Positions 1-64,000 of a DNA stretch of 64,000 bases are shown one piece after another. The stretch is from Spirochaetales bacterium (lineage in GTDB: Bacteria; Spirochaetota; Spirochaetia; SZUA-6; RPPD01), in contig JAFGSW010000034.1 of assembly GCA_016934415.1 (NCBI GenBank), forward strand, positions 1 to 64,000, in the 5' to 3' direction. Below the pieces are notes generated by a model that saw nothing but the letters and a program-made list of their open reading frames with translations, did not search any database and had not been told where the DNA came from. The translations under genes were made by a program, and so were the position numbers. Every line of letters begins with the position of its first letter. Position 1 is the first letter of the stretch.

Positions 1-1506
1 GCGCCCGCCGTTTGCCTCGTCGCCGCTTTCTTCGACTCGCGGACCGGGCCGGCCGGCGCGCTCCCGCTCTTCCTTCGCTCGTTCAACACGGTGTTTGCCG
101 CCTACTCGATCGCGCTCTCCGCCTTGTACCTCCTCGTCATGCTGTTTTCCCTGCGCGGCGCGAGCCGCCAAGCGCGGAACCTCGCCCTGCCCCGCGCCTC
201 GCTCCTGTTCACCGAAGGCGTCCTCCCGTCCATGTCCATCATCTCTCCCGCGTACAACGAGGAGGCGACGATCGTCGAAAGCGTCACCGCGCTGTTCAAC
301 TTGCGTTATCCCGATTACGAAATCATCGTCGTGAACGACGGTTCCACGGACCGCACCCTGGAGCGATTGATCGAGGCTTTCGCCCTCGAGCGCACGGACG
401 TGTTCATCCACGGCTACCTGCGCACCGCCGAGATCAGGGGCGTCTACGCGGGCAAACGGTACCCGGAGCTGCTCGTCCTCGACAAGGCGAACGGGGGCAA
501 GGCCGATTCTCTCAATGCCGGGATCAACCTGTCGCGTAAGGAATACTTTTCCGGGATCGACGCGGACTCCCTCCTGGACCAGGACGCGCTCCTCAACCTC
601 GCCTCGCTTTTCCTTTTTTCGGAGGAGCCGGTGCTGGCGGCGGGCGGCAACATCCTGCCCGCCAACGGCTGCGTCGTCAGCGGGGGCGCGATCGAGTCGA
701 CGCGGATTCCCGCGGGGCACCTGGCCCGCTTCCAGACGGTCGAGTACGTCAGGGCCTTCATGGCGGGACGAGTCGGCTGGTCCGAGCTGAAACTCCTCCT
801 GATCATCTCCGGGGCGTTCGGCGTGTTCCATTGCCGGAGCGTGATAAACGCCGGCGGGTACCTGACGCGCAGCGAACGGTATCGAAAAGACACCGTGGGA
901 GAAGACATGGAACTGGTTGTGCGGCTCTGCCGGCAGGCGATCGAGAGCCGGACGCGCTTCGCGATGGTGTACGGGCGGAACGCCGATTGCTGGACGGAGA
1001 TTCCGGAACGCCTCCCCAGCCTGGTGAACCAGCGGGACCGCTGGCAGCGCGGCCTCCTCGACATCATCTCGTTCCATTGGCGGCTGCTCTTCAATCCCGC
1101 CTACGGCCGCATGGGGTTGATCGGCATGCCGTATTTCCTGGTGTTCGAGGCGATGGGCCCCTGGCTCGAGATCGAGGGATTCCTCGTGTTCGTCGTTTCG
1201 CTGGCGGCGGGCTGGATCGCCCCGCCCCTGACGGCGCTCGTCTTCGCGGCCACCGTGGGCATGGGCTTTCTGGTGTCCGTTCTTTCGATCTCGATCCTGG
1301 AGCGCGGGAAGGAGCATTTCCCGCTGCGGGACAAACTGAAACTGCTTCTCTACTCGTTCCTCGAAAATTTCGGCGTCAGGCAGTTCCTGAATTTCCTGCG
1401 GGTGCGGGGATTCGTCCGTCTGCTCGCCAAGGCCGAGGGCTGGGGAAAAATGGAGCGCCGCGGCTGGCGCGCGCGCGAAAATCCGCCGAAGGAGGCACAT
1501 GTATGA
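1..1506 (+). CDS. Membrane glycosyltransferase, family 2 (5' end outside window)
   Basis: A processive GT2 enzyme of the PgaC/hyaluronan-synthase kind, likely polymerising a sugar at the inner membrane for an exopolysaccharide. The frame is open from base 1, so the N-terminus lies upstream; a GTG at 91 is internal and sits inside a membrane segment. Visible are the nucleotide-binding start (PAYNEE), VVNDGSTDRT, the acceptor DxD region (GIDADS), the QRDRW signature near the middle, and three or more hydrophobic segments in the C-terminal third. The stop overlaps the next start by four bases (ATGA, 1503-1506), so both are co-translated. The exact sugar cannot be told from sequence. Confidence 0.88.
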   Translation, partial: APAVCLVAAFFDSRTGPAGALPLFLRSFNTVFAAYSIALSALYLLVMLFSLRGASRQARNLALPRASLLFTEGVLPSMSIISPAYNEEATIVESVTALFNLRYPDYEIIVVNDGSTDRTLERLIEAFALERTDVFIHGYLRTAEIRGVYAGKRYPELLVLDKANGGKADSLNAGINLSRKEYFSGIDADSLLDQDALLNLASLFLFSEEPVLAAGGNILPANGCVVSGGAIESTRIPAGHLARFQTVEYVRAFMAGRVGWSELKLLLIISGAFGVFHCRSVINAGGYLTRSERYRKDTVGEDMELVVRLCRQAIESRTRFAMVYGRNADCWTEIPERLPSLVNQRDRWQRGLLDIISFHWRLLFNPAYGRMGLIGMPYFLVFEAMGPWLEIEGFLVFVVSLAAGWIAPPLTALVFAATVGMGFLVSVLSISILERGKEHFPLRDKLKLLLYSFLENFGVRQFLNFLRVRGFVRLLAKAEGWGKMERRGWRARENPPKEAHV

Positions 1507-2279
1507 CCGAATCGATCACCGCTCGCGGGCGCCTGACAGTCTTCGCGGCGGCCTTTTTTCTGTTCGCGACGTTGGCGGCGCCGGCCGTCGCGGCGGACGG
1601 CCTGCGCAACATCACGGCCGCGACCTTCGACTATTATTTCGACGACACCTTCCGCTGCACGGTTGAGGACGTCTTCTTGGCGAGGTTCTGCCCGGCCTTC
1701 TCGTTGCAGGTCAAACCGTCGTTCTCCGCGACGGAGACGGGGAGCGAATACGTCCTTTCACTCGGCCCCGTGATTAATTTCAGCGGCCACGTCTACCTGG
1801 ACGCCATCTACGGCCTCGGTTTCGATTCCTCTTTCCGGATCGAACATCGGGCGGAGGTCAATCTTCATTACGAGGACAAAGCCGGGTACCTGGGCGTCGG
1901 GGCGCGCGGCGCGTATTTTCCCGACACGAACTTCTTTTTCATCATACCGTCGGTGGAGGGGAAGATCAGACCGCTTGACTGGCTGGCGCTGTTCGGCAAG
2001 CTCTTCTTCGGCTGGAACAGCCTGAATATGCCGTCCGGCTCGTTTTGGGGCGAGCTGTACTGGATCACCGGTCCCGCGGTGACGATTCGCACGGGAGGAA
2101 CGGTGAGTCACGCGGGTGCGTTCGGGTATTCGCTCCTGGCCGGCGTCGACATCCGGTTCAGCCCAGCCGTGCTCCTCCGGTACTTCTTCCAGTTCCTGGC
2201 GGACGCCCCGGACGAGAACTTGGCGCGCGTGAACGGATACGGTATCGAAAACGGCCTTTTCCTGGACGTCAGATTGTAG
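1503..2279 (+). CDS. Outer-membrane beta-barrel protein, YaiO-like
   Basis: 258 residues. The ATG at 1503 overlaps the glycosyltransferase stop and is preceded by a GGAGG at 1490-1494. An N-terminal signal peptide ends near an AVAAD cleavage site (about residue 31). The rest alternates aromatic and polar residues in short strands and ends in a hydrophobic strand (LFLDVRL), as in outer-membrane barrels. Pairing of a barrel with a GT2 enzyme recalls YaiO-type loci, so a role in export or anchoring of the polysaccharide is inferred. No catalytic motif is visible. Confidence 0.7.
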   Translation: MTESITARGRLTVFAAAFFLFATLAAPAVAADGLRNITAATFDYYFDDTFRCTVEDVFLARFCPAFSLQVKPSFSATETGSEYVLSLGPVINFSGHVYLDAIYGLGFDSSFRIEHRAEVNLHYEDKAGYLGVGARGAYFPDTNFFFIIPSVEGKIRPLDWLALFGKLFFGWNSLNMPSGSFWGELYWITGPAVTIRTGGTVSHAGAFGYSLLAGVDIRFSPAVLLRYFFQFLADAPDENLARVNGYGIENGLFLDVRL

Positions 2280-2412
2280 CCCGGGCGACGGTTTCGATCA
2301 TTCCGCTCCTCCAATCTCGATAGCCGAGCGAAATGATCGCATTGCATCCTGAAAAAAGCAGGAGGACGCCGCCAAGCGCCCCAATCAATAGACGATAAAT
2401 AATTTTATTCAC
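2269..2412 (-). CDS. Very small putative lipoprotein
   Basis: 47 residues starting at a GTG preceded by a strong AAGGAGGG. The peptide is a basic N-end, a hydrophobic stretch and a lipobox (LLFSGC, Cys at about 23), then a short tail. The signal is therefore a complete type II signal peptide on a tiny mature part. Its 3' end overlaps the end of the convergent barrel gene by 11 bases. It may be a real small lipoprotein or the head of a decayed one; function unknown. Confidence 0.45.
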   Translation of the reverse strand: MNKIIYRLLIGALGGVLLLFSGCNAIISLGYRDWRSGMIETVARATI

Positions 2413-2514
2413 GCTTCCCTCCTTGTCACCCGCCTCGATCATAGCGCGCAAAAAATCGACTTTCAAGTCCGTAAAAACGGCAAAACTCAATATGGACGGT
2501 GTATGCGCGAAAAC

Positions 2515-2542
2515 GTCACCCTTCGACGTGGCTCAGGGTGAC
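2515..2542. repeat. Short palindrome GTCACCCT...AGGGTGAC
   Basis: Eight-base arms around a 12-base loop containing TTCGACGTGGCTC. The motif class (CACCCTTCGAC...GCTCAGGGTG) is common between genes in many bacteria and may act as a stem-loop repeat. Confidence 0.6.
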
Positions 2543-2626
2543 ATTATATTAAGAATCATTTCAAATTGAGAGTCGCCTCAGTTAAAATATCGGGGGCTGC
2601 GCGCTCATGTCATTGAGGTTGTTTTA

Positions 2627-2674
2627 CTGACCGGGTGATGACGATATCGTCCGTTTCGCCGTCACCCGGTTCAG
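2627..2674. terminator. Hairpin after the Kelch lipoprotein gene
   Basis: CTGACCGGGTGA at 2627-2638 pairs with TCACCCGGTTCAG at 2662-2674 (one bulge). It lies 19 bases beyond the minus-strand stop at 2693. There is no clear U-run, so it may be a 3' stabilising hairpin rather than a classical terminator. Confidence 0.45.
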
Positions 2675-2692
2675 CGCTTTCCGCAATCAGTC

Positions 2693-3841
2693 TCACTGCC
2701 TGATCATGACCGCGGTGTGTCCGAACCGGGCGACGGGCATGTCGGCTTGCGCGACCCAGGTGCCGGTCAAGAGCTCTTCACAATTCAGCGCATACACGCC
2801 GTTCGAGGCTTGGGGAGTGAGAGTGGTGGTATTTGAACTCGCCCCGCCGAAACAAAAAATGGTAGAGCCGGAAATCACCGCCGACATCGCCCCCAAATTA
2901 TCAGGATAAGCGCTGGCCGGCGTCCAGACCGAAGGCGAACAAAATGGAAAATCAAGGTAATAGACTGAATTTATTCCAACAATATTAGGGCTCGCTGAGG
3001 TATAAAATATATAACTCCCCGTGGTACCCGTTATTGGATAGAAACCGCCTATCATTATAATCTTCGGCGTACCTGATGTTGGTTTATATACAACCGCCGC
3101 GGTGCTCTCTCGGGTGAGCAACGTGCTGTTCAATAGAACTTCCGTCAGACTGGTCTCACCGTCGGCGCCTATCGAATATCCATAATGGTTGGCGCTTGTG
3201 GGCAGTGTCGCGACGGCCGACCGGCCCGCGAGTAAATTTATGACATTGCCGAATTCGAGCAGGCTCATATTCGAACGGCTGGTGGAGCCGACGGCGGGAT
3301 TAGGGATTTTTTCATTCCATGGCCCGTCGGTCAATGTATTGTATTCATATACCCTGTTATTCGTTTGCACCGTATATGAGGTATAAATGCTGTTTGTACC
3401 GCCGGCGTAATAAAGATAATCTCCCGCGGCGACCAAATCGATATTCGCTCGTTCCGTCACTCCTGTCCCGGTAAGCGTGGCGCCGTACGTCCACGTGTTC
3501 AGGGCCGCGTCATAAATCTGAAGGAGCTGGGTGGGATTCCCCGCGTTGTCGAACCCGCCGGCCACGAAAATCTTCCCGTTACAAGAAGCGGTCCCGGCGA
3601 AGCTGACCGGAGTGGGCAGGGAGGTGACGGCCGGATACCAGACGTTCCGCACCGGGTCGTAGAGGTCGACCTGGGCGACCGGAACGAATATGTTGTTGGC
3701 GGAGAGGCCCCCTACCATCCAGACGCCCCGCATTTTCTGCTCGAGCGTCGGTTCCCGTCCCGGCTCTTCCAGGAGATTGCCGCAGCCCTGCGCCAGGGCG
3801 GCCCAGGCGGTGATAAAAACGAATATAATGATTTTACGCAT
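2693..3841 (-). CDS. Kelch-repeat lipoprotein
   Basis: 382 residues from the ATG at 3841, which follows an AGGAGG that overlaps the stop of the upstream gene (3853-3855). A lipobox (LAQGC) puts the lipidated Cys at residue 20. The mature part shows repeated Kelch-like units: GG pairs (VAGGFD, YAGGTN, MIGGFY, CFGGAS) followed by W or Y about 15-25 residues later (NVWYPA, NTWTYG). This predicts a beta-propeller on the outer or inner membrane surface, probably for binding. It is encoded with the outer-membrane protein just upstream. Base composition is visibly more AT-rich than its neighbours in the middle part. Confidence 0.8.
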   Translation of the reverse strand: MRKIIIFVFITAWAALAQGCGNLLEEPGREPTLEQKMRGVWMVGGLSANNIFVPVAQVDLYDPVRNVWYPAVTSLPTPVSFAGTASCNGKIFVAGGFDNAGNPTQLLQIYDAALNTWTYGATLTGTGVTERANIDLVAAGDYLYYAGGTNSIYTSYTVQTNNRVYEYNTLTDGPWNEKIPNPAVGSTSRSNMSLLEFGNVINLLAGRSAVATLPTSANHYGYSIGADGETSLTEVLLNSTLLTRESTAAVVYKPTSGTPKIIMIGGFYPITGTTGSYIFYTSASPNIVGINSVYYLDFPFCSPSVWTPASAYPDNLGAMSAVISGSTIFCFGGASSNTTTLTPQASNGVYALNCEELLTGTWVAQADMPVARFGHTAVMIRQ

Positions 3842-3852
3842 TTCTCTGCCTC

Positions 3853-4728
3853 CTAGAAACTGAACGCCACGCCGAATCCGACGGCGACGGAGTTGAACCA
3901 TATTGTATTCTGCGCCACGGAAAGCCAGCGGCCGTCGACGCGGATGAAGAAATCGTCGTTGAGAAAAACGTCGAATCCCACGGCGCCGCTTATCGAAAGA
4001 TCGACTTCAGCGCCGGTCGTTCCATAATAGGTCATGACCGGAACCGCCGCTCCCGCGCCCGCGCCGATGAACGGGACGAAATTCCTGATAAAGGAAGACG
4101 ACCGTCTGATGAATACCATGCGGTAAATGATGGAGGCGCCGGCGTTGAAAAAAAGATAGGAATAACTGTCGGAGGTGGCGCACGTCAGATTGTAATAGGA
4201 AAGGGAATATCCCGCGAACAGCCCCTCGAAAATGAACCCGAGATTGAATTCCTGGAACACCGTCGCCGCGACATTGGCGGCGTAGGTCGCTCCCAGGTCG
4301 CCGACTGCAAAGAACGCGCCGCCGCTCACGCCGATCTGCGTGAAACGGGCGACGTAGCTCCGTTCCTGGTTCATGTCCACGATGGCGGTGACGTTCTCCA
4401 GCGGCACGGTGATGGTGCCGAAATCGATTTCGACGAGGAAGCCGATGTCCTCGTCGTAATTCTTGATCTTGCCCCGGATGACGGTGCCGTCCTTCAGGGT
4501 CATCGACACCGCCTGGTCCTTCAGGGCGTTCATGTCCTTTTCGGTCCGGGCGAGATCGGCGTAGGGGATCGTCCTGGTATCGCCGAAGGCTTCTATCTTC
4601 ACGCCGCCCTCGTCGAGCGAGATCACCCGGCCGATGTAGATGACGCCGCTCTTCAGGCGGATGACGTCCGCCTGGAGAAAGACGGCCGTGAGGAGGAAAA
4701 ACAGCATGAGCGTAACGATCTTCTTCAT
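3853..4728 (-). CDS. Outer-membrane protein with two N-terminal SH3-like/LSM-like repeats
   Basis: 291 residues from ATG 4728 (GAAGGTG upstream); the longer open frame before it lacks a signal peptide, whereas MKKIVTLML starts one cleaved after LQA. Residues about 23-65 and 70-118 form two similar units (VIRLKSGVIYIGRV / MTLKDGTVIRGKI), each ending in a PY or PLEN turn, like small five-stranded barrels. From about residue 125 to the end there are amphipathic strands ending in GVAFSF, typical of an outer-membrane barrel. It forms an operon with the Kelch lipoprotein. Function unknown; a cell-surface complex with the lipoprotein is an inference. Confidence 0.7.
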   Translation of the reverse strand: MKKIVTLMLFFLLTAVFLQADVIRLKSGVIYIGRVISLDEGGVKIEAFGDTRTIPYADLARTEKDMNALKDQAVSMTLKDGTVIRGKIKNYDEDIGFLVEIDFGTITVPLENVTAIVDMNQERSYVARFTQIGVSGGAFFAVGDLGATYAANVAATVFQEFNLGFIFEGLFAGYSLSYYNLTCATSDSYSYLFFNAGASIIYRMVFIRRSSSFIRNFVPFIGAGAGAAVPVMTYYGTTGAEVDLSISGAVGFDVFLNDDFFIRVDGRWLSVAQNTIWFNSVAVGFGVAFSF

Positions 4729-4860
4729 AACACCTTCTTCCGCGCGAGTTGTGCACGTTCGCCCGCGCTTATTTTTCCATACGTTGAGCCTAAGGAATTG
4801 CCGCCGTCCCGTCAAATCGTAAACCCGGGATTCCCTCCCTAGGGCTTGAGCCGCCGTTCA

Positions 4861-5616
4861 TCAAACCGGCGACTCCCGCGGCAGGGCGGAAAGGCCGCAC
4901 AGAAACGGCTGCTCGTGGAAATACGTTTCCAGGCCGCTCAATGACCGATTGATGTATTTGATCACGCCGTGAAAGGCGCTCTCCGGAAACACCTTCACGC
5001 AGGGGAGGCCCTTGCGGGAAGCGTGCGCCAAATAGGCGGCGTCGACGGGAAAGAAGCCGCCGAAATGGACGTCGGGCTTTTGACCCAGCATGCCCCCCAG
5101 CTCCTCGCGAAGCGACGCGAACGCGCTCGCCGCGTCCTCCAGGCGTCCGACTTCGGAATGAACGACGATTATTTTTTTCAGGATGTCCTTTTCTTTAAGG
5201 GCCTTGGCGAGCGTGTAAAGGTAACCCGTGCAGTAGACGTCTTTCTTCACAAGCAGGAGGACGTAGTCGGCAAGGGCGACGAGGGGGACCGCTTTCGGGT
5301 TGAACCCGTGGTACAGGAAGATATCGCTGAAGTTTTCCTCGATCAGCCGGCTCTCGCGGATTTTACCGCCCGCGGGCAATTCCTTCGTTTTCGAAAGGGG
5401 GAGGAAGGCGATTTCCAGATCCGGGTAGTAGTCGAAGGCGCGCAGGGCGCGGTCCTTCATTTTTTTCACGGACGCGCCGGCGGCGAACAAACCGTCATCC
5501 GGCCCGATGAGCAGCGCGGGCTTATCGTCCCGCTTCCGGCCGAGGAGGAGGTTTTCCAGGAAGGCGCCGATCAGGCGCCGCTCCGCGTTTCCCGACACGA
5601 AGAAGTACTTTCCCAT
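4861..5616 (-). CDS. MinD/FlhG-like protein lacking a P-loop
   Basis: 251 residues. ATG 5616 is chosen because AGGAGG lies eight bases upstream; the in-frame GTG at 5625 is too close to it. The second half follows the MinD/ParA pattern: an ADYVLLLVKK strand, a helix, KKIIVVHSEV, a long helix, a GGFFPVDAAYLAHASRKG segment (the GYIPED...VREAVRKG position) and a final hydrophobic helix. The N-terminal strand FFVSGNAE sits where a deviant Walker A (GKGGVGKT) should be, but no such motif is present. It therefore looks like a non-hydrolysing relative. It starts five bases after the HD-GYP gene stop, so both are co-expressed. Family assignment is inference. Confidence 0.5.
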   Translation of the reverse strand: MGKYFFVSGNAERRLIGAFLENLLLGRKRDDKPALLIGPDDGLFAAGASVKKMKDRALRAFDYYPDLEIAFLPLSKTKELPAGGKIRESRLIEENFSDIFLYHGFNPKAVPLVALADYVLLLVKKDVYCTGYLYTLAKALKEKDILKKIIVVHSEVGRLEDAASAFASLREELGGMLGQKPDVHFGGFFPVDAAYLAHASRKGLPCVKVFPESAFHGVIKYINRSLSGLETYFHEQPFLCGLSALPRESPV

Positions 5617-5621
5617 CGCGC

Positions 5622-7523
5622 TCACCTCCTGATTTTTCCGGAACTTTTCAGGTATTCGACGAGCGCCTCCATGTACTCGGCCTCGATCTTGCTGCGTCCC
5701 AGGTCCTTGAGTATGACGACCGCCGAATCGAAACTCATCTTTTCCCGGAACACGCGGTTGGTCGTGAGGGCGTCGAACATGTCGGCGATCCCGATGATCT
5801 TGGCGAACATCGGTATTTTTTCCCTTACCAGACCCTTGGGGTAGCCGCTCCCGTCGTTCCGCTCGTGATGGTAGAGGATCCCCTGACGCATCTCCTCCGG
5901 GATGGCGTAGTCCTTGAAATACGCCACTCCCTTTTCCGTGTGCGTGCGGATGAAATCGGTTTCCTTATCGGTCAATTCCTTTTTTTCGGCGATCTCGTCC
6001 AGCGTGTCCCGGTCGAGGAGCGCGTATCCGATGTCGTGGACGAGCGCCGTCTTGTACAGCAGTTCCTGGGTCTCCGCGGGCAGCTTCAGCACCAGGCCCA
6101 TGCCCCGCGCGTACCTGGACACGTTGACGCTGTGCTCGCGCCGGCCCGGTTTGATGTCCTTCAGCTTGTCCACGTGCTTGAGGAGGGACGCCACGCTCAA
6201 GGGGTCTTTCGCCTTCTTCCGGTCGGCGCCGTCGTAGTCGAGCAGGAGGTCTGTGGGCGCCGGTCCCGCCTGTTTTTCAATAGCCCGCTCCAGGAGCCGG
6301 TGGGCCTTGTCCCGCAGGTAGTCGTCGCTGTCGGTGAAGAAGGGAAACAGCACGGGGAGGACGGCGGCGTAGTCATCGCCGTCGAAGGAATTGAGCTTAT
6401 TCTCGACCACGTAGAGAATTTCGCTCCGCAATTCCTTCTCCAGCTCGCCGATGTAATCACGGAGCGTGTCCCATTTGAGGGAGCCGTATTTCTTCTCGTT
6501 CGCCATTTCCTTGAGGCGTTCCGCCCGGATGACGTCCCGGTAAAGGTCCGTCTCCTGTTCCGTTTCCTTCCCTTTCGCCTCGCCGGCCGCCGCGTCGGGG
6601 AACGCGGCCTCCTGGGCGAGGAGAAGCGGCCGGCGGTCCTCGAGGCCGGCGGGGCTCTGTGCCGCGCCCAGGCCGAGGCCGTCGTAGTCGGACGCGTAGG
6701 CGAAACGCTGTTTCCGCCGCCGGCGGGCGATCCGGTAAAGGATGAGCAGGGTGAGGACGATCACCAGGATGAGGCCGATGAAGGAGCACAGGATCACCCA
6801 GGTGAGGGTTGACTGCGAGGTCTGCTGGCGTTCGAACATCGCGCGGTAGGCGTTCATCTGCGCCGTGAGAATGTCGAGATCGCGCGGGTCCTTCATGCTC
6901 ACCGCGTTCTGGTAGAGCTTGGTGAGGTTGTTGAGGATCTCCCGGTTGTAGGCGGCGGTCTGCGGGTCGACGGACGCGGGCTGGGAGCGGGCATTGGCGT
7001 AGGCGGTCTGCAGTTGCTTGATGAGATCGGACTGCCGGGCGAGCTCCGTCTGGTATTTCTTAAGCTCGTCGAGCTGGGCCGCCGAGTAGGCGGTCCCGCT
7101 CGCTCCGTCGCTGGGAAAGGTCGTGCCGCCGTCGGTCCCGACGGTCGCCGTGGAGGACGAATTCGCGCCCTCGTTTTTCAGGGTGGCGACGTCGTAGTTC
7201 TGCTTGATCTTCCAGAAGTTCTCGCTTGCCGCCTTGTGGGTGGGGTAGATTTTCACCGCCTTACGGTAGCATTCGTAGGCGTTGAGGAGGTTTTTCTTCG
7301 CGTATTCCTTTTCGCCTATCTCATTGTAGGCGTCGGCGATGACGGTCTTGTTGTCGAAGCCGGTGGCGTAGGTGGAAGCGGCCACGTCGATCAGGCCCAC
7401 CGCCTGCCGGTATTGTCCAGCGGCGTACGCCGCCTTGGCCTGGACGATCGCGTCCTGGAGTGTCTGGGCGGACAGGATGGCCGCCGTGAAGATAAAAAGC
7501 AACGTACATGCCGTCTTTTTCAT
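5622..7523 (-). CDS. Membrane-bound HD-GYP protein with periplasmic TPR region
   Basis: 633 residues from ATG 7523, where MKKTACTLLF begins a signal peptide cleaved near LSAQ (about 20). Residues 25-115 hold TPR-like helices, 145-235 a coiled region, 240-264 a single membrane span followed by RRRRK, and 445-625 an HD-GYP domain. Catalytic signatures are present: HSVNVSRYA, VHDIG, HTEKG, HHERNDGSGYPKG, IADMFDALT. The usual Lys after HDIG is Tyr. The expected reaction is hydrolysis of c-di-GMP at the inner face, gated by a periplasmic signal. The MinD-like gene follows directly. Confidence 0.85.
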   Translation of the reverse strand: MKKTACTLLFIFTAAILSAQTLQDAIVQAKAAYAAGQYRQAVGLIDVAASTYATGFDNKTVIADAYNEIGEKEYAKKNLLNAYECYRKAVKIYPTHKAASENFWKIKQNYDVATLKNEGANSSSTATVGTDGGTTFPSDGASGTAYSAAQLDELKKYQTELARQSDLIKQLQTAYANARSQPASVDPQTAAYNREILNNLTKLYQNAVSMKDPRDLDILTAQMNAYRAMFERQQTSQSTLTWVILCSFIGLILVIVLTLLILYRIARRRRKQRFAYASDYDGLGLGAAQSPAGLEDRRPLLLAQEAAFPDAAAGEAKGKETEQETDLYRDVIRAERLKEMANEKKYGSLKWDTLRDYIGELEKELRSEILYVVENKLNSFDGDDYAAVLPVLFPFFTDSDDYLRDKAHRLLERAIEKQAGPAPTDLLLDYDGADRKKAKDPLSVASLLKHVDKLKDIKPGRREHSVNVSRYARGMGLVLKLPAETQELLYKTALVHDIGYALLDRDTLDEIAEKKELTDKETDFIRTHTEKGVAYFKDYAIPEEMRQGILYHHERNDGSGYPKGLVREKIPMFAKIIGIADMFDALTTNRVFREKMSFDSAVVILKDLGRSKIEAEYMEALVEYLKSSGKIRR

Positions 7524-7703
7524 ACGCCTGTTCCCCGATTCTCGATAATCTGAAATACTTACCAAAAATTATAGAATAATCCCGACGCAATTGCCATTTA
7601 ATTTACTATTCCGCTCCGGCCAGTCCGACGTGACGCAATCCACTCGGGCCCGCGGAGAAAGCGACGGCGCGCAATCGGCAAAGGATAATCCCAAAATTAA
7701 TTT

Positions 7704-8720
7704 TCACCCATCCCCCCGCAATTTTCTCCGGCATTCCTTCATCTCTCGCTGTACGCGCGGGTTTCGGGGATAACGTTGGTCCGCGTCCTCGAGCAGGCGC
7801 AGCGCGTCTCGGTACCGGCCCGTCTTTTCCAGGATATGGGCGCGGCCGAGGCGCGCGAACAGATTCTCCCCGATCTCCAGGGTCCGATCGAAATAGCCCG
7901 CCGCCGCCTCGAATTCGCCCAGGTTGACGCACATGTCGCCCGCCCGGGTGAGGATCGACTGGTTGTCCGGTTCGCGTTCGAGGATTTTTTCGTATTGAAG
8001 CCTCGCGCCTTTGAAATTTCCCACGCCGCGCAGGCAATCCGCCATCCCGAAATTGCCGGGGAAGCCGTTTGGATCGAGCTTGAGGACTCGCTCGAAAAAC
8101 GGCAGCGCCTTGACGAACTCGAGCGCCCGCCGGTGGCAATTGCCCGCCTCCGCCAGGGCCTCGGCGTCGTCCGACAGTCTTTCGTCGCGCAACAGGACGT
8201 CGTTCCAGTAGGCGATCCCCTCAGGAAACATTTTCAGGTCGTAATACAAGTACCCCATCCCCTTGATCGCGTGGAGGCAACCGGGATCGGCTTTCAGGGC
8301 CTCCTCGTAATATGCCTTGGCTTGATGCAAGTCGGAAAGCTTCCGGTACGCGTCTCCGATGCTCGACAGGACGGTGGTGTCGTTCGGCTCATGTTCAAGG
8401 CAGGCGCGCCAGGTCTCGATGGCCTTGGGCAGATCGTGCAGGCCGCGATAACAATCGCCCAGGCCGAACAGCGCGTAATTGTTTTCCGGGTGCGCCTTCA
8501 GGCAGGCGGAGAAATAATCACGCGCCGACGAGAAGTCGCCCCTCTTCCGCGCCGCGTCGCCCAAGCCGGAGAGGGCGTAGGCGTTCTCCGGATCATGCTC
8601 CAGCGCGAGCCTGAACCGCCCCACCGCCTCATCAAGGCGATTATGCTTGAGGAGGCTGTTCCCTTCCTTCGTCAGCTCGACAATGACATCCTTGACTTTT
8701 TTCCCGTCATGATCTTCCAT
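7704..8720 (-). CDS. Cytoplasmic TPR protein
   Basis: 338 residues made almost wholly of about nine TPR units with the W/L-G-Y-A-F-A-P pattern (for example YALSGLGDAARKRGDF, YALFGLGDCYRGLHDL). No signal peptide or membrane span is visible, so a cytosolic scaffold is likely. ATG 8720 is preferred over the TTG two codons earlier by spacing from AGGG. It lies 50 bases after the REC-PAS-HD-GYP gene on the same strand and is probably the last gene of that operon, where it could assemble signalling partners (inference). Confidence 0.8.
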   Translation of the reverse strand: MEDHDGKKVKDVIVELTKEGNSLLKHNRLDEAVGRFRLALEHDPENAYALSGLGDAARKRGDFSSARDYFSACLKAHPENNYALFGLGDCYRGLHDLPKAIETWRACLEHEPNDTTVLSSIGDAYRKLSDLHQAKAYYEEALKADPGCLHAIKGMGYLYYDLKMFPEGIAYWNDVLLRDERLSDDAEALAEAGNCHRRALEFVKALPFFERVLKLDPNGFPGNFGMADCLRGVGNFKGARLQYEKILEREPDNQSILTRAGDMCVNLGEFEAAAGYFDRTLEIGENLFARLGRAHILEKTGRYRDALRLLEDADQRYPRNPRVQREMKECRRKLRGDG

Positions 8721-8770
8721 ATTCAACGCACCCTTTTAGCCGCTTCGGCGCGGCTTCATCATCTCCCCCG

Positions 8771-10159
8771 TTAATCCCCCGCGAAGGTGAAGCCTTTTTC
8801 CCTGCACAGCCTGAGACACGCCTCAACCGATCGCGGGTCGAAGAGAGTTCCTTTGTTCTTTTCTATCTCCTCCAGCGCCTTGTCTATACCCAAACCCGGG
8901 CGGTAGGGCCGGTCGGACGCGATCGCCTCGACGACGTCGGCGACGGCGATGATCTTCGCCTCCAGGCAGATGCCGTCCTCCCGGAGCCCCGCGGGGTATC
9001 CCGATCCGTTCAGCCGCTCGTGGTGCTCGAGCACCGCCTGCGCCACCGGCCAGGGGAAGTCGATGTTCTTCAGGATGTCGTAGCCGATTCTGGGATGGGT
9101 CTTGATGATCGCGAACTCGTTCTGGTCCAGGAGCGACGGTTTGGTGAGGATCTCCGTCGGAACGGCGACCTTTCCCAGGTCGTGGACAATGCCCGCCATG
9201 TAGATGCCGTCGATGGCTCGCTGGTCCACGCCCAGCTCGCGCGCGACGGCGGTCGCCAGGCGGCTCACCTTTTTCTGGTGGCCGGCGGTGTACGGATCAC
9301 GCAGTTCCATGGTGCCGGAAAGCGCCTCGATCGTGTTGCGCAGGAGTTTCTGCAGCCGGTTCAGGTTGCGGACGCTCTCCGCCCGCGATTCCTGGAGCCG
9401 GCTGATGTCCCGGCTGACATGGATGAAGAAAGGCGCCTTGCGCGCGCCGAATTTCAGGGGATAAGCCTTGACCTCGAAAGTCCTGCCGCCGAGGAGGTAG
9501 ACGGAAGAGCCGGCGCCGCCTTCCGGCCCGGAGTGAAACGGGCAATTCGCCACAGGCGGCGTGCACGGCACTCCGCGGTGGAACAAGATCTCATGGCAGG
9601 CTCGCCCGCGAATATCCGCCAGTCCGCGCCCCAGGTCCCGCAAAACAGCCTGGTTCGCCCACAGTATCCGATAGGTTGGGCTAATCAGGAACAAACGGTC
9701 CTCGATGCCGTTGGCTATTCCCTCCAGCATGATTTTCGTTCTTTTCAGAAGCGATTGGGCATGTCGCTTTCCCCGCCTGACGGCGGCCGTTCGCACCGCC
9801 TGCCGGACGGCGGTGGGCAGCCGCTTGATGTTGCTCTTGATGATGTAATCATCCGCCCCCGCCTTCATTAATTCTATGGCGGATTCCTCGCCGATGCTGC
9901 CCGTCACCACGATGAACGGGGTCCGCGGGCACACGTCCTTTCGTATCCGGAGGGCGTCCAGCCCGTTCATCCGCGGCAGGTTGTAATCGGACAGGATGGC
10001 GTCCCACTCGTCCTCGTTCAACGCCTCCCGCAGCTCCTTGGCGGTGCAGACAGTTCTGATTTCGGTCTTCAGCCCCGCGCGCTCCAGGACCCGCCTCATG
10101 AGAACGACGTCCTCGTCGACGTCCTCGACGAGGACGATCTTGAGAGGCAGTTTCTTCAT
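8771..10159 (-). CDS. REC-PAS-HD-GYP response regulator (c-di-GMP phosphodiesterase)
   Basis: 462 residues, ATG 10159 with AGGAGG seven bases upstream. A receiver (about 6-125; VLVEDVDED, ILSDYNLP acceptor Asp) is followed by a PAS-like domain (about 145-260) that carries a Cys cluster (ACHEILFHRGVPCTPPVANC), then a complete HD-GYP domain (about 280-455; HQKKVSRLA, VHDLGK, HHERLNGSGYPAG, IADVVEAI equivalent). All metal-binding positions look intact, so c-di-GMP hydrolysis controlled by phosphorylation is expected. It is the only enzyme output of the kinase operon that starts at 17582. Confidence 0.92.
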   Translation of the reverse strand: MKKLPLKIVLVEDVDEDVVLMRRVLERAGLKTEIRTVCTAKELREALNEDEWDAILSDYNLPRMNGLDALRIRKDVCPRTPFIVVTGSIGEESAIELMKAGADDYIIKSNIKRLPTAVRQAVRTAAVRRGKRHAQSLLKRTKIMLEGIANGIEDRLFLISPTYRILWANQAVLRDLGRGLADIRGRACHEILFHRGVPCTPPVANCPFHSGPEGGAGSSVYLLGGRTFEVKAYPLKFGARKAPFFIHVSRDISRLQESRAESVRNLNRLQKLLRNTIEALSGTMELRDPYTAGHQKKVSRLATAVARELGVDQRAIDGIYMAGIVHDLGKVAVPTEILTKPSLLDQNEFAIIKTHPRIGYDILKNIDFPWPVAQAVLEHHERLNGSGYPAGLREDGICLEAKIIAVADVVEAIASDRPYRPGLGIDKALEEIEKNKGTLFDPRSVEACLRLCREKGFTFAGD

Positions 10160-10223
10160 GGCGCATCCTCCTTCGCGGCCGGGCGTTCGGACCGCCCGGC
10201 GCCAACGCCGGCGCGTGCGGCTT

Positions 10224-12149
10224 TCACGATTTTTTCTCCAGCGCTTCGCGCAAGGTCGTCAGAAGCGCCTCCGGCTTGACCGGTTTCTGGAGAAAATGAG
10301 TCACGCCCGTTTTCATGAGCAGCGGTTTCACGGAAGGGTCGAGGAACCCGCTCATCAGCACCATCCGCGCCTGCTTGCCCGTGGTGTGGACGCGCTTGAA
10401 CAATTCCCCGCCGTCCATTTTCGGAAGCCCGAAATCCGCGAGTACGACGTCGACGCCGCCGGGATGTTCGCGCAGGAGGTCGAAGGCCGCCTCGCCGTCG
10501 GCCGCCTCCAACACCCGGTATCCCTTCGTCCGGAGCACCGTCGCGAGGTACTCGCGGAGCGTCTCCTCGTCCTCGACCAGGAGGATCGTCTCGCCTCCGC
10601 CCTCGGGAGCGGCGGCACCGCTCACCGGCGCCGCGGCGGGCCGCACCCGGTCGGTGCGCGCCGGCAGGTACACCGTGAAGGCGGCTCCGCGTCCCTGCTC
10701 AGACTCCACATCGACGAAGCCCCTGTGCTTTTTTACGATGCCGTACACCATCGCCAGGCCCAGGCCGGTGCCGGAATCGCGTTGCTTGGTCGTGAAAAAC
10801 GGCTCGAATATCCTTTTCAAGACCGTCTCGTCCATGCCCACGCCGGTATCCTCCACCCGGATGAACGAATACGCCTCCCCTTCCGTGTCCGGGTAACGAG
10901 AGGCCAGCGTCCGCCGGTCGACGCTGCCGCCGGTGACGCTCAAGACGCCCCCGGCGGGCATGGCGTCGCGGGCGTTCACCAAGAGGTTGAGAAACGCCTG
11001 GTGGAGCTGGTCGGGATCGGCCGTCACCAACGGTACGGAGTCCGCGACGGCGCTGCGGATTTCGATCGTCTTGGGAAACGTCTCCCGGGCCAGCTTCACC
11101 GCCTCATCCACGACGTCGGACAGGCGGACGGGATCGAACCGCGGCTCGTCCTTCCGGGCGAACGTCAGAAGCCGGCTTACCAGCGCCACCCCCCGCTCCG
11201 CCGCTTGGCGGATGGTCCCGGCCAGGCGGGCGGCTTCGGCTTCATCGCCGCCGGCTTTTTCGAGCAGGGAGAGGTAGCCGAGAATGATGTTCAGAATATT
11301 GTTGAAATCATGGGCGATTCCCCCCGCCAGCGTGCCCAGGCTCTCCAGCTTTTGGGCCTGCGCCAGCCGCTCCTCGAGGCGGCGGCGCTCCGTCTCGTCG
11401 ATAATGAAGCCCACGATGCGGACGAGATCGTGGCGGTCGTCGAACACGCCGTAGGCGTTCACCCGCGCGAACGCGGCGCTCCCGTCGTTCCGGACGATAT
11501 CCATCGCCAGGTGCTCCACCCTCCGCCCTCCGCCCAGAATCTGCAGGAAATCCTCGCGCTGGCGCGGGTTCGGGCAGAACCGGAAAAAATTCAGGCCCGC
11601 GGCCTCCTCGGCCGCCTGAAACCCGAGCGCGGCGGTGAAGGCTCGGTTGCAGGTAAGGATGACGCCGTCGGCGGCGGCGATAAAATCCCCGGCCGGATCA
11701 TTCTCGAACAGGGCGCGGTATTTTTCCTCGCTCTCGATCAGCGCCGCCTGGGTCTCGTAATGCCGCTTCCGGCTGTCGTATTGCTGGAGCGCGGAGAGCA
11801 GGGACGGACCTATCCGCCTGACATTGTTCTTGAGGATGTAGTCGGCGGCGCCGGCTTTGATGCAGCGCACCGCCGTTTCCTCGTTGATGGAGCCGGTGAC
11901 GACGAGGACGGGCGTGAACGGGGACAGTTCCTGCACGATCTTGATGACCGAAAAGCCGTCGAACTCGGGCATGGTGAAATCGGTGATGACGGCGTCGGGG
12001 CCGAAATCTTTCAGGGCGGCGGTAAACGCCGCCCGCGTTTCCACGGTCAGAAAGCGGCACGGGGAGAGCGCCTTCTTCGCCTCGCGGACGTTGATTTCGG
12101 CGTCCTCGGGCGAATCCTCGACGAGCAATATCCGGTATTCCTTTTCCAT
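10224..12149 (-). CDS. Hybrid histidine kinase REC-PAS-HisKA-HATPase-REC
   Basis: 641 residues; ATG 12149 has GGGAG seven bases upstream and is preferred to GTG 12155. Order: receiver (5-120, VITDFTMP), PAS (140-255), HisKA with the NtrB-like H-box (GGIAHDFNNIL, about 270), HATPase (370-490; NLLVNARDAM, DTGVGM, GTGLGL) and a C-terminal receiver (515-635; VLADFGLPKMDG). No membrane segment is present, so input comes through the N-terminal receiver and the PAS. It lies 64 bases before the HD-GYP regulator; the spacer has a GCCGGGCG/CGCCCGGC hairpin that could modulate read-through. Confidence 0.92.
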   Translation of the reverse strand: MEKEYRILLVEDSPEDAEINVREAKKALSPCRFLTVETRAAFTAALKDFGPDAVITDFTMPEFDGFSVIKIVQELSPFTPVLVVTGSINEETAVRCIKAGAADYILKNNVRRIGPSLLSALQQYDSRKRHYETQAALIESEEKYRALFENDPAGDFIAAADGVILTCNRAFTAALGFQAAEEAAGLNFFRFCPNPRQREDFLQILGGGRRVEHLAMDIVRNDGSAAFARVNAYGVFDDRHDLVRIVGFIIDETERRRLEERLAQAQKLESLGTLAGGIAHDFNNILNIILGYLSLLEKAGGDEAEAARLAGTIRQAAERGVALVSRLLTFARKDEPRFDPVRLSDVVDEAVKLARETFPKTIEIRSAVADSVPLVTADPDQLHQAFLNLLVNARDAMPAGGVLSVTGGSVDRRTLASRYPDTEGEAYSFIRVEDTGVGMDETVLKRIFEPFFTTKQRDSGTGLGLAMVYGIVKKHRGFVDVESEQGRGAAFTVYLPARTDRVRPAAAPVSGAAAPEGGGETILLVEDEETLREYLATVLRTKGYRVLEAADGEAAFDLLREHPGGVDVVLADFGLPKMDGGELFKRVHTTGKQARMVLMSGFLDPSVKPLLMKTGVTHFLQKPVKPEALLTTLREALEKKS

Positions 12150-12198
12150 CTTCACACTCCCGGCGCGGTCGAACCGCTTCCGCGCCCCCGCTTCCCCC

Positions 12199-12642
12199 TC
12201 ACTTCGCGACCTGGTTCACCAGCAGCCAGAAATACCCGGTGTGATCCATGGCCTCGAGAAAGGACTCGAAGTCCACCGGCTTGACCACATAGCTGTTGGC
12301 GCCCAATTCGTAGGCCGCCTTGATATCCGGATCCTCACGCGACGAGGAAACGACCACCACCGGGATTCGTTTCGTATGTTCGTCGCTCTTGAGAATTTTC
12401 AACACCTCGATCCCGTTGAGCTTGGGGAGCTTGAGATCGAGGAAGATCACCTTCGGCCGGTGGGCCGCGTTCCGGCCCGAGTATTCGCCGCGGCAGAAAA
12501 TGAAATCCAGGGCCTGGACCCCGTCCTCGACCACCGATACCTCGTTGGCCAGGTGGCGTTTTTTCAAGGCGCGTATGATGAGCTCCACGTCCTCGGGATT
12601 GTCCTCGATGACGAGAATTTCCACGGCATCGCAGTCATGCAT
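12199..12642 (-). CDS. Single-domain response regulator (Rcp1-like)
   Basis: 147 residues, starting at ATG 12642 with GGGAGG upstream; its start overlaps the preceding kinase stop by eight bases. The whole protein is one receiver: VIEDNPEDVE, acceptor Asp in VIFLDLKLP, VVVSSSRED, and Lys in VVKPVDF. The insert between beta2 and beta3 (FIFCRGEYSGRN) is typical of Rcp1-type receivers that serve phytochrome-like or multi-PAS kinases with the SHDLRAPLR H-box, which matches the adjacent kinase. It has no output domain and probably relays phosphate. Confidence 0.9.
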   Translation of the reverse strand: MHDCDAVEILVIEDNPEDVELIIRALKKRHLANEVSVVEDGVQALDFIFCRGEYSGRNAAHRPKVIFLDLKLPKLNGIEVLKILKSDEHTKRIPVVVVSSSREDPDIKAAYELGANSYVVKPVDFESFLEAMDHTGYFWLLVNQVAK

Positions 12643-15232
12643 CGGTTGTTCCTCCCTCGTGTACGGTTTCCAGCGGCAATGAAAAGGAAAAAACGGCTCC
12701 CTTGTCCGTCTCGGCTTCGGCCCAGACGCGGCCGCCGTGGCGTTCCACGATCCGTTTGACGATGGCCAGCCCCACCCCCGTACCGTCGAACTCCTTGCGG
12801 CCGTGCAGCCGCTGGAACACGCCGAAGAGCTTGTCGACGTACTCCATGTCGAAGCCCGCCCCGTTGTCGCGGACGCGGTAGACGGCCTCGTTCCCGGACG
12901 CCTCACCGGTGACGGCGATCGCGGCCCGCGGCCGGCGCGACGTGAATTTGACGGCGTTGGAGAGGAGGTTAGCCCACACTTGGCGGATCATCTGCAGGTC
13001 GCAGCGGGCGGGGGGCAGATCGCCGATCGAAAAATCGATCCGCGCCCGCCCCTCCGGGGGAACGGCCTCCTCAAAGGCCTGGGCCGCGGTCTTTTTCATA
13101 TCGATGCGGGTCTTGCTGAGCGAGGTCCTTCCCAGGCGCGAAAAGCCGAGCAGGTCGTCTATCAGGTGACCCATGCGGCAGGCGTTGTCCCTGATCACGC
13201 CGCAGACCCGCTTCCCTTCCTCGTCGAGGGCGTTCTCGTGATCCTCGAGCAGGATACCCGTGAAGCCGTCGATGGCGCGCAGGGGGGCGCGCAGGTCGTG
13301 GGACACGGAATAGCTGAACGCTTCCAATTCACGGTTGGCGGCCTGGAGTTGGGCCGTGCGTTCCTCCACGCGTTGCTCCAATTCGGCATTGAGTTTGAGG
13401 ATTTCCAGTTGCATCTGCTTTTCATGGGTGATGTCGCGCGCCGAGGAAAGCGCCCCGGTCGTCCGGCCGCTTTCGTCTCTCAGCGCCCGGCAATGCCAGG
13501 CCAGGAGACGGCTTTCCCCGTCCCGGCGCCGCTGGATGCTTTCCAGGGATGCGTCGTCCCGGGCGCCGTCGAAAAGCGCCTGAACCGCCGCATAGGTGTC
13601 TTGTTCGCCTTCGAAATAAAAAGAAGCTTCACGGCCTACAACGTCTTCGCCGAAAAAATCCAGGCCTGCCTGGTTGGCCCAGGTATAGACCTTTCGGGTG
13701 TCGACCTCCATCACGATCTCGGGCACGGCGGCGAGGAGTGTTTCAAACCGGACGGCCAGGGCGCGCAGGGCCGTTTCCGCCTTCTTGCGTTCGGTGATGT
13801 CCAGTCCGTAGAGATTGACGTACTCAGCGTCGCCTAACGGCGTCGCGATGAATAAAAAAATGCGTTCGCCGCACTCGGTTTCAATCCTTTTTTCGCGCTT
13901 ATCCTCGAGGGCTTCGGCCGCGATTTTGCCCAATAACTCCGGCGCCTTTTTCCCGATTTCCATTTTACCGCCGATGAACCGATGCGCCGCCGGATTGGCG
14001 TAGGCCAACAGGCCGTCGCGGTCGATCCGCAGCACCGGGGACGGGTTTTCCGCCGGAAAACGCGCCAGGCTCCCGATTTCCTTTTCGGCGCGCTTGCGCC
14101 CGGTGATATCCCTGATATTGCACTGGATTACCCTATGGTTGTCTTCCGTATAGACGTTGCTGACGAACTCGACCTCAATCTTCCGGCCGTCGGCGGTTTC
14201 CAGGGGCAGGTCGTCGTACCGGATGTAATCCTCCCGCCGCAATTTCAAAAAATTTTCGCGATTGGCTATGATGTCCCTCAAAAAGCCCAACTCCCAAACG
14301 TATTTATCCGTTATTTGTCCGTGCGAGAACCCCAGCAGGCCGGTCAGGTAAGGATTCACGTCCTCGATCAGACCGGTCTCCGCGTCGAGGATGAGAATGC
14401 CGTCCTTCGCCGATTCGAACAGGCGGCGGTAGCGCAACTCCGAAAACATCAGCGCGTCGGCGGTGCGTTTACGCTCGGTGATGTCCTGGACAATGCCTGA
14501 AAGCGTCTCCGGCCTCCCGGCGGAATCCCTGACCAGCTCCCCGGCCTCCGCCCAGACCGTGCGCACGGTCCCGTCCGGCCATACGACCCGGTATTCCAGG
14601 GGGACGGGCTCTCCGTCGCGGGCGACCGAGAGGTTGGAGGCCTCGACGGCCGCCCGGTCGTCGGGATGGATGGCGCCGGCGACGATATCGTTAAGATTTC
14701 CGGAAAAGCCGGCTTTATCGACCCCGAAGATACGAAACATCTCATCGGACCATTCCAGCCGGTTCTCGCGGATGCGCCATACCCATGATCCGACGTGCGC
14801 CACCGCCTGGGCTTTCCGGAGGGCCGCCTCCGATTCGAGAACAACCCGTTCGGATTTGGCTCTTTCGACGGCGTAGCGCGCGGCGCGCATGATAAGCGTG
14901 CCGGTGGTTTCCCCCTTGAACAGGTAATCCTGCGCCCCGGCCTGGACCGCCTGGACCGCGAGTTCCTCGTCCCGCGTGCCGCTAAAAATGATAACCGGGA
15001 CGTTCGGTTGGGCGCGTCGCAGGACCTGGTAGGTTTCCAGTCCCTGGCTGTCGGGCAGTCCCAGGTCGAGAAAAACCACCTTGGGGTTGGTTTCCTTAAT
15101 TTGTGCCAGCCCCTCGGTCAGCGTTGGGGCGACCCTGATTTCGAATTGTCCGGGCGCGGCCGCGTCGCGCAGATGCTCGCGAAAGAGGCGGGCGTCCGCG
15201 GGATTGTCTTCAATTAATAGCACGTTCACCAT
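12635..15232 (-). CDS. Soluble kinase REC-PASx4-HisKA-HATPase
   Basis: 865 residues, ATG 15232 eight bases after the stop of the upstream receiver gene. Domains: receiver (3-120; VVFLDLGLPD), four PAS units (about 140-250, 265-375, 385-490, 495-610), each ending in a DITERK/DITGRK/DITHEK linker, a coiled coil (VEERTAQL), HisKA with VSHDLRAPLR (about 650) and HATPase (LLSNAVKF, DNGAGF, GTGVGLAI). The lack of membrane spans points to a cytosolic multi-input sensor. Its kinase module is very similar to the one at 23937-25598, showing recent domain duplication inside the island. Confidence 0.93.
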   Translation of the reverse strand: MVNVLLIEDNPADARLFREHLRDAAAPGQFEIRVAPTLTEGLAQIKETNPKVVFLDLGLPDSQGLETYQVLRRAQPNVPVIIFSGTRDEELAVQAVQAGAQDYLFKGETTGTLIMRAARYAVERAKSERVVLESEAALRKAQAVAHVGSWVWRIRENRLEWSDEMFRIFGVDKAGFSGNLNDIVAGAIHPDDRAAVEASNLSVARDGEPVPLEYRVVWPDGTVRTVWAEAGELVRDSAGRPETLSGIVQDITERKRTADALMFSELRYRRLFESAKDGILILDAETGLIEDVNPYLTGLLGFSHGQITDKYVWELGFLRDIIANRENFLKLRREDYIRYDDLPLETADGRKIEVEFVSNVYTEDNHRVIQCNIRDITGRKRAEKEIGSLARFPAENPSPVLRIDRDGLLAYANPAAHRFIGGKMEIGKKAPELLGKIAAEALEDKREKRIETECGERIFLFIATPLGDAEYVNLYGLDITERKKAETALRALAVRFETLLAAVPEIVMEVDTRKVYTWANQAGLDFFGEDVVGREASFYFEGEQDTYAAVQALFDGARDDASLESIQRRRDGESRLLAWHCRALRDESGRTTGALSSARDITHEKQMQLEILKLNAELEQRVEERTAQLQAANRELEAFSYSVSHDLRAPLRAIDGFTGILLEDHENALDEEGKRVCGVIRDNACRMGHLIDDLLGFSRLGRTSLSKTRIDMKKTAAQAFEEAVPPEGRARIDFSIGDLPPARCDLQMIRQVWANLLSNAVKFTSRRPRAAIAVTGEASGNEAVYRVRDNGAGFDMEYVDKLFGVFQRLHGRKEFDGTGVGLAIVKRIVERHGGRVWAEAETDKGAVFSFSLPLETVHEGGTTDA

Positions 15233-15240
15233 GGCCGGCC

Positions 15241-15693
15241 TCAATGGACTCCATTGGGAAGCTTGACGATGGAGAGCCAGAAGTCCTCAATAGAATGCAC
15301 CACCTTCATGAATTGGTTCAAATCGATCGGTTTGGTGATGTAGCAGTTGGCGTGCAGGTTGTACGTCCTGAAAATATCCTCCTCCGCGCTGGAGACCGTC
15401 AGAATCACCACCGGGATCCTTTTCAGGTTCTCATCGATTTTGATTTCGGCCAGCACCTCGCGCCCGTCTTTTTTGGGCAGGTTCAGGTCGAGCAGGATCA
15501 GGTCCGGCCGGGGAGCGTCGGCGTATTTTCCCTCGCGCCGCAGAAAATCCATGGCCTCCTCGCCGTCCGCCACATGGGAAAGATTGTTGATAAGCTTGCT
15601 GTCCTTGAGCGCCTCCCGCGCCAGGCGCGCGTCTCCGGGGTTGTCCTCCACCAGGAGGATTTCAACCGGTGTTCCGGTTCTTTTTGAACTCAT
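15241..15693 (-). CDS. Single-domain response regulator (Rcp1-like)
   Basis: 150 residues, one receiver: [26 protein letters not shown] acceptor, [18 protein letters not shown] 15693 overlaps the upstream kinase stop (ATGA) and has AGGAG seven bases before it. The insert [13 protein letters not shown] is again Rcp1-like. Placed between two kinases, it is a candidate phosphate shuttle from the membrane kinase (15690-17582) to the REC-PAS kinase (12635-15232); this pairing is inferred from gene order. Confidence 0.92.
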
Positions 15694-17582
15694 GGTGATT
15701 CTCCTTTCTGTTCTCCGTATAATGTAAAGAAAAAAGTGGTTCCCCGGCCCGCCGCCGATTCCAGCCAGATACGACCGCCGTGACGGATGACGATCCGTTG
15801 GCAGACGGACAGGCCGATGCCGGTCCCGGGGTACGCTTCCCGGGCGTGCAGGCGCTGGAAGATCACGAATATCCGGTCAAAGTATTTGGCGTCGACGCCG
15901 ATGCCGTTGTCGGCCACGCGGAATATCCAGAAGCGCGGGTCGTCCGGCGAGCGCGTTGCGCTCACGTGGACGCGCGGCGGCTCGTCCGGCTTGCGAAATT
16001 TGACGGCATTGCCGATGAGGTTCTGGAAGAGCAGGACGAGTTGGGTGTAATCCGCCTGGACGGACGGGAGATCGTCATTGGTGACGAGCGCCCCGGACTC
16101 GCTGACGGCGGTCTGGAGATTGACCAGCGCCTCGCCCAGCGCGTCGTTCGCGGCCACGGGCTCCGGGGTCTTGCCGCGGGTGGTGATCCGGGAGTAGGCC
16201 AACAGGTCCTGGATGAGCCGCTGCATGCGGTTGGCGCCGTCCACGGCAAAGCCTATGAAGTCGCGGGCGTCCTGGTCGAGCGCGTCCTTGAACCTTTGGG
16301 CCAGAAGCTGGGTATAACTTGAAACCATGCGCAGCGGTTCCTGCAGGTCGTGGGAGGCCACGTAGGCGAACTGCTCCAATTCCCGGTTGGAACGCTGCAG
16401 GTCCTCGTTCACCTCCCGGAGTTTCCCCTCCGCCCGCTTTCGTTCGGCTATTTCCCTGTCAAGGTCGTCGCGGGAGGCGGTGACGGACTTCAGATCCAAG
16501 GCCATCCGGTTGAAGTCCAAAGACAATTGCCCGATCTCATTGCGGGTTTTCACCTTTATCCTATAATCCAGGTTGCCCCGGCCGAGTTCGGCGGTGCCCC
16601 TGACCAGCTCCCGCACCGGCTTGACAATGGAACGCGCCAGAATTATTCCCAAGATAACGGCCGCCAGCATAATGGCAGTCACGTACAACACCGCCTGCAG
16701 AGTCAGGCTGTCAAGCGGAGCGTAGGCTTCGGTCAGCGGCGTTAATTTTATAATCGACCAGGGGAGGCCGGGGACCGGGGCGAAGGCGGCCATGTCGCCG
16801 CTTCCGTCGGGGTTGTGCGTTTCCATCGTTCCGCGCTCGCCGGCCAGAGCGTGTTGCTCTGCCTGACGGAGCCCGCGGACTTTGGTCATGATTAACGCCG
16901 GATCGGGGTGGGCCAGAAACACGCCGCCTTGCCGCGTGTCAATGAGATATGCGCCCTCCTGGAGGGAGTTGATGGTGTTCGAGAGACGGGCCAGGGAAAG
17001 GCCCGAGGCGAGAACGGCATGAATTTTTCCTTTGCCGTCGAAAATGGGCAAGGAATAGGTGATAATGGGTTGGTTGGTGCCCCTTGAAAGCAGGGGCGTT
17101 CCAAGATAGGCGGCTTTCAGCGCCATGGTCTGTTGAAACCATTCGCGGTCCGCCACCGTACCGCCCCGATTTTGCCAGGCGTCTCCCAGTCCGCTGGCCC
17201 AGCCGATTCCATGATCGTCGTAAATCGAAACGCTGTCGAAGACTTTTTTAATGTCCATGAATTCCTTGATGGTATTTTCCGTAAGCCTAAGGTCATTTCC
17301 CGTAATGGCTTTCGTAAAAGAGCTCCATGAGGCCAAATGAAGCAAGCTGGTTTTGGCATCAGTAAAAAATTGTTCCGTGTATTCGACCGTCAGGTCCGCG
17401 GCCGCGGCATTGCTTTCCAGGATGTGTTTCCGTAACACGCCGCGACTGGTCTGGATCAGGGTTACGCCCACCAGCGCGCCGGTGAGAAGCGCGATGAGAA
17501 CCGCCATGCCGATGAGCCGGGGAGCCAGACCAAGCCGCACACCGCGGGGGACGGGGCGATTTATCGACTTCCTGTCACTCAT
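15690..17582 (-). CDS. Membrane sensor histidine kinase, dCache-HAMP-HisKA-HATPase
   Basis: 630 residues. ATG 17582 (MSDRKS) follows GGGGAGG; the longer frame has no ribosome site. Span 1 is about 24-46, an extracytoplasmic double-Cache-like region about 50-285 ([20 protein letters not shown] type signature, [14 protein letters not shown]), span 2 about 295-317, HAMP to 370, then the H-box [11 protein letters not shown] and HATPase ([22 protein letters not shown]). It probably senses a small molecule in the periplasm. It is the first gene of the long minus-strand operon. Confidence 0.92.
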
Positions 17583-17827
17583 TTTTCCTCCCCGGCCCCG
17601 CCCGCCGCTCGTCAATGAGTGTAGTGACCGGAGGGCGGTTGGTCGTCATTGCGTCGGAACAAGACTTTCCCGGCCGGGGGAAAAGCGGGTCCCGATTGCT
17701 GGTCCCGTGAGGGCGGACGAAGTTGATAACCATACAGTCGTTTCTTTTTTTCATTATTTCATCTTCTTTCAGGGACACCGGTTCTTTTTGAGCCGGCGCC
17801 GATACGCATACATACCCGGACGATAAT
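17583..17827. other. Intergenic region with a conserved short peptide start
   Basis: 245 bases. On the minus strand a short frame opens at ATG 17754 with MKKRNDCMVINFVRPHG, which closely matches MKKNSGSIVNFIRPHS opening at 23832. The DNA around both starts is alike (GGACGAAGTTGATAACC versus GGATGAAGTTGACTATC). Beyond the shared 15 codons the two frames diverge. It could be a leader peptide or a shared regulatory DNA element; no promoter can be assigned with confidence. Confidence 0.35.
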
Positions 17828-18292
17828 TCAATTATCCCGATTGCCCGTGGAATTATCAATTTTTTTTTCAGGCGGGTTCGTCCCCGAGCCGGCGGCGGTT
17901 ACGGCGCCGGGGGAGGCCGATCTCTTGCCACCGCCCGAAGCCAACTCCCCGATCTTTTCTATTGCCTGCTCGATTTCGGTCATCTTGTCGAAAAAAAACG
18001 AGGCGCCCAGTTTTTCGCAGACCGCCGCGTGGTGCGCGGTGGCGAAATTGGTAAGCACCAGGATCGTTGTCGGCACGCGGTTGGCGATGATCCATTTTAT
18101 GACCGCCAGGCCGCTCTTTTTTGGCATCTGCAGGTCGAGCATGACGAGGTCGGGCTTGCGCGTATCGATGATCTTCAATGCCTCCTCCCCATCGCCGGCC
18201 GAACCGACGACGCGCGCGTTTTTGACCTCGGAAACCAGTTTGACGAGGCGGGACCGGATTTCGGTCGAATCATCGACGATCAGAATACGCAT
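17828..18292 (-). CDS. Response regulator with single receiver and Ser/Gly-rich tail
   Basis: 154 residues; ATG 18292 with GGGGGAG upstream. Receiver 1-120: LIVDDSTEIR, LVMLDLQMPKKSG acceptor Asp, TTILVLTNFA, Lys in FFFDKMTE. The last 35 residues (ASGGGKRSASPGAV onward) are low-complexity and lack an HTH. It is separate from its neighbours by 180 and 245 bases, so it may be transcribed alone. Probably an interaction-type output or phosphate sink. Confidence 0.85.
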   Translation of the reverse strand: MRILIVDDSTEIRSRLVKLVSEVKNARVVGSAGDGEEALKIIDTRKPDLVMLDLQMPKKSGLAVIKWIIANRVPTTILVLTNFATAHHAAVCEKLGASFFFDKMTEIEQAIEKIGELASGGGKRSASPGAVTAAGSGTNPPEKKIDNSTGNRDN

Positions 18293-18474
18293 GGCTTTCT
18301 CCCCCGTTCAAATTTAAGGTATCCGGCGGGCGAAAGATATCGCTAAAAATATGATCCTGTTTCGTTCTTTTTACGATGCGTCGGGGACGACGTAGGAACG
18401 GCCCGGCGCGGCGTGGCAATGATGGAGGACCGATTGCCCGCCGAAAGGCGTCCGCCGCGTTCGGCGGATTCCTC

Positions 18475-19110
18475 TTACACGGACAGATGGTGTTCAATGA
18501 CGTAGCGGATGAGCGCCGCGTTTGTTTTGAGCTCCAATTTCATCAAGATATGCCGGCGGTGCGTATTGGCCGTGCTCACGCTGAGGTTCAATTTCCTGGC
18601 GATACGGGACACCGTTTCACCCGCGCCGAGAAGAAGCAGGATCTGGAATTCCCTGGGGGAAAGCCGCTCGTGGGCCGGGCCGGCGCGCCGTTTGCCGCGC
18701 CGCGCCGCCAGCTCTTGGGCCGCGGCGGCGCTCAAGTATTTTTTACCCGTCAGCACCGTCTTCAACGCGGGCACAAGTTCTTCCGCGGCCGAATTTTTGC
18801 AGAGATACCCGTCAGCGCCGCCGTCCAGGACCCGGACCGCGTATTGTTCCTCGGGGTGCACGCTGAAAAACAGGATGCGGGCGCCCGGCTTCATGGTTTT
18901 CACCTCTCGAAGTATTTCAAGCCCTCCCTTGTCCGGCAGCGAAATGTCCAGGATCAGGATGTCGCACGGGCAATGATTCAGTTTTGCCAGCGCCTCACGA
19001 CCGCTTCCCGCCTCCCCCGTCACCCTGAACTCCGCCTCCAGCCCGATTATTTTTTTCAATCCCTCGCGCATCAACGCGTGATCGTCGAGAATGAAAATAC
19101 CGACGCTCAT
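18475..19110 (-). CDS. NarL/FixJ-type response regulator
   Basis: 211 residues. Receiver (about 1-120; FILDDHALMREGL, ILILDISLPDKGG, CKNSAAEEL) and a C-terminal LuxR-type HTH (about 145-205; LSPREFQILLLLGAGETVS, STANTHRRHI). ATG 19110 overlaps the stop of the HisKA_3 kinase upstream (19107), so the two form a cognate pair by translation coupling. It should bind DNA when phosphorylated. Targets are unknown. Confidence 0.93.
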   Translation of the reverse strand: MSVGIFILDDHALMREGLKKIIGLEAEFRVTGEAGSGREALAKLNHCPCDILILDISLPDKGGLEILREVKTMKPGARILFFSVHPEEQYAVRVLDGGADGYLCKNSAAEELVPALKTVLTGKKYLSAAAAQELAARRGKRRAGPAHERLSPREFQILLLLGAGETVSRIARKLNLSVSTANTHRRHILMKLELKTNAALIRYVIEHHLSV

Positions 19111-21011
19111 TCCGCCTCCTTTTCCGGTCCCGCGCCGGGGAGGGGCAGGCGGACCGTGACGGTCGTGCCTTTCCCCGGAAACGACGTCACCGCCAGGGAA
19201 CCGCCCAGGGCCAGCGCCCTTTCCCGCATGCCGAGCAGGCCGAATGTTTTCGGCTTGGTTTTCGCTTCATCCGCCAGCCCGCGCCCGTTATCGGAGATAT
19301 CGAGGAGCAGGAAACCGGGGACCGCGTTCAGTTCGACGGTGACCGCGGACGCGCCCGCGTGGCGGAACACGTTGGTGAGCGCTTCCTGGCATACGCGGAA
19401 AAGGGCGATCGAACATGACGGGTCGAGGGGTATGTTTGCCGCGTTCGTGACGAGCCGGCAAACGACGCCGCTGCGAATTTCAAAACGCTCCGCCTCCCAG
19501 GCAAGCGCGGCGGCCAAGCCCATCTCGTCGATCATCTGCGGGCGCAGACCGGAAATGATCTCCCGGAGCACCCGCGCCATCTCGTCAACCAGGTCCCCAG
19601 CCGCTTTCAATTCGCCGGTAAGCCGCTTTCGCGGCATTCCCCGCTTCCCGGCGGCGTTCTCACGGGAGAGCAGGGACAGGTCCATTTTTAAGGCCGCCAT
19701 GCTCTGCCCCAGCCGGTCATGGAACTCCCGCGCCAGATGCTTCCGCTCCTCCTCGCGGACGTGGTTGAGGTGATCGGCCAATCGGCGCAAATCCTCGTGT
19801 GATTTCCGGATTTCCAGCTCCGCGCTTTTGCGTTCGCTGATATCAAGGACGGCCGCCGCCCTCACGGAATGGCCGTCGAAGTTCATCGACCTTGCCCGAA
19901 TCTCGATCGGAAAAAACGTTCCGTCCTTCCGTACGCCGACGGCTTCGTAGGAGCCGCGGACGCCCTCGGCGACGCGGCGTTCCACGGTTTCCCTGCTTTC
20001 AGGCGCTATAACCAGGGGAATGACCTGTTTCCCCAATAATTCGTCCGGTTTATATCCGAAGAGCGAATGAAATTGTTCATTTATATTCAGGGCGACGCCC
20101 CCTTCGTGGATGCAGACGCCTTCGAATGTCGCCTGGGTGAGAAGACGGAAACGGTCGTGCATCGTCTCCAGTTCCTTTTCGGCGCGTTTGCGTTCGCTGA
20201 TATCGGCCATGATGACGAGGAGCCGTCGTTTCTCCCGGTACTGAAAGGGAACGAACATGCAGTCGAATACCGATTCTTCACCCCGCGGCGAAACCGTCCT
20301 CGCTTCATGCCGGCATTCGCGGCCCGAGGCGAGCGCCTTTTCAGCGGCGGCCAGCATCCCCGACTCCCGCCATAATCGCAGCCGGAACGCGTTTTGGGGA
20401 AAAATGGCGCCGATATCCTCGCCCGTCATCCGCCGGAAGGCGGGATTGACGGAAACCACATTGCCGGAAGCGGTGCAGGTGACGATGCCGACCGGTGAAG
20501 AATCGATCACGGTTCGATTGTAGCGGAAAGCGTCGGCCATGCGTTCCTCGGAACGTTTTCTTTCGGTCATGTCGCGGATGACCAGGCTGTATCTCGTCCG
20601 GCGCCGGCGGTCGAAAAAACATACTGAAGAAACGTCAGCCGTGAACTTCGTCCCGTCTTTCCGGATAAAAACCAGTTCCCCGTGAAACCGTCCGCCGCGC
20701 ATCCGTTCGTCCAGGGCGGCGATCCACTTCGGGTCCGAAGCGTCGGCGATTCCGGCCCGGCCCGCCCGCCGGAGTTCCGCCTCCGAATAGCCCAACACGG
20801 CGCAGGCCGTCCGGTTCGCGCGGAAAATACGCCCTTCGGGCGACGTCAGCAGAACGGCGTCGAGGCAGGTCTCGAACAATAACCGATACCAGGTTGCGTC
20901 GTCGCGGGCGGTTTTCGCGGCGGAGCCCCTGAATTTCCACCTCTTGCGTTCTTTATTTTTCCCGGGAAGGTAAAAACGCGATGTAAACTTCATCTTGACG
21001 CTTTTTTTCAT
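19107..21011 (-). CDS. PASx3 HisKA_3 (NarX-type) histidine kinase
   Basis: 634 residues. Three PAS domains (about 42-160, 165-285, 290-410), each followed by a DMTERK/DISERK linker, then a HisKA_3 dimerisation helix (LAREFHDRLGQSMAAL, His about 437) and HATPase (DNGRGL, GLLGMRERA, PGKGTTVTV). No membrane span, so it is a cytosolic sensor. ATG 21011 is taken, although its ribosome site is weak; ATG 20993 is an alternative. The cognate regulator overlaps its stop by four bases. Confidence 0.92.
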   Translation of the reverse strand: MKKSVKMKFTSRFYLPGKNKERKRWKFRGSAAKTARDDATWYRLLFETCLDAVLLTSPEGRIFRANRTACAVLGYSEAELRRAGRAGIADASDPKWIAALDERMRGGRFHGELVFIRKDGTKFTADVSSVCFFDRRRRTRYSLVIRDMTERKRSEERMADAFRYNRTVIDSSPVGIVTCTASGNVVSVNPAFRRMTGEDIGAIFPQNAFRLRLWRESGMLAAAEKALASGRECRHEARTVSPRGEESVFDCMFVPFQYREKRRLLVIMADISERKRAEKELETMHDRFRLLTQATFEGVCIHEGGVALNINEQFHSLFGYKPDELLGKQVIPLVIAPESRETVERRVAEGVRGSYEAVGVRKDGTFFPIEIRARSMNFDGHSVRAAAVLDISERKSAELEIRKSHEDLRRLADHLNHVREEERKHLAREFHDRLGQSMAALKMDLSLLSRENAAGKRGMPRKRLTGELKAAGDLVDEMARVLREIISGLRPQMIDEMGLAAALAWEAERFEIRSGVVCRLVTNAANIPLDPSCSIALFRVCQEALTNVFRHAGASAVTVELNAVPGFLLLDISDNGRGLADEAKTKPKTFGLLGMRERALALGGSLAVTSFPGKGTTVTVRLPLPGAGPEKEAE

Positions 21012-21142
21012 ACCATATTTACCCGGAACTTAGTTTAAATTTATTGTAACTGAAAATGGCCGGCGCCGCCAGCTTTTCGCGATCATTCGGCCTCCGGGGC
21101 GGGCGGTCGGCCGGGAGCCGGGAACCTGAGATTCATCGGCCG

Positions 21143-21787
21143 CTACAAGAGTTTGTTTTTCATCGCGTACACGCCCAGTTCAATCGGCGACTTGATATTA
21201 AGTTTTTGGAAGATATGCTTCTTGTAGGTCGAGATCGTGGGCTCGGCCAGACGCAGCCTGTGGCTGATTTCCTTATTGGGCAGCCCCCCGGCCAGGAGCA
21301 GAAAGACGCTGTATTCCCTCTCAGTAAGCGTGAGATGCGGAAGCGCCGCTTCTTCGGGCCGCGTACTCTGAATGGACGCCGCCATGAGGCGGACGCATCT
21401 CCGGTTGAAATAGTTCGTGCCGGCCATGACGGACTCAATGGCCCGAAGGATTTCCGAGGCCGGCTGGGCCTTGTGAATGAATCCCGCCGCGCCGCTCCGA
21501 ACGCATTTCAACGCTAATTTCTCCTCATCACGGTCGGTGAGAACGATGAAACGAAGCCGCGGGTTTTGCCGGAGAAGCCGCGCCATGGCTCCGGTCGCGT
21601 CTCGGTTGCCCAGCCAGACGTCGAACAGAACAATGATCCCGCCCGCGGCGCCACGGACAAGCACCCCGAGCTCATCCTCGTCGGCGGCCTCCTTCACGCG
21701 CGAATAGCCGTTCATCAGAAGATGGGCGGCGAGGCCTTTCCGGTAAATCGTGTGGTCGTCCGCTATGATGATCGTCGTTTTTTCCAT
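21143..21787 (-). CDS. NarL/FixJ-type response regulator (orphan)
   Basis: 214 residues. Receiver: IIIADDHTIYRKG, acceptor Asp in VLFDVWLGNRD (an unusual loop in place of MPG/LPG), Lys in IHKAQP. The LuxR-type HTH follows (about 145-205; LTLTEREYSVFLLLAGGL, TISTYKKHIF). It precedes the HisKA_3 kinase by 130 bases on the same strand and could share its transcript, giving one kinase with two regulators. The ribosome site at ATG 21787 is weak. Confidence 0.9.
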   Translation of the reverse strand: MEKTTIIIADDHTIYRKGLAAHLLMNGYSRVKEAADEDELGVLVRGAAGGIIVLFDVWLGNRDATGAMARLLRQNPRLRFIVLTDRDEEKLALKCVRSGAAGFIHKAQPASEILRAIESVMAGTNYFNRRCVRLMAASIQSTRPEEAALPHLTLTEREYSVFLLLAGGLPNKEISHRLRLAEPTISTYKKHIFQKLNIKSPIELGVYAMKNKLL

Positions 21788-22128
21788 GTGTTTCTGCGGA
21801 AAAAATATCCCGACTGCCTATGCGGCCTCGGACGGCGGCGGCCGTTCCCGGGGGACCGTCAATGCAAAAACGGGCGTTTCCCCATGCAGTAAGCATAGCG
21901 GGTGTTTGGGGAATTATCAAATAAATTTTTCCCCCCGTCAAAGTAATTCGTTCCGCGCGGAAATATTTCTACGGGCGAGTGAAAGTGTTTCAATATATTT
22001 CCGGACCGGCGTCGCTTATAATTTTCTATGGGTGATCATTACCGCCGGACCGCACCGTTCCATGAGGTGCGGTCGACGACGGAATGACATCACCAATTCG
22101 ATCATTATTTTCAGAAAGGAGAAACAGG
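21788..22128. promoter_or_regulatory. Divergent intergenic region
   Basis: 341 bases between the minus-strand NarL gene and the plus-strand lipoprotein gene, locally AT-rich. A TATAAT box is present at 22017-22022 on the plus strand, 107 bases before the lipoprotein start; no good -35 at 17 bases was found, so the promoter is tentative. No gene was seen here. Confidence 0.3.
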
Positions 22129-23196
22129 ATGAAAACAAAAACGAGAAGGGGAGCGTTATTACTGCTCATAGCGGCCGCGGCCCTTACCTTGCTGACCGGA
22201 TGTCCGCCGCCGACAACGACCGATTCATCCACCCATACGGTGACGTATGACGGCAATGGCTCAGACGGCGGGACGGTCCCGACGGACGCCGCCCAGTATG
22301 CGGAGGGAGCGACGGTCACGGTCGCGGACGCCGGGACAATGACCCTAACGGACAATGTGTTCGACGGCTGGAATACGGCGGCCGACGGAAGCGGTACGGC
22401 TTACGCGGCGGCGGCCACGTTCGCCATGGGAACGGCCGATGTTACGCTGTACGCGCAGTGGATCGCCAACACGCACACCGTGACGTACGACGGCAACGGC
22501 TCCGACGGGGGGACGGTCCCGACGGACGCCGCCCTGTATACGGCGGGGGCGACGGTCACGGTCGCGGGCGCCGGCACAATGACCCGGACGGGCTACGCGT
22601 TCGACGGCTGGAACACGGCGGCCGACGGGAGCGGAACGGCCTACGCGGCGGCGGCCACGTTCGCCATGGGAACGGCCGATGTTACGCTGTACGCGCAGTG
22701 GATCGCCGATTATTTCAATGTAAACTTCACGACTATCGGCGGGACAGCGAACGGATACGCCCAGGACGGCGATCACGGAAGCAGCGACGTTCCGGGGATC
22801 ACCCTTTACTTCATCGGGGTCACCACGAGCGGTTCCGGTTATTTCAAAGTGTACGATACGGGCGGATCGCCGGCGGCCGGTGTTTCCGGGAGCGATCCCG
22901 CGACCCAGGCGTTTTTCGGAATAAATTCATTCAACGCCGCCGTTGATTTCAGTATTTCAAGCTTCAGCGTGTACAACCCCGGCGGAACCCCGGTATCAAT
23001 TCAGGTGGACGGATGGGCGGGTACCATGCCCTGGCCTCCGTCGGGAACGGGAGACGTCGTGACGTACACCACCAGCGTGGCCGCGGGAGGATGGGCCACG
23101 GTCAATCTAACCGGATTTACGGGAATTTCGAGTCTGACGATCGATTTCGCAGATACGACGCCCCTCTATTTCAATAATTTCTCCGTATTACCGTGA
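22129..23196 (+). CDS. Lipoprotein with two Listeria-Bacteroides (InlB B-type) repeats
   Basis: 355 residues from ATG 22129 with AAAGGAG at 22116-22122. Signal peptide with lipobox LLTGC (Cys about 24). Residues about 35-115 and 115-195 are two nearly identical 80-residue modules (HTVTYDGNGSDGGTVP ... FDGWNTAADGSGTAY ... VTLYAQW), the beta-grasp repeat family known from internalin B and many surface proteins. The remaining 160 residues look like a beta-sandwich (GYFKVYDTGG, VSIQVDGWAG, LTIDFADTT). It is probably exposed on the surface and used in binding. It is not a signalling gene, though it sits inside the kinase island. Confidence 0.85.
   Translation: MKTKTRRGALLLLIAAAALTLLTGCPPPTTTDSSTHTVTYDGNGSDGGTVPTDAAQYAEGATVTVADAGTMTLTDNVFDGWNTAADGSGTAYAAAATFAMGTADVTLYAQWIANTHTVTYDGNGSDGGTVPTDAALYTAGATVTVAGAGTMTRTGYAFDGWNTAADGSGTAYAAAATFAMGTADVTLYAQWIADYFNVNFTTIGGTANGYAQDGDHGSSDVPGITLYFIGVTTSGSGYFKVYDTGGSPAAGVSGSDPATQAFFGINSFNAAVDFSISSFSVYNPGGTPVSIQVDGWAGTMPWPPSGTGDVVTYTTSVAAGGWATVNLTGFTGISSLTIDFADTTPLYFNNFSVLP
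22240..22707 (+). repeat. Two near-identical 228-bp direct repeats, 240-bp period
   Basis: Copy 1 runs 22240-22467 and copy 2 22480-22707, separated by 12 bases. They encode the two InlB-B-type modules. Long stretches are identical at DNA level, including silent positions (the segment from GGCGGCGGCCACG to GTGGATCGCC), which points to recent duplication or gene conversion. Confidence 0.9.
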
Positions 23197-23230
23197 TGAT
23201 GATAGGCTAAAATCGGCGAACGCGAAAACT

Positions 23231-23672
23231 ATGTTTTTTACGGCCGGGGGGGACGGAAACATCCCGCCCGGCGTTTTTTCCGAGCATTGTCGAGGCGCCG
23301 CTCCTGGACAAGGCCGCCGCCGTGATAATATTCGGCCTAAAGACGGCGGGCCCGCCCCCCATTGTCCCGACGAACAAGTATACCGATGCGATACGGGAGG
23401 AGATCTACCTGCGGGTCGTTATGAACCTGGAAATGCCCGGTCATATCGATGATCTGCGGAGGCTGTCCCATACCGATTATCTGACGCAGCTGTACAATCG
23501 CCGCTTTTTTTTTGAAATAGGCGACAAGCTGTTTGAAAACGTCCGGAGAAACAACCTGTGCATCGGCGCGGCCGTCATTATGGAAAAAACGCTGGAAGAA
23601 ACAGTCGGCCGGGCGGACGGACTCATGTACGACACCAAGACCGGCGGACGGAACAGGGCCGTCGCCGGGTAG
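23231..23672 (+). pseudogene. Deletion-scarred copy of the REC-REC-GGDEF cyclase gene
   Basis: Homologous at DNA level to 28880-30124. It keeps the end of the first receiver-like domain (RPAFFPSIVEAPLLDK), then jumps from IREE to IYLRVV (a 426-base deletion in the intact gene between GAGGA copies at 29147 and 29573), keeps YIDDLRRL-type sequence through FENVRRNN, then jumps again between ATCG copies at 29738 and 30014 (276 bases) to TLEETV...TGGRNR. Both losses keep the frame but remove the second receiver and the GGEEF core. The 5' part is also shortened and out of frame with ATG 23231. Homology continues about 20 bases beyond the stop. It cannot make c-di-GMP. Confidence 0.85.
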
Positions 23673-23936
23673 GGCCAGCCGCCGGTCGGTTGGTAAAGAG
23701 ATGCAATATTGATGCGTGTTTGCTCCCGGTTGTCTGAGGCCGGGGTTTTTTCCGTAGCGGGAGTGAGCTAAAATGAATATGGTTGGAGTGGGGACGGATG
23801 AAGTTGACTATCGAGCCGCTGTTTTTTTTCATCCCTTATTCCTTTTTTTTATTCTTTCAATGAATCCGCATACAATTGAGAAAACGGCGAATGTTCGGCA
23901 TATCCGCGCTCCACCTTAAGTATTTTGGTTGACCGC

Positions 23937-25598
23937 CTACTTTTCAAATTTATTCTCGTGCGCTGCCGGCGGCAGGGAAAAGTAGAAGGCCGCCCCTTGG
24001 TCCGGTGCGCTCTCCGCCCACACGCGGCCGCCGTGCCGTTCCACGATGCGCTTGACGATGGCCAGGCCCACGCCCGTGCCCGCGAACTCGTCGCGGCCGT
24101 GCAGACGCTGGAATACGCCGAAGAGTTTGTCCGCGTGACGCATATCAAAGCCGGCGCCATTGTCGCGGACGCAATAGACGGCCGCGTCCCCGGCGGTTTC
24201 GCCGGTGACGGAGACGGACGCCCGCTCCCGGCGCGACGAATATTTGACGGCGTTGGAAATCAGGTTGGCCCACACCTGCCGGATCATGGCCGGGTCCCCG
24301 GGAATGGAAGGCAGATCGCCCACCCGGAATTCCACCCTCTTCCGTCCATCGCCAGGGACGGCCTCCTCATAGGCGCGCTGGGCCGTTTTTTTCATGTCGA
24401 TGATGGAACTGCTCATTTGGGTTTTCCCCAGCCGGGAGAAGGCGAGGAGATCGTCTATCAGTTGGCCCATCCGCCGGGTGTTTTCGGATATGACGGCGCA
24501 AAGATGTCTGCCCTCCGCGTCGAGCGACGGTTCGTAATCTTCAAGCAATATTTCCGTGAACCCGTCGATGGCGCGCAGGGGGGCGCGCAGATCATGAGAC
24601 ACGGAATAGGCGAATGCCTCCAGTTCCCGGTTGGCCGCCTTCAGCTGGGCCGTGCGTTCCTCAACGCGCTGTTCCAGTTCGGCATTGAGTTTCCTAATCT
24701 CCTCCTCGGAATCGCGGAGAGCCTGTGTTTGTTTTTCACGTTCGGTGACGTCGCGGGCCACCGCGATTATTCCGGCCACCTTGTCGCCGTCGCGGATGGG
24801 AGCGATGGTGGTTTCCAGGGTTTTGACCGTTCCGTCGGCGGCGGCAACCGGATAAAGGGCCGCCTTGACCGTGTCTCCCCGCAAAACCGAGGAAATATCG
24901 GCCCGCATCCGTTCGAAAGATTCCGGCGTGAAAATGCTTCGCGCGATACCGAGATTATGGCCGATCCATTGCTCGAACGAATATCCCAAAACGCTTTTTA
25001 CGCTGGGGGAGAGGCTGGAGATGGTGGAATCAGTATCGACCGTAAGGATCACGTCCAAAACGTTTTCAAATCCCAGCCGATAGCGTTGCCCCAGAAGAGC
25101 CAGCTCCCGGTTGGCGTTTTCAAGGTCCGTCATTTTCTTTTCCAGTTTTTTAAAAAGGGTTTCATTATATTGCCGGAAAAATTCCATATCGCCGCCGAGC
25201 GGTTTGTCCGTCCGGTGCGTATCCGTCGCGGGATTGTCCAACACGTCCTTCAAGGCGGCTAAAAGATTTTCCGGATCAATGGGTTTGATGAGGAATCGGT
25301 CCGCTCCGAGCGACAGCGCGAACGTCTCGTCTTGAGAATCGGTATACGTGGCGGTATAGAAAACGAACGGCACGTGTTTGAGGAGCTGGTCCGTCTTGCA
25401 GCGCCTGCACAGGTCGTACCCGTCCATGACCGGCATGAGAATGTCCGTGACGATCAGGTCCGGCGCGTTCGCCAGGGCCTTGTTCAAGGCGTCCCGGCCG
25501 TTCACCGCCGTGGCCACACCGTACCCGCCGCCGGTGAGAAGGCTTTCCAGGAAATAGCGGTTGCCTTCGTTGTCGTCTACGATCAGAATTTTTTTCAT
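23937..25598 (-). CDS. Soluble kinase REC-PAS-HisKA-HATPase
   Basis: 553 residues; ATG 25598 overlaps the stop of the upstream receiver gene (25595). Receiver (2-120; ILIVDDNEGNRYFL, LIVTDILMPVMDG), a linker, PAS (165-290; ends DVTEREK), coiled coil (VEERTAQL), HisKA with SHDLRAPLR and HATPase (LISNAVKY, DNGAGF, GTGVGLAI). The last 250 residues closely match the kinase at 12635-15232. No membrane span. It is the third gene of the O-N-M type operon that begins with the Cache kinase at 28377. Confidence 0.93.
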   Translation of the reverse strand: MKKILIVDDNEGNRYFLESLLTGGGYGVATAVNGRDALNKALANAPDLIVTDILMPVMDGYDLCRRCKTDQLLKHVPFVFYTATYTDSQDETFALSLGADRFLIKPIDPENLLAALKDVLDNPATDTHRTDKPLGGDMEFFRQYNETLFKKLEKKMTDLENANRELALLGQRYRLGFENVLDVILTVDTDSTISSLSPSVKSVLGYSFEQWIGHNLGIARSIFTPESFERMRADISSVLRGDTVKAALYPVAAADGTVKTLETTIAPIRDGDKVAGIIAVARDVTEREKQTQALRDSEEEIRKLNAELEQRVEERTAQLKAANRELEAFAYSVSHDLRAPLRAIDGFTEILLEDYEPSLDAEGRHLCAVISENTRRMGQLIDDLLAFSRLGKTQMSSSIIDMKKTAQRAYEEAVPGDGRKRVEFRVGDLPSIPGDPAMIRQVWANLISNAVKYSSRRERASVSVTGETAGDAAVYCVRDNGAGFDMRHADKLFGVFQRLHGRDEFAGTGVGLAIVKRIVERHGGRVWAESAPDQGAAFYFSLPPAAHENKFEK

Positions 25599-25987
25599 GG
25601 ATTTTTCTCCCGGGAGTGATCGTCGGTCAAAAACCGCCGGATATCGTTGATAAACGAGTCCGGATCGATGGGTTTTTCCAGGTAACCGTCGCAGCCGGCG
25701 GCGATGGTTTTTTCACGGTCGCCCGACATGGCGTAGGAGGTGACCGCCACCAGCGGCGTGGCCGCCAGGTCCGGATTGCGCCTGATTTCACTCGCGACGG
25801 CGTAGCCGTCCATCACCGGGAGTTGAATGTCGAGCAGGATGAGGTCGGGTTTGACCGCGGCCGCGGTTTCAATCCCCGATCGGCCGTCGCGGGCCGCGAT
25901 CACTTCATATCCCGCCTTTTCCAGCAAAAACCTGACGAGATAGAGGTTTTGTTCATTGTCTTCAATCACGAGAATGACGCGTTTCAT
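25595..25987 (-). CDS. Single-domain response regulator (DivK/CheY-like)
   Basis: 130 residues from ATG 25987, whose A is also the last base of the upstream kinase stop (TAATG overlap). One receiver: VIEDNEQNLYLVRF, LILLDIQLPVMDG, AVTSYAMSGD, Lys in LEKPIDP. The pattern ENEQN and SYAM is the DivK-like class. Both its start and its stop are translationally coupled, so it should be made in step with the two flanking kinases. Confidence 0.92.
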   Translation of the reverse strand: MKRVILVIEDNEQNLYLVRFLLEKAGYEVIAARDGRSGIETAAAVKPDLILLDIQLPVMDGYAVASEIRRNPDLAATPLVAVTSYAMSGDREKTIAAGCDGYLEKPIDPDSFINDIRRFLTDDHSREKNP

Positions 25988-28377
25988 TACGGTTCCTCTG
26001 CGGCGGGCAAGGTAAAACTGAAACAACTCCCGGTGCCCCATCGGCTGGAAACTTCCATCGTTCCCCCCATCAGCGTGACCAGCCTTTTGCATATGGACAA
26101 CCCCAGGCCCGTTCCCTCATAGCGGCGGGAGAGTCCGGTATCCACCTGGCTGAAGGGCCTGAACAGGGCGTCAATGTCTTCAGGCTTTATGCCGATACCC
26201 GTATCGATTACCCGGACCGCCACCGATCCTTTTTCCCTCAGGCATTGCACCCCGACCGATCCTTGTTCCGTGAACTTCACCGCGTTGCCGATCAGGTTGA
26301 TTAGCACTTGCTCAGCGCGCCGGGAGTCTCCCCTGACGGCGGGGACGGCGGACGGAACGTCCGCGGTCAGGGCCAGCCCTTTCTTGTCCGCCAAGGGCCG
26401 GGCGCTCCCGATCGCCTTTTCGATTATCGGGCGCAGGTCGAATTCCTCGTTCGCCATCCGCAGCTGTCCCGCCTCGATTTTAGAAATGTCCAGAACGTCA
26501 TTGATCAGCGCCAGGAGATGCCGGGCGCTCTCGCGGACCATGCCCAATTGTTTCTCCTGTTCGGCATTGAGCGGGCCGACCATACCCTGCAGCAGGACGC
26601 CGGTGAATCCAATAATCGAATTGAGCGGAGTGCGCAGTTCGTGGGACATGGTGGCCAGAAAGGCGGACTTCAGGCGGTCGGCCGCCTCGGCCCGCTCCTT
26701 GGACGCCTTGAGCTCCGCCAGGGTCAACCGCAGGCGCTCCTCGGCGCGCTTGCGATCGGTAACGTCGCTGCCTACCGAAAGAATTTCAACGGCCTCTCCC
26801 CGTTCGTTCGTGATCGGCCGGTTTGTCCAGGAAACCCATACTTTTTCCCCGTTTTTTTTGACGTTCTCATTTTCACTCAGCGCGTAGGCTTCGGGATCGC
26901 TGAAAATATCCCTCATCAGGGAGGAGAGGTCGCGGCCGTCGGAGTCCCGTTCCGGCACGATGCTCCCGACCACGGGCCGGCCCAGTAGTTCGTCCTTCTG
27001 AAATCCGTAAAATCGTTCCGCGAACGCGTTGGCGAAGGTAATGACTCCCTCCTTTGTCCAGCGCAGGATGACGCTGTTGACATTCTCCACCAGATCGCGG
27101 TACTTGGCTTCGCTTTGAGCCAGGGTATGTTCAATGGCGGTGCGCCGGATAACTTCAGCGGAGAGTTTTTTGTTGGCCTCCACCAGTTCCGCCGTCCGTT
27201 CTTTGACTTCGGCCTCAAGACGTTCCTGATGTTCCTTTTCCGACCGGCGCAGATCGATATCGGCGCGGGCAAGCGAATCCATCATCGTGTTGAAGGAACC
27301 GGCCAGGTCGTCTATTTCGTCATGTGACGCGCCGCCGATCCGGCGCGTCAGGTCGGAGGTCCGGGAGATGTATTCGGCCTCACCGGCCAGTTTCTCGAGG
27401 GGATTAAGGACCCACCGGTTAAGCCACAGGACGGTGAGCAGGCTCAAAAGGATGAATCCGGCCGGCAAAACGGCAACGGTCGGGATAACCCGGGCGAATA
27501 TCGGCGTTTCGATATTCGCGGCGGGTATGAGGACCAGTAATTTCCAGTTTTGAACAAGGGAGGCATGATAAAAAACGTAGTTGTCCCCCACGTGAACCAC
27601 GACCGGGGACGCCTCCGGCCCGGATTCCGGAAAACCGGTCGGCAAATCGGATAAATATTCAGAGATGTTTTTTAGGCGCCATGCCGGAGGTCCGCCGGCC
27701 ATGATGGCCCCTGCGCCGTTCAACAACAAGATCGTCCCCCGAGGATCGGTCGTAAACGTTCCGATATAGTCAGTTAATGCGCGCAGGGTAACGTCGGCGC
27801 CCACCACCCCGAAAACGGCGCCCTCGTCGTCTACCAGCGCCCTGGCCACGCCGATATTAACGTCCGGCGCGGTCAGCGACGCATAGGCCTCGGTCTTCAC
27901 GGTATTTCCCGGATGCGCGGCGGCCAGTCGATACCACGGGCGTTCCCTGGGATCGTAGCGCGTGGGCTGTTCCCGCGGATGCGATCGGACGAAAGCGCCG
28001 ATAGCCCGGCCCATATAGACGGAATTGACGGATGGATGCGTCAGCCGATACGTGTTCAGTATATTAATGATTTTTTGTTCAAGCGTTCCGATACGGTAAT
28101 GGAATGACTGCTCATCGGCGTTCAGGAAATTGGTAAAATCACGGTCATCGCGTTGCCGTACCGTTTCGTCCAGGGCCAGGGCCGCAACGTCGTTTTCCAC
28201 GTCCGCAAAAAAGGAATTCAAGGAAAAATCAATCTGCCGCATTTGGCGCGCGACGTCTTCCCGTATCGACGACAGTTCCTCGTTCCATATCACCGCGTAG
28301 TAGATCCACCCGGTGGCGATCATCAGGACAAGCGTACTCAGGGCGTATAATGACAACAGCCTGGTTTTCAGTTTCAT
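25987..28377 (-). CDS. Membrane sensor kinase, dCache-HAMP-PAS-HisKA-HATPase
   Basis: 796 residues from ATG 28377 (AAGGA upstream). Span 1 about 8-30, a large extracytoplasmic Cache region about 35-300 (VYMGRAIGAFVRSHP, DPRERPWYRLA, GVVGADVTLRAL, typical dCache_1 signatures), span 2 about 305-328, HAMP, coiled coil, PAS (about 425-545, DVTDRKRAEE), HisKA (TMSHELRTPLNSI) and HATPase ([22 protein letters not shown]). It heads an operon with the receiver and second kinase downstream. The ligand is unknown. Confidence 0.93.
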   Translation of the reverse strand: MKLKTRLLSLYALSTLVLMIATGWIYYAVIWNEELSSIREDVARQMRQIDFSLNSFFADVENDVAALALDETVRQRDDRDFTNFLNADEQSFHYRIGTLEQKIINILNTYRLTHPSVNSVYMGRAIGAFVRSHPREQPTRYDPRERPWYRLAAAHPGNTVKTEAYASLTAPDVNIGVARALVDDEGAVFGVVGADVTLRALTDYIGTFTTDPRGTILLLNGAGAIMAGGPPAWRLKNISEYLSDLPTGFPESGPEASPVVVHVGDNYVFYHASLVQNWKLLVLIPAANIETPIFARVIPTVAVLPAGFILLSLLTVLWLNRWVLNPLEKLAGEAEYISRTSDLTRRIGGASHDEIDDLAGSFNTMMDSLARADIDLRRSEKEHQERLEAEVKERTAELVEANKKLSAEVIRRTAIEHTLAQSEAKYRDLVENVNSVILRWTKEGVITFANAFAERFYGFQKDELLGRPVVGSIVPERDSDGRDLSSLMRDIFSDPEAYALSENENVKKNGEKVWVSWTNRPITNERGEAVEILSVGSDVTDRKRAEERLRLTLAELKASKERAEAADRLKSAFLATMSHELRTPLNSIIGFTGVLLQGMVGPLNAEQEKQLGMVRESARHLLALINDVLDISKIEAGQLRMANEEFDLRPIIEKAIGSARPLADKKGLALTADVPSAVPAVRGDSRRAEQVLINLIGNAVKFTEQGSVGVQCLREKGSVAVRVIDTGIGIKPEDIDALFRPFSQVDTGLSRRYEGTGLGLSICKRLVTLMGGTMEVSSRWGTGSCFSFTLPAAEEP

Positions 28378-28879
28378 CGAGCGTAATCCTTCCACCCCGA
28401 TGGTAGGGATTGCGGATGTGAAGTCGGGAGGGCGTTGACATTTTCCATTGTCTTTACAAAAACGATGGCGGCACCTATTGTGGCCGCATCGTCAATGATT
28501 AAGTATGGCGGTTGACGCCGGGTTTTTCCAGTTTTTTTACATGTTTTCGCGTCCGCTATGGTCTGAATCCCCTCCGCGGCTGGCGCAAGTCTTTCGTCGA
28601 TGCTCGTATTTCATCCGTCGACGCTCGCATTGCTTCGGGCGACACTTATATCCGTCCCGCCGGCGCTCGGAAATCGTCCGCGCCGAGGCGCGAACGTCTT
28701 GCGGCGACAGGTGCGACGCTCTACGGTGCGCGTTATCTCACGGTGAGTTTTCAGGCGCCGGCGGGCGGGATCACTTCTTTTTCATCGCCGTCCGGGCGGG
28801 CCGGCCCCGGGGTGTGCGCGGCCTGCTCGATTTGAAAAAAGCCGTCCGTTGGCTTATCATTGATTGCTTGGGAGTATTA
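28378..28879. other. Divergent intergenic region without a clear gene
   Basis: 502 bases between the Cache kinase (minus) and the cyclase gene (plus). A plus-strand frame stays open through it but has no ribosome site, no domain and an Arg/Cys-rich translation, so I regard it as non-coding. It contains two imperfect 16-base direct copies (CGTCGATGCTCGTA / CGTCGACGCTCGCA) near 28598 and 28619. Promoters for both flanking genes must lie here but none is convincing. Confidence 0.5.
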
Positions 28880-30124
28880 GTGGATAAAGTCGTTTTTTAC
28901 GCCAAAAATCTCTTCGTCATGCGCAAGGTCAAGGCGGGAATCGATTCCCTGGAGTCCGTCTCCTGCGACTGCGTTTCCTCCCTGTCCGAGGCGGAGGCGC
29001 TGCTGCGGGCGGACCGGCCGGCCTATTTCCTGAGCATCGTCGAGGCGCCGCTCCTGGATGAGGCGGCGTCCGCGGCCGTCTCCGGCTTCAAAGCGGCGGG
29101 CCTGCCCCCGATCGTCCTGACGAACGAATACACGGATACGATCCGGGAGGAGATGGCGTCCCTCGGGATCATGGACTATATCATCAAGGACCAATATTTC
29201 GCCGAGAATCTGCTGCAGACCGTCCGGCGGGTTCACCGGAACATGTCGACTGAAATCATGATCGTTGACGATTCGGATGTCAGCCGGAAACAGGCGCGGA
29301 CCGTTCTGGAACTGCAACGGCTCGTCGTCCATGAGGCGGGCGGCGGAGAGGATGCGCTGCGTCTGCTGGAGGAACATCCCGGCGTCAAGCTGCTTCTGAC
29401 CGATTTCAACATGCCCGGCATGAACGGCGACGAATTGATCCGAAAAGTGAGGAAGATCCGCCCCAAAAACCGGCTGGCGGTGATCGGTTTTTCCGACGTC
29501 GATAATCCAGGATTATCGGTCCGGCTGTTGAAGAACGGCGCCGACGATTTCATCTACAAGACTTTTCTCCGTGAGGAACTCTACCTGCGAGTCGTCCAGA
29601 ATCTGGAAATGCTCGGTTATATCGATGATCTGCGGAGGCTGTCCCATACCGATTATCTGACGCAGCTGTACAATCGCCGCTTTTTTTTCGAAATAGGCGA
29701 CAAGCTGTTTGAAAACATCCGGAGAAACAACCTGCGTATCGCCGTCGCGATGCTCGATATCGACCATTTCAAGCGTGTGAACGACCGGTTCGGACATGAC
29801 GTCGGCGATCTCGCCATCCAGTACGTGGCGGCGGTATTGCAGCGCACCGTTCGGGCGGGAGACGTGGTCGCCCGGTACGGGGGAGAGGAATTTTGCGTCA
29901 TCGCGGTTAATGTCAACGAGCAAACCGCCCCGGCCATGTTCGAACGGATTCGCGCCAATGTCGCGGAAAGTAAAATCGATACCGGTGACGGCGTGCTCTC
30001 GGTCACCGTATCGATCGGTGTTGCCGTTACCATGGGGGAAACGCTCGAGGATACGGTCAACCGGGCTGACGCGCTCATGTATGGCGCAAAAACCGGCGGA
30101 CGGAACAGGGTCGTCGTCGGGTAG
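28880..30124 (+). CDS. Diguanylate cyclase REC-REC-GGDEF
   Basis: 414 residues from GTG 28880 with GGGAG six bases upstream. Domain 1 (about 5-118) has receiver-like pattern but Ser in FLSIVEAP at the acceptor position, so it is a pseudo-receiver. Domain 2 (123-240; IMIVDDSD, LLLTDFNMPGMNG, Asp about 175; Lys in IYKTF) is complete. The GGDEF domain (250-414) carries LDIDHFKRVND, GHDVGD, RYGGEEF (about 332-338) and an RAGD inhibition site five residues before it. It should make c-di-GMP with product inhibition. The deletion-scarred copy lies at 23231-23672. Confidence 0.92.
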   Translation: MDKVVFYAKNLFVMRKVKAGIDSLESVSCDCVSSLSEAEALLRADRPAYFLSIVEAPLLDEAASAAVSGFKAAGLPPIVLTNEYTDTIREEMASLGIMDYIIKDQYFAENLLQTVRRVHRNMSTEIMIVDDSDVSRKQARTVLELQRLVVHEAGGGEDALRLLEEHPGVKLLLTDFNMPGMNGDELIRKVRKIRPKNRLAVIGFSDVDNPGLSVRLLKNGADDFIYKTFLREELYLRVVQNLEMLGYIDDLRRLSHTDYLTQLYNRRFFFEIGDKLFENIRRNNLRIAVAMLDIDHFKRVNDRFGHDVGDLAIQYVAAVLQRTVRAGDVVARYGGEEFCVIAVNVNEQTAPAMFERIRANVAESKIDTGDGVLSVTVSIGVAVTMGETLEDTVNRADALMYGAKTGGRNRVVVG

Positions 30125-30140
30125 GGTTGGCCGCCGGTTG

Positions 30141-30587
30141 TTATCGAAGCTCCCCGAATTTCTTTTTATAGCGCCCGAGCTCAAGCCGCAGGAACCGCAA
30201 TTCCAGCTGGGTGTTGACCCGGGCCAGCACCTCCTCCCGCCGGAACGGCTTGGCGATGTAATCCGCCCCGCCCGCGGCGAAAGTTTTCCGGATTTCTTCC
30301 GGAGCGATCGAGCCGCTTATGAAAATGACCGGGATCCGGCGGAGGCTTTCGATTTTAAGGAGAGAGGCGCGCAGCTCCAGCCCGTCCATTCCGGGCAGGG
30401 AGACGTCCAGGAGAATCACGTCCGGGGGACGCCGGTGGGCCGCGTCGAGCGCCGCCTCGGCGTTGGTAACCGCGCGGAGGGTATAAGGAGAATCCCCGAA
30501 GATCTCCAAAAGAATATCCAGGTTTTCCGGCGCGTCGTCGACGATCAGGATGTCCGCCGGACGTTCCGGAGAATGTCGGTCGCTCAT
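30141..30587 (-). CDS. Single-domain response regulator with short C-terminal helix
   Basis: 148 residues, ATG 30587 with GGGGGA upstream. Receiver: ILIVDDAPENLDIL, VILLDVSLPGMDG, VIFISGS, IAKPFRREE. It ends in a basic helix (LRLELGRYKKKFGEL). The DDxPENLDIL start is the class found fused to HD-GYP, GGDEF and kinase domains, here without an output; its closest local relative is the receiver of the kinase at 30878. It converges on the cyclase gene with 16 bases between stops and diverges from the kinase. Confidence 0.88.
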   Translation of the reverse strand: MSDRHSPERPADILIVDDAPENLDILLEIFGDSPYTLRAVTNAEAALDAAHRRPPDVILLDVSLPGMDGLELRASLLKIESLRRIPVIFISGSIAPEEIRKTFAAGGADYIAKPFRREEVLARVNTQLELRFLRLELGRYKKKFGELR

Positions 30588-30877
30588 TGTTTTCCCCCGC
30601 GGGAATATCGTCCGCCGTTTCACGCCCGGCTGACGGGGATCGGTGAAGCCGTCCCGAACTCGACCGGCGACTTCTGTCGCATAGAATTCTATGAATTCCC
30701 CCGGATAATTCAACACATTCGGGAGGCGACGTATTCCGGCGTCCGCCACCGTCATCAGCGATCCACCATGCCGCCCCCTTGCGAAATTGTATTCCCCACC
30801 CTTGATTCTTACCCTATTCCGCATATGCTTAATAATCAATAGAAAAAAATATTCACGTGACGGAGATCATTGGAAGT
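30588..30877. promoter_or_regulatory. Divergent intergenic region
   Basis: 290 bases separating the minus-strand receiver gene and the plus-strand REC-HisKA_3 kinase. It includes a TGAATT...AATTCA inverted repeat near 30690-30712 around a CCCCCGG core, a possible operator. No gene seen. Confidence 0.3.
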
Positions 30878-32080
30878 ATGAATAAACATTCGGTTTTGAT
30901 CGTGGATGACGTCGCCGAGAACATCGATATCCTGTTGGGGCTGCTGAAGGGCACGTACCGGATTATGGCGGCCACCGACGGTTCAAAGGCGTTGCAGATC
31001 GCCCGCTCGCGCGAACCGCCGGACATCATTCTCCTCGACATCATGATGCCCGGCATGAGCGGGTACGACGTGTGCCGGAAGCTGAAAACATTGAATAGCA
31101 CGAGGGACATCCCGGTCATTTTCCTGACCGCGATATCGGAACTTGACTCGCTGGTGAAGGGATTCGAAGCGGGCGGCGTCGATTATATCGTCAAACCGTT
31201 CAAACCGCTCGAGCTGACGACGCGGCTGGGCACGCAATTGAAACTGAAAGAAGCGACTGACATTATCAAGAACCAGAACGCCGTATTGGAAAGCGCGGTG
31301 AGGCGGAAAACTGAACGGCTCAGGCAAAAAAACGAGTTGCTGGAGCGAACCCTCACGGAGAAGGAGACGCTCCTCAAAGAGGTCCGGAACATGGAACGCG
31401 CCCTGCGGCGATCGCTGGATATGTTGAACGGGTTGTATGAAAGGATCCAGGGGATCCAGGAGGAGGAAAGAAGAAAAATCTCGACGGACATACACGACCG
31501 CCTGGGCCAGCTCCTGACCGCGATCAAGCTGAACCTGTTCCGCCTGCGGGAGCGCCCGGGCGCGGAGGCGAACGGCCCGGCGGATCGTATCGACGCGACG
31601 ATCCGCATGACCGACGACGCCCTCCTGGCCGTCCAAACGGTCTGCAAGCAGCTGCGGCCCGACATCCTCGACAACCTCGGGTTCAGCGAGGCGGTCCGGT
31701 CGTATTGCCGGACGATGCAGGAATCGTCGGGCGTCGTCTTCACTCTCGCCGTCGAGGGGATGCCGGGCGCTCTCGGGAAAAAAAAGGAGCTCGTCCTGTA
31801 CCGGGTCATCCAGGAAGCGTGCACCAATACGGTCAGGCACGCGAGCGCGAAAAAATGCGAAATAGAAATCAAGGCAGCGTCCGGCGCGCTCCGGCTGCGG
31901 ATAAGCGACGACGGGATCGGCATCGGGAAGGATAAAATCGACGACGCCGAATCGCTCGGCGTTTTTGGCATGAAGAAAAGAATTGACGACATCGAGGGCG
32001 ATTTTCTCATTGAAGGGACGCCCGGAAAGGGGACGACGATATCAATAATCGTCCCACTGCGGGGAGAATCCGGTGATTAA
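30878..32080 (+). CDS. REC-HisKA_3 histidine kinase
   Basis: 400 residues from ATG 30878 (GTG 30857 lacks a ribosome site). Receiver (about 3-120; VLIVDDVAENIDIL, IILLDIMMPGMSG, VKPFKPLE), a coiled coil (about 130-200), HisKA_3 (KISTDIHDRLGQLLTAI, His about 207) and HATPase (VIQEACTNTVRHA, SDDGIGI, GVFGMKKRI, PGKGTTISI). Lacks PAS and membrane spans, so the receiver is its input: it is phosphorylated by another kinase and then controls the NarL regulator that follows, which overlaps its stop by eight bases. Confidence 0.92.
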   Translation: MNKHSVLIVDDVAENIDILLGLLKGTYRIMAATDGSKALQIARSREPPDIILLDIMMPGMSGYDVCRKLKTLNSTRDIPVIFLTAISELDSLVKGFEAGGVDYIVKPFKPLELTTRLGTQLKLKEATDIIKNQNAVLESAVRRKTERLRQKNELLERTLTEKETLLKEVRNMERALRRSLDMLNGLYERIQGIQEEERRKISTDIHDRLGQLLTAIKLNLFRLRERPGAEANGPADRIDATIRMTDDALLAVQTVCKQLRPDILDNLGFSEAVRSYCRTMQESSGVVFTLAVEGMPGALGKKKELVLYRVIQEACTNTVRHASAKKCEIEIKAASGALRLRISDDGIGIGKDKIDDAESLGVFGMKKRIDDIEGDFLIEGTPGKGTTISIIVPLRGESGD

Positions 32081-32702
32081 GGTCATCATCGCCGACGATC
32101 ACGCCATCATTAGGCGGGGCATCAGGGAAATTCTCGACGAAACGGACTCCATCCGGGTGATCGACGAGGCGGCCGACGGCAAAGAATTGATCGCCGAACT
32201 AGCGGCGAAGCGCTGCGACGTCGTCTTGCTCGACATCAATATGCCCGGGAAAACCGGGCTCGACGTCCTCCGGGACATTCAAAGCGTCAGGCCCGGTCAG
32301 AAGGTCCTGATGCTGAGCATTTATCCGGAGGAGGAATACGCCATCCGGGCCATCAAATCCGGCGCGGCGGGATACCTGAAAAAGGACTCGCACCCGCGCG
32401 ACATCGTCGACGCGATCAAGACGGTGAGCTCCGGCCGGAAATATTTCAGCAAGGAGCTTTACGACGACATTGTGGAGGAATTGAGGAACCCGGAGCCGGA
32501 CGCTCCCCACAAGAGACTGTCGAACAGGGAAATGGAAATATTCACGCATATCGGCGGAGGGAAGACCTTGTCGGAAATCGCCGAGGCGCTGTGTCTCAGC
32601 CCGAAAACGGTCAGCACCTACCGCGCGCGGATACTGGAAAAGACGAAGATGAAAAACAACGCGGAAATAATGAAATACGTCATCGAGAACAAATTGGAAT
32701 GA
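32073..32702 (+). CDS. NarL/FixJ-type response regulator
   Basis: 209 residues from GTG 32073, with GGGGAG seven bases upstream and an eight-base overlap with the kinase gene. Receiver: IIADDHAIIRRGI, VVLLDINMPGKTG, LKKDSHPR. HTH (about 145-203): LSNREMEIFTHIGGGKTL, KTVSTYRARILEKT. The pair forms a canonical kinase-regulator module. Target genes unknown. Confidence 0.94.
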   Translation: MIKVIIADDHAIIRRGIREILDETDSIRVIDEAADGKELIAELAAKRCDVVLLDINMPGKTGLDVLRDIQSVRPGQKVLMLSIYPEEEYAIRAIKSGAAGYLKKDSHPRDIVDAIKTVSSGRKYFSKELYDDIVEELRNPEPDAPHKRLSNREMEIFTHIGGGKTLSEIAEALCLSPKTVSTYRARILEKTKMKNNAEIMKYVIENKLE

Positions 32703-32716
32703 ACGGCCACCTCCGG

Positions 32717-33343
32717 CTACTCCGCCGCCGCGAGCGCCTTCGCCAATTTCCGGACCGCCGCGCCCGCCCCGTTAAAATCGTATTTTTCCAGGCACTCTTC
32801 CGCGGCCGCGACGTCCTCCCGGTACCGTTCGTCGGAGATCGCCCGCTTGAGGGCCGCGAACAGGTCTTTCGCCCCGGCGTCGCATTCGCCGACCGCGGCG
32901 AGAAGCTCGCTCGCGAGCGCCGCCGCCCGCCTGAAATCGGTGCGGGCCTTCCCGGCCCGATCGGCACCGGTCAACGCCGCGCCCGTGTTCAGGGACGCGA
33001 TCGACGCGAGGGCCGCAGCCAGACGCGTATCGGTCTCATCCAGCCGTTTTTGCCACGCTTTCCGGTCGTCTTCGCGCAGGGCGGTTTCAAGCCGGAGGGC
33101 CGCCCGGCTGACGTCACCGGCGCCGATGTTTCCGGAAACCCCCGCCAGGGCGTGGGCGAGCCGTTGCGCGGTGATGGCGTCGTTTTTCGCCAGCGCGGAT
33201 TTTATTTCGGCGGTCGAGCCCGCGTGATTCTTCGCGAACTTGGCGAGCACATGCAGATAGCTTTCAACTCCGCCGCCGATCCGGTCAATCGCGGACTTCA
33301 CGTCGATGCCCGGCAGGGAATCCGGTAATTTCCGGGCGTCCAT
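32717..33343 (-). CDS. Free-standing Hpt phosphotransfer protein
   Basis: 208 residues from ATG 33343 with AAGGAG seven bases upstream. The first half is a four-helix Hpt domain: IGGGVESYLHVLAKFAKN, then AHALAGVSGNIGA with the phosphorylatable His, then LRLETALRED. The second half is an Ala-rich helical region (about 110-208), possibly a second degenerate four-helix unit. It has no kinase or receiver of its own and closes the signalling island. It is the only separate Hpt seen and could serve the hybrid kinase at 10224-12149 and the bare receivers. Confidence 0.85.
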   Translation of the reverse strand: MDARKLPDSLPGIDVKSAIDRIGGGVESYLHVLAKFAKNHAGSTAEIKSALAKNDAITAQRLAHALAGVSGNIGAGDVSRAALRLETALREDDRKAWQKRLDETDTRLAAALASIASLNTGAALTGADRAGKARTDFRRAAALASELLAAVGECDAGAKDLFAALKRAISDERYREDVAAAEECLEKYDFNGAGAAVRKLAKALAAAE

Positions 33344-33523
33344 TTCCGCTCCTTCCGAAGAAATTACAGTTGAAAAAAAATAATTCATAGCCCGCCCCGT
33401 GTCAAGGGAAGCCTGCGCCGGATCCGGCGAGGTCTGTCGGAAAATATCCTACAGTATTATCATCATCCCCCCGACGCACAATCCTTCGCCCGTGTTTTAT
33501 CATATCAGGATGGAGGAGAGCAT

Positions 33524-34210
33524 ATGAGAAAGCGCGGGTGTAACGGTCCTGGAAAATACGGAGTCCCGGCGGGGCTTCTCTTCCTCCTGCTCATTGCGAC
33601 GGGCTGCGGATACCCGTTCATGTTCGATCCGGGAATCTACTCATTCGCTTCCTCCTGCGATCTGGACAGGAATTACGAGTGGTATAAAACGCAATCGGGA
33701 ACCGGTCCTTACGCCGGCGCCAATTGCGGTCCCGCCAGCGTCGCCATGGCCGCCGGATTTTACCGGAATGCGGATATTCCGGTGGCCGATATCAGAAAAT
33801 TGACCGGCGACCGGGGCGGCTGGTGGTCGGGAGACGATGTGAAACAGGCCCTCTCCCGCTTCCATGTCGGTTACAGGACCAACCAGCTATATATCAAGGA
33901 GCAGCTTTTTTCAGCATTGTCCAAGGGGCACATCGTCATTGTGTGCTTAAATATGTCTCTGCTGACCGAGGCGGCGCAAATTCCGGAGACGAAATACAAC
34001 CGGTATTACGAGCATGTCACCGGCCATTTTATCGTCATAAAAGGTTATTCCGAGGACCGAAACTGGCTTTCCGTCTACGACCCGAACACCTGGCAAAATG
34101 ATTACTATTTTGACGGAACGCCGAAAGGAAAAAACAGGCTCTATAGCGTTTTCGAGGTCATGCGCTCCATGGCGAGCTGGAATTCCGAGTTTATCGAATT
34201 GGAGGGGTAG
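33524..34210 (+). CDS. C39-like cysteine peptidase lipoprotein
   Basis: 228 residues from ATG 33524, preceded by GGAGGAG. Lipobox LLIATGC (Cys28). The mature part has a papain-like C39_2 arrangement: GANCGPASVAMAA (Cys about 68), a helix, then HVTGHFIVIKGY (His about 170) and VYDPN (Asp). These form a plausible Cys-His-Asp triad, and the cysteine is followed by GPAS as in C39 peptidases. It is anchored in the envelope. Substrate unknown; it could also be an inactive binding relative. It stands alone between the Hpt gene and a broken gene. Confidence 0.8.
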   Translation: MRKRGCNGPGKYGVPAGLLFLLLIATGCGYPFMFDPGIYSFASSCDLDRNYEWYKTQSGTGPYAGANCGPASVAMAAGFYRNADIPVADIRKLTGDRGGWWSGDDVKQALSRFHVGYRTNQLYIKEQLFSALSKGHIVIVCLNMSLLTEAAQIPETKYNRYYEHVTGHFIVIKGYSEDRNWLSVYDPNTWQNDYYFDGTPKGKNRLYSVFEVMRSMASWNSEFIELEG

Positions 34211-34340
34211 TAGCGGAATATAGCCGACTCCGTCTTTTTTCCCTTCGCGATCTTCGTTTCCTTCGCGCTCTCGCAAAAAGCTTCGCTGCGAGAAACGCGC
34301 CCTCTTTTCCATCGATTGGTCAAAACATCGGAACGGCTTT

Positions 34341-34680
34341 TTATAAGCAGGCAACCCACGAGCGCTCGATTTTCTCGCGAAGCCGGATTTCGATATAGCG
34401 GAAAAGAGTGTCTATGGCGATCAGGCGCATCTCCACGAGAATTTCGCCGATCGGCTTCCGCGTGCCGCGCCGAGCTCGCGCGGCAGCAGGCGGATCACGC
34501 TGATGATCGTCAGCCGCGTGATGACGAACGAAACGCCGCCGACCATGATACCGGCGAGGATACGGCCGGCGACGAAGAAAGTCCCGTGGAATTCGGACTT
34601 GAATTCCACGAAAAGGGCCGCGTAGAGCGGGAACACGAAGCCCATGGCGATTCCGAATGCCATCGAGAGCAGGAAATTCA
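34341..34680 (-). pseudogene. Frameshifted small membrane protein gene
   Basis: Two minus-strand frames make one protein if joined. Frame 1 gives LNFLLSMAFGIAMGF, VFPLYAALF and GRILAGIMVGGVSFVITRL (two membrane spans) and runs to LPRELGAARG; near 34462-34480 the sense passes to another frame giving KPIGEILVEMRLIAIDTLFRYIEIRL and a stop at 34341. The result is a short two-span protein with a cytoplasmic tail, perhaps the remnant of a larger sensor. The start is unclear (a TTG near 34680). A sequencing error is possible. Confidence 0.45.
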
Positions 34681-34816
34681 ACCGAATGATGCATTTATTG
34701 AAAAGACGACGGTGAAAAAGAAGCCGCCTTGACGGATGTCGCCCGACCGGATCAGCGCGGAAAAGTCGGCTCGAGCCCGTCAAGGAGACCTAACGGATCG
34801 CGTCCGTCCCGCTCAA

Positions 34817-34845
34817 TTGACTTTTTTCCCCGAACGCCATATTTT
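34817..34845 (+). promoter_or_regulatory. Sigma-70 type promoter for the NfeD/stomatin operon
   Basis: TTGACT at 34817-34822, 17-base spacer, TATTTT at 34840-34845. The transcript would start near 34852, about 100 bases before the GTG of the nfeD-like gene. Confidence 0.65.
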
Positions 34846-34954
34846 ACATTGGGATTGGTTTTTCTTTCATACCGTCGAAGGTATTGAGTATGTAAAGGGA
34901 AGGCCGGATTGCGCGCGGGGAAGAGCGCGCCGCTCCGGTCCGGAAGGAGTCAGT

Positions 34955-35395
34955 GTGGATTTCCTGCCTTTTATCTGGCTTCTGGCCGGCGTGCTGCTCA
35001 TGGGCCTGGAATTGCTCACGCCGGGTTTTGTCGTCATTTTCTTCGGCATCGGCGCCATTATCACCGGGCTCCTCTCGTTCATTCCCGGAATCAGGGAATC
35101 CCTGCCCCTCCAGTTCATCATCTGGGCGGCGAGCTCGATCCTCTCCCTCGGACTCCTGCGCCGCCTGTTCAAAAAGACCTTCGGCGGCAAGGAAATCGCG
35201 GACAAGGGCGTTGACGAGTACGTGGGGCAGACCGCCGAGGTGGTCGAGGCGATCACCCAGAAAAAATCGGGGCGGGTCAGCTTCCAGGGCACGACCTGGA
35301 AGGCGATCACCTACGACGAGGACATCGCCCCCGGCGACACGGTCGAAATCATGAAAAAGGACAACCTCACCCTGGTCGTATCCAAGCGGGAATGA
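34955..35395 (+). CDS. NfeD-like membrane protein
   Basis: 146 residues from GTG 34955 with AAGGAG five bases upstream. Two to three membrane spans (WLLAGVLLMGLELL, VVIFFGIGAIITGLL, FIIWAASSILSLGLL) precede a C-terminal OB-fold (VGQTAEVVEAI, GRVSFQGTTWKAI, GDTVEIMKKD, LTLVV), the short NfeD1b form. NfeD proteins work with SPFH proteins in membrane microdomains, and two such genes follow immediately, so this is a classical nfeD-stomatin operon. Confidence 0.9.
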   Translation: MDFLPFIWLLAGVLLMGLELLTPGFVVIFFGIGAIITGLLSFIPGIRESLPLQFIIWAASSILSLGLLRRLFKKTFGGKEIADKGVDEYVGQTAEVVEAITQKKSGRVSFQGTTWKAITYDEDIAPGDTVEIMKKDNLTLVVSKRE

Positions 35396-35449
35396 CGGAT
35401 CGCCGTCCCCCGCCGCACCCATACACGCCACGCAGGAAAGGAGAGAACG

Positions 35450-36454
35450 ATGGACGCTGTTAATACGTTCCTGGGCATCCTCATCGGGCTCTCCGGCTTC
35501 GGGCTCATCGCGCTGTTTATCTCGCGCATCGCCCGCATCGTGCCGGAGAAGCACGCCTTCATCATCGAACAGCTGGGAAAGTATCACAAGACACTGGAGG
35601 CGGGCTTCCACCTCGTCTTCCCCTTCCTCCAGCGGGTGGCCTACAGGCACACCCTCAAGGAGCAGGTGATCGACGTCCCGCCCCAGCGCTGCATTACCAA
35701 TGACAACGTCGAGGTCGAGGTGGACGGCATCCTCTACATGCAGGTGACCGATCCCGTCAAGGCGAGCTACGGGATCGACAATTACGGTTTCGCCACCAGC
35801 CAGCTCGCCCAGACCACCATGCGCTCGGAGATGGGCAAGATCGAGCTGGACAGGAGCTTCTCCGAGCGCGACGTGATCAACACCTCGATCGTCCGCGCCG
35901 TGGACGAGGCCTCCGACCCCTGGGGCATCAAGGTGTCGCGCTACGAAATCCGCGACATCACCCCTTCCCGGACGGTGGTGGAGGCGATGGAAAAGCAGGT
36001 GCGCGCCGAACGCGAAAAGCGCGCCAACATCCTCACCAGCGAGGGCGAACGCGAGTCGCTCATCAACGTCTCGAAGGGCGAACGCGAATCGGCCATCAAT
36101 CTCTCCAAGGCCGAGCGCCAGCGGCGCGTCAACGAGTCCGAGGGCCGGGCGCGCGCCATCGAGCTGGTCGCAGCGGCGACCGCCGACGGCATCGCGGCCG
36201 TCGCCGACGCCATCCGCGGGCCCAAGGGCAAGGAGGCGATGGCGCTGCGGATCGCGGAGCAGTTCATCGCCGAGTTCGGGAAAATCATCGAGTCGGCCGC
36301 GGTGCAGGTCCTGCCCCAGGACCTGGCCAACATCAAATCGATCGTCCGCACCCTCGTCCTCGGGGCCACGGAAAAACCCGCGGTGCAGGCCGTACCGAAG
36401 AAAGAGGACGAACAGCCGCCGGCGGAGATCCCGGGCAAAGGGAGGAAATCATGA
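35450..36454 (+). CDS. SPFH/stomatin-like protein 1
   Basis: 334 residues, ATG 35450 after AAAGGAGAG. One N-terminal span (LGILIGLSGFGLIALFI), then the SPFH/Band 7 domain: IVPEKHAFIIEQLGKYHKTLEAGFH, VIDVPPQRCITNDNVEVEVDG, LAQTTMRSEMGKIELD, and a coiled region with REKRANILTSEGERES repeats. Homo- or hetero-oligomers form membrane scaffolds that control proteases. The stop overlaps the next start (ATGA). The C-terminal 40 residues are Pro/Lys-rich and not shared with its paralogue. Confidence 0.93.
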   Translation: MDAVNTFLGILIGLSGFGLIALFISRIARIVPEKHAFIIEQLGKYHKTLEAGFHLVFPFLQRVAYRHTLKEQVIDVPPQRCITNDNVEVEVDGILYMQVTDPVKASYGIDNYGFATSQLAQTTMRSEMGKIELDRSFSERDVINTSIVRAVDEASDPWGIKVSRYEIRDITPSRTVVEAMEKQVRAEREKRANILTSEGERESLINVSKGERESAINLSKAERQRRVNESEGRARAIELVAAATADGIAAVADAIRGPKGKEAMALRIAEQFIAEFGKIIESAAVQVLPQDLANIKSIVRTLVLGATEKPAVQAVPKKEDEQPPAEIPGKGRKS

Positions 36455-37377
36455 TCGTCGCAGTATTACTCTATACGCTGCTCGGCATCACGGGCCTGTT
36501 CTTCGTGATCGGATTCCTGCGGAGCATCCGCATCGTTCCCGCCCAGACGGCGATGGTGGTCGAGCGCCTGGGCAAGTACAAAAAGACGCTTTCGGCCGGG
36601 TTTCACGTGCTCACCCCCTTCCTGGACCGGGTGCGCTACCACCACTCCCTCAAGGAGCGCGCCATCGACGTCCCCTCCCAGCGCTGCATCACCAAGGACA
36701 ACGTGCGGGTCGAGGTGAACGGCATTCTTTACCTCAAGGTGGTGGACCCCAGGCTCGCGAGCTACGGGATCGAGGATTACCTCGTCGGCGTCATCCAGCT
36801 GGCGCAGACCACCATGCGTTCGGTCATCGGCAAGCTCGCCCTCGACAAGACCTTCGAGGAACGGGTGGCCATCAACGCCCAGGTGGTGAAGAGCGTGGAC
36901 GAGGCGTCCGAGCCGTGGGGCGTCAAGGTGACCCGCTATGAAATAAAAAACATCGACGTGCCCAAGGACATCCTCCACGTCATGGAGGTGCAGATGGAGG
37001 CGGAGCGCATCAAGCGCGCCCGGATCGCGGAGAGCGAGGGAAAACGCGAGTCGCGCATCAACTACTCCCTCGGCGTCATGAGCGAGGCCATCAACAAGAG
37101 CGAGGGCGAAAAGCAGCGCCTCATCAACGAGGCCGAGGGCAAAGCCAAGGAAATCGAGGCGATCGCCAAGGCCACGGCGCAGGGCATCTCGCGCGTGGCG
37201 GGGGCGCTGGACCGGGAAGGCGGAGACGACGCCATCGCCCTGCGGGTCGCCGACGCCTATATCAACGAGCTCAAGAAACTCGCCAAGACGAACACCGAGA
37301 TCGTTCTCCCCCTCGACCTGGGCGACATCAAGTCGGTCATGAGGACCGTGACGCAGATCCTGAAGACGCGCGAGTAG
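36451..37377 (+). CDS. SPFH/stomatin-like protein 2
   Basis: 308 residues, overlapping the upstream paralogue by four bases. Span at 5-25, then SPFH: RIVPAQTAMVVERLGKYKKTL, AIDVPSQRCITKDNVRVEVNG, LAQTTMRSVIGKLALD, ESEGKRES. Roughly half of the SPFH residues match its neighbour. Two tandem stomatins suggest a hetero-oligomeric ring, as in HflK/HflC. It closes the operon; a bidirectional terminator follows. Confidence 0.93.
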   Translation: MIVAVLLYTLLGITGLFFVIGFLRSIRIVPAQTAMVVERLGKYKKTLSAGFHVLTPFLDRVRYHHSLKERAIDVPSQRCITKDNVRVEVNGILYLKVVDPRLASYGIEDYLVGVIQLAQTTMRSVIGKLALDKTFEERVAINAQVVKSVDEASEPWGVKVTRYEIKNIDVPKDILHVMEVQMEAERIKRARIAESEGKRESRINYSLGVMSEAINKSEGEKQRLINEAEGKAKEIEAIAKATAQGISRVAGALDREGGDDAIALRVADAYINELKKLAKTNTEIVLPLDLGDIKSVMRTVTQILKTRE

Positions 37378-37390
37378 TTGCCGAAAAAAA

Positions 37391-37416
37391 AGAGGCTCTC
37401 GCGAGCCTCTTTTTTT
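37391..37416. terminator. Bidirectional rho-independent terminator
   Basis: AGAGGCTC-TCGC-GAGCCTCT (37391-37410) has an A-run before it and six T after it. It ends the stomatin operon and, on the other strand, lies just beyond the HAD gene stop at 37426. Confidence 0.92.
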
Positions 37417-37425
37417 CGTCCCGAA

Positions 37426-38025
37426 CTACACAAGTCGAATTCCGCGCCGGCGCAACTCGTCTTTCAGCGTCTCGGCATCAGTGAATCGAATCGCATCGAG
37501 GCCGCGGGCCGTCTGAGTGACTGTCTCCCGATCGTCAATAAACATACATTCCGTGGGTTCGGCGTTCAGGGCGGCCAATACACGCAGAAAAATTTCCGGG
37601 GTGTTTTTAAGGCATTTCAGGTCGAATGAATAGAATCGCCGCCGGATGAGATCCAGGAACCGATGTTTTTTTTCAATATATTCGACCCATTCCCGCCCAT
37701 GGTTGGATAAAAGGACGAGCGAATATTTTCCCGACAATTGTCTCACAAGTTCAGCCATTCCCGGTATCGCCTCGTCGAAATGTCGGCGGATCGTTTTTTT
37801 CAGCGAATCCAAATCAATACTCCAATGGTATTTTCTGATCAAGGATCCCAGATAATCGTCTTCCGTTGTACGCCCCAATAGAAAGTCCGTCATCTCCTCT
37901 CCCCGCAGGCAATCTACAATATGATCCTTGGGTGTGGGCGCGCAATTATCCGACAGTCCTTCCCCGATTCCCGTCAGTCCCCGTACCAACGTGTCGGCGA
38001 GATCGAATATAACGTATTTGATCAT
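37426..38025 (-). CDS. HAD-superfamily phosphatase, YihX-like
   Basis: 199 residues from ATG 38025 (AAGGA upstream; the TTG at 38046 has no ribosome site). HAD motif I is FDLADTLV, with Ala where the general acid Asp normally stands, as Gly does in the YihX subgroup; motif II is LLSNHG; the motif III Lys lies in LKCLKNTPEIF; motif IV is MFIDDRE. The cap is the small helical insert between motifs I and II. The family hydrolyses small phosphate esters such as sugar phosphates. Single gene between two terminator-like hairpins. Confidence 0.82.
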   Translation of the reverse strand: MIKYVIFDLADTLVRGLTGIGEGLSDNCAPTPKDHIVDCLRGEEMTDFLLGRTTEDDYLGSLIRKYHWSIDLDSLKKTIRRHFDEAIPGMAELVRQLSGKYSLVLLSNHGREWVEYIEKKHRFLDLIRRRFYSFDLKCLKNTPEIFLRVLAALNAEPTECMFIDDRETVTQTARGLDAIRFTDAETLKDELRRRGIRLV

Positions 38026-38046
38026 GAAGAGGATTCCTTTTTTCAA

Positions 38047-38082
38047 AGAATTTTAAAAACCGTATTCGGTTTTTAAAATTCT
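38047..38082. terminator. Perfect 16-bp hairpin between TPR and HAD genes
   Basis: AGAATTTTAAAAACCG (38047-38062) pairs fully with CGGTTTTTAAAATTCT (38067-38082) around a TATT loop. It begins two bases after the TPR gene stop. The inner ACCG/CGGT stem followed by a T-run is a plausible terminator; the AT-rich outer stem is unusual and also overlaps the HAD gene leader. Confidence 0.65.
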
Positions 38083-38083
38083 G

Positions 38084-39028
38084 TCACGGCAGCTCGATGA
38101 ACGCCTGGTCGATGCGGTTTTCGCGGAAGGGAGCCTTGAGCTGGAGCCCGGCCAGGCGCCGGTATTCGCCGGCCGCGTCGGTGGCCGCCAAAAGCCTGAG
38201 GAACCTGCGGCCTGAGTCCCTGACCGGGATGGTCTCGTAGCAGATGAGCGCCAGGTAGTAGAGGCGCTGGAAGAAGCTCCGGTCGTCGAGGTAGGCCCGC
38301 ACGGCCTCGTTGGACATCGCCTCCCGCAAAAAGTCGTCGAGGGTGGTGAAGCGGTAGTCGAGATTGCTCTTCCTGATCTCGACCATGCCCTCGGTGACGA
38401 GGGGGATGATCCCGAAGAGCGCGTACTGCAGGGCCGGCGTGAAATTCCAGCTCACGTAATAATAATGGGCCAGCTCGGAGAGGGCGGTGGTGGAAAAGGT
38501 CTCCGGGATGCGGTTCAGGAGGAACATGGCGTCGAAGCCCTTGTTGGTGAAAAGCTTCATGACGGCGTCGCGGTAGCGAACGCGCTCGCGCTCTGAGCCC
38601 GAGAACACCTCGTCGTCCTTCACGATCGTCTTGAGCGTTTCCTCCATCTTCCCGTATTTTTTCTGATTGAAATAAAGCCGCGCCAGGCGATAGAGGACGT
38701 CGTACCGCATGTCGGGAACGACGAATGATTCCCGCTGGTCGTAGGCCCTGAGGTATTGGCTTTCCGCCAGCGCGTAATCGCCCTGGGAGAAGTACACGTC
38801 GCCGAGGCCGAGTTCGGCCTCGGGCAGCACCCTGGCCTGCGCCAGGGCGTTCTTGAAATGGAGGACGGCTTCTCCGTATTCTTGCCGGGAGATGGCGAGC
38901 CGGCCCCGCTCGCATTCCACCCAGGCGGGCTCTCCCGCGACCGGTTCCTCCTCCTGGGCGAAGAGCTGTATCGAGGGGACAAGAGTGAGCGACAAAACGA
39001 CGGCGGCGGCGAGACGCTGGGTGTTCAC
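38084..39028 (-). CDS. Secreted TPR-type protein
   Basis: 314 residues from GTG 39028, overlapping the ispG stop (GTGA). A signal peptide (MNTQRLAAAVVLSLTLVPS..LFAQ) is followed by an acidic stretch and helical TPR units (YGEAVLHFKNALAQA, ELGLGDVYFSQGDYALAE, RLARLYFNQKKYGKME). The C-terminal half has no clear repeat. It is likely periplasmic. Coupling to ispG looks historical; no functional link is evident. Confidence 0.75.
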   Translation of the reverse strand: MNTQRLAAAVVLSLTLVPSIQLFAQEEEPVAGEPAWVECERGRLAISRQEYGEAVLHFKNALAQARVLPEAELGLGDVYFSQGDYALAESQYLRAYDQRESFVVPDMRYDVLYRLARLYFNQKKYGKMEETLKTIVKDDEVFSGSERERVRYRDAVMKLFTNKGFDAMFLLNRIPETFSTTALSELAHYYYVSWNFTPALQYALFGIIPLVTEGMVEIRKSNLDYRFTTLDDFLREAMSNEAVRAYLDDRSFFQRLYYLALICYETIPVRDSGRRFLRLLAATDAAGEYRRLAGLQLKAPFRENRIDQAFIELP

Positions 39029-40098
39029 AGTTTTTCGAGCTCCTCCAGAAAGGCCTCCAGGGCGCCTTCTATTAATTCTCGACGGATTATCGCTCCTTTT
39101 TTAAAAATAAGTGCGCGGTCGCCCGCGCCCGTGATCCCCAGGTCGGCGTGCGCCGCCTCGCCCGGGCCGTTCACGGGGCAGCCCATGACGGCGACGGTGA
39201 CGTCCTTGCCGAAGGCGGCGAGCCGCGGCGCGAGGCGCTCGCAGAACTCGCGCACCGGAAACTCGCTCCGGCCGCAGGCGGGGCAGGAGACCAGGTTGAC
39301 GCCGCGCTTGGAAAGCCCGGCGGCGCGCAGGATCTCCCGGCCGGCCTCCACCTCGATCCGCGGCTCGTCGGAGAGGGACACCCGTACCGTGTCCCCAATT
39401 CCTTCCGAGAGCAACGCATAGAGTGCGGCCGAGTTCTTCACGAGCCCCGGCACGAGCGGCCCGGCCTCGGTGACGCCGACGTGGAGCGGGTGATCGTGGC
39501 TCTTGCGGAAGGCGCGGTTCACCGCCACGGTCGTCTCCACCGAGGAGGACTTGAACGAGAAGACCGTGTCGGAGAAGGCGAATTTCTCAAGGAGGTCAAG
39601 CTCCTCCTCGGCCGATGCGAGCATGGCCTTGACCGTGTCGGGCTCACGGCGGAGCGCGGGCCTGAGCGAGCCCGCGTTGACCCCGACGCGGACGGCCGCT
39701 CCGGCGCCCTTGGCCGCCTCGAGCACCTCCCGCACCTTCCAGGCGGGCCCGATGTTGCCGGGGTTGATGCGCAGCTTGGGGACGCCGCGCCTCAAACACT
39801 CGAGCGCGATCCGGTGGTCGAAGTGGACGTCGGCGACGAGGGGAAAGTCGAGCCGCGATTGGAGCTCTCCCAAAAGCTCCGCCTCTCGCAGGGTCGGCGC
39901 GGCGAACCGGAGGATGTCGCAGCCGGCCGCGCGCAAGGCGCCGATCCCGGCCAGGAGCGCGTCGTCGATCGCTTCAAGCGGCTTTTTCCACATGGTCTGG
40001 ACCGTGACGGGAGACCCGCCCCCGATCGTGACGTTCTTGACGCGGACGGCGCGGGAGGGCGGATATTTCAATTCGGGTTTATTCAAAGGCCGCGGCAT
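39025..40098 (-). CDS. ispG: 4-hydroxy-3-methylbut-2-enyl diphosphate synthase (IspG/GcpE)
   Basis: 357 residues. It reduces 2-C-methyl-D-erythritol 2,4-cyclodiphosphate to HMBPP in the non-mevalonate isoprenoid pathway, using a [4Fe-4S] cluster. Seen: VTIGGGSPVTVQTM start, ADVHFDH, LRINPGNIG, VGVTEAG, and the cluster ligands SCPACGR and MGCPVNGPGE. Length agrees with the short bacterial form that lacks the insert domain of plant enzymes. ATG 40098 has only a weak ribosome site. The gene shares a transcript with the secreted TPR protein. Confidence 0.97.
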   Translation of the reverse strand: MPRPLNKPELKYPPSRAVRVKNVTIGGGSPVTVQTMWKKPLEAIDDALLAGIGALRAAGCDILRFAAPTLREAELLGELQSRLDFPLVADVHFDHRIALECLRRGVPKLRINPGNIGPAWKVREVLEAAKGAGAAVRVGVNAGSLRPALRREPDTVKAMLASAEEELDLLEKFAFSDTVFSFKSSSVETTVAVNRAFRKSHDHPLHVGVTEAGPLVPGLVKNSAALYALLSEGIGDTVRVSLSDEPRIEVEAGREILRAAGLSKRGVNLVSCPACGRSEFPVREFCERLAPRLAAFGKDVTVAVMGCPVNGPGEAAHADLGITGAGDRALIFKKGAIIRRELIEGALEAFLEELEKL

Positions 40099-40612
40099 TG
40101 CTCTAAAGATACGTTAAGCCGGGCGATCCATCAAGTAAGGAGAAGTGAACCTCGGATAATATGGATGGAGGAGGGAAAGGGAACTACAGATGGCACAGAT
40201 AAGAAGGATGAAACGGATAGGAGAGAGAAGAGAATTATAAAATAAAGTTGAGTCGATTTGCTACGAACTCTTCCTATGCCTGAAATATCCCTATAAGCAC
40301 TTTTTCATTGTGCTTACGTTTTTTTACGGCGGTCGGATGCTTATCATTTGTATAGTCTTTTTTTAAATTTTTTTTCGAAAATCCCCGAATTCGTGTCGTT
40401 TTTTGAATTCCACGGGGTTATTAATAGTGAGCTTGAAAAAAACAACGGTTCGCTCGTACCGGACGATCGAAGTTCCCGGCGGGGCGCCGTCGGATTGAAT
40501 GTCCGCCGGCGCTCCGCCAGGGGTAACGTTGTTACCCGCCCCTCACCTCATGAGGTGAGGGGCAAACCCTCTCCATAGGAGAGGGCATCTTAAAGAAAGG
40601 CGGTGCACTGTA
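40099..40612. other. Long intergenic region with repeats and palindromes
   Basis: 514 bases without a credible gene. It holds a purine-rich arm at 40150-40245 (ATGGATGGAG, ACAGATGGCACAGAT, AAACGGATAG), related to the repeats at 41498-41693, then an AT-rich part to about 40440, then three tight palindromes at 40521-40585 just before the HU-like gene. Confidence 0.6.
40521..40585. repeat. Three consecutive palindromes
   Basis: GGGTAAC-GTT-GTTACCC (40521-40537), CCCCTCACCTCA followed by its perfect complement (40539-40562, no loop) and CCCTCTCC-ATA-GGAGAGGG (40567-40585). The last two belong to a CCTCTCC...GGAGAGG class common in intergenic REP-like elements. They end 28 bases before the start of the HU-like gene, so they would lie in its leader RNA. 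Confidence 0.8.
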
Positions 40613-41383
40613 ATGGCAACTTCCAACAGCACCATTCGCTTTTCCCTCAAGGCCAACCGGTTGCTCGGACGGGAGACCTCGCCCTTCAAGGCGCAGGTCC
40701 GGTCCTACAAGACCATCGGCCGGGAGGAGATGTTGGCGGACATGGCCGGCATGAACGCGTCGGTGTCGCGGCAGGAAATTATCGTCGTGCTCGACCTCAT
40801 GAAGGCGGTGATGCAGAAGTACCTTCTCGCGGGTTTCCGCGTGAAGACCGATCTGTTCAACGCCCAGCTGACCGTGAAGGGCGGATTCGCCTCGGAAGAG
40901 GACGAATTCGATCCCGACCGGCACACCGTCCGCGTCAGAATGGCCCCGGCGGCCGACCTCAGGAAGGCCGTGGCTCACGACGCGCGGATGGAAAAAATCC
41001 GCGACGAGGAGCCCGAGCCCGAACTGGACCGCGTGTACGATTTCGAGACGCAGTCCAAAAACGGCACGGTCAGCCCCGGCCACATCGCTGAAGTGAAGGG
41101 AGCGAACTTGTGTCCCGCCAACTGTACACACAAAAAAAAATTGAATTATTTCTGAGTTGACGGGACACCAGATTACGACGGGAACGACGAGGCGCAAGGC
41201 GTCTACTTCGTGGGCGCGGCCAACGCCGAAGACAAGGCGAAGGTCGTCCACAGGCTCCACGGCGCAACCGTCCTGTTCCAGGTCCCGGAACTGGCCTCCG
41301 GCCCGTATCGCCTGATCGTGCGTCGCGCTTTCGGCGGCGAAATCCGCGAAGGCACGCTCAAGGCCGAGCTTTCCGTGAACTAA
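40613..41383 (+). pseudogene. HU-like DNA-binding/DUF4469-type protein, broken by a 57-bp insertion
   Basis: The N-terminal half looks like an HU/IHF-type fold of the Bvu_2165 kind (SYKTIGREEMLADMAGMNA, SRQEIIVVLDLMKAVM, LTVKGGF, HTVRVRMAPAADLRKAV). The C-terminal part is a DUF4469-like beta domain (GVYFVGAANAED, ATVLFQVPELASGPYRLIV, GTLKAELSV). Between GANL and DYDGND an insertion at 41111-41167 adds 19 codons and a TGA (41153-41155). Reading frame is unchanged before and after, so intact parent length would be about 237 residues. The truncated 180-residue product keeps the DNA-binding part and could still be active. ATG 40613, with AAGG 13 bases upstream. Confidence 0.75.
41111..41167. mobile_element. 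57-bp mini-element with 13-bp terminal inverted repeats
   Basis: It starts TGTCCCGCCAACT and ends AGTTGACGGGACA, whose complement is TGTCCCGTCAACT (12 of 13 match). The centre is AT-rich with nine A in a row. It interrupts a coding frame at a point where the host protein family would run on. No target duplication is obvious. It could be a MITE-like element or the collapsed remnant of an insertion sequence. Confidence 0.65.
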
Positions 41384-41410
41384 AGGAGTAGGAATGGTCA
41401 CAACCAACTG

Positions 41411-41444
41411 AAGGCCCCCGGCGTCCCCGGGGGTCTTCTCTTTT
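41411..41444 (+). terminator. Rho-independent terminator
   Basis: AAGGCCCCCGG (41411-41421) pairs with CCGGGGGTCTT (41427-41437) and is followed by CTCTTTT. It ends the HU-like/DUF4469 gene. Confidence 0.85.
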
Positions 41445-41497
41445 AGTCGGCGTGCGATCGGGAAGCGGTAATTTTTGACTCTCCTCGTGCATCGGAG

Positions 41498-41693
41498 AGA
41501 ACCACGGATGGGCACGGATAGGACAGATAAAACGGATGAAGATGTGGAGTGAGGAAAAGAGATATAGATAATAAGCCGCTACGGGCCGATGAGTTTTTTC
41601 CTTTCCTGGCTTCCTTATTGCCCTTTTCTCTTTCTCCTCTTTTCCTTCCTTATCCGTGTTATCCATCCAATCCGTGCCCATCCATGGTTCCCT
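41498..41693. repeat. Imperfect inverted repeat, about 195 bp
   Basis: Left arm near 41500-41540 (ACCACGGATGGGCACGGAT, AAACGGATGAAG) and right arm 41650-41690, whose complement reads GAACCATGGATGGGCACGG then ATGGATAACACGGAT. The arms share about 20-40 bases; the centre is unrelated but purine-biased. Same style as 40150-40245 and 45278-45512. No gene lies in 41445-41772. Confidence 0.65.
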
Positions 41694-41772
41694 TTCTCCT
41701 CCCCACAGCGCAAAAAAGCCGGGACGACAAATCTCATCGTCCCGGCGTGTGTTGCTTGACTGCTCGCTCTCC

Positions 41773-44700
41773 CTATCGCACCACCTTGTCGCTGATGAGC
41801 TCGAGGATGAGCTCCACCTCGCCGCGGGAGAGCTTGGTGGCGCGGGCGATCTCCTCCGCCGACCAGCCCTGGCGGGCGAGCTTGGTCACCGTCTGCCGCT
41901 TGTCGAGCGAGGGCGCGCCCTTCTCCTTCTTGAAGCGGCTCACGTCGTCCTTGACCAGGGTCTCCAGGAGCTTGAGCTGCTCGTCGGCCTGCTTGCCGAC
42001 CTTCTCCAGCCGGGTCTCGGTGCGGGCGAGCCAGTCGCGCGCCACCGAGAGCTTCTCCATCCGCGCCTCGATGTCGGCCAGCGTCTCGTCGAGTTTCTCG
42101 ATCTTGCCGGCCGCCTGCTCGGTCTTCTCGCGGTTTCCGTTGATGTACTCGACCTCGCGCTTCACGTCCGCCAGGAGCTTGGGCAGCGTCTTGAACTCGC
42201 GTTCGAACGACTTCAGGTCCTTTTCCAGGGAGGTGAGCTGCTCGAAGTTCTTGTCCACCGAGCGGGTGGTGGTCTCCACCACGTTCTTCCGTCCCTCGAG
42301 CCGCGTGTAGCGCGCCTCGACGTCCGTCTCGAGCGACTCGAGCTCGCGGAACCTGATCTCGAGGGCCTGCAGGACGTCGTGCTGGGAGCCGGCGGACTCG
42401 AGCTTCTCGTCGATGCCGCGCGAGAGCTCGAGGAGCCGCTGGAAGTCCGACTCGATGCCGTCGATCCGCTTTTTCTCCGTGATAAAATCGCGCATGCGGG
42501 CGTTCGTCTCGTCGACGAGCCTCTTGGTGGCGATGAATTCCCGCGAAACGCCGTCGATGTCCTTGCGGTACGTTTCGATCTTGGCGATGTCCTTCTTCAT
42601 CCGGCTCACGTCCGCCTCGAGCCCGAGCTTGAGGGTGTCGGCGCGTTCGAAGATCTTGGTCTGGGCCGCGAAGTTCTTCTGCTGCCGCTCGATCTCGGCC
42701 AGGCTGGCCTCCACCGTCTTCATCTTGTCGTCGAACGACTGGAGGAACGTCTTCTGCGCCGCGAAGGCTTTTTCCCGGGCGCGTTCCATCGACCCGGCCA
42801 TGTCGGCCATCTGGGCGAGCGCCTTCTTGCGCGCCGCCTCCACCTCCGCGGAGAAACCTTCGGCCAGGCCGGAAAGCGTTTCCTCCTTGGCGGCGATCCG
42901 ATCCTCGCAGCCCCGCTCGAAGTCCCGAACGCGGCCCTCGATGCCCTTGAAATCCGCCTCCACGGCCTTGCGCACGCCGGCCAGCTCCTTCTCGAGCCTT
43001 TTCCGGTAGACGGCGCCGAGCTTCTCGACGTCGGCGGCCGACGCCGTCTCGGCCTCCGCGAGCTCCTTGACGAGCGACTCGCGCCAGTCGGCGATCTTCC
43101 GGTTCATCTCGTCGCTCCGGTTCCGGAGATCGTTGAAGAACTCGTCCTCGACGAGCTTGAGCTTGGCGGAAACGCTCTCGTAGGCCCGGGCCTTGAGGTC
43201 GTTGACGCCGGACTCGATGCTCTCGATCTCCTCGCGCAGTCCGGCGAGCTGCTTTTCCGCCAGCGCGCGCTCGGCCGCCCGCCCGGCCTCGAGCTCTTCC
43301 GTGATGGCGCCGAATTCCGTCCTCATCTTTTCGGCCGCCGCATTGAGTTCCTTCCGCAGCGCGGCGAGCTCCTTCTCCGCCCGGGCGCGTTCGGCCGCCC
43401 GTCCGGCATCGAACTCATCCGAGAAGGCGCCGAATTCCGTTCGCATCTTCTGCGCCGCCGCGTTGATTTCCTTCCGCAGGCCGGCCAGTTCCTCCTCGGC
43501 CCGGACGCGCTCGGTTTCCCGTCCCGCCTCGAGATCCTTCGCGACCGCGTCGAAATCGGTCCGGATCCGGTCCGCCGTCGACGCCATCGTTTCGCGCAGG
43601 CTCTGTTCGAGGGCCTCAACGTCGACGCTCGCCTTCTCGAGCTTGTCGAACCGATAGCGGACTTCGTCCTCGTACTCGCCCAGGCGCTTCTCGATCGAAT
43701 CGAGCACCCGCGCCTCCACGCCGGTGGCGCCGGCCGTGAGCTTCTGGTACAGCTTCTCGGAGTCCTCGCTCGCGGCAGCCATTTTCTCCGTGATCTCCCG
43801 GTCGAAGGAGGAGACGAGGCTCTTCACCTCCTTTTCCAGGAGCGCCAGCCGCTCGCGGACGTCCTTTTCGAAACCCGCGGTCCGTTCGGTCAGGGCGCGG
43901 CGGCTTTCGGCGAAGCCCTCTTCAAGCTCCTTCATCTTGGCCTGCAGGGCGGCGGCCGATTTCCCGACCCGCTCGCCCGCGTCGCGCTCGGCCTTCTGGG
44001 CGGTGAGGGAGAAATTCTCGATCGACGTCCTGGCGTACGTCTCGAGGTTCTTCAGCTGGACCTCGATCTCCTTTTCCTGATCCTTCATCTGCTTCTTGAG
44101 CTCGGCGTGCCAGATGGAGGAATCGGAGCGCAGGGCGCCGAAGAGCTCCACGATTTCCTTCTTGCGCTTTTCAAGCGCGGCGTGGGCCGTCTGGAAGTAG
44201 CGCTCGGCCTCGCGCTCGCCGTCGCGGCCGCGCTCGTCGATGGCCTTCTTGAGGTTGAGGAACACCTCGTCCTCGAAGTCCTCGCCGCGCTTGGCCGCGT
44301 TCTGGAGATGGGTGTAGAACATGCGTTCCACCTGCCCGAACTGATCCTTGAAGTCGTCGATCTTGGCCGAGAACTCGGCGTCGAGCTCCTTGACCCGGCG
44401 CTCCACAGCGCCGAGGTTGTCGGTCATGACCTGATTTCTCTCCTCGGCCTCCTTCATCAGGACGTCGATCTCGGATTTCATGCCCGCGCTCTCCTGCGCG
44501 CGCCGCTTGCCGACCTCCTGCTCGAAGGATCTCAGCGCCTGCCCGATGGCGGTCTCGGCGAGCTTGACCGTTTCCTGCTTTTTGATGTCGATGCGCTTGA
44601 GGTAGGATTCGATTTCGCCGGCGCGGGCCTCCATCCGCCCCACGTCCGCAAGCAGCAGGTGGATTTTTTCCTCGTGGCCCTTGATGAGCCGCTCCTCGGT

Positions 44701-45201
44701 CTCCTTGAGCTCGCCGCGGGCCAGATCGATGAAGCGGCGCTCGGCCGTCTTCAGGTCCGCGTCGACCTTGGCGAGCCTCCCGCCCGACTCCTTGAGTTTG
44801 GCGCCCATCCGCTCCACCGATTGCGATTCCTCGGCCAGGCGCTTCAGGTTCTCGTCCACGCGGCCGGACATGTTCATGAGCTCGTCGAGCGACGCCGCGT
44901 AGGAGTCGACCGTCTTCTTCATCCGGTCGAAATCGTCCGCCTTGTCCTTGAGCGTCTCCTCGAACGACAGAATGCGGGTGAGGATGTCGCGGCTTTTGTT
45001 GAGCTCGTCGTCGATGTCGACGCTTAAGGAATTGAGCTCCAGACTCCTGTCCTTGATAAAGGCGTCCAGCTCCTGTTTGGTCTTGTCGGAGAACCGTTTC
45101 AGCTTCTCCAGGCTGCGGTTTTTTTTATCGAGAACGCGGAAAAGGAATATGATAATGATGGCGATCGCCAAAGTGGGCAAAGAAAGGCTGAAGACGTCCA
45201 T
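41773..45201 (-). CDS. SpiroCoCo-type giant coiled-coil membrane protein
   Basis: 1142 residues from ATG 45201 (GGGGAGGGG upstream). One N-terminal span (LSLPTLAIAIIIIFLFRVL), then more than 1000 residues of heptad-like coiled coil rich in E, K, A, L and R. A 40-residue unit repeats about 2.7 times in the middle (AGRAAERARAEKELAALRKE ... NAAAEKMRTE, coded at about 43240-43570). The last 35 residues look like a small HTH (TVTKLARQGWSAEEIARATK). This architecture is the spirochaete SpiroCoCo family, membrane-tethered with the coil in the cytoplasm and a structural role suspected. Transcribed alone from a strong promoter. Confidence 0.85.
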   Translation of the reverse strand: MDVFSLSLPTLAIAIIIIFLFRVLDKKNRSLEKLKRFSDKTKQELDAFIKDRSLELNSLSVDIDDELNKSRDILTRILSFEETLKDKADDFDRMKKTVDSYAASLDELMNMSGRVDENLKRLAEESQSVERMGAKLKESGGRLAKVDADLKTAERRFIDLARGELKETEERLIKGHEEKIHLLLADVGRMEARAGEIESYLKRIDIKKQETVKLAETAIGQALRSFEQEVGKRRAQESAGMKSEIDVLMKEAEERNQVMTDNLGAVERRVKELDAEFSAKIDDFKDQFGQVERMFYTHLQNAAKRGEDFEDEVFLNLKKAIDERGRDGEREAERYFQTAHAALEKRKKEIVELFGALRSDSSIWHAELKKQMKDQEKEIEVQLKNLETYARTSIENFSLTAQKAERDAGERVGKSAAALQAKMKELEEGFAESRRALTERTAGFEKDVRERLALLEKEVKSLVSSFDREITEKMAAASEDSEKLYQKLTAGATGVEARVLDSIEKRLGEYEDEVRYRFDKLEKASVDVEALEQSLRETMASTADRIRTDFDAVAKDLEAGRETERVRAEEELAGLRKEINAAAQKMRTEFGAFSDEFDAGRAAERARAEKELAALRKELNAAAEKMRTEFGAITEELEAGRAAERALAEKQLAGLREEIESIESGVNDLKARAYESVSAKLKLVEDEFFNDLRNRSDEMNRKIADWRESLVKELAEAETASAADVEKLGAVYRKRLEKELAGVRKAVEADFKGIEGRVRDFERGCEDRIAAKEETLSGLAEGFSAEVEAARKKALAQMADMAGSMERAREKAFAAQKTFLQSFDDKMKTVEASLAEIERQQKNFAAQTKIFERADTLKLGLEADVSRMKKDIAKIETYRKDIDGVSREFIATKRLVDETNARMRDFITEKKRIDGIESDFQRLLELSRGIDEKLESAGSQHDVLQALEIRFRELESLETDVEARYTRLEGRKNVVETTTRSVDKNFEQLTSLEKDLKSFEREFKTLPKLLADVKREVEYINGNREKTEQAAGKIEKLDETLADIEARMEKLSVARDWLARTETRLEKVGKQADEQLKLLETLVKDDVSRFKKEKGAPSLDKRQTVTKLARQGWSAEEIARATKLSRGEVELILELISDKVVR

Positions 45202-45230
45202 AGCTCCCCTCCCCAGGGTATTTTCTAAAT

Positions 45231-45259
45231 ATTCTATAATAGCACTTGATACTTGTCAA
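45231..45259 (-). promoter_or_regulatory. Strong sigma-70 promoter of the coiled-coil gene
   Basis: On the minus strand TTGACA (45259-45254), a 17-base spacer and TAGAAT (45236-45231). The start codon lies about 30 bases downstream, so the leader is short. This is the best promoter match in the window. Confidence 0.8.
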
Positions 45260-45277
45260 TGGTTTTCGTGGGGGAAG

Positions 45278-45512
45278 AAAGGATAGCCACGGAGGCACAG
45301 AGAAGAAAAGAAAAATTAATAAGGAAGCCAGGAACCCATGAATGAAGAAAGATGGGAGAAAAAAACGGAGTATAGAAAGTAAATGGAGAGAGTTGAAAAC
45401 CCTTTATGAACTAGTTTTTAAATTTTATGGTTCCCAATAATTTTCCTGGTTTCCTGGTTCCCTTATTTTCTCTCTTCCCTTCTCTGTGTTCTCTGTGTCT
45501 CTGTGGCAATCC
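45278..45512. repeat. Large imperfect inverted repeat, about 235 bp
   Basis: Left arm 45278-45340 (AAAGGATAGCCACGGAGGCAC, AATAAGGAAGCCAGGAACCC, listed in separate parts) and right arm 45441-45512, whose complement reads GGATTGCCACAGAGACACAG and then AATAAGGGAACCAGGAAACC. The arms match over much of about 65 bases; the centre is AT-rich. No gene is present between 45202 and 45564. Confidence 0.7.
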
Positions 45513-45564
45513 TCTCATGTCAGAAGAGGGCAACGCCTGTTATAGATAAGTCGACGAAGAACCG

Positions 45565-46326
45565 TCACTCCGCGGGCAGGAGGCGATCGTTTTCCCTCGT
45601 CGCGAGGAGCTTGGCGTTGGGGACGATCGCGCGGCCGCTCACCGAACAATAGAGCAGCCAGTACGAGGAATCGGGGCAGGCGAAAGGAACGTCCGCTGGA
45701 GACGCCGCGGCCCCGGGAGGAGCGGCCGCAGCGGCGGAAAAGCGATAGTCCCCGGGAACGACCGAACGGAAACGCGAGGCGGCGTTCGCTTCAAGGCGTT
45801 CCGCCCGGAGGACGGGAAACGCCTCGGCCCCGGCCGAAGCGACCGTCATTGTGGTCGCGTTCCCGACCGACCCGTTGAGAAAACAGAGTCGGGCGCCGGA
45901 GCGCTGATCGTCGCCCAGGTCAAAGGCCCGGATGAAGCCCCGCCGGTCGACGACGAGGGCGGTTACACCGCCCGGCGCGAGCCGGCAGCGGAAAGCGTCG
46001 AAATCTCGAAGCGGCCGATGCCATCCCTTTCGGCCGGACGTGCCGTAGAGAACGAGGTACTCCCCGCAGCGCCGGACCGCGACAAGCGGCGACACCTCTC
46101 CCGGGCGCAGGGCCTCGACCGTATATGCCGCCTCCGGCTCCTCGCCGAGGCGCAGTGATACCGGCGCGGCGTAAAAGTTGACGGTGAAAACGTAGGCGCG
46201 CCCGTCCCCGGCCACGCATGAACAAACACCCCAACCGGCGAACAATGTCATTCCCATGAGTCCTGCGATGAGCGACCGTTTTCGGCGCCCCTGACGAAAC
46301 GGGCTGCGCGACGAATTTTTTCGCAT
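45565..46326 (-). CDS. Secreted or lipid-anchored protein of unknown function
   Basis: 253 residues. A basic start (MRKNSSRSPFRQGRRKRS) and a hydrophobic stretch lead to GVCSC, a possible lipobox at about residue 34-36. The mature part has beta-type strands (VFTVNFYAAPVSLRLG, EYLVLYGTSG, GVTALVVDRRGFIRAF) that recall DUF4397- or AlgF-like small beta-sandwiches, but no firm match can be claimed. An Ala/Pro-rich linker precedes the last 60 residues. ATG 46326 has only AAGAAGA as ribosome site. It follows the big ATPase-like gene by 45 bases, likely the same transcript. Confidence 0.6.
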   Translation of the reverse strand: MRKNSSRSPFRQGRRKRSLIAGLMGMTLFAGWGVCSCVAGDGRAYVFTVNFYAAPVSLRLGEEPEAAYTVEALRPGEVSPLVAVRRCGEYLVLYGTSGRKGWHRPLRDFDAFRCRLAPGGVTALVVDRRGFIRAFDLGDDQRSGARLCFLNGSVGNATTMTVASAGAEAFPVLRAERLEANAASRFRSVVPGDYRFSAAAAAPPGAAASPADVPFACPDSSYWLLYCSVSGRAIVPNAKLLATRENDRLLPAE

Positions 46327-46371
46327 AGTATCTTCTTCTTTACCTTACCGCGAAGCGTCAGGTTCGCGGCG

Positions 46372-49300
46372 TCATACCAGTTTGTTGAGCTTGGCTTCCT
46401 CCAGGATGAGCTTGTTCCAGTAATTCTGGCCGATGTACTGGATGCGGTCCCTGGGCTCGTCGATGACGGTGGAGCGTTCCTGCAGGTGTTTGAGAGATTG
46501 GTTTAAAATGGTGAGACCGTGGCCGACCTCCTGCAGGGACGTTTTCTTCTTTTCCAGAGTCTTGAGCACCATGTAGTACAGATAATAGAACAGGAACACA
46601 TGCGGATCGGCCTCGGAGAACTTTTCGGTCGTGGTGAGCAAATGCAGCTCGGCGATCCCTTCGTCCAGGTTTCCGGCTCGGCATTGGAGCACCGCGCGGA
46701 ACGCGCGGCAGAGCCTGATTACCGGGGTGCCGTGCGCGTTCAGGTCGAGACAGCGCCCCTCGACGAGTGAGAAACCGCCTCCCCAGGAATTGTATTCGGG
46801 GAAGAGCGGGGAGGACGCCGGGCGCCGGTGCAGCGCTTTCGTGAAGACCTTCTCCGCCTTTTTGAATTCTCCGGCGAGGAAGTGCAGTTCGCCCCGGATG
46901 AAGAGCGTTTCGTCGGTCTCGTCGAGCCCGCGCAGGAGCTGGAGGGCGTAGCCGGTCTGGCCCTGGTAAGACGCGCAGCGGGCGATCCAGGCGAAAAGCG
47001 TGGTCTCCGCCCGCCTGAAACCGTACAGGCGGGCGAGAGCGAGCGATTCCCGCAGCAGGAGCGACGCCCGCTCGTAATAACCGAGATCAAACAGGACGCG
47101 GGCTTTGAGCACCCCGAAGAGGAGCTCCGTTTCCCGGAACCCGTGCGAGCCGGCCAGGAGGGCCGCCTCGTCGCAGTTGGAGAGGATGCGGGAATAATTC
47201 CCCCGCAGGTAGAGGGCGACCGACTCGAACCAGAGCGAACGCGCGTGAATGAACGGGGCCTGGATGTCCTGCACTAGTTTGCCGGCGAACGAAAAATACT
47301 CGAGCGCCTCCTTGAGGTTGCCCTTCGCCAGGAAACCGCAGCCCAATTCCAGGAAGGATTCGCCCGTGGGGGCGGGCATGGAGAGCTCCTGAAAATACTG
47401 CACGGCCTTCTTGAGGAATGGGAGGGCCTTGGCCGTTTCCTCGCGGCACAAGTGGTAGCGCCCCAGCTCGAGGTACAGGCGGGCGAAATAGGGTTGCGGC
47501 ACGAGCGATTCGGTCGGCAGGGTGCTGCCGGCCGCGAGCTTGTCGGCGCCCGCGACGTCTCCCTTGAGGAGGTGAAATCGGAGCCGGCAGGCGAACAGGA
47601 TGTAGTGGAGCCTGAGGCGCCGCTCCTCGGGAAGCTCGGCCGGGCGGAGGTACCGCTCGGGCGTGAGGAAAAATTCCGCCTGCGGCAGGAGCCGGGCGTC
47701 CAAATAGTGGTTGATGACCGGTACCAGGTGGTCGACGACGACGTCGGCGGCTTCAAGCGAGGCCAGGAAACGGAAGCAGCGTGCGGCGCGGGAAGGGAGG
47801 AATTGAGGCAAGTGCTCGCGCACATAGGCGCGCATCTGGTCCTCCAGGTATTTGACCTTCTGGGCCGAAAGGCGGCGAAGCACTCCGCGCAGCAGGGCCG
47901 AGAAGCGCGGCCGTTCGTTGCCGAAGAAGAGCTCCATGCTGCGCAGGTAGGCGATCTGCTCCTCCACTTTTTTGGGCGTCAGGCCGATGACGGTGAAAAA
48001 ATCGAGAAGCTCCCCGTGGAAAAAAAATCCGCCCAGGCTGTATCCGACGAAGAGAACCGTCCGCGCCTCCTCCTTCAGCGACCGTATGATGACGACGGTC
48101 GCCGTCCGCTGCCGTACGGGAATCTTCACGGCGAGCTCTTTCCGCGGCGCCCAGGCGAAACGGGTTCCGTCCTGCACGATCTTCCGGTTGAGGCGAAGGT
48201 AATAAATGAGATGCAGGAGCGCGCCGTACCGGCCCCGCGACAAGCGTTGCACCGTCTCCACCACCTTGCGGGGAACCGCCACACCGGGATAAAGAGCGGT
48301 GAAGCAGAGCCGCGTCTCCTGGAGTCCGAACGGTTTGATGTTGATCCGGACCCGGGCGTAGCCGCGGAAGACCGCCGGCGCCTGCCGGCGGGTGGAGACG
48401 AGCACGATGGCGATGCGGAAGCGGCGGCTTAAATCGTCGCAGACGGTTTTCAGCCTTTCCGCCACTGAAGAAGCGAGGCGCTCCGGTTTCCGGAAAAGCA
48501 TGATGCCGGGAAGGCGGTGCTCGGCCATGAGACGGAAATACGCGGTCAGGTAGAGGTGATACACGATGAAGAAATCCTCTTCGCTGCGATCGCCGGAAAC
48601 GGGCTTCCCGCCAAGGAGCGTCAGGAGGAAGCTTTCGTAGGATTTCCAGATCCGCCGTTCGTGCGTCTCGAGGTACTGCGGCACCCTCTTGAGAAATCCT
48701 TCGCGGACGGCCTTGAGACTTTCCACGAGCGGGGAAACGCTCGACATGGCGGAATTCCCTTTTCCGACGACCTGCACGAGCGCGGCCCGTTCCTTCCCAA
48801 GCACCGAGAGCAAGGATGCGGAGACGATTTCCTCCAGGGCGCAGTCGAACGGTCCGGCCACGAACGCGAGCGCAGGATAACGCTTCGTTTTCGTAAACCA
48901 GATAAGCAGCAGCTGCGCCAGACGCTTGATGGCCCTTTTTCTCACCCGGGGAACGTAGGAAATGACGTTATACGACGGTTCGACTTTTCTGCTTTCAACG
49001 ATCCGCGCGTACGAATCGCCGGGCTCAAAATGGGCGTGCTGCTTGAAAAAATCGGTTTCGCGATTGTGGACCCACAATCCCTCGCCCTCGAGAATCTCGA
49101 GGAAGGCTCCCGCGAACCGCGCTTCGACGTTGGCCGGCCGGGCATCCGCCATCGAGGAGAGGAGCAGGTTATACCCATACAGCTCGTCCCGGAACTCGGC
49201 CACGGTCGCGGCCAGTTGGAAGGCGGCGTCAAGAACGTCCTTGGGGTCGGCGTTGCTCTCCTCCCCCATGGCGTAGAGAGAGAGCCCGGCCCGCTTCTTG

Positions 49301-49428
49301 AACAATCCGACATTGTTCTGTTTCACGACGCCGTCCATCTTCGCTTCGAGTGTCCGGATCATCCCCGGGTTGCAGACAATGAGTTGCTTATAGTGATCGA
49401 TTTCCAACCCGAGGTAGAGCATGATCAT
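46372..49428 (-). CDS. Degenerate STAND/AAA-type protein with TPR C-terminus
   Basis: 1018 residues from ATG 49428. The middle follows the AAA_16/STAND pattern: ALAFVAGPFDCALEEIVSASL, LPGIMLF at the Walker B place, IAIVLVSTRRQAP at the sensor place, then INIKPFGLQETRLCFTALYPG and LSRGRYGALLHLI, as in LuxR-type and MalT-type ATPases. No Walker A (GxxxxGK) is present and Walker B lacks acidic residues, so ATP hydrolysis is unlikely. From about residue 560 to 1000 there are TPR-like helices (YHLCREETAKALPFLKKAV, LRGNYSRILSNCDEA). It is divergent from the partner-switching operon and could be its sensor or scaffold (inference). Confidence 0.65.
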   Translation of the reverse strand: MIMLYLGLEIDHYKQLIVCNPGMIRTLEAKMDGVVKQNNVGLFKKRAGLSLYAMGEESNADPKDVLDAAFQLAATVAEFRDELYGYNLLLSSMADARPANVEARFAGAFLEILEGEGLWVHNRETDFFKQHAHFEPGDSYARIVESRKVEPSYNVISYVPRVRKRAIKRLAQLLLIWFTKTKRYPALAFVAGPFDCALEEIVSASLLSVLGKERAALVQVVGKGNSAMSSVSPLVESLKAVREGFLKRVPQYLETHERRIWKSYESFLLTLLGGKPVSGDRSEEDFFIVYHLYLTAYFRLMAEHRLPGIMLFRKPERLASSVAERLKTVCDDLSRRFRIAIVLVSTRRQAPAVFRGYARVRINIKPFGLQETRLCFTALYPGVAVPRKVVETVQRLSRGRYGALLHLIYYLRLNRKIVQDGTRFAWAPRKELAVKIPVRQRTATVVIIRSLKEEARTVLFVGYSLGGFFFHGELLDFFTVIGLTPKKVEEQIAYLRSMELFFGNERPRFSALLRGVLRRLSAQKVKYLEDQMRAYVREHLPQFLPSRAARCFRFLASLEAADVVVDHLVPVINHYLDARLLPQAEFFLTPERYLRPAELPEERRLRLHYILFACRLRFHLLKGDVAGADKLAAGSTLPTESLVPQPYFARLYLELGRYHLCREETAKALPFLKKAVQYFQELSMPAPTGESFLELGCGFLAKGNLKEALEYFSFAGKLVQDIQAPFIHARSLWFESVALYLRGNYSRILSNCDEAALLAGSHGFRETELLFGVLKARVLFDLGYYERASLLLRESLALARLYGFRRAETTLFAWIARCASYQGQTGYALQLLRGLDETDETLFIRGELHFLAGEFKKAEKVFTKALHRRPASSPLFPEYNSWGGGFSLVEGRCLDLNAHGTPVIRLCRAFRAVLQCRAGNLDEGIAELHLLTTTEKFSEADPHVFLFYYLYYMVLKTLEKKKTSLQEVGHGLTILNQSLKHLQERSTVIDEPRDRIQYIGQNYWNKLILEEAKLNKLV

Positions 49429-49578
49429 TTTTAGCAAAATTCAGCTTTTTTTTCAAATGGGCATGCGAAAAAACGATCTGAAAACCCTTTTTTGGTTTCG
49501 CGGCTTGACTTTTTCACGGAAAAGGACGAAAAATACTATGAGCGGGTTTTAGTACGATTTTTCGGATCAAATAGCGAT

Positions 49579-51579
49579 ATGGAAAACATTCCGAACCCAT
49601 TTCTATACCTCACCTCCACTACACTGGCCGTGGCGCTTTTCCTTTGGCTGCTCTATCACTACATAAAAAAGCGCACGCTGAACCCGGCCCTCAAGGCCCT
49701 GGGCCGGCTGATCCCGCTTTTCCTTGTCCGGGAAGGACTCGCGTCGGTTTTTCTGTTTATCCGGGCCTTTACGCCCCTGCCCTGGGCGGTCCTGGATCTT
49801 ATTTTCTTCCTGACGGACAGCCTGGCCATTCTTTTCCTGGTTCTCTGGACCGCGAAGTACAGCGGGCGGAAGGCGTTCGCCGTACCGTTCATCCTCATAA
49901 ATATTCTTGTCGCTTTTTTTCTCGGCCTCGCCTTGGCGATCAACCTGTTTCCCAAGGAATCCGGCTGGGTGCCGCGGCTCATCCCCTGGACGGTTCTCCT
50001 CGGCGACTGGATCGCCTTCGCGATCATGCTCGGCGCCATCACCGAATTCAACACGCCCAATTCCGGACACCTGATCGAGCTGCGCGCCCGACTCACTCAG
50101 ATACCGATCGCGGTCACGACCGCGGCCGCCCTCCTTTTCGGCGTCATCAATTTCGATTACGACCACCCGTTCATCAAATACATATTCCTGCCGCTCACCT
50201 ACGGCGCCTACGTCTATCTTTTTTACAAATACGTCGTCATTCACGAAACCGACGAGGAACAGCGCATCGGCTTCCTCGAGAAGGACATCAATTCGCTGTT
50301 CGATTTCATGTCCAACTTGGGGAGCGCCATTTCGGAAAAGTTCGATCCCTCCCAGGTGCTCGACTTCATCACGTCCTCGGTCGTGAAGTCGACCAATGCC
50401 GACGCCGGGGCCATCATGCTCGTGGACGAGGCCGAAAACACCCTCAAGGTGGAGGCGGTCACCGGCGTCTTCCCGCCGCCGTACCCCGTGCCCGACATGG
50501 TGAAGGTGAAAATCGCGAGCATGCAAAATTACTTCAAGTCGATGCCCATTAAAATCGGCGAAACGATCCTCGGGGAGGTGGCCAAGACCGGCAAGCCGCT
50601 CTTCATCCGCAACACCCTGCAGGACGAGCGCATGAAACAGAACACCCAGAACGACACCCTCTTCGTGAGCTCGATCATCATCCTGCCGCTCATCGTGTCC
50701 AAGCGCATCATGGGGGTCATCGCCCTCCTGCGGCGCGACCGGCTGAAGCTGTTCACCGAGACCGACTACGATCACGTGAAAACCTTCGCCAATTACTCGT
50801 CCCTCACCCTCGACTTCCTCTTCACCTATTTGGAGCTCATCGAAAAGCGCGAATTGGAGAGGGAGCTCGGAATCGCGGCGGAAATCCAGCAGAAGCTCCT
50901 CCCGCGCAAGCTGCCGGAACTCAAGACCGCCACCATCGGCGCCTTCTCGATTCCCGCCAAGGGCGTCTCCGGCGACTACTACGATATCCTCCAGTTCACG
51001 GGCGGCCGCATCGGCCTGGTCATCTGCGACGTGGCCGGCAAGGGCGTGCCCGCCGCCCTCATCATGGTCATGATCCGGTCCATCCTTCACCTGATCACCT
51101 CGGCGGAGAAGGACGCCGCCAAGGTCATCACCTGGATCAACCGCGGTATCACCGGCAAAATCGACATCGACCGCTTCGCCACCATGAGTTTCATGACCTA
51201 CAACGAATCCACAGGTGAGGTCATCTATTCGAACGCCGCCCACCACCCCTTATTGATTTTCAGGGCGAAAACTGCTACACTAGAGAATGTCGACACGGAA
51301 GGGTTGCCCATCGGCATCGAACGGACCGCCAAATACGGGCAGAAGCGCATCAAGCTGGGAAAGGGCGATGTCGTCGTTCTCTATACGGACGGCATTATCG
51401 AAGCCATGAACCAGACCGGCGAGCAGTACACATACGAGCGCTTCTCCAAGCTCATCCAAGAGAACTCGGGGCTGGCGACGGACGAAATCATAGCGAAGAT
51501 CAAGGCGGACTTGAAGGCCTTTGTCGGTCCTGCGCCTCAGCACGACGATCAGACGCTGATGCTCATGAAAGTGAATTAA
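49579..51579 (+). CDS. Membrane PP2C phosphatase 7TM-GAF-SpoIIE (RsbU-like)
   Basis: 666 residues; ATG 49579 is chosen because the hydrophobic region begins just after it. About six to seven spans (residues 10-215), a short coiled linker, a GAF domain (about 245-400; ADAGAIMLVDEAENTLKVEA, LPLIVSKRIMGVIALL), a helix (ERELGIAAEIQQKLLP) and the SpoIIE phosphatase (about 435-665; PAKGVSGDYYDI, ICDVAGKGVPAAL, FATMSFMTY, YSNAAHHPLLIF, VVLYTDGIIEAM, HDDQTLMLMK). Acidic metal ligands are present. It should dephosphorylate the STAS protein encoded next. Confidence 0.92.
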   Translation: MENIPNPFLYLTSTTLAVALFLWLLYHYIKKRTLNPALKALGRLIPLFLVREGLASVFLFIRAFTPLPWAVLDLIFFLTDSLAILFLVLWTAKYSGRKAFAVPFILINILVAFFLGLALAINLFPKESGWVPRLIPWTVLLGDWIAFAIMLGAITEFNTPNSGHLIELRARLTQIPIAVTTAAALLFGVINFDYDHPFIKYIFLPLTYGAYVYLFYKYVVIHETDEEQRIGFLEKDINSLFDFMSNLGSAISEKFDPSQVLDFITSSVVKSTNADAGAIMLVDEAENTLKVEAVTGVFPPPYPVPDMVKVKIASMQNYFKSMPIKIGETILGEVAKTGKPLFIRNTLQDERMKQNTQNDTLFVSSIIILPLIVSKRIMGVIALLRRDRLKLFTETDYDHVKTFANYSSLTLDFLFTYLELIEKRELERELGIAAEIQQKLLPRKLPELKTATIGAFSIPAKGVSGDYYDILQFTGGRIGLVICDVAGKGVPAALIMVMIRSILHLITSAEKDAAKVITWINRGITGKIDIDRFATMSFMTYNESTGEVIYSNAAHHPLLIFRAKTATLENVDTEGLPIGIERTAKYGQKRIKLGKGDVVVLYTDGIIEAMNQTGEQYTYERFSKLIQENSGLATDEIIAKIKADLKAFVGPAPQHDDQTLMLMKVN

Positions 51580-51603
51580 TTCCGTTTCGAGGAGAGGTAA
51601 GCA

Positions 51604-51963
51604 ATGGAATTGAAGGTTCGAAAATTCTCATCCACCTACATCATCGACGTCAACGGCGAGATGGACCTGTACAACTCCTACAAGCTCAAGGAACTCGTCC
51701 TAAAAATGATCGAAAAAAAGATCGACAAGTTCATCATCAACCTGGAAAACGTCGACTACATCGACTCGAGCGGCATCGGGGCGCTTATTTTCATCTGTTC
51801 GCACATAAAAAAGGTGAATATGAAGTTGCAGATCACCAACATTCACGGCTCGGTCAAAAAAGTCATCGAGCTCACCAAGCTGATGGGCTACTTCCCCATC
51901 TCGAACAACATCGATCAAGCCATTGCGAAAATTGAACAGAAACCCATGGAGGCCCAAGGATGA
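51604..51963 (+). CDS. Anti-sigma factor antagonist, STAS domain
   Basis: 119 residues, ATG 51604 after GGAGAGG. A single STAS domain: YIIDVNGEMDLYNSYKLKE, FIINLENVDYIDSSGIGAL with the phospho-acceptor Ser55/Ser56, and LMGYFPISNNIDQAI. In its dephosphorylated form the family binds the HATPase partner. It is flanked by phosphatase and kinase genes and overlaps the latter by four bases, the standard partner-switching order. Confidence 0.95.
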   Translation: MELKVRKFSSTYIIDVNGEMDLYNSYKLKELVLKMIEKKIDKFIINLENVDYIDSSGIGALIFICSHIKKVNMKLQITNIHGSVKKVIELTKLMGYFPISNNIDQAIAKIEQKPMEAQG

Positions 51964-52514
51964 GTCAGGTCAAACTCCTGGAGGTCAATGAAAATTCAAA
52001 GCTCTTCGACAAGACCGGCATGTTTTTCAAGGAATTCGACAGCGATTTCCGCCAAATCCGCTACTACACCCTGCTCGTCGTCCAAAAAGCACCGACGGAA
52101 ATCAAGGAAATCAACCTGCTTGAGCAGCAGATTTCCGAGATCATCAAGAACGCGGTGAAGCACGGCAACAAATGCGACCTGAAGAAGAAGGTCAAGGTGT
52201 GGTATTACTTCAGCAAGGACAAGGCGCACCTTATAGTCGAAGACGAGGGCGAGGGCTTCAAGGATCTGGAAGGCTGGAACGAATTCAACAAGAAACGGAT
52301 TGAATGCTTCCTCAATCAGAACTTCGAGGAAATGGAAAAATACGTCTCCTACCGCACTTCCAAAAGCGACGACCACGATTCGGGAAACGCCATGTTCGCG
52401 GCGGTCGAATACTGGAACGGCGGCGTCGTGTTCAACAACAAGAAAAACTGCATCGCCGTGCTCAAGACGTTTCCGAAGAAGAAAAAGGGAATCGACATGG
52501 AGGACATGCAGTAA
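51960..52514 (+). CDS. HATPase anti-sigma/switch kinase, RsbW-like
   Basis: 184 residues, overlapping the STAS gene. GHKL signatures: N-box ISEIIKNAVKHGNKCD, G1 box VEDEGEGF. The ATP lid is odd: a long helical insert (FNKKRIECFLNQNFEEMEKYV) precedes a DSGNAMFAA segment where GxGL is usual. ATP binding is thus plausible but not certain. It would phosphorylate the STAS protein and hold a further partner; no sigma gene is adjacent. A terminator follows at 52538. Confidence 0.85.
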   Translation: MSQVKLLEVNENSKLFDKTGMFFKEFDSDFRQIRYYTLLVVQKAPTEIKEINLLEQQISEIIKNAVKHGNKCDLKKKVKVWYYFSKDKAHLIVEDEGEGFKDLEGWNEFNKKRIECFLNQNFEEMEKYVSYRTSKSDDHDSGNAMFAAVEYWNGGVVFNNKKNCIAVLKTFPKKKKGIDMEDMQ

Positions 52515-52537
52515 TTTCGGTTTTAAGAAACCCGTTC

Positions 52538-52573
52538 AGCCCGTTCCCGCTCGCGCGGCGACGGGCTTTTTTT
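52538..52573 (+). terminator. Rho-independent terminator
   Basis: AGCCCGT (52538-52544) pairs with ACGGGCT (52561-52567), followed by six further T. Ends the partner-switching operon and lies close to the end of the convergent PilZ gene. Confidence 0.85.
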
Positions 52574-52589
52574 CGTGGTTCCCTTCTTT

Positions 52590-53849
52590 TTACGGCGGCG
52601 GGGCCAGGGGCGGCGGGGGCGAGCCCCCCTCCCAAGTTTTATGCGCTTCCTCGGAAAACGGCTTACCGTACAGGAACTCGTACAGGAAGGTGAAATCCCG
52701 CTCGGGCACGTCCATGAATTGGGCGGCGAAATAGGAACTGTCGGCGTCCTTGAACTTTCGCATGATGCGCGTGCCGAGGACGAGCTTCCGGCCCTCGATT
52801 TCAAGGTGCAGCCGGAGGTCGTGAAATAAATCTATTTTTCTCTCGAGCTCGGTCCCCCCCGCCGCGAAGAGCAGCCCCGAGGCGCTTATATCGATGACCG
52901 GAGCCGTGTGCTCGATTTGACCGCGGGCGTGCTCCAGGTAATACCCATTGATTTCAAGCGAATAACTCAGCACTCGCGAAAACTGGACGACTTCCTCGAG
53001 CAATTCCCGCCCGAACCGTTCCGTACGCGGGCGCGTGTTGACGAGGTGAATGTATCCGACCGCGTATTCATGGTAGAGGATGGGGCACATGAGTTCGGCC
53101 GTCACGCCGTTCTTCGCCTTCATCGCCGTCAGGTTCGTCGCCTCGCTCCGAACGAGGTACGGCGGCGTCCCGGTCACGGCCAAAAAATCCTCCACCTCGC
53201 GTTTCACGATAATGTTCCCGGAAAAACCGGGATCATTGAGGGGCAGGTCCTCTGCCGTGGACGGTATCCACAGCGCCTTGCCGAGCTTGACCGTGAGTCG
53301 CTCCTCGAAGGTGGCGGGGGTCCTATCGCGGTACATGACGATTGTAAGGTCGCTGATCCGGCCCTGGAGGGAGGTCCGGAAGGCGGCGGTCATGTCGCCG
53401 ATGCGCGAGGGATTGAAGGAGGAAGAGTACTCCGGCGCTTCGACAAGCGTAAACGTATCGGTTTTGGGGAAATCGAGCTCCACCTTGTCGCCCTCGAACA
53501 TGAAGAAAAGCTTTATCCCCGCGAGCTTGATCCGTTCGTATTTCCGCTGGGGGTCGCGGTAAATGGACTTCGGATTCCCGACCTCGAGGCCCTTTTCGGT
53601 TCGGGCCAGCACCTGCGAGTCGAACGTGTAATAACTGTTCTGAAAGTCGAAAAATACGCGGATGCGCTCTTTTCGCTCGAACGCGTTCTGCCCCGGTTCG
53701 GCCTGGGCCAGGGTGATGGATTCGTCCGCGAGGGAATCGATCATGAAGGGCGATTCTTTTTTATCGCCGTGCACGCTCACGACGGTCCCCTGCTGCTGCA
53801 ACCGGCTGAGGATGAATTCCTTTTCGATCCTGTTTACCTGTACGCCCAT
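52590..53849 (-). CDS. PilZ-domain c-di-GMP receptor candidate
   Basis: 419 residues from ATG 53849, with AAGGA seven bases upstream; the longer open frame above it is Arg-rich and unlikely to be coding. Residues 15-100 resemble the YcgR-N fold. RKYER (102-106) gives the RxxxR motif and FNPSRIG (145-151) an NxSxxG. A GAF-like middle part (about 220-310; VRSEATNLTAMKAKNGVTAE) precedes a second unit with VIDISASGLLF (DxSxxG) and a hydrophobic end. It thus looks like a tandem or split PilZ protein, as known in spirochaetes. It probably reads the c-di-GMP made or cleaved by proteins of the island. Confidence 0.72.
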   Translation of the reverse strand: MGVQVNRIEKEFILSRLQQQGTVVSVHGDKKESPFMIDSLADESITLAQAEPGQNAFERKERIRVFFDFQNSYYTFDSQVLARTEKGLEVGNPKSIYRDPQRKYERIKLAGIKLFFMFEGDKVELDFPKTDTFTLVEAPEYSSSFNPSRIGDMTAAFRTSLQGRISDLTIVMYRDRTPATFEERLTVKLGKALWIPSTAEDLPLNDPGFSGNIIVKREVEDFLAVTGTPPYLVRSEATNLTAMKAKNGVTAELMCPILYHEYAVGYIHLVNTRPRTERFGRELLEEVVQFSRVLSYSLEINGYYLEHARGQIEHTAPVIDISASGLLFAAGGTELERKIDLFHDLRLHLEIEGRKLVLGTRIMRKFKDADSSYFAAQFMDVPERDFTFLYEFLYGKPFSEEAHKTWEGGSPPPPLAPPP

Positions 53850-54046
53850 GACGTCGTCCTTTGGCGGTCCGGTCGTCCCCCGCGTCCGGCGCGCGAAGCC
53901 GAACCATGGCGCGGCGCCGCCGGCGGGCTTGTGCCGCACGCGCTTCCCCGCGCCGCGCAGCAGCGCATTTTCGGCTTTCACGTCCGAATATAAACGTACG
54001 TACCTAAAGTCTCGGCCTTTTCGAAACGAAGCCTGACAGGCATCTG

Positions 54047-54085
54047 GCAGGCTGTTGAAAATGCTCGAGGTTTTCAACAACCTGC
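54047..54085. terminator. Hairpin after the Pro/Ser-rich lipoprotein gene
   Basis: GCAGGCTGTTGAAAA (54047-54061) pairs with TTTTCAACAACCTGC (54071-54085) with one mismatch, loop TGCTCGAGG. It begins inside the minus-strand stop codon region at 54085. GCAGGCTGTTGAAAA is a common intergenic stem-loop sequence in many bacteria. Confidence 0.7.
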
Positions 54086-54885
54086 TAGTGGTCTTTCAGC
54101 AGAAAACGGTAGCTTCCGGGAACGAACGGTTCTTTCGATTTTTCGTACTTCTTCGCCAGGAGCGTGAACCCGGCCTGGAGATCCTTCACCAACCATGCAT
54201 CCTCGATTTTCTTCACGTATATCTCGCCGGTGGTGATCCCCTCGCCCCGGTACAGGCGGAGACCGGCCCGGATCTCGTCGTCGCGCTCGAAGGAAATTTT
54301 TCCGATCCTGTACCGCTCGGGCACGTAGCCCTGCGAAAGCGGATACGATATGACGGATTTGATCTCGGCCCTGACGGCCGGGATCACGAGCGCGTCATCG
54401 ATTTTTTTCTTCGCGAGGCCGTCCAGAAAGGCGCGGATGGTTCCGATCGCGCGGATGTAATCGCGCGTGGCGGACACCCCGTCCTGAAGCGGCCCGATTT
54501 TAAAATCTTCCGGCATGAGTCGCTGCTGCGGGTAATAGGCGAAGAGGCCGGCCTCATTGGTCAGAGTGCGGGACGGGCCCGGACTCGGACTTGACACCGG
54601 CGAAGGGCTGGGCGAAAGACGGATCACCTTCCCTTGCTCGCCGCTCCGCGGCGGCGGCAGGGTCGGTTTCTGAAACGCATTTTTCCGCTGCTCGGGCGAA
54701 AGATTTGTCGCGGGCCGCTGACTCGGGCTCCTGCTCGGACTCTGAGTCGGACTGGGAGCCGCGGACGGCGTCACTTCAATCATCGGTGTCGAAGGCGATG
54801 AGTTTTCCTTGATACAGGCGGCGCAGAATAGGGCGGCGCCGATGAAGGCGATTCCCGCCGCGCACCCGGCCATCGTTATTCGCAT
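54085..54885 (-). CDS. Lipoprotein with Ser/Pro-rich linker
   Basis: 266 residues from ATG 54885 (AAAGG upstream). Lipobox LFCAAC (Cys about 24), then a 75-residue linker of Ser-Pro repeats (PSPTQSPSRSPSQRP, SPSPSPVSSPSPGPS). The globular part (about 110-266) has helices and strands (DYIRAIGTIRAFLDGLAKKK, GEIYVKKIEDAWLVKDL) that recall NTF2-like or similar periplasmic folds, but no family is certain. Repeats of TCGGACT/CCGGGAC type give the linker DNA low complexity. It stands alone. Confidence 0.72.
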   Translation of the reverse strand: MRITMAGCAAGIAFIGAALFCAACIKENSSPSTPMIEVTPSAAPSPTQSPSRSPSQRPATNLSPEQRKNAFQKPTLPPPRSGEQGKVIRLSPSPSPVSSPSPGPSRTLTNEAGLFAYYPQQRLMPEDFKIGPLQDGVSATRDYIRAIGTIRAFLDGLAKKKIDDALVIPAVRAEIKSVISYPLSQGYVPERYRIGKISFERDDEIRAGLRLYRGEGITTGEIYVKKIEDAWLVKDLQAGFTLLAKKYEKSKEPFVPGSYRFLLKDH

Positions 54886-54981
54886 CCGTATCGGCCTTTC
54901 ACCCTTTCCGCGCCTCAAGGCACAGTCCTTGGCGCAGTTTCTTTCAGCTGAAAGTATAGCCGAAGGCCATTGGTTTGTCCA

Positions 54982-55788
54982 TCATCCGGTCGGGGGGGAA
55001 TATTTTCTCTTGAGCAGGAAAGGTCCGAGCGCGTCGATGATTTTGGAGAAGCACAACTCGGCCAAAGGCACTGCGGCGTATATCCACGGCAGGTAGGCCT
55101 TCTTGCGAGGCCGACGGATGAGGGCGAGGACCCGCCTCGCCACCGCCTCGGGCGAGATGCCGAGTCCTCCTCCCGGAATGGCGACGGAGTGATGGCCGGC
55201 GGCGGCAGAGGTAAAAAAACCGGTTTTAACCGGCCCCGGCTTCACCAGGCTTACATGAACGGCGGAACCGCGCGTTTCCCGGTAAAGACTCGTCGTGAAA
55301 TTATCAATAAAGGCCTTCGTGGCGCTGTAGAGGGCGATACCCTGGGCCGGCAGGTCGGCCGCTATCGAGCCGATGTTGATGATCTGCCCGGCGTTCCGAT
55401 CAAGCATTTCTCCGAGCAGCGCGAGCGTCAGGTGGACCGTCGCGCCGACGTTGAGTCTGATCATCTCGTCCGCCGTCGCCCAACTCATCCGGTGGCCGTA
55501 GCCGTACCACCCGAAGCCGGCGTTGTTGACGAGCACGTCGACGCCGCCCACGGCCCGGCGCGCCTCCGCAAGCAGCCGTTCCCGCTCCTCCGGCCGGGTC
55601 AGGTCCGCGCTCACCGCCCACGCCCGTCCTCCGGCGCCGACGATTTTACGCTCGATCGCCCCCAGCTTTGCCTCGCGCCGGGCGGTGAGCACGACGCACG
55701 CCCCGGCGCGGGCAAGCTCCCGGGCTATGCACTCCCCGATACCCGACGAGGCGCCGGTGACGAGAATTCTTTTCCCTTTTATATCCAT
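54982..55788 (-). CDS. Short-chain dehydrogenase/reductase
   Basis: 268 residues. Classical SDR: TGASSGIGE (nucleotide binding, 11-19), NNAGFGWYG, catalytic Ser in INIGSIAADL, YSATK (Tyr and Lys), PGPVKTGF. The Arg in LTARREAKL suggests NADP(H). The C-terminal 45 residues are hydrophobic (IYAAVPLAELCFSKIIDALGPFLL), resembling membrane-associated SDRs such as the DltE/YqjQ group. ATG 55788 follows AAAGG. A palindromic operator lies 31-48 bases upstream. Substrate not predictable. Confidence 0.9.
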   Translation of the reverse strand: MDIKGKRILVTGASSGIGECIARELARAGACVVLTARREAKLGAIERKIVGAGGRAWAVSADLTRPEERERLLAEARRAVGGVDVLVNNAGFGWYGYGHRMSWATADEMIRLNVGATVHLTLALLGEMLDRNAGQIINIGSIAADLPAQGIALYSATKAFIDNFTTSLYRETRGSAVHVSLVKPGPVKTGFFTSAAAGHHSVAIPGGGLGISPEAVARRVLALIRRPRKKAYLPWIYAAVPLAELCFSKIIDALGPFLLKRKYSPPTG

Positions 55789-56172
55789 AAAGCATGCAAC
55801 CTTTCTATCATATCTATTAACGAATACTTATTCGTTTTTAACAATATACGATTCTATCTTTACATCGTCAAGCGACACTCGCCGCGCGCGCTGTTCGCCC
55901 CACGCACCGTATAAAAAACGCGAAAAACACGGCGATCACGAAAAAAAAAGGGAGGATTTGCTGCAAAAAAAATCTCTCTGTGCATTGTTTCTCACTTTTT
56001 TTCTTTTTCATCTTTCGCATTCTTCGTGGTGAAATAATCTCACGTTTGAAACTGATTCCGCGTAAGTCAATCGCCTTGCACTCCCATCGCCGGCATGGTA
56101 TCATGCGGTCCAAAAGCGGCGCACGACCGGACCGATCGCGCGCTGCGCATGAACGGAGAAATGGAAGATCGT
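55789..56172. promoter_or_regulatory. Divergent intergenic region, SDR and glycosyltransferase
   Basis: 384 bases, AT-rich at both ends of the middle. It contains the 18-bp palindrome at 55819-55836 and, on the minus strand near 56030, a TTTCACCACGAAGAATGCG sequence typical of low-complexity intergenic repeats. A minus-strand frame with one membrane span crosses it, but lacks a ribosome site. Confidence 0.5.
55819..55836. promoter_or_regulatory. Perfect 18-bp operator-like palindrome
   Basis: AACGAATA-CT-TATTCGTT. Eight-base arms with a two-base centre fit a TetR- or MarR-type binding site. Located 31-48 bases upstream of the SDR start codon, where a repressor would cover the promoter. No regulator gene is adjacent. 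Confidence 0.6.
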
Positions 56173-57159
56173 ATGCCCGCCGCCGTCAAAGGATCCGCAC
56201 CGCTCTACTCGGTAATCGTGCCCGCCTACAATGAGCAGGAGGTGCTCGGGGTGTGTCACGCGGAGCTGCGCGGGGTGATGGACGCGACCGGCAAACCCTA
56301 CGAAATCATCTTCGTCGACGACGGGAGCACGGACCGGACGCCGGAGATCATCGCCACGCTCGCCCGCCACGACCGCCGCGTCCGAGCGATCGGCCTGTCG
56401 CGCAACTTCGGGCACCAGGTCGCCATCACCGCCGGACTCGACTTCGCCCGCGGCCAGGCCGTGATCGTGATCGACGCCGATCTCCAGGACCCGCCATCCG
56501 TCATCCCGAAGCTGATCGCGCGCTGGGAGCAAGGATGGGAGGTCGTCTACGGCAGGCGCACCCGACGAGAGTCCGAATCCGTTTTCAAACGCGGCTCGGC
56601 CTGGCTGTTCTACCGTTTCCTCAGGTTCCTGGCCGGCGTCCCCATCCCCCCGGACGCGGGCGATTTCCGGCTCATCGACCGCAAGGTCTGCGAGGCGCTC
56701 AAAGCCATGCCCGAGCGCCACCGCTTCGTGCGCGGCCTCGTCAGCTGGAGCGGTTTCAGGCAATGCGAGGTGCCCTACGAGCGGCGCCCGCGCCGCGCGG
56801 GCACAAGCAAATACCCGCTCTTGAAAATGATCGCCTTCGCCATGGACGCCGTCACGTCGTTCTCGCACAAGCCGCTGCGGGCGGCCACCTTTCTGGGATT
56901 GGCGGCATCGGCGGGCGGATTCGCCTATCTCCTCTACAGCATCATACGTTACGCGGCCGGTCTGGCGGTCGAAGGCTGGACGTCGCTCGTCGCCCTGCTC
57001 ATCATCTTCAACGGCATCCTTTTTCTCGTCATCGGCATCATGGGTGAATACCTCGGCCGGATCTACGACGAGGTGAAGGCGCGGCCGCTCTACATCGTGG
57101 GCCGAACGATAGGGATCGAAAATAAGACGTCCGGAACCGCCCGAAAGAGAACCAGATAA
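56173..57159 (+). CDS. GtrB/DPM1-like glycosyltransferase, family 2
   Basis: 328 residues from ATG 56173 (GGAAG upstream; ATG 56149 and 56161 are possible). It transfers a sugar to a polyprenyl phosphate. Seen: YSVIVPAYNEQEVL, IIFVDDGSTDRT, RNFGHQVAITAGLD, VIDADLQDPP, DFRLIDRKV, RRAGTSKYPL, and two C-terminal spans (about 250-275 and 290-315) ending GEYLGRIYDEVK, the usual GtrB/ArnC layout. No flippase or acceptor gene lies next to it. Stands alone. Confidence 0.93.
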   Translation: MPAAVKGSAPLYSVIVPAYNEQEVLGVCHAELRGVMDATGKPYEIIFVDDGSTDRTPEIIATLARHDRRVRAIGLSRNFGHQVAITAGLDFARGQAVIVIDADLQDPPSVIPKLIARWEQGWEVVYGRRTRRESESVFKRGSAWLFYRFLRFLAGVPIPPDAGDFRLIDRKVCEALKAMPERHRFVRGLVSWSGFRQCEVPYERRPRRAGTSKYPLLKMIAFAMDAVTSFSHKPLRAATFLGLAASAGGFAYLLYSIIRYAAGLAVEGWTSLVALLIIFNGILFLVIGIMGEYLGRIYDEVKARPLYIVGRTIGIENKTSGTARKRTR

Positions 57160-57190
57160 GCCCCAATCCACCCGTTTTCCCGCCCTGCTG

Positions 57191-57433
57191 GTGAGCTTCC
57201 TCACCTTGCTGAAATTGCCTTTTAGGTGTCTGCTTCTCGCCTGCGGACCCCGGCCGCCCGCACCCTCCGGGCTTCCCGAGCCCGTCGGGACTCGGGCGCC
57301 TTCGGCCGCGCCCGCCCCTCCGCCGTCCGGTGTGGTGGACATGAAGGAGGTTATTCCCGGGGTCGAGCTCGACGTGCGGTACGCGACCGTGAACAATTTC
57401 ACCGGTCCCGCGCTCGACGTCGAGATCCGCTGA
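57191..57433 (+). pseudogene. Truncated VanX/DdpX-like D-Ala-D-Ala dipeptidase lipoprotein
   Basis: An 80-codon frame with lipobox LLLACG, a Pro/Ala-rich linker, then VVDMKEVIPGVELDVRYAT and NNFTG, which is the conserved N-terminus of VanX-family dipeptidases (pattern LVDIxEVIPxIxLDIRYATxxNFTG). After GPALDVEIR it stops, before any zinc ligand. No continuation was seen in other frames downstream, so the bulk of the gene is missing. It is a remnant, not a working enzyme. Confidence 0.65.
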
Positions 57434-57509
57434 TTGTTTTTGCTCCGGCCGGGACTGGGAATCGCGGACGCGTTGTATTATACTTATATGGGGGGGAGAC
57501 GGAGGTTCG

Positions 57510-57872
57510 ATGGGCTTCAACCGGAGGAAAAATCCGAAGAGAACTGCAATCATTCGCGCCTTGTTCCGCGCTCTCGCGGTCGCCCTTCTCGCGTTTTCTC
57601 TATCCTGCCAGACTCCACCCAAGAAGGCGAACCGCACCACGTCCTCCGGCCATACCTCCCAAGCCCGGGGGGGCGGCATCGATCTTTTTTCCGCGTCGGC
57701 CGAGCCGTTTGGGACCGATCCGCGGGCGAGCCGCCCCGCTCTGGTATCCGGCACCGTGTTTGCGGTCGCCGGCGGGGCGGCCGTGCTGCTCTCGGGTGCG
57801 GTCATGGTGAGCGCCGCGCGCGCCGGAAGGGCGAGGGCCCCGCGGCGCTCCAGACCGCGCCGCGCCGCCTGA
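57510..57872 (+). CDS. Small putative lipoprotein
   Basis: 120 residues, ATG 57510 with ACGGAGG seven bases upstream. Type II signal with LAFSLSC (Cys about 33), a polar linker, a hydrophobic segment (LVSGTVFAVAGGAAVLLSGAVMVS) and a basic tail (RAPRRSRPRRA). The second hydrophobic segment plus Arg-rich end suggests a membrane hairpin. No family recognised. The opposite strand also has an open frame here, but without a signal. Confidence 0.5.
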   Translation: MGFNRRKNPKRTAIIRALFRALAVALLAFSLSCQTPPKKANRTTSSGHTSQARGGGIDLFSASAEPFGTDPRASRPALVSGTVFAVAGGAAVLLSGAVMVSAARAGRARAPRRSRPRRAA

Positions 57873-58027
57873 GCCGTCCGCCGCATACGAAATCTTCCCC
57901 GCTCTTTCATAAAAATACGATTTAGATTACATACGCCTTTCCGAATTTTAACAGGAAAATCGATCAATGGAGCGTAGTCCCGCCGGGGAAAGGACGGGAA
58001 AAAAACAGTTTTGAGGTGTCATTTTTC

Positions 58028-58192
58028 CCGTGTTCGGGTGTTTCAGTATATAGGAAGCCCGTCATTCGACGTACGAAGATTGCAGGAAAACGAATGACAC
58101 CCGGGTGCGACCGTCGAGGCCGCACCGCTGCTTACCTCATCATTTTTTCTTTGCCTTCGGCCCCGCCACTAGCCCGGCGGGGCTCTTTTTTT
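58028..58192 (+). ncRNA. Candidate small structured RNA
   Basis: Consecutive stems on the plus strand: CCCG-tgtt-CGGG (58028-58039), GTCATTCG (58061-58068) with CGAATGAC (58091-58098), GGTGCG (58104-58109) with CGCACC (58120-58125), and the terminator GCCCCGCC/GGCGGGGC with a T-run (58160-58192). A terminator with no gene in front of it is the main argument. It does not match an RNA family I recognise. Confidence 0.35.
58160..58192 (+). terminator. Rho-independent terminator
   Basis: GCCCCGCC (58160-58167) pairs with GGCGGGGC (58176-58183), followed by TCTTTTTTT. The nearest upstream plus-strand coding gene ends 287 bases earlier. Confidence 0.88.
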
Positions 58193-58251
58193 CTGGAAAA
58201 ATCGCCCCAATAACCTATATTTAATGTAGCAAGACATTTCTAGGAGGAACC

Positions 58252-58983
58252 ATGAAACAAACCTTGTTAAAAAAAGCGGCGATGATGCTTATTGCATGCG
58301 CCCTGCCGTTGCTTTCGAGCTGTGATTTATTTCCAGGGGCGAACGCGATTTTGGTGACGGCGGTGGTCACGGGCATACACGAGCCTACTGATTATGCGGC
58401 GGCACTCATTATACTTTCTGACGACGGGGCCGCTCTCTCAGGAGCAGATGTAACAATAGATGTGAATGATAGCGGTTTTCCTGTATCGATTCCGGAATCA
58501 GGAACGGCCGGGACATATTCAAAGAAAGATCTATCAGCACTTCTTACCGGTGACACTATTACGTTAAGGATACAGATCCCTTCAAGTAATATAGATATCA
58601 CTAAATCTTTGGATTTGCCCGCAATGGCTACTGTTTCGAGTCCAAACGATGTCGATTCATATTCAGTTTCCCTTGATACCCCCGTCGCTTGGATTGAAGC
58701 GCCCTCGTTAACGAATCCCATTCAAGTCTACGTTCCGGGGTGGGACCCCTCACATACTCTCCAATTCACGCAAAGCGGCGCTGATTATTTGGAAACGATA
58801 ACGGATTCAGGAACAACTTCTACCACTATCCCGGCTGATACGCTTGTATCCAATCATACCGATATCTTACCGGTAAATGTCGCCCGCATGAATATTCAAA
58901 TCCTATTGGGGAGCGATTTCGAATTTGGTTCCGCTTTCAGCGTCGGGGATGAGGACACAATCCTCATCACTACGATTCCATAA
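58252..58983 (+). CDS. Lipoprotein of unknown function
   Basis: 243 residues, ATG 58252 after AGGAGG. Signal with LLSSC (Cys about 25). The mature part has Ser/Thr/Asp-rich beta strands (ADVTIDVNDSGFPVSIPE, TITLRIQIPSSNIDITKSL, WIEAPSLTNPIQVYVPGW), like carbohydrate- or Ca-binding beta-sandwiches. Its codons are much more AT-rich than those of neighbours (many ATA, TTA, TCA), hinting at a separate origin. It sits between two terminators, so it is a one-gene unit. Confidence 0.85.
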   Translation: MKQTLLKKAAMMLIACALPLLSSCDLFPGANAILVTAVVTGIHEPTDYAAALIILSDDGAALSGADVTIDVNDSGFPVSIPESGTAGTYSKKDLSALLTGDTITLRIQIPSSNIDITKSLDLPAMATVSSPNDVDSYSVSLDTPVAWIEAPSLTNPIQVYVPGWDPSHTLQFTQSGADYLETITDSGTTSTTIPADTLVSNHTDILPVNVARMNIQILLGSDFEFGSAFSVGDEDTILITTIP

Positions 58984-59003
58984 GAATAGGTCTAGCTGAT
59001 GAA

Positions 59004-59036
59004 GCACCCCACCCGCCTGAGGTGGGGTGCCTTTTT
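59004..59036 (+). terminator. Rho-independent terminator
   Basis: GCACCCCACC (59004-59013) pairs perfectly with GGTGGGGTGC (59021-59030), followed by CTTTTT. Ends the lipoprotein gene. Confidence 0.95.
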
Positions 59037-59141
59037 GAAATAATAATCACAATTTTTCTTCCTCTCCGTGCCCAATAAAAAAGACTCATCGCCCGACCAC
59101 CCCGTGATTGCGGTCCCGATCGCTTTCTGCTACACTACCGC

Positions 59142-60302
59142 ATGCGCTCATTGCTCTTCGGCGCGGCTTTTTTCGCCGCGGTCCTGCCGCTCTTCGCCCA
59201 GGAGACGGCGGAGGCGCCGGCCGACAGGAACAGAATCATCCTCGCGCCCGTCGTGAGCCTGACGGACAACCTCGAATTCCAGTACCTGAAGGGCACGATC
59301 TACAACGTGCTCCTCATCAACCTGAAGCGGCAGGAGCGCATCGCCGTGGTGAACGAGGAACCGGGCGCGGCCGGAGCCGCCTTCGACGGCGAAGGCGGCC
59401 TGGAGGCCTTCCTCGACTCGCTGGCCCGCGCCTTTCCGGGCGCGAGCGCCATCATCGCCGAGTACTACGTCGCCAGGGCTTCCCTCCACATCCTCGTCAA
59501 CGTCTGGGACGTGTCGACCCGGCGCGTCAAGAACACCTTCCTCGAGACCATGCCGGCCGACCTCGACCTGCTCGCGAACATAGAGAAGATGTCGGCCAAC
59601 ATCGCCGAGTCCGTGGCCCGCGACCTCCCGCCCACCGAGCGGGAGGCCCTCTTCAACAAGGAAGTGGCGGCGAGCCTGCGGAAGAAAATCGACGAGGAAG
59701 ACCGGTTCGTGGAGGCGATTTTCTCGCGGCGCCACGAGCTCGCCCTGGTCCCGCTCAGCGGGCTGGGGCTCGGCCGGACCGTCGTGTCCTGGACCGCGAC
59801 CGGGCCGCTCGTTTCGCCCCTGCTTTCCCTGGGATACACCTACTCCCTGGGCGGCCTCTGGCACGGCCGGCTCAACCTCGAGTACCTCGGGCTCGATCTC
59901 GCCACCGCGCCCGGCACACGCCAGGAAGTCACGCTGGAGGCGCTCGTCGGAATCGAGCAGCGGTCGTCCTTCGCCTTTTCCGTCGACGCAGGAATCGCCC
60001 TCATCTACGACTACAACCGGGAGAGCGCCGCGCTCGCGTACACAGAAGGCGCCGCCACCGTGTACCCGGAAGTGGAGCGCCTCTCGCTTTCCATCCCCGT
60101 CGCGCTCGGCTTTACGGTGTACCTTTCGCAGGCCTTCTTCGTCCATATCGGCTTCAAGTACCACGGCCTCACCTTCACCTTCGAGCCGCTGGCGTACGGC
60201 ACGTACGACGTCGGCGCCTCGAGCTTCCTGTACCGCGACGGCTTTTCGGCCTGGAATTTCGCCTGCCTGTCGATTTTCGTGCAGGCGGGGGTGAGGCTCT
60301 GA
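59142..60302 (+). CDS. CsgG/TolB-like domain plus outer-membrane barrel, copy 1
   Basis: 386 residues from ATG 59142. Signal peptide (LLFGAAFFAAVLPLFAQ), then a periplasmic mixed alpha/beta part (about 28-185: IILAPVVSLTDNLEFQYLKG, ERIAVVNEEPG, ASAIIAEYYVARASLHILVNVWD) of the CsgG or TolB-N kind, then beta strands with aromatic girdles ending FVQAGVRL. No lipobox. The ribosome site is weak. The next gene has the same architecture and starts two bases after the stop, so the two are probably subunits of one outer-membrane assembly (inference). Confidence 0.75.
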   Translation: MRSLLFGAAFFAAVLPLFAQETAEAPADRNRIILAPVVSLTDNLEFQYLKGTIYNVLLINLKRQERIAVVNEEPGAAGAAFDGEGGLEAFLDSLARAFPGASAIIAEYYVARASLHILVNVWDVSTRRVKNTFLETMPADLDLLANIEKMSANIAESVARDLPPTEREALFNKEVAASLRKKIDEEDRFVEAIFSRRHELALVPLSGLGLGRTVVSWTATGPLVSPLLSLGYTYSLGGLWHGRLNLEYLGLDLATAPGTRQEVTLEALVGIEQRSSFAFSVDAGIALIYDYNRESAALAYTEGAATVYPEVERLSLSIPVALGFTVYLSQAFFVHIGFKYHGLTFTFEPLAYGTYDVGASSFLYRDGFSAWNFACLSIFVQAGVRL

Positions 60303-60304
60303 GC

Positions 60305-61834
60305 ATGGCGGCGATTGTCCGGAGCGCGGCGGGCAGGCGGCTGGGCGCGGCGTTGCTTTTTTCCCTGTGCGCCGCGCTTCCCCTCCGGGCCCAGAACGAG
60401 CCGCTCCTCCTCGTCGCCGATCTCGAATACTCGGGTGTGGGCGACCGCCGGATGAAGCTCCTCGTCGACCTGCTCTCCTACATGATTTTCGAAAACGGGT
60501 CCTACCAGGTCATGAATCGATACGAGCGGAACAAGCTGCTGCGGGGATTCGGCTACGGCCAGACCAACCTGAACGACCGCGCGGTCTACCTCGAGGCCGC
60601 GGAGCTGCTCCGCGCGCGCTACATCGTCACGGGAAGCCTCCTGCCCGCAGCCGGCGGCGTGTCGCTCTCGCTCTCGCTCTGGGATGTGGACTCGGGCGCC
60701 CTGGTAAAAACGGCGTCCTTCGGCTTTCCCGGCTTCACCGAGCTTGTGGCAGGTTCGCGCGAAGTGATCGAAGGGCTGATCGGGAAGCCTGAAACGGCAG
60801 CCGGGGGCCGGACCGCTTCAGGGTTGTCCGAGACGCTCTACGTGACGCGCATCCGCGAGCGCATCCTCGTCGCCCTGCCCGACCCGCCGCTCGACGAGAC
60901 CGCCGCCGCGGCCCGCCTGCTCACGGCGGACGCCGCGGCCCGGCTGAACCGGGACGAACGGTTCTCGATTTCCTTCACCTCGGTGTCGTACGACACGGCG
61001 CGTCCGGATCCCGGCGCGCTCGCCCCGGTCCTCGCCGCGCGGGACTGCCACAGCCTGGCCCTCGTCGCCCGCGAAAAGAACGATTTCTTTCTCCGCCTGT
61101 ACAACCCCGACGACACCGTGCGGCTCGAGCTGCCGCTTTCCTTCCGGCTGGCGCGCTCGCGGGAAGCCGAACGCTTCGAGCGCGAATTCCGGGAGACGGT
61201 GAGCCCCTTCCCGGCCGTCCTTCTCGCAGCCGAGCTCGAGCGGGAAATCGAGATCAAGGAAAAACTGGACACGCTGCTCTTCAACGAGAAATTCCTCGCG
61301 CGGCGCTTCACGGCCGAACTGCACACGAGCACGCTCAAACCGGCGCTCGCCGGGATCTACCAACCGCTTCTCAACATCCTTTCCATCGAGGCCGACGCAT
61401 ACTGGTATTACGGCCGGGTGTTCGGCATCGGCGTCGGGTACGCCTTCTCCCTCGGCTACCCCGCCACCATCGACAACCGGTTCGCCTCCTGCCCCCTCAT
61501 CCGGCAGCATGAATTCCGCTTCATTCCCTTGAGCTTCCGGACCCCGGGGCAGATCAGTATTCTCTTCAATTTCATCACCGCGCTCAATCTGCAGAACGCC
61601 TACCGGATAGACACGAGCGGGCCCGATCCCGCCTTCACCGACGAGACGCCGCTTCTGTTTTTCAAAACGGCGATCAACATGGGGTTGTGCTTCAGCGTCA
61701 ACGACGATGTGTCCGTCACCGTTGACCTGGCGACATTGTGCTACATCTTTCCCCTGAACCAGGGAACGATGACGAACACCGGGACCAACTTCTCCGGCGC
61801 GTTCGGCGGGCTGGGCGTCATGGTTCGTTTTTGA
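60305..61834 (+). CDS. CsgG/TolB-like domain plus outer-membrane barrel, copy 2
   Basis: 509 residues; ATG 60305 is two bases after the stop of copy 1. Signal peptide (AALLFSLCAALPLRAQ), CsgG/TolB-N-like part (LLVADLEYSGVGDRRMKLLVDLLS, SYQVMNRYERNKLLRGFGYG, LLRARYIVTGSLL, VSLSLSLWDVDSG), a second alpha/beta region (about 175-335), then a C-terminal barrel ending GGLGVMVRF. The phrase NRYERNKLL...YG is the DUF/CsgG-type loop for penicillin-binding-protein activator (LpoB)-like proteins. The 3' end overlaps the convergent FecR gene by 17 bases. Confidence 0.75.
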   Translation: MAAIVRSAAGRRLGAALLFSLCAALPLRAQNEPLLLVADLEYSGVGDRRMKLLVDLLSYMIFENGSYQVMNRYERNKLLRGFGYGQTNLNDRAVYLEAAELLRARYIVTGSLLPAAGGVSLSLSLWDVDSGALVKTASFGFPGFTELVAGSREVIEGLIGKPETAAGGRTASGLSETLYVTRIRERILVALPDPPLDETAAAARLLTADAAARLNRDERFSISFTSVSYDTARPDPGALAPVLAARDCHSLALVAREKNDFFLRLYNPDDTVRLELPLSFRLARSREAERFEREFRETVSPFPAVLLAAELEREIEIKEKLDTLLFNEKFLARRFTAELHTSTLKPALAGIYQPLLNILSIEADAYWYYGRVFGIGVGYAFSLGYPATIDNRFASCPLIRQHEFRFIPLSFRTPGQISILFNFITALNLQNAYRIDTSGPDPAFTDETPLLFFKTAINMGLCFSVNDDVSVTVDLATLCYIFPLNQGTMTNTGTNFSGAFGGLGVMVRF

Positions 61835-63731
61835 CGATGCGATACACGGTGCCGGAATTCCCGACGGCGTAGAGCGCGCCGCCGTGCACGAACGGCGCGG
61901 TGTAGAACGCCTCCCCGGACTTGACGGCGATCTCTTCCGCCTTTTTCCCGCGCGCAAGGTCGACCGCCAGAATCGATCCCCGGTCGGTCGGCGCGTACAC
62001 CATGCCGCCGGCGGGGCACAGGCCGACGTTGCGCCATTGCCGCGACGTCAATTGCCTTTCGAAGAGCCGGCCGACGACACTCACCCGGCCGCTTGTGGTA
62101 TCAAGCTCGAAGAGCCTGCCGTCCGAGTACACGCCGAACAGTAGATCACCGATCGCCAGGAAATCCGCCTTCAGGGCGGCGGCCAGCCGCCAGCGCCCGG
62201 TTTCACGTCCGGCCGCGTCGAGGCGGAGGAGGTATGGATGCGACGATTCGACAACCGCGACCAGAACCGATCCCCTCGAGAGGGCCGGGTTGACGGCCGT
62301 GTTCCCTTTGAGGCGGGTCTTAAAGAGAATCGTCCCCTGAGTGTTGACGCCGGAGACGTAGGTTTCGTAATAGGATCCGAGGTACAGGATGCCGTCCGTC
62401 GCGAGCGGCGCCACGGGAAAAGGCTCCTTGACCAGCAGGCGCAGGTTCTCAGGCCCGGCGTCGGGTTCCAGGGCGTAATACCCATGGTTCTGAACGGGCA
62501 GGACGAGCCGATCTCCCCACACGGCCGGCATGAAGTTATGATCGATGCTCCCGTCGGACGGAAGCGTGACGGTGACGGAGTCCGCAAGAGTCGCGGCGTC
62601 CACAAGAACGACGGCGCCGGGCACCGCGAACCCGATGCGTCTCCCCGCCGCGAACGGGCGCGTCATGAACAAAGCCCGGCTCACAAGGCCGCGACGCTTG
62701 ACGATCCCGCCCGCTTCCAGCGTAAAGACATCCTTGTGATTCACGAAAAACACGCGTCCGGCGGCTTCGGCGACGCCGTAAAACCGTACGCCTTCCTCCC
62801 CCGGATTTACGCCCGCGATGCCGCCGACATCGGTGATGGTATAGGGCGAGATGACTTTTGCGGCGCCGCTCCTCCGCTCCTCCCCGGTCGAGGACACCCC
62901 TTCTCCCAATGAGAGCTCTTTGACGAAATCGGTTCGCGGGAGGCCCCGGCGAAGGGCCGAATCGAGGTCTTTCTCCGCGGGGCTCAAAGTCCGGTCGACG
63001 GTCCAGGTTCCGTCCGGCCTGACTTCCGCCTTCGCGCCGGCGGGCAGGGAGAAGAGGACCCGTTCGGCCCCGACTTCGACCGTGCCGGCCTCGATGCGCC
63101 CGTCGTAACAGATGAGGCGAACCACCCGCTCTCCGTCGACGGAAAAATACACCCGCGTTCCCTTCAGGGTGAAGACGAAGGCGTCGATCGAAACAGCGAC
63201 GCGGCCGCCTTCCCTGCCCGGGGCGCGCTTGTCGATGTACAACGATCCCCGGTCGAGACGCAGGGACAGATCGGGCCCTGATTCGGCAAAGCCTTCAATC
63301 TCAAGCGTCGAACGGGAAAAGAGCTGAATGTCGATCCGGTCTTTGCGTTCCAGCGCCGGCTGCTCCCCGGGTCCGGTGCGCAGCACATCGTGCTCACGGA
63401 CGACGTCGCCGAAGCGCAGCGGCGCCGCCCGTCCTTCCACCGAACCGCCTTTGTCCGAAACGGCGACGAGCGGAACCGCCCCCGGAGACGGGAAAAACAG
63501 GATCCCGGCCAGCACAAGGCCGAGCGGAACCGCGACGATGACGATCGCCACCGCGGCCAAGGCCGGCGAATAACGAAAAACGCGGAAAAACGAGGGGCGA
63601 GGCTTGGCGGCCGTCTTTTCGCGGATGACGGCCAGCACCCGCTTCTCCGCTTTCTTCGGCACGGGCTTGAAATCGCCCCCTATTCGAACAAGTTCCCCGG
63701 TTCTCCTCTCGTCTGAGCGTCTACGATGCAT
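61818..63731 (-). CDS. FecR-domain membrane protein with beta-propeller
   Basis: 637 residues; ATG 63731 overlaps the sigma factor gene by 11 bases. A cytoplasmic N-terminus (1-55) with basic residues, one span (about 56-80), a FecR-like domain (about 90-235; LRFGDVVREHDVLRTGPGE, LSLRLDRGSLYI, VFTLKGTRVYFSVDGER), a linker, then WD/PQQ-type blades (RVFFVNHKDVFTLEAGG, DGILYLGSYYETYVSG, GALYAVGNSGTVYRI) to the end. It is probably the sigma regulator with a large periplasmic sensory propeller. The N-terminal 55 residues could hold the sigma factor. Confidence 0.82.
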   Translation of the reverse strand: MHRRRSDERRTGELVRIGGDFKPVPKKAEKRVLAVIREKTAAKPRPSFFRVFRYSPALAAVAIVIVAVPLGLVLAGILFFPSPGAVPLVAVSDKGGSVEGRAAPLRFGDVVREHDVLRTGPGEQPALERKDRIDIQLFSRSTLEIEGFAESGPDLSLRLDRGSLYIDKRAPGREGGRVAVSIDAFVFTLKGTRVYFSVDGERVVRLICYDGRIEAGTVEVGAERVLFSLPAGAKAEVRPDGTWTVDRTLSPAEKDLDSALRRGLPRTDFVKELSLGEGVSSTGEERRSGAAKVISPYTITDVGGIAGVNPGEEGVRFYGVAEAAGRVFFVNHKDVFTLEAGGIVKRRGLVSRALFMTRPFAAGRRIGFAVPGAVVLVDAATLADSVTVTLPSDGSIDHNFMPAVWGDRLVLPVQNHGYYALEPDAGPENLRLLVKEPFPVAPLATDGILYLGSYYETYVSGVNTQGTILFKTRLKGNTAVNPALSRGSVLVAVVESSHPYLLRLDAAGRETGRWRLAAALKADFLAIGDLLFGVYSDGRLFELDTTSGRVSVVGRLFERQLTSRQWRNVGLCPAGGMVYAPTDRGSILAVDLARGKKAEEIAVKSGEAFYTAPFVHGGALYAVGNSGTVYRIVKNEP

Positions 63732-64000
63732 GGATTCCCCCCCCCATCATCCCGGCCTTTTTTTTGCACATCGCGATTTTTATTTCAAATTCATTGCGCG
63801 CCCGGTACAGCATGCCCTCGATCGCTTTTTCGGATCGTCCCAAGGCGCCGGCGATGTCCCTGACGCCCCGCTTCTCGATATACATAAGCCTGAGCACCTC
63901 CTGGTCCCTCGGCTTCAGGGCGGTAAACGCCTCTCCCACGACCGCGGCGTCCGCGCACTCAACATACCCGGCCGCGGGGTCCCGTCCCAATCCCTTGGAA
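63721..64000 (-). CDS. ECF sigma factor (start outside window)
   Basis: At least 92 residues, open to the window edge, so the N-terminal part is missing. The visible part is sigma region 4: a recognition helix pattern LKPRDQEVLRLMYIEKRGVRDIAGALGR in pieces, then EKAIEGMLYRARNEFE. The stop TAG at 63721 overlaps the start of the FecR-type gene. Extracytoplasmic-function sigma factors are held by their partner until a signal arrives. A poly-G run (63738-63745) near the end is prone to slippage. Confidence 0.88.
   Translation of the reverse strand, partial: SKGLGRDPAAGYVECADAAVVGEAFTALKPRDQEVLRLMYIEKRGVRDIAGALGRSEKAIEGMLYRARNEFEIKIAMCKKKAGMMGGGIHAS

Follow-up and report, generated by a model that had tools for sequence, protein, structure and literature searches.

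An apparent pseudo-cyclase/STAND-like/TPR protein without nucleotide motifs lies divergent from partner-switching genes in spirochaetes

Results

Genes at the locus

The window analysed here is a stretch of 64,000 nucleotides from the 4.06-Mb draft genome of a Spirochaetales bacterium. Its gene of interest encodes P0001, a protein of 1018 residues, and lies back to back with three partner-switching genes. The features of the locus are listed below; for the parts of P0001 the means by which they were delimited are given in brackets.

46372-49428, minus strand: P0001, a putative pseudo-cyclase/degenerate STAND/TPR protein (ORF, family alignment, AlphaFold2, Foldseek)
48979-49422, minus: class III nucleotidyl-cyclase fold, residues 3-150 (AlphaFold2, Foldseek)
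48340-48951, minus: NBD-like part of the NOD, residues ~160-363 (AlphaFold2, Foldseek, alignment), with the Walker A position at residues 192-199 (GPFDCALE) and the Walker B position at residues 306-318 (LPGIMLFRKPERL)
47905-48324, minus: helical and winged-helix domains, residues ~369-508 (secondary structure of the model, Foldseek match to 6mfv)
46375-47631, minus: TPR array and strongly conserved C-terminal end, residues ~600-1018 (Pfam, alignment)
45565-46326, minus: co-directional 253-residue protein that directly follows the TPR gene and has a hydrophobic (signal-like) N-terminal stretch and a Cys
49579-51579, plus: SpoIIE-type PP2C phosphatase with N-terminal hydrophobic (membrane) helices and a GAF domain (Pfam, relatives)
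51604-51963, plus: STAS protein of the anti-anti-sigma type with a DSSG phosphoacceptor motif (Pfam, motif)
51960-52514, plus: RsbW/SpoIIAB-like HATPase, which retains the N-box E..N and the G1 box DEGEG and has an unusual G2 box (Pfam)
52590-54080, minus: c1, a conserved convergent neighbour with a C-terminal PilZ domain (cluster comparison, motifs)
54085-54918, minus: c3, a conserved neighbour without a Pfam family (cluster comparison)

The reading frame of P0001 is open over 46372-49437 on the minus strand (1021 codons, counted from a TTG). The true start is likely ATG 49428 or ATG 49422, because the codon at 49422 corresponds to the first codon of the orthologues. The SpoIIE-type frame is likewise listed from a TTG (49492-51579), and here ATG 49579 suits the relatives better.

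When P0001 alone was used as query against the genome contigs, no relatives were recovered. The family as such is present in 44 of the 61 genomes of its Spirochaetota class (E <= 1e-40), which places the observation beyond chance. Outside the class no member was found among 120 genomes across Spirochaetota (E <= 1e-30), and in the genomes sampled here the family thus appears confined to this one class. Alignment, motif counts and structure model all use 39 family members.

Predicted structure of P0001

Pfam ATPase models do not match P0001; only TPR models do (TPR_1, TPR_2 and TPR_12). That the family nonetheless has a real ATPase-type region follows from the detection of AAA_16 in 14 of the 39 aligned members. 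The AlphaFold2 model (mean pLDDT 87.8), together with Foldseek, gives the order NBD, helical domain, winged helix, arm and TPR array. Its closest PDB match is 6mfv (E 8.5e-11), the STAND protein PH0952 with a TPR sensor, and MalT and APAF-1 are also found among the matches. The first three parts make up the NOD as defined for STAND proteins, of which the winged helix is a standard component, as in PH0952 (PMC6468293). P0001 therefore has the NOD of a STAND ATPase by its model and by these three matches, and the arm (helices 510-590) followed by a repeat sensor as well; functional Walker A and Walker B motifs are what it lacks. Invariant and near-invariant alignment columns concentrate in the TPR array and the C-terminal end.

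Ahead of this core lies a domain for which sequence profiles give no family, and Guanylate_cyc is absent among the Pfam families listed for the P0001 family; its identity comes from comparison of folds. Folded alone, the N-terminal 148 residues reach a pLDDT of 94.6, and each of the 50 PDB matches that Foldseek listed is a class III cyclase (adenylyl or guanylyl) or a construct derived from one (best E 4.9e-07). With the catalytic aspartates placed by topology rather than by superposition on a cyclase structure, the first metal position is D in 3 and E in 17 of the 39 members, and the second (after a Gly in the beta2-beta3 hairpin) is D or E in none; P0001 itself has E and L. P0001 thus shows the fold of a class III cyclase and not its two metal aspartates, so that the domain is apparently a cyclase fold that has lost its catalytic residues.

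Repeated loss of the P-loop

In P0001 the Walker A column holds GPFDCALE, against GENGTGKT, GPPSTGKT and GYRGVGKT in orthologues, and the Walker B column holds LPGIMLFRKPERL, without acids, against for example LPAVFICDDVDLY. A P-loop of the form GxxxxGK[ST] at the same column is intact in 11, near-intact in 6 and lost in 22 of the 39 members, the lost ones including all three members of the window's own family. In this lineage both catalytic domains are, by their motifs, dead: the P-loop, the Walker B acid and the hairpin aspartate of the cyclase are all gone.

Mapped on a tree built from the TPR region, an intact P-loop requires 7 changes of state, at least 5 of which are forced by supported branches; loss is the more plausible direction than gain. 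We further compared the identity of both regions in pairs with a TPR identity of 22-40%. Where both proteins have an intact P-loop, the two regions are equally similar (ATPase 29.4%, TPR 29.3%); where both are without it, the ATPase region drops to 17.3% against 26.7% for the TPR region. Given the latter difference, the TPR part kept its constraint after loss of the P-loop and the ATPase part much less so. Taken together, the changes on the tree and the region identities suggest that the family has apparently given up nucleotide use on several occasions while the TPR part stayed constrained.

The initial annotation had described a thousand-residue ATPase-like/TPR protein with traceable STAND-like sensor-type and winged regions, an absent Walker A and a Walker B without acids, and this description stands. 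It missed the N-terminal cyclase fold, and it had named homologues with an intact P-loop at the same place as evidence that would refute its reading. Such homologues exist: since 11 of 39 are intact at the same column, the "dead" state is a recurrent loss and not a family-wide character. The intact P-loops point to continued use of ATP in some lineages, and the common mechanism of the family may be ATP-dependent, with the dead members as a modification.

No association appears between P-loop state and linkage to SpoIIE, which is seen in 3 of the 11 intact members and in 8 of the remaining 28. A tie of P-loop loss to kinase linkage was considered as well (1 of 13 linked members intact, against 10 of 26 unlinked; Fisher p 0.06) and rejected, as tree-aware pairs were unsupportive. 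Among loci drawn with the kinase described below, the P-loop is intact in only 1 of 27 ORFs, in a sample that overlaps the first one.

Partner-switching and PilZ genes around the family

The window operon contains the complete set expected of partner switching: a PP2C phosphatase, a STAS protein with its phosphoacceptor Ser and a GHKL kinase with N and G1 boxes. These three genes are divergent from the TPR gene in 3 of 3 genomes of the window's family and also in G003, G013, G018 and G042; in G008 and G022 each half of the locus runs into the end of a contig, which would fit the same order.

In 14 other genomes from 8 families a second GHKL ATPase (cluster c8) takes the divergent place, at a spacing of 46-93 bp, and in most of these a small PilZ protein follows it. 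The motifs RxxxR and DxSxxG are present in all 10 PilZ proteins examined downstream of c8. In its fullest form the locus thus runs from the TPR gene, divergently, to GHKL kinase, PilZ, SpoIIE, STAS and HATPase; G029 has the whole set in one order, G040 and G050 most of it. We also drew 33 named loci with the c8 kinase alignment alone, all from Spirochaet-/Treponema records. The TPR gene lies divergent beside c8 in 27 of these 33, usually at 38-178 bp, counting two loci in which it is split into two ORFs (L093, L101) and one whose contig holds only its first part (L118). Many show the order TPR gene, then divergently c8, PilZ, (SpoIIE), STAS, HATPase.

Within the window's family the TPR gene has kept its place next to SpoIIE-STAS-HATPase, and the kinase and PilZ form one fused gene at another site. 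The fusion in the window's genome G000 has 306 residues (contig C90, 60685-61605; locus L075:7686-8606, minus) and adjoins an AIR-synthase-type gene; in the relative G002 it adjoins HypF and HypD. Three genomes keep c8-PilZ and have, instead of the TPR gene, a thioesterase-like gene (c33, named from its sequence alone), so that the switch can do without the TPR gene. In roughly half of the 44 genomes the TPR gene lies away from all these switch genes.

Overall, the divergent arrangement with partner-switching genes, noted at first for the window only, is conserved across many spirochaete families. The SpoIIE, STAS and HATPase genes had been recognised correctly; overlooked were the genes for the GHKL kinase and the PilZ protein, which stand nearest to the TPR gene on the divergent side in most of the other linked lineages. 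As the STAS proteins keep DSSG, the HATPase its N and G1 boxes and c8 its GHKL boxes, the genes beside the P0001 family look as if they encode an active switch.

Some further neighbours were observed. The c1 protein carries RKYER about 200 residues ahead of DISASG, in which it resembles Leptospira PilZ proteins with an inserted domain (PMC12943098). Together, c1 and c3 (window 52590-54918, minus) are kept near the locus in 12 of 39 compared loci. The 253-residue protein at 45565-46326 occurs only in the window's family (25-31% identity) and is possibly an exported partner. A 1142-residue ORF at 41773-45201 (minus) has a homologue in L032 and weak Pfam matches only. Downstream of the TPR gene, family f2 carries a response-regulator gene and a second SpoIIE-type phosphatase (L034:5443-7071, L035:3336-5012, L037:7946-9559).

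Discussion

A candidate scaffold or sensor

STAND proteins are understood as ATP-driven switches. As P0001 is without a nucleotide switch, it is most simply read as a scaffold or docking protein, and its back-to-back linkage suggests an undescribed protein-binding part of a phosphorylation switch. Our preferred reading, held tentatively and at somewhat less than even confidence, is that P0001 acts as an ATP-independent cytoplasmic scaffold or sensor for the adjacent c-di-GMP-linked partner-switching module, a physical link that we infer. Following the STAND plan, sensing would fall to the TPR array and the effector role to the N-terminal domain. The TPR superhelix would bind the input (a ligand, peptide or partner protein), and the degenerate NOD and the pseudo-cyclase domain would pass it on through a change in conformation or docking that needs no ATP cycle. 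Such a relay could alter the amount of free GHKL kinase or STAS protein, with SpoIIE supplying the dephosphorylating input and PilZ that of c-di-GMP; the switch beside the TPR gene probably senses cyclic di-GMP as well. We likewise infer which protein is bound and what the switch finally acts on (a sigma factor or another target). GHKL kinases are the conserved partners, followed by STAS/SpoIIE.

Alternatively, P0001 might sense a nucleotide or small ligand at a non-canonical site, for instance a cyclic nucleotide or c-di-GMP in the pseudo-cyclase pocket or in the degenerate NBD. The locus is surrounded by PilZ proteins, the first metal position is still E, or rarely D, in 20 of 39 members, and BcsE offers the precedent of a c-di-GMP regulator with a RecA-like fold and no Walker A motif (PMC7439463). 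The cyclase-fold domain, however, is one of the most weakly conserved regions of P0001, shows no evident conserved polar pocket and has, in its own alignment, a single glycine conserved at 90% or more, which makes this reading unlikely.

It might also be argued that the TPR gene is an unrelated neighbour of the switch genes, retained through common descent: it lies apart from them in many genomes, and c1, c3 and HD-domain genes likewise show class-wide synteny. We regard this as improbable, given that the divergent pair of TPR gene and kinase is kept in many families whereas the other flank of the TPR gene varies, and that in the window's family, where the kinase lies elsewhere, the TPR gene is still found beside the SpoIIE-STAS-HATPase operon.

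A third possibility is an ATP-independent, MalT-like transcription regulator of the divergent operon, for which binding of the neighbours would be unnecessary. The short divergent spacing (38-178 bp) is typical for a regulator and its target, MalT is structurally related by Foldseek, and the model contains a winged helix. That winged helix, however, is the standard one of the STAND NOD and no DNA reader (PH0952, PMC6468293), Pfam finds no DNA-binding effector domain, the effector position is occupied by the cyclase fold, and in about half of the genomes the TPR gene is located elsewhere; a regulator of this kind is decidedly doubtful. Anti-phage STAND defence of the Avs type was rejected, with no PADLOC match for P0001 and only weak P-loop/TPR stretches in an orthologue.

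Returning to the scaffold or sensor, the reading could be extended to a class-wide spirochaete system. In it, a pseudo-cyclase/pseudo-STAND/TPR scaffold would control a PilZ-linked GHKL kinase together with the SpoIIE-STAS-HATPase switch and would couple c-di-GMP to partner switching, its ATP switch repeatedly dropped and its regulatory job kept. This wider proposal is possible, and we put it forward with clear reserve. The conserved locus does suggest a link from c-di-GMP (through PilZ) to partner switching in spirochaetes, which the PilZ-kinase fusion in the window's genome makes directly testable. More generally, repeated loss of the P-loop with sensor and signalling neighbourhood kept would show what a STAND protein is capable of without its motor.

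Comparison with known systems

In line with the initial view that this part of partner switching was not yet described, the literature searched (which took in few subscription papers) contained no paper on either the family or the locus. A functional parallel is BcsE, likewise a c-di-GMP-linked regulator with an NTPase-like fold and a diverged Walker A that acts through protein contacts; it differs in its RecA-like fold, its REC and GGDEF-like domains and its role in cellulose secretion, with no sequence kinship to P0001 shown (PMC7439463).

The RsbU/RsbV/RsbW and SpoIIE/SpoIIAA/SpoIIAB modules share with the neighbours of P0001 a SpoIIE phosphatase, a DSSG STAS protein and a GHKL kinase. Compared with these modules, the spirochaete locus adds the STAND-like protein and (in most linked lineages) a GHKL kinase and PilZ, and no sigma factor gene was recognised nearby among the neighbours examined.

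With PH0952 and MalT, both STAND proteins with a TPR sensor, P0001 has the NBD-HD-WHD core, the arm and the TPR array in common. It differs from them in lacking Walker A and the Walker B acids, and in carrying a cyclase fold at the effector position, where MalT has a DNA-binding domain. A class III cyclase domain, a STAND-type NTPase and TPRs are combined in soluble adenylyl cyclase (sAC/ADCY10) and in bacterial cyclase-AAA-TPR proteins. The cyclase-fold domain of P0001 is short in comparison to sAC and single rather than double, with the hairpin Asp in none of the 39 members, whereas the order of modules (class III cyclase, STAND-type NTPase, TPR) is common to sAC, these bacterial proteins and the P0001 family.
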